The notes under the pieces were generated by a model, which saw only the letters and a program-made list of their open reading frames with translations, searched no databases and had not been told where the DNA came from. This document shows positions 1 through 37,746 of a stretch of 37,746 nucleotides of DNA, one piece after another. The DNA is from Bacillota bacterium (GTDB lineage: Bacteria; Bacillota; Clostridia; Oscillospirales; Oscillospiraceae): NCBI GenBank assembly GCA_029098045.1, contig JAQXNO010000004.1, forward strand, positions 1-37,746. Direction: 5' to 3'. The position numbers were made by a program, and so were the translations under genes. Every line of letters starts with the position of its first letter. Position 1 is the stretch's first letter.

Positions 1-10
1 ATCGGCAAGA

Positions 11-121
11 GCTGATGGCGAGAGATTTTGCGCCAAGCGAAAGTACGAAAAATGAGGGAATACTGTATGTATTTTCCATTTTTCGTACTGCACGATTGGT
101 GTAAAAGATCCGCCGTTCAGC
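11..121. repeat. long imperfect palindromic repeat (family A, copy 1)
   Basis: This gene-free stretch folds on itself over its whole length. Outer arms GCTGATGGCG (11-20) and CGCCGTTCAGC (111-121) pair with one bulge. Middle arms around 22-36 and 96-110 (TTTTGCGCCAA against TTGGTGTAAAA) pair with wobbles. Inner arms starting AGTACGAAAAATG (42-54) pair with CATTTTTCGTACT (77-89). The tip is TACTGTATGTAT. The same three-tier layout, with a TACTCTATGTAT tip, recurs at 29629-29736, so this is probably a dispersed REP/MITE-like element. It lies just beyond the 3' end of the minus-strand gene at 147-341 and could protect or terminate that transcript. Confidence 0.7.
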
Positions 122-146
122 CGCAGACGATTTATTCAGAGTTTCC

Positions 147-341
147 TTAGTCCTTATAATACAGCATACAATGACAGTAGCCGGAAAACTCCGGGTCGGC
201 GATCTGTTCACGGAACTCCTTGCAGATACACTTGTTCTCTTCCGTCCGTTCCAGCCGGCAGGGACAGTATCCGCCCGTACGCTTCAGCCCGTCACGAATC
301 ATCCGAACCATTTCCTTGTCTTCATTCAGCCTCACAGCCAT
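147..341 (-). CDS. small ferredoxin:thioredoxin reductase catalytic-chain-like protein
   Basis: A 64-residue protein with three Cys-x-Cys pairs: C26-P-C28, C38-I-C40 and C56-H-C58. The CPC and CHC pairs are hallmarks of the ferredoxin:thioredoxin reductase catalytic chain, which carries a 4Fe-4S cluster next to a redox-active disulfide and reduces thioredoxin-like partners with electrons from ferredoxin. It is much shorter than the classical chain (about 110 residues). The middle pair is CIC rather than CPC, and the spacings (9 and 15 residues between pairs) differ from the canonical 16 and 8. The cluster ligands therefore look present but the geometry is altered. It follows dut on the same strand after a 93-nt gap with no clear promoter, so it may be the last gene of the nrdG-dut unit. 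Family assignment is fairly secure; the partner is unknown. Confidence 0.8.
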   Translation of the reverse strand: MAVRLNEDKEMVRMIRDGLKRTGGYCPCRLERTEENKCICKEFREQIADPEFSGYCHCMLYYKD

Positions 342-434
342 AAATCAAACCGCTCTCCCCTCTTTAGTTGCATTCTTACGGATTCTTCACACGCAATAAC
401 GAATGGTGCCTGCACACGAGCTGTGCAAAAGCAA

Positions 435-872
435 TTACTTGCCCGTCGAGCCAAAGCCTCCCTGCCCTCTGTCAGTCTCTGACAGAGCATCACACACTTC
501 GTACACAGGTGTCAGTACGGGTGTGATGACCAGTTGGGCAATTCTTTCCCCGTGGGAAATCGTCTGAGCTTCGCTTCCGTGATTATGCAGTACAACTGTC
601 ACAGGCCCGCGGTAATCACTGTCGATGACGCCCACTTTGTTGGCAGGCGCAAGTCCCTTCTTACAGGCCATGCCGGAACGTGCATAGACAAGTCCGGCGC
701 AGCCCCTGGGGATTTCCATGGCAAGCCCTGTTGGAATCCATACAGTTGCACCCGGTTCGACGGTCAAAGGTGCGTCCAGGCAGGCATAAAGGTCGGCACA
801 CGCCGCCTCTTCGCTGCCATAGGTCGGCAGGATTGCCTGTTCATTCAGCTTTTTTACACGGATCGTACTCAT
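435..872 (-). CDS. dut: dUTP diphosphatase (trimeric dUTPase)
   Basis: Hydrolyses dUTP to dUMP and diphosphate, keeping uracil out of DNA and feeding dTMP synthesis. All five motifs of trimeric dUTPases are visible in order: ACADLYA, ARSGMACKKG, GVIDSDYRGPV with the catalytic Asp, GERIAQLVI, and the C-terminal glycine-rich RGQGGFGSTGK that closes over the nucleotide. The start at 872 (145 aa) is chosen over an in-frame ATG at 911. Its ATG overlaps the nrdG stop as ATGA, and a GGAAAGGGA-type ribosome site lies just upstream inside nrdG. The overlap implies translational coupling, which makes sense because both products act on deoxynucleotide pools. Confidence 0.95.
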   Translation of the reverse strand: MSTIRVKKLNEQAILPTYGSEEAACADLYACLDAPLTVEPGATVWIPTGLAMEIPRGCAGLVYARSGMACKKGLAPANKVGVIDSDYRGPVTVVLHNHGSEAQTISHGERIAQLVITPVLTPVYEVCDALSETDRGQGGFGSTGK

Positions 873-1420
873 TTTCTCAATCCCTTTCCTTCTGTCTGCC
901 AATCCTGCCACAGAACCGTTTCGCCCCTGCGCAGAGATTCCGGTACATCGATCAGCCTCTGATTCCTGCTGCCGCGAAAACGAAGCGAAAGATCCTTTTG
1001 CGCCTGAATAAACGGACCGTCCACCAGAACATCCAGATAGCTCAAATATTCCTTCGTTATTTCCATGGGGCCTAACCGGCCGGCAAGAATATCCCGTTCA
1101 AATAGATAGCCGGAGAATGCCCAGATACTCTTTTGGGGATACGCCTGTCTGACGCGTCGAAGCAGCTTTACGATATCGGGCTGATTCTGGGGTTCAAAGG
1201 GTTCTCCTCCCAGAAGCGTCAGCCCCTTGATGTAATCAGGCTTTAACATATCCAGGATCATCTCAATGGTTTGCTCCGTAAAAGGCTCACCGTATTCAAA
1301 ATTCCAGGCAACCTCATTGAAGCAGCCGGGGCAGCGGTGCGTACAGCCGGAAACAAACAGGCTGACACGCACACCGGGACCGTTTGCAATGTCGCAATTC
1401 TTGATTGTCGCGTAATTCAT
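869..1420 (-). CDS. nrdG: anaerobic ribonucleoside-triphosphate reductase activating protein
   Basis: A radical-SAM activase that installs the glycyl radical on the anaerobic ribonucleotide reductase NrdD, allowing deoxynucleotide synthesis without oxygen. The cluster motif C26-x3-C30-x2-C33 sits in SGCTHRCPGC, followed by the SAM-binding LLGGEP segment. At 183 residues it is the usual length for the family. nrdD itself is not in the window, so the partner must be elsewhere. A TTGATA-17-TATAAT promoter lies 30 nt upstream, and dut overlaps the 3' end. The C-terminal tail (QTEGKGLRK) is polar and poorly conserved. Confidence 0.93.
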   Translation of the reverse strand: MNYATIKNCDIANGPGVRVSLFVSGCTHRCPGCFNEVAWNFEYGEPFTEQTIEMILDMLKPDYIKGLTLLGGEPFEPQNQPDIVKLLRRVRQAYPQKSIWAFSGYLFERDILAGRLGPMEITKEYLSYLDVLVDGPFIQAQKDLSLRFRGSRNQRLIDVPESLRRGETVLWQDWQTEGKGLRK

Positions 1421-1449
1421 TTTTTATCTCCATGTCAAATGTTTTCATT

Positions 1450-1478
1450 ATTATAGCACAGCACGACAGATATATCAA
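1450..1478 (-). promoter_or_regulatory. sigma-A promoter for nrdG-dut
   Basis: On the minus strand TTGATA (1478-1473) is followed by a 17-nt spacer and a consensus TATAAT (1455-1450), 30 nt before the nrdG ATG. It is divergent from the protease promoter at 1525-1553; the two -35 boxes are 46 nt apart. Confidence 0.75.
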
Positions 1479-1524
1479 TGCTAAAGAATTTACAAATCTG
1501 TCACAGAAGCAAACCCTTGAACCC

Positions 1525-1553
1525 TTGTCAAGAACGAATAAACAGATTATAAT
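1525..1553 (+). promoter_or_regulatory. sigma-A promoter for the YugP-type protease
   Basis: TTGTCA (1525-1530), a 17-nt spacer and TATAAT (1548-1553), 63 nt before the ATG at 1617. A good AAAGGAG ribosome site is at 1604-1610. Confidence 0.75.
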
Positions 1554-1616
1554 GTTAGAAACTAAGCTGCAATGTAACAATACAATATCATTCCATAACA
1601 TCGAAAGGAGTTTATC

Positions 1617-2339
1617 ATGCCTTATTACTACGGATACGGTTTTGACTGGACCTATCTTGTCATCGTACTGCCCTGCATTATTCTCTCTTTGTGGGCCAGT
1701 TCCTCTGTCAACTCCACTTTCAAAAAATATTCCAAAGTTCACTCCAGCCGCCGCATTACCGGCGCAGAGGCCGCCCAACGGGTTCTGAGTGCCAATGGTG
1801 TCAGAAACGTGAGAATTGAGCGGGTCAGCGGCAATCTGACAGATCATTACGATCCGAAATCCAATGTGATCCGTCTGTCGGACGATGTCTACGCCAGTAC
1901 CTCTGTCGCTGCCATCGGTGTTGCCTGCCATGAGGCCGGTCACGCCGTGCAGTACGCTGAGCACTATGGTCCAATCAAGCTGCGTGCAGCCATTATCCCC
2001 ATCACAAATCTGGGTTCCAAGCTGGCAATGCCGCTGATTCTGATTGGCATTCTGCTAAGCTACCTTGGTAATTTCTCCTATGCCATTGTTTACCTTGGCA
2101 TTGCCTGTTTCGGCCTGTCGCTGGTCTTCCAGCTGGTGACGCTTCCCGTGGAGTTCAATGCCAGCCGCCGCGCTATGGGTGCCATTGAAGCCGGCAATAT
2201 TCTATCCGAAGAAGAGCGCCGCGGCGCCGGTAGGACGCTGCGAGCCGCCGCTATGACCTATGTCGCTGCAACAGCCGTTTCGCTGGCACAGCTTCTGCGG
2301 CTGATTGTCCTCTTTGGCGGCAGACGCAGAAACGACTGA
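1617..2339 (+). CDS. YugP-type membrane zinc metallopeptidase
   Basis: A 240-residue integral membrane protein of the neutral zinc metallopeptidase family typified by Bacillus YugP. The zinc-binding H105-E-A-G-H109 motif is intact and E179 in the LPVEFNAS segment is the likely third ligand. Hydrophobic segments lie near residues 11-30, 137-150, 154-175 and 215-233, putting the catalytic domain between membrane helices. The tail GGRRRND is strongly basic. It has its own promoter and terminator, so it is monocistronic. Substrates of this family are poorly defined; a membrane-protein quality-control role is an inference only. Confidence 0.9.
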   Translation: MPYYYGYGFDWTYLVIVLPCIILSLWASSSVNSTFKKYSKVHSSRRITGAEAAQRVLSANGVRNVRIERVSGNLTDHYDPKSNVIRLSDDVYASTSVAAIGVACHEAGHAVQYAEHYGPIKLRAAIIPITNLGSKLAMPLILIGILLSYLGNFSYAIVYLGIACFGLSLVFQLVTLPVEFNASRRAMGAIEAGNILSEEERRGAGRTLRAAAMTYVAATAVSLAQLLRLIVLFGGRRRND

Positions 2340-2362
2340 TTTTTCCATTCGCTTCATATTTC

Positions 2363-2394
2363 ACCGCTCCGGTATTGACAACCGGGGCGGTTTT
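2363..2394 (+). terminator. intrinsic terminator of the YugP-type gene
   Basis: ACCGCTCCGGT (2363-2373) pairs with ACCGGGGCGGT (2381-2391) through one G-U pair. The loop is ATTGACA and a TTTT run follows. The loop contains the -35 hexamer of the next promoter. Confidence 0.7.
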
Positions 2395-2403
2395 CGCTAT
2401 AAT
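2375..2403 (+). promoter_or_regulatory. perfect consensus sigma-A promoter nested in a terminator
   Basis: TTGACA (2375-2380), exactly 17 nt, then TATAAT (2398-2403): consensus at all twelve positions. The -35 box is the loop of the preceding terminator hairpin and the spacer is its 3' arm. It should drive the abrB, lyase and exporter genes. A GAGG ribosome site at 2439-2442 precedes the first ATG. Confidence 0.8.
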
Positions 2404-2452
2404 TTCCCAGGTGCGAAAAGTATGAAAAATGTGATTTTGAGGAAGTGATGAA

Positions 2453-2689
2453 ATGCCGTCAGGCAAGCACATTCTGGGCAAAGGCAAACAGCGTGTGTTC
2501 GGCACCGCAAGGGTGGGCGATCGTGGTCAGATTGTGATCCCCAAGGAAGCCCGGGATTTTTTCGGCATTGCACCCGGTGATACCCTGCTGATTCTCGGTA
2601 AATCAGAGACCGGTCTGATTGTAACCAAGCCGGAAACACTGGATGATCTGGCAAATAAGATTTTTCATTCCGTAGAAAATGAGGATTGA
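2453..2689 (+). CDS. AbrB/SpoVT-family transition-state regulator
   Basis: A 78-residue DNA-binding protein with one AbrB-type swapped-hairpin domain at about residues 17-62. The diagnostic segment is ARVGDRGQIVIPKEARDFFGIAPGD. A C-terminal helical tail (about residues 60-78) may aid oligomerisation. Such proteins bind DNA as dimers or tetramers and are often autoregulatory; some are antitoxins, but no toxin-like gene follows. The last codons overlap a possible upstream start of the PLP enzyme, so the two are co-transcribed. It may control the downstream enzyme and exporter or its own promoter; this is inferred from position only. Confidence 0.88.
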   Translation: MPSGKHILGKGKQRVFGTARVGDRGQIVIPKEARDFFGIAPGDTLLILGKSETGLIVTKPETLDDLANKIFHSVENED

Positions 2690-2693
2690 TAGA

Positions 2694-3977
2694 ATGAAGG
2701 AATTGACTGCAATTTATGAAAGCATGGGCATCAGCCCCGCGGTTTTCCAGTATGGTGAAACGGTCATCGCCCGGCTGAAGGAACGCTTTGAGGCAATTGA
2801 CAAGGTAGCCGAATATAATCAGGCCAAGGTTCTGTCTGCATTTCGGAAAAACCGGGTCAGCGCCACCTGCTTTGCCGCATCTTCCGGCTATGGCTACAAT
2901 GACGAAGGACGCGACAAGCTGGAACAGGTGTATGCGGATGTATTTCACACGGAAGCCGCTCTGGTTCGTCCCCACATCACCTGTGGCACCCACGCACTGA
3001 CCATTGCCCTCAGTGCCAATCTGCTGCCCGGAGATGAGCTGCTCAGCCCCGTAGGTATGCCCTACGACACGTTGCAGGAAGTAATTGGCATCCGTCCCTC
3101 ACCCTGCAGCCTTGCCGAGTACGGCGTCAGCTACAGACAGGTGGATCTACTGAGCGACGGCAGTTTCGACTACGAAAACATCCGAAAAGCGATCAACTCC
3201 AAAACAAAGCTGATCACCATTCAGCGATCCAAGGGCTATGCAACACGTCCTACCTTCTCCGTGAGTCAAATCGGTGCGCTGATTGCATTCTGTAAATCCA
3301 TCAAGCCGGATGTTCTGGTGATGGTTGATAACTGCTACGGTGAATTCGTAGAGACGATAGAGCCTTCCGATGTGGGTGCGGATATGATTGTCGGAAGTCT
3401 GATCAAAAACCCCGGCGGTGGCCTTGCCTCCAGCGGCGGCTATATTGCGGGAACGAAGGCCTGCATTGATCGCTGTGCCTACCGTCTGTCCGCTCCCGGA
3501 CTTGGACAGGAGGTTGGTGCCAATTTCGGTCTGATGACCCAGCTGTACCAGGGCTTCTTCCTGTCGCCCAATGTGACTGCCAGCGCAGAAAAGGGTGCCA
3601 TCTTTGCGGCAAACCTGTATGAGCCCCTTGGCTTCCGCTGTGTACCCAATGCGACGGAAAGCCGTCACGACATCATACAGGCCGTTGAGCTTGGCAGTGA
3701 GGAAGGCATGATCGCCTTCTGCAAGGGCATTCAGGCTGCTGCGCCCGTTGACAGCTTTGCCACCCCCATCCCCGGCGATATGCCCGGCTATGAAAGTCAG
3801 GTCATTATGGCTGCCGGTGCCTTCATCCAGGGCAGCACCATGGAGCTGTCCGCTGACGGCCCCATTCGTGAGCCCTATGCTGTCTACTTCCAGGGTGGTC
3901 TGACCTGGCACCATGCCAAACTCGGCATTCTGAACAGTCTGCAAAAAATGGTCGATGCCGGTCTTGTAAATCTGTAA
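2694..3977 (+). CDS. methionine gamma-lyase-family PLP enzyme (aluminium resistance protein family)
   Basis: A 427-residue fold-type I pyridoxal-phosphate protein of the Met_gamma_lyase/aluminium-resistance family (Bacillus YnbB type). K238 in GSLIKNPGGG is the probable Schiff-base lysine, DNCYGEF supplies the ring-binding Asp, and RPHITCGTHA plus the N-terminal SSGYGYND segment are typical. Related enzymes cleave sulfur amino acids by elimination, but the substrate of this subgroup is not well established. ATG 2694 is chosen because GAGG at 2681-2684 is well placed; an in-frame ATG at 2679 overlaps abrB and has no ribosome site. The exporter gene follows after 24 nt, suggesting that product efflux and the enzyme are linked. 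Confidence 0.85.
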   Translation: MKELTAIYESMGISPAVFQYGETVIARLKERFEAIDKVAEYNQAKVLSAFRKNRVSATCFAASSGYGYNDEGRDKLEQVYADVFHTEAALVRPHITCGTHALTIALSANLLPGDELLSPVGMPYDTLQEVIGIRPSPCSLAEYGVSYRQVDLLSDGSFDYENIRKAINSKTKLITIQRSKGYATRPTFSVSQIGALIAFCKSIKPDVLVMVDNCYGEFVETIEPSDVGADMIVGSLIKNPGGGLASSGGYIAGTKACIDRCAYRLSAPGLGQEVGANFGLMTQLYQGFFLSPNVTASAEKGAIFAANLYEPLGFRCVPNATESRHDIIQAVELGSEEGMIAFCKGIQAAAPVDSFATPIPGDMPGYESQVIMAAGAFIQGSTMELSADGPIREPYAVYFQGGLTWHHAKLGILNSLQKMVDAGLVNL

Positions 3978-4001
3978 AAATTATATTGAGAGGTATTTTC
4001 T

Positions 4002-4910
4002 ATGTCCTGGTTCTGGTTTGCTATTGTTACACTGCTCTGCTGGTCCGGTTCGGATTTCTTTTCGAAAATCGGCTGCCGTGACGCAAAGGATAAGTACAGT
4101 CAGTTCAAAATGGTTATCGCCGTGGGTCTTGTGATGGGTCTTCATGCTGCGTACGAGATCTTTGTGGGCGGTGTTGAGATCAGCTTTGCTGTGATTTGGA
4201 CGTATCTGCCCGTATCCATGCTCTATATTCTCTCCATGACCCTCGGCTATGTGGGTCTGCGCTACATAGAGCTTAGCATCTCCTCCCCCATTTGCAACGC
4301 CTCCGGCGCGTTGGTTGCTGTCATTGCAATCGTCACAGGCACCGCGGAACCCATGGAATTTCCCCAGTATCTGGCCATCGCTCTGGCCTGTGCCGGTGTC
4401 ATCGGTCTGGGCTTTGTGGAAGCCAATGAGGACGAACAGCTTCGTGCGGCACGTCAGGAAGCCTCCAACTACAAATATGCCAAAAGCTGGCTTGCTCTGG
4501 CACTGCCCATCGCCTATTGTCTGCTGGATGCTGCCGGTACCTTTGCTGACGACCTGGTTCTGGAAACTCTGAACGAGGATTCCGCCAATGTGGCATATGA
4601 GCTGACCTTCCTGGCTGCCGGTATTTTCTGCTTCGTCTATACCGTGATCATCAAGAAGCAGAAGCTGATTCCCAGAGCGGAAGGTCCCAAGTATGTGGGT
4701 GCCGTCTTTGAAACCGTCGGTCAGTTTACCTACATCATGGCGCTTGCCAGCGGTGAAGCCGCGCTTGCCGCACCGATCATTTCTTCTTACTGCATGGCAT
4801 CTGTCTTGTGGAGCCGTCTGTTCCTGAAAGAAAAGCTCAGCTGGAAGCACTATGTCTGTATTGCTGTCACCTTTGCAGGCATTCTGATCATGGGTATCTA
4901 TGATATGTAA
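4002..4910 (+). CDS. DMT-superfamily (EamA-like) transporter
   Basis: A 302-residue multi-pass membrane protein with about ten hydrophobic segments in two similar halves, as in drug/metabolite exporters. The C-terminal half has the typical pattern of a penultimate helix (GEAALAAPIISSYCMASVLW) followed by a basic-aromatic loop (KEKLSWKH) and a last helix. A charged cytoplasmic linker of about 30 residues (EANEDEQLRAARQEASN) separates the halves. A GAGAGG ribosome site at 3988-3993 lies 8 nt before the ATG. As last gene of the abrB-lyase unit it may export an amino acid or thiol compound; the substrate cannot be read from sequence. Confidence 0.87.
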   Translation: MSWFWFAIVTLLCWSGSDFFSKIGCRDAKDKYSQFKMVIAVGLVMGLHAAYEIFVGGVEISFAVIWTYLPVSMLYILSMTLGYVGLRYIELSISSPICNASGALVAVIAIVTGTAEPMEFPQYLAIALACAGVIGLGFVEANEDEQLRAARQEASNYKYAKSWLALALPIAYCLLDAAGTFADDLVLETLNEDSANVAYELTFLAAGIFCFVYTVIIKKQKLIPRAEGPKYVGAVFETVGQFTYIMALASGEAALAAPIISSYCMASVLWSRLFLKEKLSWKHYVCIAVTFAGILIMGIYDM

Positions 4911-4953
4911 TAGTCAAGACTACCGGGAAAGCAGGTGGCTTGCATAGACCTTT

Positions 4954-5001
4954 AAGCGGGGCTGTTTCTCACAGCCCCGCTTCGATCATTTTTTCTTTTT
5001 C
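4954..5001 (+). terminator. intrinsic terminator of the abrB-lyase-exporter unit
   Basis: A perfect 12-bp stem, AAGCGGGGCTGT (4954-4965) with ACAGCCCCGCTT (4971-4982), a 5-nt loop, then CGATCA and a T-rich run to 5001. Its 3' arm overlaps the final codons of the converging GIY-YIG gene. Confidence 0.75.
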
Positions 5002-5223
5002 TTCCCTGTTCAGCGCTTTGACCTGAATTTCGCGGCGCAGAGCTTCCGAATGATCTTTACAGGTTTCCTGATAAACCAGTTCCACAGGCCTTCTGCTGCG
5101 GGTATATTTGGCACCCTTGCCGCAATTGTGCGCTGTCAGGCGCTTCTGAACATCCGTCGTAATGCCTGTATACAGACTGCCATCCCTGCAGCGCAGGATG
5201 TATAGTTTCCAGTTGTTTTCCAT
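4969..5223 (-). CDS. GIY-YIG domain protein (UPF0213/YhbQ-like)
   Basis: An 84-residue single-domain GIY-YIG protein. The nuclease core is visible as [19 protein letters not shown] (GIY and YIG replaced by LYI and YTG) with the following R of QKRL, and [15 protein letters not shown]. Members of this small family resemble the UvrC endonuclease domain and are presumed DNA nucleases or structure-binding proteins. ATG 5223 is chosen because GGAG lies 6-9 nt upstream. The longer in-frame ATG at 5280 would read through a terminator hairpin and has no ribosome site. The stop codon lies in the loop of the hairpin that terminates the opposite transcript. Confidence 0.85.
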
Positions 5224-5234
5224 ACACACTCCAC

Positions 5235-5267
5235 AAAATGGGGTCGGATTATTTCCGACCCCATTTT
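5235..5267 (-). terminator. intrinsic terminator whose loop contains a stop codon
   Basis: A perfect 14-bp inverted repeat (5235-5248 with 5254-5267) and a 5-nt loop; on the minus strand the stem ends in TTTT. Its first arm encodes the last residues (KWGRK) of the membrane protein and the TAA stop is in the loop. Confidence 0.7.
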
Positions 5268-5758
5268 TCAATTGTAGCAAGACGTCCCAGAATTTTATCC
5301 AGCATGAAGAAGATGATGTTTCCCATCACGAGCATCAATGCTGTCAGGATCATGCCAAGTTCACTGAATTCCTTTGCAATCTCATCAAAGCCCAGCAGAT
5401 TGATCAGCACATAATACATCAGCAAAATGACAGCGTTAAAGAACAGATACTTCACGGCTGTGCCAAGCTTCATCCTGTCAAGTCCGGGTTTGAGCATCGG
5501 ATAGTATCCCAGACACACGAAAAACGCGGCGGCTTCCTTATCCGGCGCCAGCAGGACACTGAGAATCGCCACAGCGCCGTACCATGCCCAACCAATGCGG
5601 CAGCCGCAAAAACGTAAGACCAGCTGCAGAATCATCATGGTCAGCAAGGGACAGACAAACGTAGCCACGGGAACCAATCCGACAAGATTCATGATCACCA
5701 GTGCCAGTGCTGCCATCACACCGCCAAAAGCAATCTTTGCGGCCTCCCCTTTTTTCAT
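5249..5758 (-). CDS. conserved multi-pass membrane protein of unknown function
   Basis: A 169-residue protein with about five hydrophobic segments (near residues 8-28, 30-50, 55-75, 103-123 and 135-157). The layout ([21 protein letters not shown] start, then a [10 protein letters not shown] helix) resembles small energy-coupling-factor S components and related clostridial membrane proteins, but no vitamin-binding signature is recognisable. Its ATG overlaps the pncB stop as ATGA, so it is translationally coupled to NAD salvage. A role in precursor uptake (for example niacin) is possible but rests on position alone. The gene ends inside its own terminator hairpin. Confidence 0.75.
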
Positions 5759-7209
5759 TTAATGTTATTATCCTTCAGAAGGCCGTATTTCACATCCCAC
5801 AGCTTCTGGCTCAGATCCACATAGTAGGTGTGCGGGTTGTCAAAACGCTTGACTTCGTCCCACAATTTGTCCACCTGCTCCATGCAGTACGTGCGGATTT
5901 CCTCTAAAGACGGGCAATTGTAGACCAGTTCACCGTTTTTGAAAATGGGAACCTGCAGCTCCTTGGCTTCGAAATTGTACACATTCTTCCGCTTCCAGGT
6001 TGCATCGGGATCGAAGATCTCCATATCACCGCTGTCATCAACGATCTCATCGTACACACACAGGTAGTCCGCAATGGCCTTGCCTGTGTCCCGGCCAAAG
6101 AAACGATACAGCTTCTTGTAATGGGGCGTTGTAATCTTGCCCACATTTTCGGAGATCTTGATCTTGGGAATAACCGTACCATCTTCCTTTTCCACCGCAA
6201 CCAGCTTGTACACACCGCCAAAAACAGGCTCACTCTTGGCGGTAATCAAGCGCTCTCCGACACCGAACAGGTCGATTTGAGCGCCCTGACGGAGAATATC
6301 CTGAATAATATACTCATCCAGAGAGTTGGAAACACTGATTTTGCACTCCGTCCAGCCGGCATCATCCAGCATCTTCCGGGCTTTGCGGCTCAGATAAGTC
6401 ATATCACCGGAATCCAGGCGGATGCCGCATTTGGTGATCCCCCTGGGCTTGAGCACCTCATTAAAAACGCGGATGGCATTGGGAACGCCGGATTTGAGGG
6501 TGTTATAGGTATCCACCAGCAGGATGCAGTTTTGCGGATAAAGCTCTGCGTAGGTTTTGAAGGCTTCATACTCCGAATCGTGCATCTGAACCCATGCGTG
6601 CGCCATAGTGCCGCCGGCTTTGACGCCAAAGAGCTGATCGGAAATGGTACAGGCAGTACCATGGCAGCCGCCGATATAAGCGGCACGGGCACCCAGGATG
6701 GCTGCGTCCGCGCCCTGCGCACGGCGGGAACCAAATTCCAGAACCGTTCTTCCCTCGGCCGCACGAACCACACGGTTTGCCTTTGTAGCAATCAGGCTCT
6801 GGTGGTTGATGGACAGCAGCAGGAATGTTTCAATCAGCTGTGCCTCAATGGCAGGGGCACGCACCGTTATTATGGGCTCACGGGGGAAGATGGGCGTGCC
6901 CTCGGGAACTGCCCAGATATCACCTGTGAATTTGAAATCCTTCAAATAGTCCAGAAATTCTTCGCTGAAAATGTTTCTTTCCCGCAGATATTCGATGTCA
7001 TCGGGTTCAAAACGCAGTTCCTGAATATAATCAATGATCTGCTCCAAACCTGCTGCAATGGCAAAGCCACCCCCATCAGGACACTGGCGGTAAAAAACGT
7101 CAAAATAGGTGATCCGATCCTTGTATCCTTCCGTGAAATAGCCATTGGCCATGGTCAGCTCATAAAAATCACAGAGCATCGTCAGATTGATCTTATCGTA
7201 TACTTTCAT
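5755..7209 (-). CDS. pncB: nicotinate phosphoribosyltransferase
   Basis: Converts nicotinate and PRPP to nicotinate mononucleotide, the first step of niacin salvage to NAD; ATP hydrolysis through a phosphorylated histidine drives it. Visible family segments are the N-terminal TMLCDFYELTMANGYF, the FGSRRAQG PRPP-binding region, and GGTMAHAWVQMHDSEYEAF, where the histidine just after TMA is the conserved phosphorylation site. LDSGDM and DLFGVGERL follow. At 484 residues it has the normal Firmicute length. The ribosome site GGGAGG lies upstream and a TTGCTA-17-TATAAT promoter at 7270-7242. It overlaps the membrane protein downstream by 4 nt. Confidence 0.95.
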   Translation of the reverse strand: MKVYDKINLTMLCDFYELTMANGYFTEGYKDRITYFDVFYRQCPDGGGFAIAAGLEQIIDYIQELRFEPDDIEYLRERNIFSEEFLDYLKDFKFTGDIWAVPEGTPIFPREPIITVRAPAIEAQLIETFLLLSINHQSLIATKANRVVRAAEGRTVLEFGSRRAQGADAAILGARAAYIGGCHGTACTISDQLFGVKAGGTMAHAWVQMHDSEYEAFKTYAELYPQNCILLVDTYNTLKSGVPNAIRVFNEVLKPRGITKCGIRLDSGDMTYLSRKARKMLDDAGWTECKISVSNSLDEYIIQDILRQGAQIDLFGVGERLITAKSEPVFGGVYKLVAVEKEDGTVIPKIKISENVGKITTPHYKKLYRFFGRDTGKAIADYLCVYDEIVDDSGDMEIFDPDATWKRKNVYNFEAKELQVPIFKNGELVYNCPSLEEIRTYCMEQVDKLWDEVKRFDNPHTYYVDLSQKLWDVKYGLLKDNNIK

Positions 7210-7241
7210 AGAGCGTGCCTCCCGTCTGTTTTTCCTGATAT

Positions 7242-7270
7242 ATTATACTTGCGCAGTTCAAAAATAGCAA
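7242..7270 (-). promoter_or_regulatory. sigma-A promoter for pncB
   Basis: Minus-strand TTGCTA (7270-7265), 17 nt, TATAAT (7247-7242). It is back to back with the thioesterase promoter; the two -35 boxes are only 10 nt apart. Confidence 0.7.
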
Positions 7271-7280
7271 TCCTTTTTTG

Positions 7281-7309
7281 TTGACACCGCCCGTCTTTTC
7301 CGTTATATT
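7281..7309 (+). promoter_or_regulatory. sigma-A promoter for the thioesterase
   Basis: TTGACA (7281-7286), 17 nt, TATATT (7304-7309), with the ATG at 7333. The predicted 5' UTR is very short (about 17 nt). Confidence 0.75.
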
Positions 7310-7332
7310 GACATGGAAAGGATGTGCTTGTC

Positions 7333-7719
7333 ATGGAAATAAACGTTGGAATGAGAGGCGAAGTTTTCTCCTTTGTGGAAAAGGAAGACACCGCAAAGGA
7401 AGTTGGCTGCGGTTCTCTGCTTGTGTATTCTACCCCCTGCATGATCGCGCTGATGGAAGGCGCTGCCTGTGAGGCAATCGAAGAGGCCATGGGTGAATCC
7501 AAAACAACCGTTGGTACGGAGCTTAATGTCCGGCATCTCTCCGCGACCCCGGTGGGTATGGAGATCCGGGCAGAGGCCATTGTGACTGCTGTGGATGGGA
7601 AAGTCATCACATTTGAAGTGCATGCTTATGACGAAGCGGGTGAGATTGGCAGCGGCACGCACAAGCGTGTGGTGGTTTCCTCCCAGAAGTTTTTGGACAA
7701 AGCCTACGCAAAGCTGTGA
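7333..7719 (+). CDS. hot-dog fold thioesterase (fluoroacetyl-CoA thioesterase-like)
   Basis: A 128-residue single hot-dog domain of the FlK-like acyl-CoA thioesterase family. The conserved segment YSTPCMIALMEGAACEAI holds the Thr and Glu that act in catalysis in FlK, and VRHLSATPVG supplies the His. Relatives in anaerobes lacking fluoroacetate probably hydrolyse other short acyl-CoA esters, so the substrate is unknown. ATG 7333 is chosen because GGAAAGGA (7315-7322) is 10 nt upstream; a GTG at 7324 would leave almost no spacer. It is a monocistronic gene divergent from pncB. Confidence 0.85.
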   Translation: MEINVGMRGEVFSFVEKEDTAKEVGCGSLLVYSTPCMIALMEGAACEAIEEAMGESKTTVGTELNVRHLSATPVGMEIRAEAIVTAVDGKVITFEVHAYDEAGEIGSGTHKRVVVSSQKFLDKAYAKL

Positions 7720-7746
7720 TATTCGTTTCTGAACAGATTACTGCAA

Positions 7747-7962
7747 AGCCGTACAGCATTTTGCTGTACGGCTCAGCTTGTCAAAAAAGTATTTTTGACA
7801 AGCTGCCTATGATTTTCAAACTTTTCAAAAAGTTTGAAAATCGCTTTGATTGGACGCAGTGACAACCCTGACGGTTTTCTTTCACACTTTCTTTCCCTCC
7901 GAAACTTTCGGCTGGGAGGGTTTATTGACAGCCTGAGCCGTACAGCATTTTGCCGTACGGCT
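7747..7962. repeat. 216-bp composite inverted-repeat element (MITE-like)
   Basis: The 42-bp ends are inverted copies of each other (35 of 42 positions identical when 7747-7788 is compared with the reverse complement of 7921-7962). Each end contains its own hairpin, AGCCGTACAGCATTTTGC and partner (7747-7773 and 7936-7962). Inside are further perfect stems: 7775-7787 with 7792-7804, and 7811-7823 with 7830-7842. A CCCTCC/GGGAGG pair (7895-7900 with 7915-7920) encloses a small CCGAAA/TTTCGG hairpin. There is no ORF. It fills the space between convergent thioesterase and udp genes and may serve both as a bidirectional terminator. Confidence 0.75.
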
Positions 7963-7975
7963 CTTCATTTACTGA

Positions 7976-8749
7976 TTACTTATTTTTTTCGATGTCCGCG
8001 GTGATGATCTTCTTCATCGCCTCGATGCCCACCCTGATGGCACCGGAGGTGTCCTCCGTCATCTTCATGAAAAGACCTGCTTTCTCACGCTCCTGATTCC
8101 AGACCGCGTGAAAGCAGCTGCCGCAGCGGACATGAAGTGCGGATGCCACAACAAACAGCGCAGCAGATTCCATTTCGCTGGCCTTGACACCGAGCCGTTT
8201 CCAGCTTTCCCATTTCTGAAGCAGCTCATAGGAAACAGGTGACTTTTCAGGGCTGTGCTGGCCATAGAAGGCATCCTTGCACTGGACAACACCCACATGG
8301 GTCCTGTAGCCCAGTTGCTCACCGGCTGCCTTCAGTGCGGCAGTGATCTCGAAGTCCGGCACGGCGGGAAATTCGATGGGCGCATACTCCAAAGAGGTGT
8401 GCTCATATCGAATGGCGCCGTTTGCGACCACCACATCACCGGGGCATACATCCATGTCGATGCCGCCGCAGGTTCCAATGCGGATAAAGGTATCCGCACC
8501 GATGGCTGCCAGTTCCTCCATGGCAATGGAGGCGGAAGGGCCGCCGATGCCGGTGGAGCAAACCGACACCTTCTCCCCCAGAAGGGTGCCGGTCCAGATA
8601 TTATATTCCCGGTTCATACCAATATGTATCGGATGATCAAAATTCTTTGCAATGGATTCACATCGGCCGGGATCACCGGGCAGAAACACATAGCGGCCAA
8701 CGTCGCCTTCTTTGCAGTGAATATGAAACTGCATACCGATATCTTGCAT
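7976..8749 (-). CDS. udp: uridine phosphorylase
   Basis: Cleaves uridine with phosphate to uracil and ribose-1-phosphate in pyrimidine salvage. The protein (257 aa) has the NP-I family signatures: phosphate-binding LPGDPGRCE at the N-terminus, [24 protein letters not shown], the uracil-recognition segment [12 protein letters not shown], and EMESAALF with the ribose-binding Met-Glu. The QCKDxFYGQHSP segment separates it from purine nucleoside phosphorylases. An AGGAGGA ribosome site lies 8 nt before the ATG, and its own TTGCGA-17-TATACT promoter is upstream. It is transcribed separately from the polC operon that precedes it on the same strand. Confidence 0.93.
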
Positions 8750-8782
8750 CGTACATCCTCCTTAAATATAATTCATAAGCTC

Positions 8783-8811
8783 AGTATAACATATACCCGT
8801 ATCTTTCGCAA
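8783..8811 (-). promoter_or_regulatory. sigma-A promoter for udp
   Basis: Minus-strand TTGCGA (8811-8806), 17 nt, TATACT (8788-8783), 34 nt before the udp ATG. No obvious terminator separates it from the DUF296 gene, so read-through from the polC operon is possible. Confidence 0.65.
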
Positions 8812-8828
8812 GGCGCAGTCACGTATTC

Positions 8829-9257
8829 CTAAGCATTCAGAAAGATCAACTCATCATAGCCGGTCTCTTCATCCTGCTCTACGCCGAAATCAACGCCGGG
8901 TAGCTCTCCAATCACCAGTTCGCAGGTGGTATTGACAATGCACCCGGAGCAAAGATGACCGCCGATTGTACTGAGATCTCCTTTGGACAGGGCAATGTGA
9001 ATGTGGCAGCGTTTGGCACTGACGGTACCGTTCAGGCTCACGATCTCACAGTGCTCCGTGATCTCCCGGATAGTGACGCCGCTGGCATCCCGGATTTTGC
9101 CCCGGAGAATGCAGCCGACACCGCTGAGCAAAACACCTGCCCGGATGTTCTTTTCCGCACAGACTGCCAGGATGGAGTCCTTCAGATCCTCGCCCCGTTT
9201 TAAGCGAATGCAGTGGCAAATCATCTCTCCCCTGCCGGTTACAAGTCGATATTCCAT
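8829..9257 (-). CDS. PPC/DUF296 domain protein (PD1-like DNA-binding)
   Basis: A 142-residue protein consisting of one PPC (DUF296) domain. Diagnostic features are RGEDLKDSILAVCAEKNIRAGVLLSGVGC at residues 20-48, the CHIHIALSKGD segment with its metal-binding His-x-His, and GGHLCSGCIVNTTCELVI. In plants the domain lies in AT-hook DNA-binding proteins; bacterial single-domain members form trimers of unclear function. ATG 9257 is chosen over 9281 because GGAGG (9269-9265) is correctly spaced. It follows the polC stop by 20 nt and is the last gene of the long operon. Confidence 0.85.
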   Translation of the reverse strand: MEYRLVTGRGEMICHCIRLKRGEDLKDSILAVCAEKNIRAGVLLSGVGCILRGKIRDASGVTIREITEHCEIVSLNGTVSAKRCHIHIALSKGDLSTIGGHLCSGCIVNTTCELVIGELPGVDFGVEQDEETGYDELIFLNA

Positions 9258-9277
9258 AGAAATACCTCCAAAGAAAA

Positions 9278-12200
9278 TCAAAAGAAGCTGACCTGACTGG
9301 TATCCGGCAAGCCTCCAAACGCGCCAGCGTCCTTCAGCATCTGGATATGGGTCTTGGAAACCTTCGGACAGGCAAGCGAAAACTCTTCAATGGACAAAAA
9401 CTCCTTGTCCTTTCGCCCATCCATGATGTCCCATGCGGCGCTTTCACCCAAACCCGAAATGGCCACAAAGGGCGGCAGAATCTTACCGTCTTTGATCAGA
9501 AATTTGGTTGCATGGGAGTCGTAAATGCTGATGGGCAGGAATTCAAGACCACGCAGATAGAACTCGTAGACGACCTCCATGGTGGTCAGCAGATCCTCGT
9601 CCTTTGCCGTTGCGTCCTCGTTGGTATCAATGGCATCGATGTTGGCAAGGATCGCCTCCATACCGCCGGTCATCAGTGCCGCATCGAAGCCACCCTTCTG
9701 GCTGCGGCGATAGAAATAGGCCGCGTAGAATGCCAAAGGATGATAGACCTTGAACCAGGCAATACGAAATGCCATCATGCAGTAGGCAACCGCGTGTGCT
9801 TTGGGAAACAAATACTTGATTTTCTTGCAGGAGCCAATGTACCAGTCCGGCACCCCGGCGGCCACCATCTCCTCTTCCGCACCGGGAGGCAAGCCCTTTC
9901 CCTTTCGGACGGATTCCATAATCTTGAAGGCACGCTTATCGGGCATTCCACAGGAAATCAGATAGAGCATAATGTCGTCACGGGCGCCGATGGTCTGATC
10001 CACCGTGGCGGTTTTGGAGTTGATCAGATCCTTTGCATTGCCAAGCCACACGTCCGTACCGTGGGTATAACCACAGATACGAACCAGAAAATCAAACTTC
10101 GTGGGCATGGTGTCCAGCAGAACGCCGCGGGTAAACCGGGTGTTAAACTCCGGAACACCCACTGCCCCGGTGGGACCCAAAAGCGCGTTATTCTCGTAGC
10201 CGAGAATCTTGGAGGACGTGAAAATGGACATGGTACCTTTGTCATCCAGCGGTATTGTTTTGGCATCCACCCCGGTCATATCCTCCATCATACGGATCAT
10301 CGTCGGGTCATCGTGACCCAGCATATCCAGTTTCAGAAGATTTTCCTCCATGGAGTGGTACTCAAAATGGGTGGTAATCTGGTCGCTGTTCGGGTCATCC
10401 GCCGGGTGCTGCACCGGGCAGAAATCCCAGATCTCATTCTCCTGTGGGATAACCACCAGACCACCGGGATGCTGTCCCGTCGTACGGCGCACACCCACAC
10501 AGCCGGAAGCAAGCCGTGCTTCCTCTGCCTTGGCTGCCGTTCGACCACGCTCCTGCAGATACTTTTTGACGTAGCCAAAGGCGGTCTTCTCCGCAACGGT
10601 GCCGATGGTTCCGGCACGGAACACATGGGACGCACCAAACATGGAGATACAGTATTTATGGGCTTCTGCCTGATATTCGCCTGAGAAGTTCAGGTCAATA
10701 TCGGGAACCTTATCGCCGCCGAAGCCAAGGAAAGTTTCAAAGGGAATGTTGAAGCCGTCCTTTTCCAGCTGCGTTCCGCAAATGGGGCAAAGGGCGTCGG
10801 GAAGGTCTGCACCGCAGTTGAATTCCTTGGGCACATCCAGAATCGTGTGCTTGCAGGCAGGATTCGGACAGCGGTAATGGGGCGGGAAGGAATTGACCTC
10901 CGTAATGCCGGACATGTATGCCACAATGGACGAGCCGACGGAACCACGGGAGCCCACCAGATAGCCGTTCTCCAGAGAGTTCTGCACCAGCCGCTGGGCA
11001 GACATATAAATGACATCGTAATGGCAGGAGATGATGTCGTGAAGCTCCGTTTCCACACGGTCAACAAACAGCTGCGGCGGATTCTCGCCGTACAGGCGGT
11101 GGAGCTTGCCGTAGACCAATTGCTTCAGATCTTCCACGGAGTTTTCAATCTTCGGTGCAAACAGGTTATGGGGGACAGGGCGAAGTGTCTCACACATATC
11201 CGCAATCAAATTCGGATTGGTCACGACCACTTCATAGGCCTTCTCTTCACCCAGGTACGAGAATTCCTCCAGCATTTCATCCGTAGTGCGGAAATACAGC
11301 GGATTCGGTCTGTCCGCATCGTCAAAGCCCTTTGTTGCCAGCAGAATATGCCGGAAGATCTCGTCCTCGGGATTCAGGAAGTGGACGTCGCCGGTGGCGA
11401 CGACCGGCTTGCCCAGTTCCGCACCCAGACGAACGACGGTCCGGTTGTAGCTGCGCAGCTCCTCCACATCCGCGGCAATTCCCTTCTCCAGCATGAACAT
11501 ATTGTTGGCGATAGGCTGAATCTCGAGAAAATCGTAGAATGAGGCAATGCGTTTGAGCTCATCGTCACTTTTGCGGTCGAGAATTGCCTGAAACAATTCA
11601 CCGGCCTCGCAGGCGGAACCGATGATCAGGCCTTCCCGATATTTCAGCAGTTCGGACTTCGGGATTCTGGGCACACGTCGGAAATACTTCAGATTGGAAT
11701 CGGAAATCAGGTGGTAGAGATTTCGAAGGCCAACCTGATTCTTTGCGAAAAGAATGATATGCCGTGCCTGACGGTCAGTCACGCGTCCGCCGGAGCGGAG
11801 CTTCGTCATGGCCGGGTTGATTGCCTGCAAAGAGTGAACATTGTGCTCCTCCTCCAGCTTCTGCATCAGCTTCGTCATAATCAGGCCGCAGGTCAGTGCG
11901 TCATCTCCTGCACGGTGATGGTTAAAGTCCGGCAGGCTCAGGGCATTGGAAACGATGTTCAATTTGAATTTACCAAGCTGCGGCATCAGATTCTGGGAAA
12001 GAATCAATGTATCCGCAGCGGTAAAGTTGTATTCATAGCCCAAGCGTGCGCATTCTGCCCGAATGAAGCCGGTATCAAAGTCGGAATTATGGGCAACCAG
12101 AACCCTGCTTCCGACAAATTCCAGAAATTTGGGCAGCACCTCTTCGATCTTCGGTGCGCCCACCAGCATATCGTCGGTGATGCCCGTCAGATCCACGATC

Positions 12201-13591
12201 TTTCGATCCAATTTCCGCTCCGGGTCGACAAAGGTTTGAAAACGATCCAATTCCTGTCCGTTTTTCAGAACGACGGCACCGATTTCAATAATGCGGTCGG
12301 TGCGGGAGGAAAGGCCGGTGGTTTCCAGGTCGAAGGCTACGAATTCCTGATCGAAACCCATTTCCCGGGTTCCGTGGACAACGATTCGGTCATCCACATC
12401 ATTGACATAGTAGCCCTCGCAGCCATAGAGGATCTTGATGGTTTCATCGGTACCGGCCACTTTTGGGGGACCCTTCCAGTTTTCCACAGTATGCAGCGCA
12501 TCGGTAAAGGATTGGCAGCAGCCATGATCGGTAATGGCGATGGCACGATGACCCCATGCGGCGGCCTGCTTGATGGCGGCATCCGTGGAGGTCAGGGCAT
12601 CCATATTGGACATTGTGGTGTGCAGGTGCAGCTCCACGCGCTTTGCGCCTTCTGCCAGATCCATTCGTTTGGACATGGAACCGGGCATCATGGAGAAGGG
12701 CTTGAGCACCAGCTCATTGTCGTAGCGGTTCAGTTCCAGCCTGCCCTGCACCTTCAGGACGCTGCCCACTTTCACATTTTCCAGAATCGGTTTGGCTTCA
12801 TTTGCTTCCATGAAGCGGTTAATCCGCACGGAACCATAATTATCGGTCATGTCGAAGCTGATGACCCATGCATTGCGTTTTTTCAGCTCCTTGTGGTCAA
12901 CCGCAAAGACCTTGCCCTCCACGATCACGCTGCTCATATTCAAATTCAATTCCTTCATAGGAACCACATTGCCGTGGAAGGGCTTTCCGTAGAAGGGTTC
13001 AATCTGGGACGGGGCGGCTTTCTCTTTTTCCTTTGATACAGGCAAAGCGGCGGGACGTTCCTGCATCAGCCGGGCGCGCATGGAATCCATGGCTTCAAAA
13101 AGAGCCTGTCCTTCCAGCATCTGCCCAGCCTCGATCTGAATGGTCACCGGCGCGGCAAAACGTTCCCGCAGGGCTGTCTGCACCATGGGGACGCACTCTT
13201 CCAGCGTTTTCTTTCCGTTGGCCGCAAGCTGAACGGTCAGGTCTGTTCCGTTCCAAATCCACTTCGCACCGGCAAGGCTTCCCCGGTTCATGGAATTGAT
13301 CTGCACGAATAGATCGCGCAGCTCCTCCTCTTCCACAAGACACAGCTGATTCTCTGGATGTGTCACCGTCAGTTCGAACTGCCGCAGTCCGTACAACCCG
13401 GCAATATCACTTTCCGCCTGTGCAATCAGGCGTCTCGGAATATAATGCTCCGCATGAGCAGCAATGCGGACACTTCCCCGTTCCGGATCAATATCCGCAG
13501 CTACAATAGCCGCCTGAGCAAGCGCGTTTTGCAGCGCCTCAGGCGGCTCATAGTCCGGGAACATATTCAGTAAGTAAATCTGTTCAGGCAT
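9278..13591 (-). CDS. polC: DNA polymerase III alpha subunit, PolC type
   Basis: The replicative polymerase of low-GC Firmicutes, here 1437 residues. Order of domains: N-terminal region, an OB fold near 225-310, a PHP domain split by the inserted DEDDh exonuclease, then the palm, fingers and C-terminal region. The PHP domain starts at H322-L-H324. The exonuclease has D421 and E423 in FDLETTGL. A zinc-binding cysteine set starts at C908 and C913 and ends in the CPIC around 933-936. The palm carries catalytic D964 and D966 in PDIDLNFSGEY. The last residues, QVSFF, match the beta-clamp binding motif. An SD-like AGAGAG precedes the ATG. Unlike Bacillus, where proS lies between rseP and polC, ispG occupies that place here. 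Confidence 0.97.
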   Translation of the reverse strand: MPEQIYLLNMFPDYEPPEALQNALAQAAIVAADIDPERGSVRIAAHAEHYIPRRLIAQAESDIAGLYGLRQFELTVTHPENQLCLVEEEELRDLFVQINSMNRGSLAGAKWIWNGTDLTVQLAANGKKTLEECVPMVQTALRERFAAPVTIQIEAGQMLEGQALFEAMDSMRARLMQERPAALPVSKEKEKAAPSQIEPFYGKPFHGNVVPMKELNLNMSSVIVEGKVFAVDHKELKKRNAWVISFDMTDNYGSVRINRFMEANEAKPILENVKVGSVLKVQGRLELNRYDNELVLKPFSMMPGSMSKRMDLAEGAKRVELHLHTTMSNMDALTSTDAAIKQAAAWGHRAIAITDHGCCQSFTDALHTVENWKGPPKVAGTDETIKILYGCEGYYVNDVDDRIVVHGTREMGFDQEFVAFDLETTGLSSRTDRIIEIGAVVLKNGQELDRFQTFVDPERKLDRKIVDLTGITDDMLVGAPKIEEVLPKFLEFVGSRVLVAHNSDFDTGFIRAECARLGYEYNFTAADTLILSQNLMPQLGKFKLNIVSNALSLPDFNHHRAGDDALTCGLIMTKLMQKLEEEHNVHSLQAINPAMTKLRSGGRVTDRQARHIILFAKNQVGLRNLYHLISDSNLKYFRRVPRIPKSELLKYREGLIIGSACEAGELFQAILDRKSDDELKRIASFYDFLEIQPIANNMFMLEKGIAADVEELRSYNRTVVRLGAELGKPVVATGDVHFLNPEDEIFRHILLATKGFDDADRPNPLYFRTTDEMLEEFSYLGEEKAYEVVVTNPNLIADMCETLRPVPHNLFAPKIENSVEDLKQLVYGKLHRLYGENPPQLFVDRVETELHDIISCHYDVIYMSAQRLVQNSLENGYLVGSRGSVGSSIVAYMSGITEVNSFPPHYRCPNPACKHTILDVPKEFNCGADLPDALCPICGTQLEKDGFNIPFETFLGFGGDKVPDIDLNFSGEYQAEAHKYCISMFGASHVFRAGTIGTVAEKTAFGYVKKYLQERGRTAAKAEEARLASGCVGVRRTTGQHPGGLVVIPQENEIWDFCPVQHPADDPNSDQITTHFEYHSMEENLLKLDMLGHDDPTMIRMMEDMTGVDAKTIPLDDKGTMSIFTSSKILGYENNALLGPTGAVGVPEFNTRFTRGVLLDTMPTKFDFLVRICGYTHGTDVWLGNAKDLINSKTATVDQTIGARDDIMLYLISCGMPDKRAFKIMESVRKGKGLPPGAEEEMVAAGVPDWYIGSCKKIKYLFPKAHAVAYCMMAFRIAWFKVYHPLAFYAAYFYRRSQKGGFDAALMTGGMEAILANIDAIDTNEDATAKDEDLLTTMEVVYEFYLRGLEFLPISIYDSHATKFLIKDGKILPPFVAISGLGESAAWDIMDGRKDKEFLSIEEFSLACPKVSKTHIQMLKDAGAFGGLPDTSQVSFF

Positions 13592-13610
13592 AAACGAATC
13601 TCTCTGGTGT

Positions 13611-13628
13611 GGCCGGTTTTAACCGGCC
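13611..13628. other. hairpin between ispG and polC
   Basis: GGCCGGTT (13611-13618) and AACCGGCC (13621-13628) form a near-perfect palindrome in the 47-nt gap between ispG and polC. There is no T-run on the operon strand, so it is more likely an RNA processing, stability or partial attenuation element than a full terminator. Confidence 0.5.
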
Positions 13629-13638
13629 GGTTCTTTCT

Positions 13639-14676
13639 TTACATTGCGTCAATACGTTTGAGCAGCGCACCCAGCAGCTCCTCATAGGGGAGTTTTTCTA
13701 CCTGTTCTCCTTTTTCGAAGATCATGCCCCATCCGTCACCGCCTGCAATACCGATATCGGCTTCCCGCGCTTCGCCGGGTCCATTGACCACACAGCCCAT
13801 GACTGCCACGGTAATGGGCTTTTCGCAGGTTTTCAGTGCTTCGTCCACCTGATTTACAAGACCTATGAGGTCAATACGGGTACGCCCACAGGTGGGGCAG
13901 GAAATGATGTTGACACCCTCCTTGCGAAGGCCGGCTGCTTTGAGAATATCCTTGGCAGCATAGACTTCCTCCACAGGGTCGTCGGTCAGACTGACACGGA
14001 TAGTATCGCCGATGCCGTCCAGCAGCAGCGTGCCAATGCCCATGGCCGATTTCATCAATCCCATCTTCACCGGGCCGGTCTCCGTTACGCCGATGTGCAG
14101 CGGATAATCGCACCTGCTGCGGAAAAGCCGTGCAGCCGCAACCATGGTGGGTACAGCGGAGGATTTCATGGACAGACAGGTATCATAAAAACCGTACTTT
14201 TCCAGCAGCTCCAGATGCTCAAAGGCACTCTCCACCAGCGCTTCTGCCGTGGGATGCCCGTACTTTTCCAGCAATCTCTTGTCAAGGCTGCCGCCATTGA
14301 CGCCAATACGGATGGGGATGTGTTTATCCCTGCACACATCCACCACCGCCTTAACCCGGTCTTCCCCGCCAATATTGCCGGGATTGATGCGGATTTTGGA
14401 CGCACCGCCTTCTGCGGCGGCAATGGCCAGCTTATAGTCAAAATGAATGTCTGCAACCAGAGGCAGGGGGCTCTCCCGGCAAATCTCAGCAAATCCTCTG
14501 GCGGCCTCCATATTGGGCACCGCCAGCCGCGCAATCTGGCAGCCCGCGGTTTTCAGCTTCCGAATCTGCTCCAAAGAAGCTTCCACATCCGTTGTCTTTG
14601 TGTTAAGCATGGACTGAATGACAACCGGGGCACCGCCGCCAATCAGCACATCCCCTACCCGAATCTGTCTTGTCAT
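13639..14676 (-). CDS. ispG: 4-hydroxy-3-methylbut-2-en-1-yl diphosphate synthase (flavodoxin)
   Basis: Converts 2-C-methyl-erythritol 2,4-cyclodiphosphate to HMBPP in the MEP pathway using a 4Fe-4S cluster and reduced flavodoxin or ferredoxin. The cluster ligands are visible in SCPTCGRTR and VMGCVVNGPGEA. The N-terminal barrel contains PVVIQSMLNTKTTD and ADIHFDY, and GVNGGSL lies mid-barrel. At 345 residues it is the short bacterial form without the plant insertion. ATG 14676 is preferred because GAGG lies 9 nt upstream; a GTG at 14685 forms a GTGA overlap with the rseP stop but has no spacer. Close coupling to rseP, dxr and uppS groups isoprenoid steps in one operon. Confidence 0.95.
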   Translation of the reverse strand: MTRQIRVGDVLIGGGAPVVIQSMLNTKTTDVEASLEQIRKLKTAGCQIARLAVPNMEAARGFAEICRESPLPLVADIHFDYKLAIAAAEGGASKIRINPGNIGGEDRVKAVVDVCRDKHIPIRIGVNGGSLDKRLLEKYGHPTAEALVESAFEHLELLEKYGFYDTCLSMKSSAVPTMVAAARLFRSRCDYPLHIGVTETGPVKMGLMKSAMGIGTLLLDGIGDTIRVSLTDDPVEEVYAAKDILKAAGLRKEGVNIISCPTCGRTRIDLIGLVNQVDEALKTCEKPITVAVMGCVVNGPGEAREADIGIAGGDGWGMIFEKGEQVEKLPYEELLGALLKRIDAM

Positions 14677-14681
14677 AACGA

Positions 14682-15743
14682 TCACCCTCTGAAAATTGCA
14701 AAAATATCCTTGAACATAATCAGCGCCATCAGACCCAACAGCAGAATCATAAACGCGCCGTGGATATATCCCTCGTACTTGGGATCGATTTTTTTGTGGA
14801 GCACTTTTTCAAAGAAAGTAGTAATCAGCACACCAACCACACGCCCTCCATCCAGTGCGGGAATGGGCAGCAGATTCATGACCGCAAGATTCACGGCGAT
14901 CATGCCGCCAAAGGACAGCATGTTCAGCAGGGCGGTCAGGGCGCTGTCGGATTCCTGGGCCACATCGGACATCATCTGGACAATGCCCACAGGACCGGAA
15001 AGATCCTGCACACCGGCCTTACCGGAAAAGAGCATTTGCAGGCTCAGGCGGACGTTTCGAATGTTGTCCAGAACAACCTTCCAGACAAACTGCACTTTCT
15101 CAGGGAAACCAACTTCAGCAACCCTTCCAAATACAAAACCATAGTGAAGATAGGCCGAACCATCCTCATTCTGGTGGGTGTGCCCCATCTCGAGATTATG
15201 AAATGCGAGCTTTTCCCCATTTCTCAGAACCACCACATCATGATGGGTGGTTTTATTCAGTTCAAATATCAGGGAAATATCACTGTTGATATAGATGGCT
15301 TCTCCGTCGATTTCCAGAATCTGGTCACCGACCTGTAAACCATCTTCACCGCTGAAGATACAGCAGTCGGTAAACTCATTGATTTCGGGTACCACGATTT
15401 GGCTGCCCGGCAGATACAGGAACGCAAAAATCAGTACACCCACAATGAAGTTCATGGCGGCACCGGCAACCAGAATGATCAGACGCTTCCACCAGGCGGC
15501 TTTATCAAAGGAGCGGGGATTCTCACTGCCGCCGTCTTCACCCTCCATGGCACAGAAGCCGCCGATGGGAATACAGCGGATGGAATACAGAGTCTCCCCC
15601 ACCTGCTTTTTGAAAATCGCAGGACCCATAAAGATTGCAAACTCATTGACCTGCACACCGGAGAGCTTCGCAGCCACAAAGTGACCAAGCTCATGGACAA
15701 AAATCAAAATGCTGAACAGTAGAATCGCGAAAAGAATGCTCAT
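14682..15743 (-). CDS. rseP: site-2 intramembrane zinc metalloprotease
   Basis: A membrane-embedded protease (RseP/RasP/YluC type) that cuts anti-sigma factors and leftover signal peptides within the bilayer. It has an H17-E-L-G-H21 active site in the first helix, a PDZ domain around residues 120-190 (GLQVGDQILEIDGEAI), and the second metal-ligand motif NLLPIPALDGGR near residues 290-305 before the last helices. At 353 residues it has one PDZ domain, as in Firmicutes. A GAGG ribosome site lies 7 nt upstream. It sits 12 nt after dxr and overlaps the region of ispG initiation. Confidence 0.94.
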   Translation of the reverse strand: MSILFAILLFSILIFVHELGHFVAAKLSGVQVNEFAIFMGPAIFKKQVGETLYSIRCIPIGGFCAMEGEDGGSENPRSFDKAAWWKRLIILVAGAAMNFIVGVLIFAFLYLPGSQIVVPEINEFTDCCIFSGEDGLQVGDQILEIDGEAIYINSDISLIFELNKTTHHDVVVLRNGEKLAFHNLEMGHTHQNEDGSAYLHYGFVFGRVAEVGFPEKVQFVWKVVLDNIRNVRLSLQMLFSGKAGVQDLSGPVGIVQMMSDVAQESDSALTALLNMLSFGGMIAVNLAVMNLLPIPALDGGRVVGVLITTFFEKVLHKKIDPKYEGYIHGAFMILLLGLMALIMFKDIFAIFRG

Positions 15744-15755
15744 GAAAAGACCTCG

Positions 15756-16901
15756 TTAAGAATCGTTCACGCAGATTCTGGCAAGGCGATCAGCCTCCAG
15801 AATCTCCTCCAACGTGGGATTTTGGATAAATGGAACGGTATCCACCGCATGGCGCACAAGACGGTAGATGTCATAAAAGCCGATCTCATCCCGCAGAAAC
15901 TTGGCAACTGCTTCCTCGTTGGCACCGTTCATGACAGGGCAGGCAGTTCCACCTTTCTTCGCGCACTCCATCGCAAGTGCCAGACAGGGGAAGCTTTTCA
16001 AATCGGGTTCACTGAAGGTCAGCGGCCCGCAGGACAGCAGATCCAAAGCATCCACAGGGCAGGTTGTACGGGCAGGATAAGTCAGCGCCAACTGAATGGG
16101 CAGGCGCATATCGGGCGTACCCATCTGAGCCATTACCGCGCCGTCCACAAATTCCACCATGGAGTGAATGATGCTCTGGCGATGGATCACCACATCCACC
16201 TGCTCCAGAGGCATTTCGTACAGCCGCATGGCCTCGATCACTTCCAGGCCCTTGTTCATAAGCGTTGCACAGTCGATGGTAATCTTTGCACCCATTTTCC
16301 AGTTTGGGTGCTTCAGCGCATCCGCTTTTGTCACCTTCCGGAGCTGTTCCCTGCTCATACCGAAGAACGGGCCGCCGGAACAGGTCAATACCAGACGTTT
16401 TACCTCGCTGCGATCATGGCAGCCCATGAGACACTGATAGATTGCGGAATGCTCCGAGTCGACGGGGATGATTTCCACATTATGTGCCTTTGCTTCCGCC
16501 ATGACCAGTTCACCGGCGCAGACCAGGGTCTCCTTATTGGCAAGGCCGACGCGTTTACCGGCGCGAATCGCCGCAAGGGTCGGCTTTAATCCAACCATAC
16601 CCACCACAGCGGTGATCACACAGTCCGCGCAGGAAATAGTCGCCGCCTCAATCAGGCCCTCTTCACCGAAAGAAATCCTGATTGGCAGGTCAGCAATCTC
16701 TTTCGCCAGCTGATCCGCTGCTTCCTTTGTTGCCATCACTGCCAGTTCCGGACAAAACACGCGGCACTGCTGCGCCATGCGCTCCACGCTGGTTCCTGCT
16801 GTCAATGCCGCCACCTTCACACCCGCAATGCGGCTGATGATGTCCAGGCTTTGCCGTCCAATAGAGCCGGTAGAGCCAAGAATGCTGACACATTTCACCA
16901 T
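15756..16901 (-). CDS. dxr: 1-deoxy-D-xylulose 5-phosphate reductoisomerase
   Basis: Rearranges and reduces DXP to 2-C-methyl-D-erythritol 4-phosphate with NADPH, the committed step of the MEP pathway. The N-terminal Rossmann motif is LGSTGSIG. NKETLVCAG and VDSEHSAIYQ supply metal and substrate ligands. The catalytic loop region shows SGGPFFG and KHPNWKMGAKITIDCATLMNKGLE. It has 381 residues, the normal length. It starts 3 nt after the cdsA stop with only a weak G-rich ribosome site, so translation is probably coupled to cdsA. Confidence 0.96.
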   Translation of the reverse strand: MVKCVSILGSTGSIGRQSLDIISRIAGVKVAALTAGTSVERMAQQCRVFCPELAVMATKEAADQLAKEIADLPIRISFGEEGLIEAATISCADCVITAVVGMVGLKPTLAAIRAGKRVGLANKETLVCAGELVMAEAKAHNVEIIPVDSEHSAIYQCLMGCHDRSEVKRLVLTCSGGPFFGMSREQLRKVTKADALKHPNWKMGAKITIDCATLMNKGLEVIEAMRLYEMPLEQVDVVIHRQSIIHSMVEFVDGAVMAQMGTPDMRLPIQLALTYPARTTCPVDALDLLSCGPLTFSEPDLKSFPCLALAMECAKKGGTACPVMNGANEEAVAKFLRDEIGFYDIYRLVRHAVDTVPFIQNPTLEEILEADRLARICVNDS

Positions 16902-16904
16902 AGG

Positions 16905-17720
16905 TTACACCACCAGAGGGATGAGAATCAGCAGCGATTCCATCAGGGGGCCGACCATCATCATAGAGTCAAAGCGGTCAAGAACACCGCCATGGCCTGG
17001 AATCAGGGTCCCATAGTCCTTGATACCTGTCTGCCGCTTGATGACCGAGAAGCACAGGTCTCCGAAAATACCAACCAGCGAACCCAGAAGGCCATAAATG
17101 ACCGCATAGAGGAAATTGACCTGGAAGTCAAAGGCAAACTTCAGAACAATGCCGTAAATAATCATACACACAATTGCTGAAATAATACCGCCAATGGCGC
17201 CCTCAATGGTCTTATTCTGGCTGATCACAGGTGCCAGCTTATGCTGGCCGAAGAAGTGGCCGGTAAAATATGCGCCTGCATCGGATGCAAAAGCAACCAC
17301 AAAGGGAATCAACACAATGTAGCGACCTACTCTGCTCATCGTCAGAATGCGAATGATACTGCCAAGCAGAAACGGTACAACGAAGCCCGCCACCATACAC
17401 ATACAAATCTTGTCGAAGGTGATCTTGATATGGGAAAGCATCATTTCCGCAAACAGAACGCCCGTGAAAAGCATCAGCCCGATCTGTCCAAGGGCATGGA
17501 TCGCGTTGTAGTGGCTCCAAATAACTACAGCAAACGCCATAACCGCCGCATGTATTACAAGTCTGGGCTCTTTTACCAGTTCTGTGCAGTACAGCAGTTC
17601 ATATGCAGCAATGGACATCAGCAACCCCCACACAATGGCAGCTGCAATGGTAGGCGCTGCCATCAGCAGAAGCAGCAGTACCGGCAGCAGTAAAACCGCG
17701 GAAATCACTCTAGTTTTCAT
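16905..17720 (-). CDS. cdsA: phosphatidate cytidylyltransferase
   Basis: Makes CDP-diacylglycerol from phosphatidate and CTP, feeding all phospholipid head-group branches. The family signature near the C-terminus is complete: SVIKRQTGIKDYGTLIPGHGG followed by VLDRFDS, with the metal-binding Asp residues. Seven or eight hydrophobic segments cover the rest of the 271-residue chain. ATG 17720 is used because GGAGG lies about 9 nt upstream within the uppS tail; a longer in-frame start at 17810 would overlap uppS. It begins one nucleotide after the uppS stop, indicating tight coupling. Confidence 0.94.
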   Translation of the reverse strand: MKTRVISAVLLLPVLLLLLMAAPTIAAAIVWGLLMSIAAYELLYCTELVKEPRLVIHAAVMAFAVVIWSHYNAIHALGQIGLMLFTGVLFAEMMLSHIKITFDKICMCMVAGFVVPFLLGSIIRILTMSRVGRYIVLIPFVVAFASDAGAYFTGHFFGQHKLAPVISQNKTIEGAIGGIISAIVCMIIYGIVLKFAFDFQVNFLYAVIYGLLGSLVGIFGDLCFSVIKRQTGIKDYGTLIPGHGGVLDRFDSMMMVGPLMESLLILIPLVV

Positions 17721-17721
17721 T

Positions 17722-18426
17722 TTATGTTCCTCCAAAACGGCGGTTGCGCCTATGGTATTCTTCAATGGCCTGATCCAGGTCCTGTGGGCTGAAGTCTGGC
17801 CACAACACATTCATAAATACATATTCCGAGTAAGCAGACTGCCAAAGCAAAAAGTTGCTGGTCCGCAGTTCCCCGGAGGGTCGAATAATCAGTTCCGGAT
17901 CGGGAATATCCCGGGAGTACATGTATTGGGAAAGCAGTTCCTCCGTCAGTTCCTCCGGGCGGTATTTTCCCGCAGCCACATCCGCGGCAAAATTACTGGC
18001 AGCACGCACGATCTCATCGCGTCCACCGTAATTGAGACAGAAATTGACCTGCACATCGTAATCCGCGGAAAGGCTTTCCGCGTCATGGCAAAGCTTCTGC
18101 AGTTCGGGGCTAAGCTTGGTCAGATCACCGAAGAAGCGGAAACATACACGATTCTTTTCCATATCCGCCAGCGCTTCGCGGAGATATCTTCCCAGAAGGC
18201 GCATGATACCCGCCACTTCGTCAGCGCTGCGTTTCCAGTTTTCGGTTGAAAATGCGTAGACGGTTAAATACCTGACACCCAGTGTACGGCAATAATTGGC
18301 AATGCGGCGAAAGCTCTCCGCACCGGCAGCGTGCCCGGCTGTACGAGGCAGACCGCGCTTCTTCGCCCACCGGCCATTGCCGTCCATGATGATGGCAATA
18401 TGCTGCGGGGGTGCCGCATTGTCCAT
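17722..18426 (-). CDS. uppS: undecaprenyl diphosphate synthase (isoprenyl transferase)
   Basis: A cis-prenyltransferase that condenses IPP onto farnesyl diphosphate to give the C55 lipid carrier of peptidoglycan synthesis. Family motifs are IIMDGNGRWAKKR with catalytic Asp15, AFSTENWKR, and the C-terminal IRPSGELRTSNFLLWQ with the IPP-binding Arg and Ser. The start is uncertain. ATG 18426 has GGAG 9 nt upstream and gives 234 residues. A TTG at 18441 has AGAGGTG. The ATG at 18477 has no ribosome site and lies in a GC-rich stem, so it is least likely. Confidence 0.94.
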   Translation of the reverse strand: MDNAAPPQHIAIIMDGNGRWAKKRGLPRTAGHAAGAESFRRIANYCRTLGVRYLTVYAFSTENWKRSADEVAGIMRLLGRYLREALADMEKNRVCFRFFGDLTKLSPELQKLCHDAESLSADYDVQVNFCLNYGGRDEIVRAASNFAADVAAGKYRPEELTEELLSQYMYSRDIPDPELIIRPSGELRTSNFLLWQSAYSEYVFMNVLWPDFSPQDLDQAIEEYHRRNRRFGGT

Positions 18427-18474
18427 TTCAGGAAGCTCCAATTTGAGCACCTCTTTCTGTTTATGATAACAGTT

Positions 18475-18501
18475 CATTGGGGGCGCAGCGCACCCCCAAT
18501 G
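18475..18501. other. GC-rich hairpin between frr and uppS
   Basis: CATTGGGGG (18475-18483) pairs perfectly with CCCCCAATG (18493-18501) around a 9-nt loop. No T-run follows on the operon strand. It lies between the frr stop and uppS and would bury an upstream uppS ATG at 18477; it may tune or process the operon mRNA. Confidence 0.55.
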
Positions 18502-18514
18502 CCAAGACCATTCA

Positions 18515-19075
18515 TCAGATGGCCATCAGTTCCTTTTCTTTTGCTGCCAGCGCATCGTCCACCTTTTTGATGTACTTATCCAGCAGGGTCTGCAGATCCT
18601 TCTCTGCTTTCTTCTGGTCGTCCTCGGTGATCTCAGAATTCTTCTTCAGCTTCTTCACATAGTCCATACCGTCACGGCGGATGTTCCGCATGGCAACCTT
18701 TGCATCTTCACCATACTTCTTAACCTGCTTTGCCAGTTCCTTACGGCGCTCTTCCGTCAGCTGCGGGAAAGTCAGGCGAATCACACGGCCATCATTCTGG
18801 GGGTTGATGCCCAAATCGGACATCTGGATTGCCTTTGCAATATCCTTCAGCAGCTTGGTATCCCAGGGTGAGATCACCAGAGTGCGGGCATCCGGAGAGG
18901 AAATGGTGGCGACACCATTGAGCGGAGTTTCACTGCCATAGTATTCAACGCTGATACGATCCAGAACCTTTGCATTGGCACGGCCGGCACGGACGGCATC
19001 GAACTCATCCTGCAGGTGGTCGAGGGCCTTGCCCATTCTTCTTTCAAATTCCTTAAAGTCAACTGCCATTGTCAT
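18515..19075 (-). CDS. frr: ribosome recycling factor
   Basis: Splits post-termination ribosomes together with EF-G. The 186-residue chain matches RRF throughout. Diagnostic segments are RAGRANAKVLDRISVEYYGSETPL, ATISSPDARTLVISPWD, and the C-terminal RNIRRDGMDYVKKLKK in helix three of the long bundle. Two in-frame ATGs (19075 and 19069) are both served by AAGGAG upstream; the first is listed. It lies 8 nt from pyrH, the universal bacterial order pyrH-frr. Confidence 0.96.
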   Translation of the reverse strand: MTMAVDFKEFERRMGKALDHLQDEFDAVRAGRANAKVLDRISVEYYGSETPLNGVATISSPDARTLVISPWDTKLLKDIAKAIQMSDLGINPQNDGRVIRLTFPQLTEERRKELAKQVKKYGEDAKVAMRNIRRDGMDYVKKLKKNSEITEDDQKKAEKDLQTLLDKYIKKVDDALAAKEKELMAI

Positions 19076-19083
19076 TACACTCC

Positions 19084-19806
19084 TTAAAATTTGTTTTTGA
19101 CGGTGGTTCCGATTTCTTCACCGCGTACCACGCGGATAATGCTGTCTTCCTCATCAAGACCGAAGCAAACCATGGTCATGTTATTGTCCATCGCCAATGC
19201 CATGGCGGTAATATCCGTGGCGCGAAGGTTCTTTGCCAGCGCCTCGGCATATGTAAGCCGGGAATAGCGAACAGCATTGGGGTCCTTATTGGGGTCAGCA
19301 GAGTAGATGGCATCCACATTCTTTGCCATCAAAATCGCATCGGCTTCAATCTCAACACCCCGCAGAACCACACCGGTGTCAGTGGAAAAATAGGGATTGC
19401 CGGTACCGGCAGCGAAGATTACAACCTTTCCCTCGTTCAAATAGCGATCGGCAAGATCCCGGGTGAAATACTCACAGAACTTATTCATCTCCACGGCGCT
19501 GAGCACTCTTGCATCCACACCGTGCCTACTGAGTGCATCGGCAACAGCAATGGAGTTCATGACCGTGCCAAGCATACCCATGGCATCGGCATGGGAGCGC
19601 TGCATCTTATCGGCACCGTCTTTGACACCCCGCCAGAAATTGCCGGCACCAACCATCAGACCTACCTGAACGCCCAGTTCCGTGCATTCTTTAATGGCTT
19701 TACAGACAGAATTGATGACATCAAAATCCAGGCCGCGGTGAGCGGGGCCAGCCAAAGCCTCGCCGCTGACCTTCAGCATAATGCGCTTATACTTGATTTG
19801 TGACAA
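19084..19806 (-). CDS. pyrH: UMP kinase
   Basis: Phosphorylates UMP to UDP, a bacteria-specific hexameric amino-acid-kinase-fold enzyme. Visible motifs are RIMLKVSGEALAG (ATP phosphate binding), VGAGNFWRG, the FAAGTGNPYFSTDTG substrate loop, and VDAIYSADPNKDPNA. The length of 240 is standard. The start is TTG at 19806: AGGAGG lies exactly 7 nt upstream, and no ATG occurs before the tenth codon inside the first strand. It is the first gene of the long minus-strand operon; rpsB and tsf, usually upstream in Firmicutes, are not adjacent here. Confidence 0.95.
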   Translation of the reverse strand: MSQIKYKRIMLKVSGEALAGPAHRGLDFDVINSVCKAIKECTELGVQVGLMVGAGNFWRGVKDGADKMQRSHADAMGMLGTVMNSIAVADALSRHGVDARVLSAVEMNKFCEYFTRDLADRYLNEGKVVIFAAGTGNPYFSTDTGVVLRGVEIEADAILMAKNVDAIYSADPNKDPNAVRYSRLTYAEALAKNLRATDITAMALAMDNNMTMVCFGLDEEDSIIRVVRGEEIGTTVKNKF

Positions 19807-19839
19807 AGTATATCCTCCTCTTCTGCTTCATCTTTCCCT

Positions 19840-19868
19840 ATTTTAATATATGACAGCCAAATTGACAA
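19840..19868 (-). promoter_or_regulatory. sigma-A promoter for the pyrH-polC operon
   Basis: Minus-strand TTGTCA (19868-19863), 17 nt, TAAAAT (19845-19840), 33 nt before the TTG start of pyrH. The AT-rich stretch between it and the glnS promoter (19869-19983) shows no convincing gene. Confidence 0.7.
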
Positions 19869-19983
19869 CCATATTTTTTCGCTTTTTAGATTGTTTTAAG
19901 AAATTTCATAAACTTTGACAATTCTGTACAAGTTGAACACAGCGAAATCTTTATGAGGAGTCTGATTTATGCGTGTTTTTTTG

Positions 19984-20012
19984 TTGCAAATTCCTTCGCT
20001 TTCGGGTATAAT
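19984..20012 (+). promoter_or_regulatory. sigma-A promoter for glnS
   Basis: TTGCAA (19984-19989), 17 nt, TATAAT (20007-20012), 39 nt before the glnS ATG, which follows an AGAGAGGA ribosome site. The leader is too short for a T-box. Confidence 0.75.
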
Positions 20013-20051
20013 AGCACATTATTGAATTTTGGATAAGAGAGGATGCTTATC

Positions 20052-21731
20052 ATGGCTGAAATGACTGAAAGCAAAAATTTCATCCACGCTTTTATCGACG
20101 AGGACATCGCCGAAGGCGGTCGCTACGAAGGTCAGACTGTCCATACCCGTTTTCCGCCTGAGCCTAACGGCTATCTCCATATCGGGCACTGCAAAGCGCT
20201 GATCATCGATTTCGGTACCGCAGAAAAGTACAACGGCATGTGCAACCTGCGTATGGACGACACCAACCCCACAAAGGAAGATGTGGAGTTTGTCGAAGCC
20301 ATCAAGGAAGATATCCACTGGCTGGGCTTTGACTGGGGCGATCGTTTCTTCTATGGCTCCGACTACTTTGAAAAAGACTATGAGTATGCCGTTGAGCTGA
20401 TCAAGAAGGGACTGGCCTATGTCTGCGAGCTGACCCCCGAGCAGGCCAAGGAATACCGGGGCGATCTGAACACCCCTGCCACATCTCCCTGGCGCGACCG
20501 TCCCATTGAGGAAAGCCTGGATCTGTTCGCCCGGATGCGCGCCGGTGAATTTGAGGACAACAAGTACACCCTCCGGGCAAAAATTGATCTTGCCTCCGGC
20601 AACTTCAATATGCGCGATCCCGTGATCTACCGCATCCGCCATATGCACCATCACCGTCAGGGTGACAAGTGGTGCATCTATCCCATGTACGACTTTGCGC
20701 ATCCGATTCAGGATGCCCTGGAAGGGATCACCCACTCTTTGTGTTCTCTGGAGTTTGAGAATCACCGTCCCCTGTACAACTGGGTGGTGGAGAATGTTTC
20801 CGTGCCCCATACGCCTCGTCAGATCGAGTTTGCGAGACTGGGCATTGACCACACGGTTCTTTCCAAACGCAAGCTGAGAGCACTGGTTGAGAATGGCTAT
20901 GTTTCCGGCTGGGACGATCCCCGTATGCCCACACTCTGCGGTCTGCGCCGCCGTGGCTATACACCTGCCGCCATCCGCAACTTCTGCGACCGCGTTGGTG
21001 TTGCCAAGAGCCCCAATACCATCGAGTATGGCTTCCTGGAGCACTGCCTGCGGGAGGATCTGAACGAAACCGCACAGCGTGTAATGGCCGTTCTGAAGCC
21101 CGTAAAGCTGACCATCACCAACTATCCCGAGGGTCAGAGTGAAGCCATGGTGGTTGAAAACAACCCCAACCGTCCCGAGGACGGTACAAGAGAAGTCACT
21201 TTCTCCAGAAATCTCTGGATTGAGGCGGACGATTTCCTTGCCGTACCCGTGCCCAAGTACAAGCGCCTGTATCCCGACGGCCCCGAGTGTCGCCTGAAGG
21301 GTGCTTACCTTATCAAGTGCACAGGCTGCGTGACCGACGCGGACGGCAATGTGGTGGAAGTTCTTGCCACCTACGATCCCGCGTCCCGCGGCGGTGATCC
21401 AGCCGATGGCCGCAAGGTTAAGGGTGCCACCATCCACTGGGTGGACGCACAAACCGCTGTGGATGCGGAAGTTCGTCAGTACAGTAATCTGTTCGACGAT
21501 CCCGACCCCGATGCCGCAGGCAAGGATTTCCTGGCCTGCCTGAATCCCAACTCTCTGGAAGTGCTCACCGGCTGCAAGGTGGAAGCTTCTCTTGCCTGCG
21601 CACAGGCAGGCTCCTCCTACCAGTTCATGCGTCTGGGCTACTTCTGCCCCGACTCCAAGGACAGTGCTCCCGGACATCTGGTATTTAACAGAAGCGTCAA
21701 CTTGAAGGATTCCTTCAAGTCCAGCAAGTAA
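20052..21731 (+). CDS. glnS: glutaminyl-tRNA synthetase
   Basis: Charges tRNA-Gln with glutamine. This class I synthetase (559 aa) has PPEPNGYLHIGHCKA with the HIGH motif, the GlnRS-type DDTNPTKED and FDWGD segments, and VLSKRKL in place of KMSKS; the rest is the GlnRS beta-barrel anticodon domain. VLSKRK and the preceding IDHTVLS distinguish it from GluRS. ATG 20052 is preferred over 20043 because AGAGAGGA overlaps the latter and is 8 nt from the former. Many Firmicutes lack GlnRS and rely on GluRS plus GatCAB, so its presence is informative about lineage. It has its own promoter and terminator. Confidence 0.96.
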   Translation: MAEMTESKNFIHAFIDEDIAEGGRYEGQTVHTRFPPEPNGYLHIGHCKALIIDFGTAEKYNGMCNLRMDDTNPTKEDVEFVEAIKEDIHWLGFDWGDRFFYGSDYFEKDYEYAVELIKKGLAYVCELTPEQAKEYRGDLNTPATSPWRDRPIEESLDLFARMRAGEFEDNKYTLRAKIDLASGNFNMRDPVIYRIRHMHHHRQGDKWCIYPMYDFAHPIQDALEGITHSLCSLEFENHRPLYNWVVENVSVPHTPRQIEFARLGIDHTVLSKRKLRALVENGYVSGWDDPRMPTLCGLRRRGYTPAAIRNFCDRVGVAKSPNTIEYGFLEHCLREDLNETAQRVMAVLKPVKLTITNYPEGQSEAMVVENNPNRPEDGTREVTFSRNLWIEADDFLAVPVPKYKRLYPDGPECRLKGAYLIKCTGCVTDADGNVVEVLATYDPASRGGDPADGRKVKGATIHWVDAQTAVDAEVRQYSNLFDDPDPDAAGKDFLACLNPNSLEVLTGCKVEASLACAQAGSSYQFMRLGYFCPDSKDSAPGHLVFNRSVNLKDSFKSSK

Positions 21732-21734
21732 AAT

Positions 21735-21770
21735 ACGAAAGACCGCACCGGCAACGGTGCGGTCTTTCGT
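21735..21770. terminator. bidirectional terminator between glnS and the PAP2 gene
   Basis: A perfect 16-bp stem, ACGAAAGACCGCACCG (21735-21750) with its complement (21755-21770), and a GCAA loop. It directly follows the glnS stop; on the minus strand it is followed by ATTTTA, so it can also end the PlsC/PAP2 transcript. Confidence 0.75.
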
Positions 21771-21811
21771 TATCAGAATTCTCCAATCTGAAATGCGCCC
21801 GACAGCGCAGC

Positions 21812-22480
21812 TTACTTCCCTCTTCGAAAATACCGGTCACGGTATACGACCAGCTCTGCCAGCAGGCACATGGGCAGCGCCGCGAACAAGTCCAGTGCGG
21901 AATGCTGCTTCACAAACATGATGGAAATACAGATGAGAATCACCCATAGCACCAGGGCGATTTTCCAGACGAGGCTTGCGCTGCGCTCCTTCAGCCAGAC
22001 GGAAGCAATGCCCAGAGAGTAGCCAACATGCAGGGATGGGCAGACGCCGGTGTTGGTATCAAACGCGTATAGTATTCCAACAATTTTTGTCAAAATGTTA
22101 TCCTGTGCGAATTCGGCCGGACGCAGATCCTGCCGGGATGGGAAAATGATATAGATCGTCATTGCTATGACCTGTGTAATGATAATATATTTGGAAAGGC
22201 GTTTGAAGCTGTCGATATTGTAAAGTGCAAAATATCCCAGAGAAAAGACGATCAGAAGATACCAGGAAACATAGGGGATGACAAACCACTCGCAAAAGGG
22301 AATCATATCGTCCAGAGGAATATGGACACTGTAACACTTTTCGGCGGGGATCAGATTCTCCGTGAGAAAATACAGACAAAAGTAACCCACCCAGCCAAAA
22401 AGCAGCTTTAGGTGCGCAAATTGCGGGTCGTTCAGTCTGGAAAGCCGAAACTGGCGGTAATCAACAACTGGTTTTTTCAT
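21812..22480 (-). CDS. PAP2-superfamily membrane phosphatase
   Basis: A 222-residue membrane protein with five or six helices. It shows the C-terminal PAP2 motifs: P148-S-L-H151 (in CPSLHVGYSLG) and H193-x3-D197 (in KQHSALDLF), the catalytic histidines and Asp of lipid phosphate phosphatases. The Arg-rich motif 1 is weak, possibly KRLSKY or PSRQDLRP. It overlaps the acyltransferase-like gene by 20 nt and uses AGAGG inside that gene, so the two are co-translated. Together they suggest phosphatidate or related lipid metabolism; the alternative is an inositol-phosphorylceramide-synthase-like transferase in the same fold. Confidence 0.8.
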   Translation of the reverse strand: MKKPVVDYRQFRLSRLNDPQFAHLKLLFGWVGYFCLYFLTENLIPAEKCYSVHIPLDDMIPFCEWFVIPYVSWYLLIVFSLGYFALYNIDSFKRLSKYIIITQVIAMTIYIIFPSRQDLRPAEFAQDNILTKIVGILYAFDTNTGVCPSLHVGYSLGIASVWLKERSASLVWKIALVLWVILICISIMFVKQHSALDLFAALPMCLLAELVVYRDRYFRRGK

Positions 22481-23234
22481 GGGTAGTAACCTCTTCCGGA
22501 ATATTGTAGGGGTAGTCCTTTTTCGAAATATTGAGATAAGGTACCATCTTGTGCCGGGGCAGCGAAACCGCGATTTCCGTAATCGCATCCATCAGCTTGC
22601 CGGTAATGCGGCGGCGCTCTTCTTTGCCGGGCGCCTCCGGGTCAAAATATACGGGTTCGCCCAGCACCATCTCCCGGAGCTTGGGCGCGAGGTACATGGG
22701 CACAAAGGCCAGTGCTTTCCCGGTCTGGCTGTAGTAGCTTTTCGCCACGCTGACGAAGCCGTCCTGAAAATCACACAGGACATGGTTGTGGGGAGCATCA
22801 TGTTCCGGGAAGATGATCACATTGGCACCATCGCGCAGCTTTTCCACCGTTTCCCGAAGTGTGAGAATGACTCGTTTATCGCGATAGACAGCAATGGTAT
22901 CCGCGCAGTTGAATACGCAGACTGACAGCGGCGCAATGATATAGGACAGCAATTTGTAGAGTGGCTGGAGAACTTTGGGTTTGCGGCTCCAAAAGTCCCG
23001 ATACGCATAGGCCGGTACTTCCTTCATAAACATCATTTCATGAGCACACCAGATATAACGCTTACCGGGAAAGTACAGCTGTCCGGCAATGGGGCCGTTC
23101 ATCTGCGCGTGGTTGCCCACGATCACACAGGGCTCCTCCGGCAGGTTTTCAAGTCCTACCAACTTTATTGGGGGATACAGCAGCTTGATGATCCAATATA
23201 TCAACCGGTAAACCGCATTTTTGAGTATTTTCAC
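22461..23234 (-). CDS. PlsC-like acyltransferase-family protein with altered motifs
   Basis: A 257-residue protein resembling 1-acyl-glycerol-3-phosphate acyltransferases. An N-terminal membrane-associated stretch (RLIYWIIKLLYPPIKLVGLENLP) precedes the motif I region NHAQMNGP (N41, H42). The usual NHx4D Asp is replaced by Gly at position 47, and the usual FPEG motif reads FPEHD. Catalysis may therefore be altered or lost. The GTG at 23234 is chosen: GGAGG lies 8 nt upstream, whereas the in-frame ATG at 23249 has no ribosome site and contains that SD itself. It is co-transcribed with the PAP2 gene, and a structured RNA and terminator lie upstream. Confidence 0.75.
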   Translation of the reverse strand: MKILKNAVYRLIYWIIKLLYPPIKLVGLENLPEEPCVIVGNHAQMNGPIAGQLYFPGKRYIWCAHEMMFMKEVPAYAYRDFWSRKPKVLQPLYKLLSYIIAPLSVCVFNCADTIAVYRDKRVILTLRETVEKLRDGANVIIFPEHDAPHNHVLCDFQDGFVSVAKSYYSQTGKALAFVPMYLAPKLREMVLGEPVYFDPEAPGKEERRRITGKLMDAITEIAVSLPRHKMVPYLNISKKDYPYNIPEEVTTHEKTSC

Positions 23235-23388
23235 ACATTGAACCTCCATTTCGGGAATTTTCAGGCAGTGATAGCAGGTTCTGAACAGCGCTGCGCGACT
23301 AGCGCATAATGCCGACGCTTCGGAAGATGATACATCGGAAATCTAAACTGAAACGAAACAAATGCACCTTCATATTCTCCTGCCTGGC

Positions 23389-23442
23389 AAAAAAGAAAAC
23401 GGCTGAATCAGCACCATGGCTTTCCGGTGGTGCTGATTCAGC
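23389..23442 (-). terminator. strong intrinsic terminator of a gene-free transcript
   Basis: A perfect 15-bp stem, 23402-23416 with 23428-23442, and an 11-nt loop. On the minus strand it is followed by CG and TTTTCTTTTTT (23399-23389). No minus-strand coding gene lies upstream, so it ends a non-coding transcript or acts as an attenuator. Confidence 0.8.
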
Positions 23443-23600
23443 TCTTTCTTGTCTTGGAAAAGCTACGGTTTTCTGACGCTCCCGGAGCGGAAAGCACAAA
23501 AAGCGGCCGCATCAACCACCTCAAAAAACGTGGCGGCGGCTCCCCATCCACGCAAGCGGTCAGCAAAAGCACACAGGACGAACACGGAAACTGCAAAATT
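23390..23600 (-). ncRNA. candidate structured small RNA or attenuating leader
   Basis: This fills the 557-nt gene-free gap at 23250-23806. A minus-strand promoter (23635-23607) would start RNA near 23600, and an intrinsic terminator ends it near 23390, giving about 210 nt with no credible ORF. Internal pairing is visible: the TTTTGCTGACCGC region (about 23567-23555) with GCGTCAGAAAA (about 23478-23468), enclosing a CGTGG/CCACG hairpin and a GCGG/CCGC hairpin. I recognise no Rfam family; 6S RNA has a similar length, but I could not form its full-length rod. It may instead be the regulated leader of the PlsC-like gene that starts at 23234. Confidence 0.55.
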
Positions 23601-23606
23601 TCTCTC

Positions 23607-23635
23607 ATTATAGCTCATTCGGATTAGAAAAACAA
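23607..23635 (-). promoter_or_regulatory. sigma-A promoter for the candidate small RNA
   Basis: Minus-strand TTGTTT (23635-23630), 17 nt, consensus TATAAT (23612-23607). No start codon with a ribosome site follows closely, which is what suggests a non-coding product. Confidence 0.65.
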
Positions 23636-23750
23636 GTCAGAAAAAAGTACCGTATAAGCGCCTCAGTTTTTCGCCCGCGCACAACCATTTGTGTAAATCA
23701 CCACTGATTCATCAATTGCTGTTTCTTCGGCGCTTATGTTTCAAAAGTAC

Positions 23751-23778
23751 TTTACGAATCTCAAAAATGTGATATGAT
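23751..23778 (+). promoter_or_regulatory. probable sigma-A promoter for the small membrane protein
   Basis: TTTACG (23751-23756), 16 nt, TATGAT (23773-23778), 28 nt before the ATG at 23807. The -35 box is weak. Confidence 0.5.
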
Positions 23779-23806
23779 AGAAAAAACAATTTATGGAGGT
23801 ACTGTT

Positions 23807-24217
23807 ATGGATCAGGATCAAAGAACGCTGGAGCTGTTGGAGCGGATTGAAAAGGCAAACCGCAAACAGGTGTTTTATGCGCGTCTGCAGTTCGTATGTA
23901 CCATTGTGGCGGCGCTGTGCTGCAGTCTGCTTCTGTTTGCCGGAATACGAATTCTGCCGGAATTGCAGGCAACAACTGCCCAGGCCGAAACTGTGCTCCA
24001 TAATTTGGAAACCGTCACAACAGAGCTTGCAAAGGCAGATATCGGCGGCATGGTTGCGGATGTGGATGCGCTGGTCAGTACCAGTCAGGTGGGCGTGGAG
24101 CAGGCAATGGCCAAGATCAATGACATCGACTTTGATTCGCTGAACGATGCGATCAAGGATTTGTCCGATGTGATTGAGCCGATTGCCAAGTTCTTTAACA
24201 GCTTTAAATTCAAATAA
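23807..24217 (+). CDS. small single-pass membrane protein with coiled-coil
   Basis: A 136-residue protein I do not recognise. A charged N-terminal helix (DQRTLELLERIEKANRKQ) is followed by one transmembrane helix at about residues 31-52 (TIVAALCCSLLLFAGI). A long heptad-like helical region (about residues 55-130) comes next and the protein ends in a basic FNSFKFK. The layout resembles DUF948-type or chemoreceptor-stalk proteins, but no signalling domain is present. ATG 23807 follows GGAGG by 7 nt. The iron-sulfur aldo/keto reductase lies 57 nt downstream with its own strong ribosome site; a link in function is not evident. Confidence 0.75.
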   Translation: MDQDQRTLELLERIEKANRKQVFYARLQFVCTIVAALCCSLLLFAGIRILPELQATTAQAETVLHNLETVTTELAKADIGGMVADVDALVSTSQVGVEQAMAKINDIDFDSLNDAIKDLSDVIEPIAKFFNSFKFK

Positions 24218-24274
24218 CGAATCCGGGCCGGATTTATAGAGTATCATCAAAAAGGAGAACGGAGGAATTTCGTT

Positions 24275-25282
24275 ATGGAATACCGCATATTGGGCAAAAC
24301 AGGTTTGAAGGTTTCGGCCATGGGCTTCGGTGGCATCCCCATTCAGCGCATCGACGCAGCCGGCACCAGACTGCTGATGGAGAAGCTGATTGAGAACGGC
24401 ATCAACTATATTGACACTGCCCGTGGCTACAGCGTCAGTGAATCGTATCTGGGTGAGGCGCTGGAAGGCATCCGCGAGCATTTCATCATTGCCACCAAGA
24501 GCATGGCCCGGGACAAAGCATCCATGGCAAAGGACATCGGCATCAGCCTTTCCAATTTCCGCACAGATTACATCGTTTTGTATCAGGTACACAATCCCAG
24601 CATGGCGCAGTTGGAGCAGATCATCGGTGAAGACGGCGCATTGGAAGCGTTGCTGGAAGCAAAAAGCGCCGGTAAAATCGGTCACATCGGTTTGACCGCT
24701 CACTCCGCAAAGGTTTTTGAAAAAGCATTGGAGCTGGATTGGGTGGAGACAATCATGTTTCCCTACAACATTGTGGAGACGCAAGGCGAAGAGCTCATCA
24801 AAAAGTGTGCCCAAAAGAATATCGGTTTCATCGATATGAAGCCTCTAGCAGGCGGCGCGATTGAGAATGCCACCCTTGCCATGCGGTTTGTGGCAGCCAA
24901 CAGGAATATATCCGTCACCATTCCCGGCATGGCAGAGATTTCAGAGCTTCAGCAGAATCTGGCAGCCGTAAATGATACCACTCCCCTGACCTGCGCAGAA
25001 TATGCAGAAATGGAAAAAATCCGCAAGGAGCTGGGCACCCAGTTCTGCCGCCGCTGCGGCTACTGCGCACCCTGTACCGTCGGGATCAGCATTCCGAATA
25101 TGTTTGTTTTCGAAGGGTATCTGTCCCGGTATGGCCTTGCGGATTGGGCAAAGGGGCGCTACGACGCGCAGCCGAAGACCGCATCCGACTGCATCGGCTG
25201 CGGAATCTGCGAGACCCGCTGTCCCTATCACCTTCCCATCCGTAAGATGCTGGAACGCACCGCGAAAGCTTTCGGTAAGTAA
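24275..25282 (+). CDS. aldo/keto reductase with C-terminal 4Fe-4S domain
   Basis: A 335-residue fusion of an NAD(P)-dependent aldo/keto reductase barrel (about residues 1-235) and a two-cluster ferredoxin-like tail. The barrel has the D47-Y52-K75-H106 tetrad. The tail shows C258-x2-C261-x2-C264-x2-C267 and C306-x2-C309-x2-C312-x3-C316. The first set is unusual (four Cys each two apart) and the second is a normal ferredoxin motif followed by Pro. Such oxidoreductases are common in anaerobes and may couple carbonyl reduction to ferredoxin; the substrate is not known. A double AGGAG/GGAGG ribosome site precedes the ATG and a strong terminator follows. Confidence 0.9.
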   Translation: MEYRILGKTGLKVSAMGFGGIPIQRIDAAGTRLLMEKLIENGINYIDTARGYSVSESYLGEALEGIREHFIIATKSMARDKASMAKDIGISLSNFRTDYIVLYQVHNPSMAQLEQIIGEDGALEALLEAKSAGKIGHIGLTAHSAKVFEKALELDWVETIMFPYNIVETQGEELIKKCAQKNIGFIDMKPLAGGAIENATLAMRFVAANRNISVTIPGMAEISELQQNLAAVNDTTPLTCAEYAEMEKIRKELGTQFCRRCGYCAPCTVGISIPNMFVFEGYLSRYGLADWAKGRYDAQPKTASDCIGCGICETRCPYHLPIRKMLERTAKAFGK

Positions 25283-25297
25283 CCAAAAGGAACCCGG

Positions 25298-25340
25298 AAA
25301 CAGGAGGAAACCGGCAGGCTTTCTCCTGTTTTTTCTTTTT
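25298..25340 (+). terminator. intrinsic terminator of the aldo/keto reductase gene
   Basis: AAACAGGAG (25298-25306) pairs with CTCCTGTTT (25323-25331), extended inside by AAA/TTT past one bulged G. The stem runs into TTTTTTCTTTTT, a textbook U-tract. Confidence 0.85.
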
Positions 25341-25364
25341 GCACTTTTCTTTTTCGCGTTTGTG

Positions 25365-25373
25365 TGCTATACT
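25365..25373 (+). promoter_or_regulatory. extended -10 promoter for tex
   Basis: TG-C-TATACT (25365-25373) forms an extended -10 element 30 nt before the tex ATG. No good -35 box is present at 17 nt. An AAAGGAG ribosome site follows. Confidence 0.5.
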
Positions 25374-25403
25374 ACCTGAATCATATTCAAAAGGAGTTTC
25401 CCT

Positions 25404-27545
25404 ATGCAGACCATTGCAGAAATTCTCTCCCAGGAGCTGGGGCAGAAGCTTCAATATATCGAAAACGTCATTTCCCTGATGGACGAAGGCAATACCATTC
25501 CATTCATTGCCCGTTACCGAAAGGAAATGCATGGTGCCATGGATGATACAACCCTGCGCAATCTGGAGACCAGACTTGCTTATCTGCGGAATCTGCAGAC
25601 CCGCCGGGATGAAGTGAAGAAATCCATTGAGAATCAAGGAAAAATGACGGAAGAATTGTCTGCCGCCATTGACAACGCGGTGACCTTATCTGAAGTAGAA
25701 GACCTCTACCGGCCCTATAAACAGAAACGCCGTACCCGTGCCAGTGTCGCCCGGGAAAAAGGGTTGGAGCCGCTTGCTGCCGCAATATTTGCTCAGGATG
25801 GGCAAGACCCCGAAGTGCTTGCAGCAGGCTATGTAGACCAGGAGAAGGGTGTTGCTACCATTGAGGACGCGCTGGCTGGCGCAAGTGATATCATCGCCGA
25901 GGATCTTTCCGATGACGCAGCCATCCGCAAGCAGCTGCGGGAACTGATGAACCGTAAAGGTGTACTGACGTGTAAGGCGGAAGACGAAGATCCCGATTCC
26001 GTTTACCGCATTTATTACGATTTCAGTATGCCCATCGCACGGCTGCAGGATCATCAGATTCTCGCCATTAACCGGGGAGAAAAGGAGGGTGTTCTGAAAT
26101 CCGGCATCACACTTGCAGGCAATGAGGGTGCGGCGCTGGTGTGCCGCGCCGCATTGAAGCCAACCGCGCATGTGTCCACGTTTGTCCGCGCAGCGGCGGA
26201 GGATGCCTACGAGCGGCTGATCTTCCCCTCCATCCAGCGGGAGATTCGCGCCGAACTGACAGAACGTGCCGGCGCCGGTGCCATCCGCAATTTTGCGCTT
26301 AATCTGAAACCGCTTCTGATGCAGCGTCCCGTCAAGGGTTTTGTCACCATGGGTCTGGACCCCGGATACCGCAATGGCTGTAAGGTTGCGGTGGTCGATG
26401 CCACCGGCAAGGTGCTGGCAACTTCCGTGGTGTATCCCACCTTCAGCGAGCGCAAAAAGCAGGAAGCCATTGATACCCTTGATAAGCTGATGCTTCGCTA
26501 TGGGGTACAGCATATTGCCATCGGCAACGGTACTGCGTCCCGGGAGACGGAAGCCATGACAGTGGAGCTGCTGAAAAAGCACCCCAATGCCAGCTATATG
26601 ATCGTCAATGAAGCCGGTGCCTCCGTTTACTCCGCCTCTCCCCTCGCGGCAGAGGAATTCCCGGAGTTTGATGTGAATCTGCGTTCTGCGGTTTCCATTG
26701 CCCGAAGACTGCAGGATCCCCTGGCTGAACTGGTCAAAATTGACCCAAAAGCAATCGGTGTCGGTCAGTACCAGCACGACTGTCCCCAAAAGGAGCTGGA
26801 TGCCGCCCTCGGTGCGGTGGTGGAAGACTGTGTCAATGCAGTGGGTGTTGACGTCAATACCGCATCGCGGAGTCTTCTGCAGCAGATTTCCGGTCTGACC
26901 GCCACAACCGCGAAAAATATCGTTGCTTTCCGGGAAGAGAACGGCCCCTTCACAAGTCGCGCACAGCTGAAAAAGGTTCCCAAGCTTGGCCCCAAAGCCT
27001 TTGAGCAATCCGCCGGCTTCCTGCGGGTTCCGGAGAGCAAGGAAGTGCTTGACAACACGGGCATTCACCCTGAATCCTATGACGCTGCCAGAAATCTGCT
27101 GAACCTGCTCGGCTATGGCAGAGGTGACAGCTTTGCCGGACTGTCCGAGCGGCTGAACGCCTTCGGCAGTGCAAAGGCAGCCGCAGTCTGCGGTGTCGGA
27201 GAACCCACATTGCTGGATATTGCCAAAGAACTGGCCAAACCCGGCCGTGACCCCCGTGATGACCTCCCCGCCCCGATTCTGCGGAAGGATGTTCTGGAAA
27301 TGAAGGATCTGAAACCCGGCATGGAATTGACCGGTACGGTTCGAAACGTGATCGATTTCGGTGTGTTCGTGGATGTGGGCGTCCACCAGGATGGCCTTGT
27401 GCATATTTCTCAGGTTGCAAACCGCCGGCTGCGTCATCCCAGCGAAGCAGTCAAGGTGGGAGATGTCGTAAATGTGGTGGTTTTGGAAGTAGATGAAAAG
27501 CGCCACCGCATCAGTCTTTCCATGAAGCAGGCAAAACAGAATTAA
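25404..27545 (+). CDS. tex: Tex-family RNA-binding transcription accessory protein
   Basis: A 713-residue Tex/YhgF protein related to eukaryotic Spt6 and thought to act on transcription and RNA. Order of domains: N-terminal helical Tex region (FIARYRKEMHGAMDD, VEDLYRPYKQKRRT), a YqgF-like RNase H fold from about residue 315 (MGLDPGYRNGCKVAVVDATG), a helix-hairpin-helix region around 485-545 (LLQQISGLTATTAKNIVAFREE), and a C-terminal S1 domain (about 630-708, DFGVFVDVGVHQDGLVHISQ). The length matches the family. It is flanked by strong terminators on both sides and so is monocistronic. Confidence 0.96.
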   Translation: MQTIAEILSQELGQKLQYIENVISLMDEGNTIPFIARYRKEMHGAMDDTTLRNLETRLAYLRNLQTRRDEVKKSIENQGKMTEELSAAIDNAVTLSEVEDLYRPYKQKRRTRASVAREKGLEPLAAAIFAQDGQDPEVLAAGYVDQEKGVATIEDALAGASDIIAEDLSDDAAIRKQLRELMNRKGVLTCKAEDEDPDSVYRIYYDFSMPIARLQDHQILAINRGEKEGVLKSGITLAGNEGAALVCRAALKPTAHVSTFVRAAAEDAYERLIFPSIQREIRAELTERAGAGAIRNFALNLKPLLMQRPVKGFVTMGLDPGYRNGCKVAVVDATGKVLATSVVYPTFSERKKQEAIDTLDKLMLRYGVQHIAIGNGTASRETEAMTVELLKKHPNASYMIVNEAGASVYSASPLAAEEFPEFDVNLRSAVSIARRLQDPLAELVKIDPKAIGVGQYQHDCPQKELDAALGAVVEDCVNAVGVDVNTASRSLLQQISGLTATTAKNIVAFREENGPFTSRAQLKKVPKLGPKAFEQSAGFLRVPESKEVLDNTGIHPESYDAARNLLNLLGYGRGDSFAGLSERLNAFGSAKAAAVCGVGEPTLLDIAKELAKPGRDPRDDLPAPILRKDVLEMKDLKPGMELTGTVRNVIDFGVFVDVGVHQDGLVHISQVANRRLRHPSEAVKVGDVVNVVVLEVDEKRHRISLSMKQAKQN

Positions 27546-27548
27546 GGC

Positions 27549-27590
27549 AATACCGCAGGATATTCCTGCGGTATTTTGTTTCTATTTTGT
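27549..27590 (+). terminator. intrinsic terminator of tex
   Basis: A perfect 12-bp stem, AATACCGCAGGA (27549-27560) with its complement (27564-27575), a 3-nt loop, and then TTTTGTTTCTATTTTG. Confidence 0.85.
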
Positions 27591-27610
27591 AACTTATTTG
27601 GCAGCTGCCC

Positions 27611-27639
27611 TTGACTTTCGTCGTAAACCGTCGTATAAT
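27611..27639 (+). promoter_or_regulatory. sigma-A promoter for the LRR protein and microprotein
   Basis: TTGACT (27611-27616), 17 nt, TATAAT (27634-27639). The ATG at 27672 follows a GGAG site. Confidence 0.8.
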
Positions 27640-27671
27640 TCATGGAGATTCCCTCAGAATGGAGCATTTAT

Positions 27672-29387
27672 ATGAAGAATTCAGCCAAAAGGTTGGTACC
27701 GATTCTGTTGGCATTTCTGATCATTGCCAGTGTGTTTTGGTACTGCTTTGTTTATGACCGAGACTTTACCCGGGATATGCTGCTTCAGCAGGCCCGCTAT
27801 CATTCCACCAACGGCAATCCCAAAATTGCATCCTGGTTTTATGATCTGGCTTACCGGCACTCCGGTCAGGATGAAAATGTTGCCATTGAGCTGGCTAACC
27901 AGTTTAAGGCTGACGGCAATTACACCAAGGCAGAGTATACGCTCTCCAATGCAATTGCCGATGGCGGTACGGCAGAGCTTTATATTGCACTTTGCAAAAC
28001 CTATGTGGAGCAGGATAAATTGCTGGATGCGGTAAATATGCTTGACAACATCGCCGATGCGTCCATCAAGGCAGAGATCGATGCCGTCCGCCCTGCCGCT
28101 CCCGTGGCCGATCCCCTCCCCGGCTTTTACAGCGAGTATATCCCTGTGAGCCTCTCCACTCCCTCCGGCACTATATATTATACGACCAACGGAGAATATC
28201 CTTCTGTTGAGGATGCCCCCTTTACGGATGCCGTTACCCTGGGCGGCGGTGAGACCCTGATTTATGCGGTAAGCGTGGACGACAATGGTCTGGTCAGTCC
28301 CCGCAGCATTTACGCTTATACCGTCGGCGGCGTGATTGAAGAAGTGATGTTCGAGGATTCCGCAATTGAAAGCGCTGTCCGCCAACTGATCGGGCGAAAC
28401 GACGGAGAACCTCTGTATACCAGTGAATTGTGGAACATCAGTTCTTTTTCTGTTCCCAAAGAAGCGAAATACTGCGATGACCTGACAAAGCTGTCCTATC
28501 TGAAATCCCTTGAGATTTCCGAGCAAACCTTTGACTCCCTGCGGTTTCTTTCTTCTTTGAGCAGCCTGACGGAGTTGACAATTACTGATTGCCGGTTTGG
28601 CGCTGAAGAATTGTCCGTCATCGCCGCACTGCCCAATCTGCAGCATCTGACGCTATCCAATTGCGGACTATCCACCGTCTCCGGTCTGGAGAATGCCCAG
28701 AGTCTCATCTCTTTGAATCTTGCCAACAACACCGTCAGAAATCTGGAGCCGATCGCACGAATGGTGAAGCTCCAGGACCTTGATTTGCAGCACAACGCGC
28801 TGACCGGTCTGAATTCTCTGAGCGGTTTGAATGAGTTGCAGAAGCTGAATGTATCCTACAACTCTCTGACTTCTCTTGCGCCCCTTGCTACATGCACCAA
28901 GCTGGCATGGCTGGATGTTAATAATAATGAGATTGGCACACTGAGCGGCATCAACAATCTGCCGCTTCTGAGTTACCTCGCGGCAAACCACAACAATTTG
29001 TCCGATCTTTCCCTTTTGAGTGAAAGTATCATGCTGACAGAGCTGTATGTGGCAGACAATGAGCTGACAGACATCACTTGCCTTGGTTCTCTGAACAATC
29101 TGGAGGTGCTTGATTTTTCCAGCAATCAGATAGAAGTGCTGCCCGCCTGGTCAAATGATGCCAGCCTGCGCATCATCGACGGATCTCACAACAAGGTAAG
29201 CTCTTTGGCCAATTTGAAAAATCAGATGAATCTGACCCATGTTTATATGGATTACAATGCCATTACTTCCATTTCCGACCTGCAGAACTGCTACAAGCTG
29301 GTGATGGTCAATGTTTACGGCAACAAAATCGACGGTGTACGTGAACTGACCGATCATGACATCATTGTCAATTGGGATCCCACCTGA
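27672..29387 (+). CDS. membrane-anchored TPR/leucine-rich-repeat protein
   Basis: A 571-residue protein. The N-terminal helix at about residues 7-27 (VPILLAFLIIASVFWYCFVY), flanked by KRL and RDFTRD, is a signal anchor, so the rest probably faces outward. Residues about 40-140 look like TPR-type helical repeats. Residues about 150-225 resemble the CHB_HEX-type beta domain (TPSGTIYYTTNGEYPS). From about 270 to the end there are at least a dozen SDS22/internalin-like leucine-rich repeats with LTxLxxLxNLxxLxLxxN rhythm and no LPXTG anchor. It is an adhesion or protein-binding surface protein by architecture; the ligand is unknown. ATG 27672 follows GGAG by 8 nt. Confidence 0.85.
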   Translation: MKNSAKRLVPILLAFLIIASVFWYCFVYDRDFTRDMLLQQARYHSTNGNPKIASWFYDLAYRHSGQDENVAIELANQFKADGNYTKAEYTLSNAIADGGTAELYIALCKTYVEQDKLLDAVNMLDNIADASIKAEIDAVRPAAPVADPLPGFYSEYIPVSLSTPSGTIYYTTNGEYPSVEDAPFTDAVTLGGGETLIYAVSVDDNGLVSPRSIYAYTVGGVIEEVMFEDSAIESAVRQLIGRNDGEPLYTSELWNISSFSVPKEAKYCDDLTKLSYLKSLEISEQTFDSLRFLSSLSSLTELTITDCRFGAEELSVIAALPNLQHLTLSNCGLSTVSGLENAQSLISLNLANNTVRNLEPIARMVKLQDLDLQHNALTGLNSLSGLNELQKLNVSYNSLTSLAPLATCTKLAWLDVNNNEIGTLSGINNLPLLSYLAANHNNLSDLSLLSESIMLTELYVADNELTDITCLGSLNNLEVLDFSSNQIEVLPAWSNDASLRIIDGSHNKVSSLANLKNQMNLTHVYMDYNAITSISDLQNCYKLVMVNVYGNKIDGVRELTDHDIIVNWDPT

Positions 29388-29393
29388 GACGCT

Positions 29394-29540
29394 ATGTGTA
29401 ATGTCTGCAGTATTGGTGTGATTGGCTGTGCCGATGGCCCTACCGCCATCTTTATCACAGGCAGCTTCCCCTGGGGCTTGCTCCTTCTGGCAGCAATCTG
29501 CGCCGCAGCGGCTATCTGGTTTTTCAAAAGAAAAAAGTAA
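29394..29540 (+). CDS. 48-residue microprotein with OadB-like GxxDGPTAIF motif
   Basis: This short reading frame begins 6 nt after the LRR gene stop and ends 2 nt before a strong terminator, so it is on the same transcript. Its N-terminal half (SIGVIGCADGPTAIFITG) closely matches the conserved motif in the beta subunit of Na+-translocating decarboxylases (OadB/MmdB/GcdB), where the Asp of GADGPT is essential for Na+ movement. A hydrophobic helix (about residues 26-44) and a KRKK tail follow. Here the usual GGADG is GCADG. The full subunit has about 400 residues, so this is not a functional pump. No clear ribosome site is seen; coupling to the LRR gene is likely. Cysteines are at 2, 5, 12 and 36. 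Confidence 0.7.
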   Translation: MCNVCSIGVIGCADGPTAIFITGSFPWGLLLLAAICAAAAIWFFKRKK

Positions 29541-29542
29541 CA

Positions 29543-29597
29543 AAAAATCCACCGAATTGTGACACCCGGTATCGGAGTTACAATTCGGTGGATTTTT
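29543..29597. terminator. strong terminator after the microprotein gene
   Basis: A perfect 18-bp stem (29543-29560 with 29580-29597) with AAAAA and TTTTT at its base. The 19-nt loop contains a CCG/CGG mini-stem. It can work on both strands between converging transcripts. Confidence 0.8.
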
Positions 29598-29628
29598 GAT
29601 TAATACTAATTCTTATTTGGAAGATTTA

Positions 29629-29736
29629 ATCAGCGGCGCAGGGATATTGGCGCAAGACAAGGCAAAAGGAGCGCAGCCATACTCTATGTATGGCAAGTGA
29701 CGATAACGCAGTATTGCGTCAATAGGCCCAGCTGAT
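29629..29736. repeat. long imperfect palindromic repeat (family A, copy 2)
   Basis: Outer arms ATCAGC (29629-29634) and GCTGAT (29731-29736); middle arms TATTGGCGCAAGAC (about 29645-29658) and GTATTGCGTCAATA (about 29711-29724); inner arms GCCATAC and GTATGGC around a TCTAT tip. The layout and the TACTnTATGTAT tip match the element at 11-121. Weaker complementarity continues outward (TACTAATTCTTA against TAAGGATTCGTA) into the last codons of pncC, so the full element may run from about 29600 to 29765. Confidence 0.7.
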
Positions 29737-29750
29737 ATGAAAGATTTTAA

Positions 29751-30224
29751 TTAAGGATTCGTATAACCATTGTATTGCAGGATCAGTTCCAGCGCGGCTT
29801 CAATGGTCTGGGTGCGCACCGCGTCCCGATTCCCCTGAAAACAGAAATGCCGGACAACTGTCGCATGTGCATCCTCATAGCCAATGAAAACTGTACCAAC
29901 GGGATTTCCATATTCGTCGCCGGTGGGTCCGGCAAGTCCCGTGACAGACACCGCAATGTCGGCATCAAGCAGCATGCGTACTCCGGCGGCCATCTGACCC
30001 GCCACCTGTTCGGAAACAGCCCCGTACCGTTCCAGAGTATCCCTCTGCACGCCGAGCACCGACTGCTTCACTTCGTTGGTATAGCTGATGACACCACCTT
30101 TGTAGACGGCACTGCTGCCCGGCACGGCTGTCAGTGCCGCGCCGATGCCGCCGCCGGTACAGCTTTCAGCCGTGGCAAGCGTCTTCCCGGAGAGCCGTTT
30201 GATTACTTCAGATGCGCGGCTCAT
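29751..30224 (-). CDS. pncC: nicotinamide-nucleotide amidase (CinA C-terminal domain)
   Basis: A stand-alone CinA-C domain (157 aa) that deamidates NMN to NaMN, recycling the pyridine nucleotide released by DNA ligase and other reactions. Signature segments are TLATAESCTGGGIGAALT, GGVISYTNEVKQSVLGV, and SVTGLAGPTGDEYGNPVGTVFIG. The N-terminal COG1058 half of full CinA is absent. ATG 30224 is chosen: GGAG lies 7 nt upstream (the adjacent ATG at 30227 is also possible). It overlaps thiI by 17 nt. The last codons (YTNP) lie in the outer arm of the neighbouring palindrome. Confidence 0.93.
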   Translation of the reverse strand: MSRASEVIKRLSGKTLATAESCTGGGIGAALTAVPGSSAVYKGGVISYTNEVKQSVLGVQRDTLERYGAVSEQVAGQMAAGVRMLLDADIAVSVTGLAGPTGDEYGNPVGTVFIGYEDAHATVVRHFCFQGNRDAVRTQTIEAALELILQYNGYTNP

Positions 30225-31398
30225 CATAATACTCCAGCTTGAACTTCTCAATATTATCCATCGCTCTCGTAATCAGTGCTTCCCGATCCAGATTCCGCTC
30301 CGCATACAGCAGCTGCTCCAGCGTGGGCTTTGTTTTGGGATGCTTGGGCGTGAAGACGGTACAGCAATCCTCGTAGGGTAGAATGGAAGTCTCCAATGTG
30401 CCGATCTTCCGGGCTATGGTGACAATTTCTTCCTTATCCATGCCGATAAGCGGCATAAAAATCGGGATGTCCACCACGGCACCGGTGACAGCCATGGCTT
30501 CCATGGTCTGGGAAGCAACCTGTCCCAGGTTCTCACCGGTAATCAGGGCGCCGCATCCGTCATGTTTGGCAAGGCGCATGCTGATTTCCATCATAAAGCG
30601 GCGCATGATCAGGGTGAAGTATTCTTCCGGGCACTTGTCACGGATTGCCTCCTGAATCTCGGTAAAGCCCACCACGTTGACCGTCATCTTGCCGGAGAAC
30701 CTGGTAACCAGTCTGGCCAGTTCCAAAACTTTGTCCTTGGCCAGTTGGGAGGTGTATGGGTAAGAGAAGAAGTGAACCGCCTCGACCTCTACGCCCCGCT
30801 TGGCAATCATGTAGGCCGCTACGGGCGAATCGATACCGCCGGACAGCAGCACCATGGCACGTCCGCCAACGCCTGTGGGTAAGCCGCCTGCACCGGGCAC
30901 TGCGGGTCCATGGACATATGCGGCCAGATCACGGATCTCCACAAAAACAGTGTAGTCAGGGTGATGAACATCCACTTCCACATGAGGATGTGCTTCCGCA
31001 AGACGTCCGCCGATGTCCTGAGAAAGCTGGATGGACGTCATGGGGAAAGCCTTGTCGGAACGCTTGGACTCCACCTTGAAAGACCTGGCACAGTCCAGAT
31101 CATCGCCCAGGTACTCCTCAATGGCGTTAAAAATGGCGTCCAGATTCTTTTCACAGGCGCGGCTGCGGCACAGGGATACCACACCAAAAATGCTGCTGCA
31201 GGCTTCCCATGCGCCGTCCACATCACAGCTGTCATCCATCGGCTCCACATACAGCGTGGACTGCATCAGATACACATCAAAATTGCCGTAGTATTTCATG
31301 CGGCGGCGCACGTTCTGACGCAGTCTGGATTCAAACTGACGCTTGTTTGCGCCCTTCAGGACAATCTCGCCCAGCTTTAGCAGAAAAATCTCTTTCAT
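30208..31398 (-). CDS. thiI: tRNA 4-thiouridine sulfurtransferase
   Basis: Transfers sulfur to U8 of tRNA and, in many bacteria, to the ThiS carrier for thiazole synthesis. The 396-residue chain has an N-terminal ferredoxin-like and THUMP region (about residues 1-165) and a PP-loop ATP pyrophosphatase domain starting with VLLSGGIDSPVAAY near residue 183. There is no C-terminal rhodanese domain, as usual for Firmicutes, where a dedicated cysteine desulfurase supplies sulfur. ATG 31398 is preferred because GAGG lies 5 nt upstream; an in-frame ATG at 31413 lacks a site. pncC overlaps its 3' end. Confidence 0.94.
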   Translation of the reverse strand: MKEIFLLKLGEIVLKGANKRQFESRLRQNVRRRMKYYGNFDVYLMQSTLYVEPMDDSCDVDGAWEACSSIFGVVSLCRSRACEKNLDAIFNAIEEYLGDDLDCARSFKVESKRSDKAFPMTSIQLSQDIGGRLAEAHPHVEVDVHHPDYTVFVEIRDLAAYVHGPAVPGAGGLPTGVGGRAMVLLSGGIDSPVAAYMIAKRGVEVEAVHFFSYPYTSQLAKDKVLELARLVTRFSGKMTVNVVGFTEIQEAIRDKCPEEYFTLIMRRFMMEISMRLAKHDGCGALITGENLGQVASQTMEAMAVTGAVVDIPIFMPLIGMDKEEIVTIARKIGTLETSILPYEDCCTVFTPKHPKTKPTLEQLLYAERNLDREALITRAMDNIEKFKLEYYDEPRI

Positions 31399-31444
31399 AA
31401 TTACCTCAAACATTCTTGATCTCTATATGCCCCGTAAACGCCGC

Positions 31445-32572
31445 CTACGAACGGCAGGACGTATCCTTTTCCCGGTACATCGCTTTATCCATATCCGACA
31501 GAAACGCATCCGTATCGTATCCATCATAATAGGCGCTGCCAATGGAGAGGGATAGTGTGTAGGGCTTCTCTTTCTTTTGGTTCAGTTGGTCAACCTGATT
31601 CCGAATTGTTCGCATCAAGTCCTCTGTTTGTTCCTGTGAGCTGCCGGGGAGCAGAACAACAAACTCGTCACCGCCGATACGCAGGACGATGGAACCAATC
31701 GGCGCGGATTTCCGCAGCAGACTGCCAATGGTGCGTATGACATCGTCTCCAACCAAGTGTCCGTAGCTGTCATTGATCATCTTATATCTGTCAATATCCA
31801 TCATGATTCCATAGACGTTGCCAATGCTCTTTCGCCGGATCAGCGTAAATGCATGAGCAAGGTAGTTTCGGTTGTAAAGCCCGGACATGTCATCCAGGAA
31901 GGCGCTTTCACTCTGCAGGTTCAACTGCACAAAAATGAATGCAATGGATACTGTCAGCCATCCGATGGTAATCCCGTAGAAAAGGCCCTGGATGATTGTT
32001 CCCACCACACACGGAACAATAAAGTACAACACGGGAAAGAACTGCACATTCGGGATCTTTTTCCAGGAACGGAAGGTGATAATCACACTGTACAAATAGT
32101 AACCGCCTAGCAACAGATAGACTGCCAGACAGTACTTTCCTCTGACATAGAGATTATCCGGGGAAATCTCAAACAGAATCGCCGCGCCGAACATATCCGC
32201 AAGAAGCAAAAGCAAAATAATTACTGTTGGGATACCGAGCCATACAGCTTTTTTCTTCACAGGAATCCCGTTCCTGTGAATACGATAAACGGAGTAAAGG
32301 CACCATACATATCCAACAACGACCGTTGCACCAACGCAAAAAGCGTTGACCAAATACAGGAGGGCACGGCTGAACGGGAAGCACTTTCCGTCGATCAAAA
32401 AGCAGATGATCTCCGCGATGTTGGCAGCAAAGGTGACAAGAAGCATAATATCAAACAGCCTCTCACCTTTTGTTTTTGTCTTGCGGTATTTTGACCTTGA
32501 CAGATGCAGCATTGCGACCAGCGCAGCGCCAACACCGTTGGCCACCACAATTTCACTCAGATTCGGATTCAT
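31445..32572 (-). CDS. membrane diguanylate cyclase (GGDEF protein)
   Basis: A 375-residue protein with about seven or eight N-terminal transmembrane helices (residues 8-225) and a C-terminal GGDEF domain (about 230-370) that makes cyclic di-GMP from two GTP. The active site R-I-G300-G-D302-E-F is intact and DDMSGLYNRNYL opens the domain. The usual allosteric RxxD inhibitory site five residues before GGDEF is absent (the segment reads SIVLRIGG), so product inhibition is likely lost. No EAL or PilZ partner lies nearby. The membrane part has no recognisable sensor fold. A GAGG ribosome site lies 7 nt before the ATG. Confidence 0.9.
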   Translation of the reverse strand: MNPNLSEIVVANGVGAALVAMLHLSRSKYRKTKTKGERLFDIMLLVTFAANIAEIICFLIDGKCFPFSRALLYLVNAFCVGATVVVGYVWCLYSVYRIHRNGIPVKKKAVWLGIPTVIILLLLLADMFGAAILFEISPDNLYVRGKYCLAVYLLLGGYYLYSVIITFRSWKKIPNVQFFPVLYFIVPCVVGTIIQGLFYGITIGWLTVSIAFIFVQLNLQSESAFLDDMSGLYNRNYLAHAFTLIRRKSIGNVYGIMMDIDRYKMINDSYGHLVGDDVIRTIGSLLRKSAPIGSIVLRIGGDEFVVLLPGSSQEQTEDLMRTIRNQVDQLNQKKEKPYTLSLSIGSAYYDGYDTDAFLSDMDKAMYREKDTSCRS

Positions 32573-32652
32573 AGAAAAACCTCAATCCGCGGCACTGATA
32601 CGGCACATTTACAGGATGCGCACGCAAAAAACCGCAATCGTTACGGGGGGAA

Positions 32653-34170
32653 TTATCGATTTCCGATATTCACGGCCCGGTATTGAATCGCTTCAGCGAT
32701 GTGCTGGGGCTGTATCACGTCGCTGCCGTCCAGATCCGCAATGGTTCTTGCCACTTTCAGGATGCGGTCATAGCTGCGTGCCGTCAAGCCCATGGCGTCG
32801 AAAGCCCGTTTCATCAGATCGGCGCAGGTTTCGTCCAGTTGGCAGAATTTACGCATCTCGTCGGGGCCCATGCGTGCATTGCACATCTGTCCGCGATTTC
32901 CGAACCGAAGGTGTTGTCTTTCCCGGGCGGCATCCACGCGCTCCTTGATCTGCGCGGAGGGCTCCGCCTCCTCCCTCGCCCGCAGCTCATCAAAATGCAC
33001 CGCAGGAACTTCCACAACAATATCGATACGGTCAAGAAGGGGGCCGGAGATCTTGCTTCGATACAGATCGACAGCCGATTGATTACATTTGCACCGGCCG
33101 GAAGGGTCACCATACCAGCCACATTTGCAGGGGTTCATGGCACATACCAGCATGAATTCCGCCGGGTAGGTAACCGAACCGGATACCCTGGATATGGTCA
33201 CACGGGAATCTTCAAGAGGCTGGCGCATCAGATCAAGGGTATCCTTCTTAAATTCCGGCAGCTCGTCCAGAAAGAGCACACCAAGATGTGCCATGGAAAT
33301 CTCACCGGGCCGTGGGTTTGTACCGCCGCCGGCAAGACCCGCGTTGGAGATGGTATGATGGGGACTGCGGAAGGGGCGGAGCATAACAAGGGGATTGTCC
33401 TTCGTCAATAGCCCCATGACAGAATAGATCTGACTGACTTCCAGCGCTTCCTCGCGTGTCATATCAGGCAGAATGGAAGGCAGCCGCTTCGCAAGCATGC
33501 TTTTGCCGGAGCCGGGTGGGCCGATCATCAGCACATTATGACTGCCTGCTGCCGCGACTTCCAATGCACGCTTCACATGCTCCTGACCGAGCACATCCTT
33601 AAAGTCCAGCGCAGAATGCTCCGTCGGCTTTGGCTCCCAAACAGGCGCGGGCTCCAGTGTCCGCTCACCGTTCAGGCCCTCGGCCAGTTCTTTTATGGTG
33701 CGGATGCCATAAACCACAGGGCCGCCCGCCAGTGTCGCTTCCGGCGCGTTTTCATAGGGAACAAACAGTGTTTTGATTCCCTCGCGCCGGGCAGCCAGAG
33801 CCATGGGCAGAACGCCGGATACCGGGCGAAGCTGACCGTCCAGACTCAATTCACCCAAAAAAGCGCAGTCAGACCTTGGACGGCGCACAGAACCGGATGC
33901 ACAGAGGATACTGAGCAAAATGGGCAGATCATAATGACTTCCTGCCTTTTTCAGGCTTGCAGGAGCCAGATTCACAGTAATGCGGCTAACGGGAAAACTC
34001 AGAGAACTGGACTTTGCCGCAGCCCGGACACGCTCACGTGCTTCCTTTACAGCAGCATCCGGCAGACCCACAATGTCAAAGCCGGGCAGTCCGTTGGAGA
34101 TATAGCATTCTGCGGTAACGCTGCTGCCCCGAATTCCCTGAATGCCCAGGGTTCGCACGCTGCAAATCAT
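32653..34170 (-). CDS. comM: YifB/ComM-family AAA+ Mg-chelatase-like ATPase
   Basis: A 505-residue AAA+ protein of the YifB/ComM family. ComM is a hexameric helicase that promotes branch migration during natural transformation in proteobacteria; its role in Clostridia is not established. Order: an N-terminal Lon-like fold (GLPGFDIVGLPDAAVKEARER, about 1-165), Walker A GPPGSGKS with K223, Walker B VLFLDELPEF, a zinc-ribbon-like MNPCKCGWYGDPSGRCKC segment, and the C-terminal Mg-chelatase lid. Length is standard. A TTGTCT-17-TATAAT promoter precedes it; its ribosome site (GGGAG, 10 nt away) is moderate. Confidence 0.93.
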   Translation of the reverse strand: MICSVRTLGIQGIRGSSVTAECYISNGLPGFDIVGLPDAAVKEARERVRAAAKSSSLSFPVSRITVNLAPASLKKAGSHYDLPILLSILCASGSVRRPRSDCAFLGELSLDGQLRPVSGVLPMALAARREGIKTLFVPYENAPEATLAGGPVVYGIRTIKELAEGLNGERTLEPAPVWEPKPTEHSALDFKDVLGQEHVKRALEVAAAGSHNVLMIGPPGSGKSMLAKRLPSILPDMTREEALEVSQIYSVMGLLTKDNPLVMLRPFRSPHHTISNAGLAGGGTNPRPGEISMAHLGVLFLDELPEFKKDTLDLMRQPLEDSRVTISRVSGSVTYPAEFMLVCAMNPCKCGWYGDPSGRCKCNQSAVDLYRSKISGPLLDRIDIVVEVPAVHFDELRAREEAEPSAQIKERVDAARERQHLRFGNRGQMCNARMGPDEMRKFCQLDETCADLMKRAFDAMGLTARSYDRILKVARTIADLDGSDVIQPQHIAEAIQYRAVNIGNR

Positions 34171-34204
34171 CTGCGTTCAACTCCCAACTCTCCAAATTTG
34201 TTAC

Positions 34205-34233
34205 ATTATAACCGATTGGGGCATAAAAGACAA
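34205..34233 (-). promoter_or_regulatory. sigma-A promoter for comM
   Basis: Minus-strand TTGTCT (34233-34228), 17 nt, TATAAT (34210-34205), 34 nt before the comM ATG. Confidence 0.7.
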
Positions 34234-34341
34234 TACTTTTTTTATTTTCTGCCGGGTTCGGTGCCCATTTCCCCATAGTCTCTGTTGCGCACTTTTTCGA
34301 TGCGGACAAAGTTTATTTCGTATAATTCGTCCGATAAGTGC

Positions 34342-34370
34342 TTTACAAAACGCCCGCAAGGTGCTATGAT
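34342..34370 (+). promoter_or_regulatory. sigma-A promoter for nifJ
   Basis: TTTACA (34342-34347), 17 nt, TATGAT (34365-34370), with a TGC before the -10 box making it an extended -10. AGGAGG (34397-34402) is 8 nt before the TTG start. Confidence 0.75.
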
Positions 34371-34410
34371 GTAGGGGACAAAATTTGCAATACTTTAGGA
34401 GGTATTCATT

Positions 34411-37400
34411 TTGGCTAGAAAATTCAAAACCATGGACGGCAATACTGCTGCCGCCCACGTCAGCTATGCCTTCACTGAGGTCGCTGGCATCTACCCCATC
34501 ACCCCCTCCAGCCCCATGGCCGACAACGTTGACCAGTGGGCCGCTGCTGGCCGCAAGAACATCTTCGGTGACACTGTAAAGGTCGTTGAGATGCAGTCCG
34601 AGGCTGGTGCTGCAGGTACCGTCCACGGCTCCCTGGCCGCCGGTGCCCTGACCACCACATACACTGCCTCTCAGGGTCTTCTGCTGATGATCCCCAATAT
34701 GTACAAGATCGCCGGCGAGCTGCTTCCCTGCGTGTTCCACGTTTCCGCACGTACCGTTGCTGCACAGGCTCTGAACATTTTCGGTGACCATTCCGACGTT
34801 TATGCCTGCCGTCAGACCGGTTTCGCCATGCTGGCCGAGACCAACGTTCAGGAAGTCATGGACCTGGGTGCCGTCGCGCATCTGGCTGCTCTGGAAGGCC
34901 GCGTTCCCTTCATCAACTTCTTCGACGGTTTCCGTACCTCCCACGAAATCCAGAAGATCGCTATCTGGGATTATGAGGACCTGAAGGAAATGACCAACAT
35001 GGATGCTGTGGCTGAGTTCCGCAAGCACTCCCTGAACCCCGAGCGCCCCGCAATGCGCGGCTCTCACGAAAACGACGATATCTTCTTCCAGCACCGTGAG
35101 GCCTGCAACAAGTACTACAACGCGCTTCCCGCCATTGTTGAGAAGTACATGAACAAGGTCAATGAGAAGCTGGGCACCGACTACAAGCTGTTCAACTACT
35201 ACGGTGCTGCTGATGCTGACCGCGTCATCGTGGCGATGGGCTCTGTCAATGACGTCATCGAAGAAGTCATCGACTATCTGAACGCCCATGGCCAGAAGGT
35301 TGGTCTGGTCAAGGTTCGTCTGTTCCGTCCCTGGAGCTCCGAGCACCTGCTGGCAGCCATCCCCGCTTCCGTCAAGAAGATCGCTGTTCTGGACCGTACC
35401 AAGGAGCCCGGCTCTCAGGGCGAGCCTCTGTATCAGGATGTTGTGATGGCTCTGGCCAAGGCCGGCAAGTCCGACATCAAGGTCATCGGCGGCCGTTATG
35501 GTCTGGGTTCCAAGGACACTACCCCCGCTTCCTTCTTCGCCGTTTACGAGGAGCTGGCTAAGGACGATGTCAAGGAAGAGTTCACTCTGGGTATCGTTGA
35601 CGATGTAACCAACCTGTCCCTGGATGAGAAGGTTTCCCCCAACACCGCAGCGGAAGGCACCATCGAGTGCAAGTTCTGGGGTCTGGGCGGCGACGGCACT
35701 GTTGGTGCAAACAAGAACTCCATCAAGATCATCGGCGACCATACCGATAAGTACGTACAGGCCTACTTCCAGTACGACTCCAAGAAGACCGGCGGCGTCA
35801 CCGTTTCTCACCTGCGTTTTGGCGACAAGCCCATCAAGTCCCCCTACTACATCAACAAGGCTGACTTTGTGGCTTGCCACAACCCCTCCTACATCACCAA
35901 GGGCTTTAAGATTGTTCAGGACGTCAAGCCCGGCGGCGTGTTCCTGATCAACTGCCAGTGGACGCTGGAAGAGCTGGAGCACCATCTGGATGCCGCTTCC
36001 AAGCGTTACATCGCTGAGAACAACATTCAGCTGTATACCATCAACGCCATCGACCTGGCGATCAAGGTTGGCATGGGCAAGCGCACCAACACCATCCTGC
36101 AGTCTGCATTCTTCTCTCTGGCAAAGGTTATGCCTGCTGAGGAAGCAATCAAGTACATGAAGGATGCCGCTGAAAAGTCCTACGCCAAGAAGGGCATGGA
36201 CGTTGTCGAGTGCAACTGGAAGGCCATCGACGCAGGTGCAACCGCTTATGCTAAGGTCGACGTTCCCGCTGCATGGGCAACCGCTGAGGATCACAAGGTT
36301 GAAGCTGCTCTGGAAGGCCCCGCAGCTACCGTTGCTGTTGCAAAGAACATCCTGTCCCCCATCGGCAAGATGGACGGCTACAGCCTGCCCGTCTCCGTTT
36401 TCAACGGCATGGAAGACGGCCAGTTCCCCCTGGGTGTTTCCGCCTACGAAAAGCGCGGCGTTGCCGTTACCGTTCCCCACTGGGATGAGACCAAGTGCAT
36501 TCAGTGCAACAACTGTGCATATGTCTGCCCCCATGCTACCATCCGTCCCTACGCGCTGACCGAGGCTGAAGTGGCTGCCGCTCCCGCCGGCACCCGCGTT
36601 GTCCCCGTCAAGGCCGGAAAGGGCAAGGGCGTGTACTCCTTCGCTCTGTCTGTTTCTCCTCTGGACTGCATGGGCTGTGGTGTCTGTGTCGGCGTCTGCC
36701 CCACCAAGGCCATCGCCATGGTTCCCCAGGAGCAGGAGCTGCCCGAGCAGGATGTCTGGAACTACATGGTTTCCAAGGTCTCCCGCAAGAGCGAGATGGA
36801 AGACAACACCGTCAAGGGTTCTCAGTTCCGCAAGCCTCTGCTGGAGTTCTCCGGCTCCTGTGCCGGCTGCGCTGAAACTTCCTACGCGCGTCTGGTAACC
36901 CAGCTGTTCGGCGACCGTATGTACATCTCCAATGCTACCGGTTGTTCCTCCATCTGGGGCGGCCCCGCTGCTACCTCTCCCTACTGCGTCAACGAGAACG
37001 GCCACGGCCCCGCCTGGGCAAACTCCCTGTTCGAGGACAACGCAGAGCATGGTTTGGGTATGTGGACCGCACAGTCCGTCATCCGTGAGTCTCTGGCCGC
37101 AAAGGTCCGCAAGGTTATGGAGACCACCACTTGCGATGAGCGCAAAGCTGTCTGTGAGAACTGGCTGAATACCTACAACGATGGTGAAGCCAACAAGGCT
37201 GCTACCAAGGCTCTGATTGAGAATCTGGAAGCAAAGGTCTGCTGCGATACCGTCGCTGACATCCTGTCCAAGAAGGAATATCTGTCCAAGAAGTCCGTGT
37301 GGATCTTCGGTGGTGACGGCTGGGCATACGACATCGGCTTCGGCGGTGTGGACCATGTTCTGGCTTCCAACAAGGACGTCAACATCTTCGTCTTTGATAC

Positions 37401-37746
37401 CGAAGTTTACTCCAACACCGGCGGCCAGGCTTCCAAGGCTTCCAACATCGGTCAGGTTGCTCAGTTCGCTGCCTCCGGCAAGGAAACCAAGAAGAAGTCT
37501 CTTGCGGAGATCGCAATGAGCTATGGCTATGTCTATGTTGCTCAGATCGCCATGGGCGCCAATCAGGCTCAGACCATCAAGGCTATCTGCGAGGCTGAAG
37601 CTTACAATGGTCCTTCCCTGATCATTGGCTACGCTCCCTGTGAGATGCACTCCATCAAGGGTGGCATGATGAACTGCCAGTCCGAGATGAAGAAGGCTGT
37701 TGACTGCGGTTACTGGAATCTGTTCCGCTTCGATCCCTCCAAGGAG
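34411..37746 (+). CDS. nifJ: pyruvate:ferredoxin (flavodoxin) oxidoreductase, partial at the right edge
   Basis: Oxidises pyruvate and CoA to acetyl-CoA and CO2 with reduction of ferredoxin, central to fermentative energy metabolism. The 1112 codons present cover almost the whole single-chain enzyme (usually about 1170-1190). The start is TTG at 34411 after AGGAGG. Visible in order: IYPITPSSPMAD near the N-terminus, the CoA-binding region, the 2x4Fe-4S ferredoxin domain (CIQCNNCAYVCPH and CMGCGVCVGVCP, about residues 695-770), the third-cluster CAGCAETSY, and the TPP-binding GDGWAYDIGFGG with a following SNTGGQ. The frame is open to the edge. Codon use is strongly biased, as expected for a highly expressed gene. 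Confidence 0.97.
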   Translation, partial: MARKFKTMDGNTAAAHVSYAFTEVAGIYPITPSSPMADNVDQWAAAGRKNIFGDTVKVVEMQSEAGAAGTVHGSLAAGALTTTYTASQGLLLMIPNMYKIAGELLPCVFHVSARTVAAQALNIFGDHSDVYACRQTGFAMLAETNVQEVMDLGAVAHLAALEGRVPFINFFDGFRTSHEIQKIAIWDYEDLKEMTNMDAVAEFRKHSLNPERPAMRGSHENDDIFFQHREACNKYYNALPAIVEKYMNKVNEKLGTDYKLFNYYGAADADRVIVAMGSVNDVIEEVIDYLNAHGQKVGLVKVRLFRPWSSEHLLAAIPASVKKIAVLDRTKEPGSQGEPLYQDVVMALAKAGKSDIKVIGGRYGLGSKDTTPASFFAVYEELAKDDVKEEFTLGIVDDVTNLSLDEKVSPNTAAEGTIECKFWGLGGDGTVGANKNSIKIIGDHTDKYVQAYFQYDSKKTGGVTVSHLRFGDKPIKSPYYINKADFVACHNPSYITKGFKIVQDVKPGGVFLINCQWTLEELEHHLDAASKRYIAENNIQLYTINAIDLAIKVGMGKRTNTILQSAFFSLAKVMPAEEAIKYMKDAAEKSYAKKGMDVVECNWKAIDAGATAYAKVDVPAAWATAEDHKVEAALEGPAATVAVAKNILSPIGKMDGYSLPVSVFNGMEDGQFPLGVSAYEKRGVAVTVPHWDETKCIQCNNCAYVCPHATIRPYALTEAEVAAAPAGTRVVPVKAGKGKGVYSFALSVSPLDCMGCGVCVGVCPTKAIAMVPQEQELPEQDVWNYMVSKVSRKSEMEDNTVKGSQFRKPLLEFSGSCAGCAETSYARLVTQLFGDRMYISNATGCSSIWGGPAATSPYCVNENGHGPAWANSLFEDNAEHGLGMWTAQSVIRESLAAKVRKVMETTTCDERKAVCENWLNTYNDGEANKAATKALIENLEAKVCCDTVADILSKKEYLSKKSVWIFGGDGWAYDIGFGGVDHVLASNKDVNIFVFDTEVYSNTGGQASKASNIGQVAQFAASGKETKKKSLAEIAMSYGYVYVAQIAMGANQAQTIKAICEAEAYNGPSLIIGYAPCEMHSIKGGMMNCQSEMKKAVDCGYWNLFRFDPSKE

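Follow-up and report, generated by a model that had tools for sequence, protein, structure and literature searches.

The question raised by this locus is whether the gap between two divergent genes encodes a small RNA of its own. The gap (23235-23806, 572 bp) lies in a stretch of 37,746 nt, which is referred to here as the window. It separates a PlsC-like acyltransferase gene from the gene for a 136-aa protein, and its minus strand carries a promoter-like box and a terminator (Table 1). Such a pair might delimit a small RNA gene, but it might also belong to a regulatory leader, a short protein-coding gene, the remains of a lost gene, or simply a barrier between the two neighbors.

Layout of the promoter-terminator unit

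The TTGTTT-17-TATAAT box reported in the earlier note is present on the minus strand. It scores 9/12, combining a perfect -10 box with a weak -35 box, and owing to the latter it is omitted by an automated promoter scan. In 2000 dinucleotide shuffles of the gap, an exact TATAAT located 16-18 nt from a -35 box with at least 3/6 matches arises in 2.6% of the sequences, and any 9/12 promoter in 49%. Since these fractions of shuffled gaps match equally well, the promoter is plausible and, on its own evidence, suggestive only. Transcription is predicted to start near 23600, and about 165 nt without a credible open reading frame separate the TATAAT box from the terminator stem. Elsewhere in the window, a perfect consensus promoter (TTGACA-17-TATAAT) is located at 2375-2403 on the plus strand, in the gap ahead of the gene at 2679.

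The hairpin and its T-rich tail likewise agree with the earlier description. Among 300 shuffled gaps, no perfect stem is longer than 10 bp, compared with the 15 bp observed; on sequence grounds the terminator is beyond doubt real, far beyond chance expectation. No gene on either strand ends just upstream of it. Next to the hairpin are an A-rich run on one side and a T-rich run on the opposite side, and of the two strands the minus strand has the stronger T tail. Such flanks could act in both directions, as would be expected of a bidirectional terminator that only insulates the divergent genes by halting spurious antisense transcription; the TATAAT box would then be a chance occurrence, which is consistent with some 9/12 promoter being found in about half of the shuffled gaps. 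However, an exact and correctly spaced TATAAT upstream of the terminator on the same strand is the rarer event (2.6%), and insulation alone appears rather improbable. As a separate observation on inverted repeats, another gap of the window (7747-7963) contains a cluster of three perfect ones (7747-7773, 7774-7805, and 7811-7842), and a sequence nearly identical to the first is located at about 7935-7963, reading AGCCGTACAGCATTTTGC[T/C]GTACGGCT.

Table 1. Coordinates of the features in and around the gap (window numbering)
Feature	Position	Strand	Details
Gene with sub-threshold PAP2-like match	21812-22525		Follows the PlsC-like gene
PlsC-like acyltransferase gene	22461..23234	-	GTG start, GGAGG
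-10 box of the PlsC-like gene	23327..23332	-	TATCAT, 10 nt past the direct repeat
Direct repeat, putative OmpR/PhoB-type response regulator site	23343..23359	-	GTTTCG-N5-GTTTAG, 11-bp
T-rich tail of the terminator	23389..23401	-	CGTTTTCTTTTTT (read from the sequence)
Terminator hairpin	23402..23442	-	15-bp perfect stem (arms 23442-23428 and 23416-23402), 11-nt loop; z = -7.3 (minus strand)
Putative transcript body	23443..23600	-	About 158 nt; no excess structure, coding signal, or homologue
Candidate sigma-A promoter	23607..23635	-	-35 TTGTTT (3/6), 17-nt spacer, -10 TATAAT (6/6)
Promoter-like site of the 136-aa gene	23751-23778	+	TTTACG-16-TATGAT
Divergent gene, 136-aa protein	23807..24217	+	ATG at 23807; no family match passes the cut-off

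The most likely start codon of the PlsC-like gene is the GTG at 23234, judging by its ribosome-binding site (GGAGG) and by homologue alignments, which begin at about that point. As the T tract ends at 23389, the gene begins approximately 155 nt past the terminator, a distance that matches the one previously given. The PlsC-like and 136-aa genes are never adjacent in the relatives examined; a search of GTDB contigs with the 136/147-aa protein returned no matches, and the same search with PlsC found none but relatives of around 60% identity. The gap has the appearance of a lineage-specific junction between genes. The G+C content of the transcript body (53.5%) is near the window average and well above that of the gap to its right (39%). 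Both the junction and the base composition would suit a relic, i.e., a promoter and a terminator left over from a small gene that disappeared or decayed when rearrangement created the gap, any transcript of it being functionless.

Coding potential, RNA structure, and conservation

The absence of a credible open reading frame, claimed earlier, is borne out: no frame of the unit scores like the genes of the window. Its six-frame codon scores range from -0.39 to +0.08 and fall inside the off-frame range (-0.34 ± 0.30), as opposed to 0.30 ± 0.16 for the window's genes, and its frames have no match in Pfam or NCBIfam. A frame of 56 codons extends from the -10 box through to the terminator, which might be read as a trace of the lost gene. 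However, a frame of such length is open in 40% of the shuffles, coding codon usage is found in no frame, and a genus-wide search of two minus-strand frames (56 aa and 51 aa) detected no homologue. The relic explanation is possible, although unlikely.

Alternatively, the unit might be the gene of a small protein, encoded either by a 24-aa frame (MRPLFVLSAPGASENRSFSKTRKS) or by the 56-aa or 51-aa frame. The 24-aa frame is preceded by a Shine-Dalgarno-like GAGGTGG about 6 nt ahead of its ATG, and its stop codon is located at the terminator; nevertheless, its coding score is -0.11, compared with 0.30 ± 0.16 for genes. The 56-aa frame has its ATG within the -10 box, hence it could not be expressed from the TTGTTT-17-TATAAT promoter. 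No homologues were found in the genus-wide searches, and those recurrent weak matches that were inspected proved to be off-frame matches to a MalK-type ABC ATPase gene. A small protein is therefore very improbable. Near MalK-type ABC ATPase genes, two congeners carry a malK-I RNA (RF03069), at 2219-2407 of locus L084 (minus strand) and at 729-911 of locus L085 (plus strand).

The earlier note had also proposed internal pairing within the RNA, and this part did not hold. The whole unit folds with z = -2.48, the terminator alone with z = -7.3 (minus strand), and the unit without its terminator with z = +0.70 to +0.92, so that all excess structure is that of the terminator hairpin. In the folding model, pairing within the body is at the level usual for any sequence of the same composition. 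No Rfam family exceeds its gathering threshold in the unit, and relaxing the search to E values of up to 10 adds merely chance matches of the miRNA, DnaX, and RAGATH-35 types. 6S RNA (RF00013), which the unit resembles in its length of near 200 nt and its stand-alone organization, was considered as an identity and rejected: the unit has neither a match to the covariance model nor a fold beyond chance, and the genome's own 6S RNA is encoded elsewhere (15332-15532 of contig C101, 49 bits) and is conserved in the genus.

Conservation in close relatives, which had been put forward as a check on the unit, was found neither in sequence nor in structure among 135 congeners, the closest PlsC being only about 64% identical. 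Searches by blastn detected a homologue of the unit in 0/135 other species of the genus, in none of about 390 genomes of the order, and in no phage or plasmid; an exact 20-nt word was absent from the viral contigs searched. The best three short matches in the genus (25-39 nt) lie inside apparent coding sequence and were taken as chance. No similar unit is found upstream of the PlsC-like or 136-aa homologues. A single-sequence covariance model recovered the locus alone from 136 genomes, a weak test given that the predicted fold has no statistical standing. The same search with the genome's own 6S RNA as a positive control was successful in 122/136 genomes (own included) and in 39/40 of those of good quality. 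The comparison set contains no sister species, as the nearest PlsC homologues are only ~64% identical. In Staphylococcus aureus, bona fide sRNAs are mostly species specific, with 24% found in other Staphylococcaceae (PMC5826253); thus, the missing conservation lowers the probability of an sRNA but does not remove it.

A putative response-regulator motif at the probable PlsC-like promoter

The upstream regions of PlsC-like homologues share the direct repeat GTTTCG-N5-GTTTAG, followed by a -10 box exactly 10 nt later, and in the window this element falls past the terminator and ahead of the PlsC-like gene. A search of 136 genomes with the pattern GTTTMG-N5-GTTTAG-N10-TANNNT gave 30 occurrences, compared with four for the backwards pattern; its free positions are conserved as well (TTTCA/G in the first gap and a T-rich stretch behind the repeat), which marks it as a true motif. 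This genus-wide box, GTTTCGTTTCRGTTTAG-N10-TATNNT, is represented at loci L088-L117, on the minus strand of the window (23327-23359), and on contig C149 of the window's genome (G000), before position 452. According to a reading of their protein sequences, the genes that follow it include those for OmpR/PhoB-type response regulators, PlsC-like acyltransferases, a multi-pass membrane protein family, an FtsH-like protease, and a CoA-dehydratase-activator-like ATPase. In two genomes, the motif-bearing PlsC-like gene is divergent from the regulator gene. The motif is carried by only a minority of PlsC-like homologues, including those of relatives without the promoter-terminator unit. The window's genome encodes an orthologue of the regulator (76% identical) on C149 (452-1051). 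The site also precedes this gene, in a copy that carries two mismatches and again stands 10 nt from TAAAAT. These findings would be explained most simply by an autoregulated two-component regulon, probably of the envelope type, that includes the PlsC-like gene, with the regulator putatively binding the site in the PlsC-like promoter. Searches of literature titles and abstracts found no relevant published counterpart of the motif or the regulon.

As the PlsC-like gene has a promoter motif of its own, it could do without the upstream unit, and the main role of the terminator would be to separate the two. This bears directly on the alternative raised in the earlier note, in which the unit is a riboswitch-like or other attenuator leader of the PlsC-like/PAP2-like pair and its terminator is opened by a ligand, a protein, or a ribosome. 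As in riboswitch and attenuator leaders, the terminator precedes a metabolic gene of the same strand, ending 155 nt before the gene start; in addition, the 24-aa frame with its Shine-Dalgarno-like GAGGTGG ends in a stop codon located in the 5' arm of the terminator. Unlike such leaders, however, the unit has no aptamer family (Rfam yields only the chance matches mentioned above) and no antiterminator was found in it: the 5' arm of the terminator pairs with bases upstream of it at a probability of 0.0 in the ensemble, as computed by a thermodynamic model only. Moreover, the terminator is followed by the genus-wide promoter motif, and no such leader precedes the PlsC-like genes of relatives. The separate promoter motif and the lack of an upstream partner for the terminator arm disfavor the attenuator, which is considered highly unlikely.

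A candidate stand-alone small RNA

The reading preferred here, with a probability of roughly one half, is a species-restricted, stand-alone, non-coding transcription unit, and hence an sRNA candidate. The stand-alone layout first proposed stands in part: the unit has its own promoter-like box, a terminator, and no gene, whereas structure beyond the terminator, a match to Rfam or 6S RNA, and conservation were not found. Among the features by which sRNA genes are recognized, the intrinsic terminator is present, and the unit is non-coding and not opposite a gene; conservation, which is supporting rather than class-defining, is absent. The separate motif of the PlsC-like promoter would make the unit independent of PlsC.

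In such a unit, RNA polymerase would start near 23600 on the minus strand and produce an RNA of about 210 nt without a protein product, and transcription would halt at the strong intrinsic terminator (23442-23389). The terminator would also insulate the PlsC-like gene and its promoter from transcription of the unit. Both transcription and any function of the RNA are inferred from this arrangement. If the RNA is functional, its likeliest mode of action might be base pairing with mRNAs in trans, similarly to species-specific intergenic sRNAs of Firmicutes. The Rsa and Spr RNAs of S. aureus share with the candidate an intergenic location, an own promoter (a predicted one in the candidate), and an intrinsic terminator, as well as a length of 100-300 nt and a narrow phylogenetic range (PMC5826253); the candidate differs from them in having neither a UCCC motif nor a known target. 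The further possibility that it is a functional species-specific sRNA of ~210 nt, which would have evolved at a junction created by rearrangement, would control genes of membrane lipids or the envelope in trans, and would have as its neighbor a gene of an envelope-type two-component regulon, is speculative and decidedly improbable.

If transcribed, the unit would add one more orphan sRNA candidate from an uncultured gut genus of Oscillospiraceae. As a by-product of the analysis, the genus-wide response-regulator box suggests a probable mode of control of the PlsC-like lipid gene and predicts an envelope regulon.
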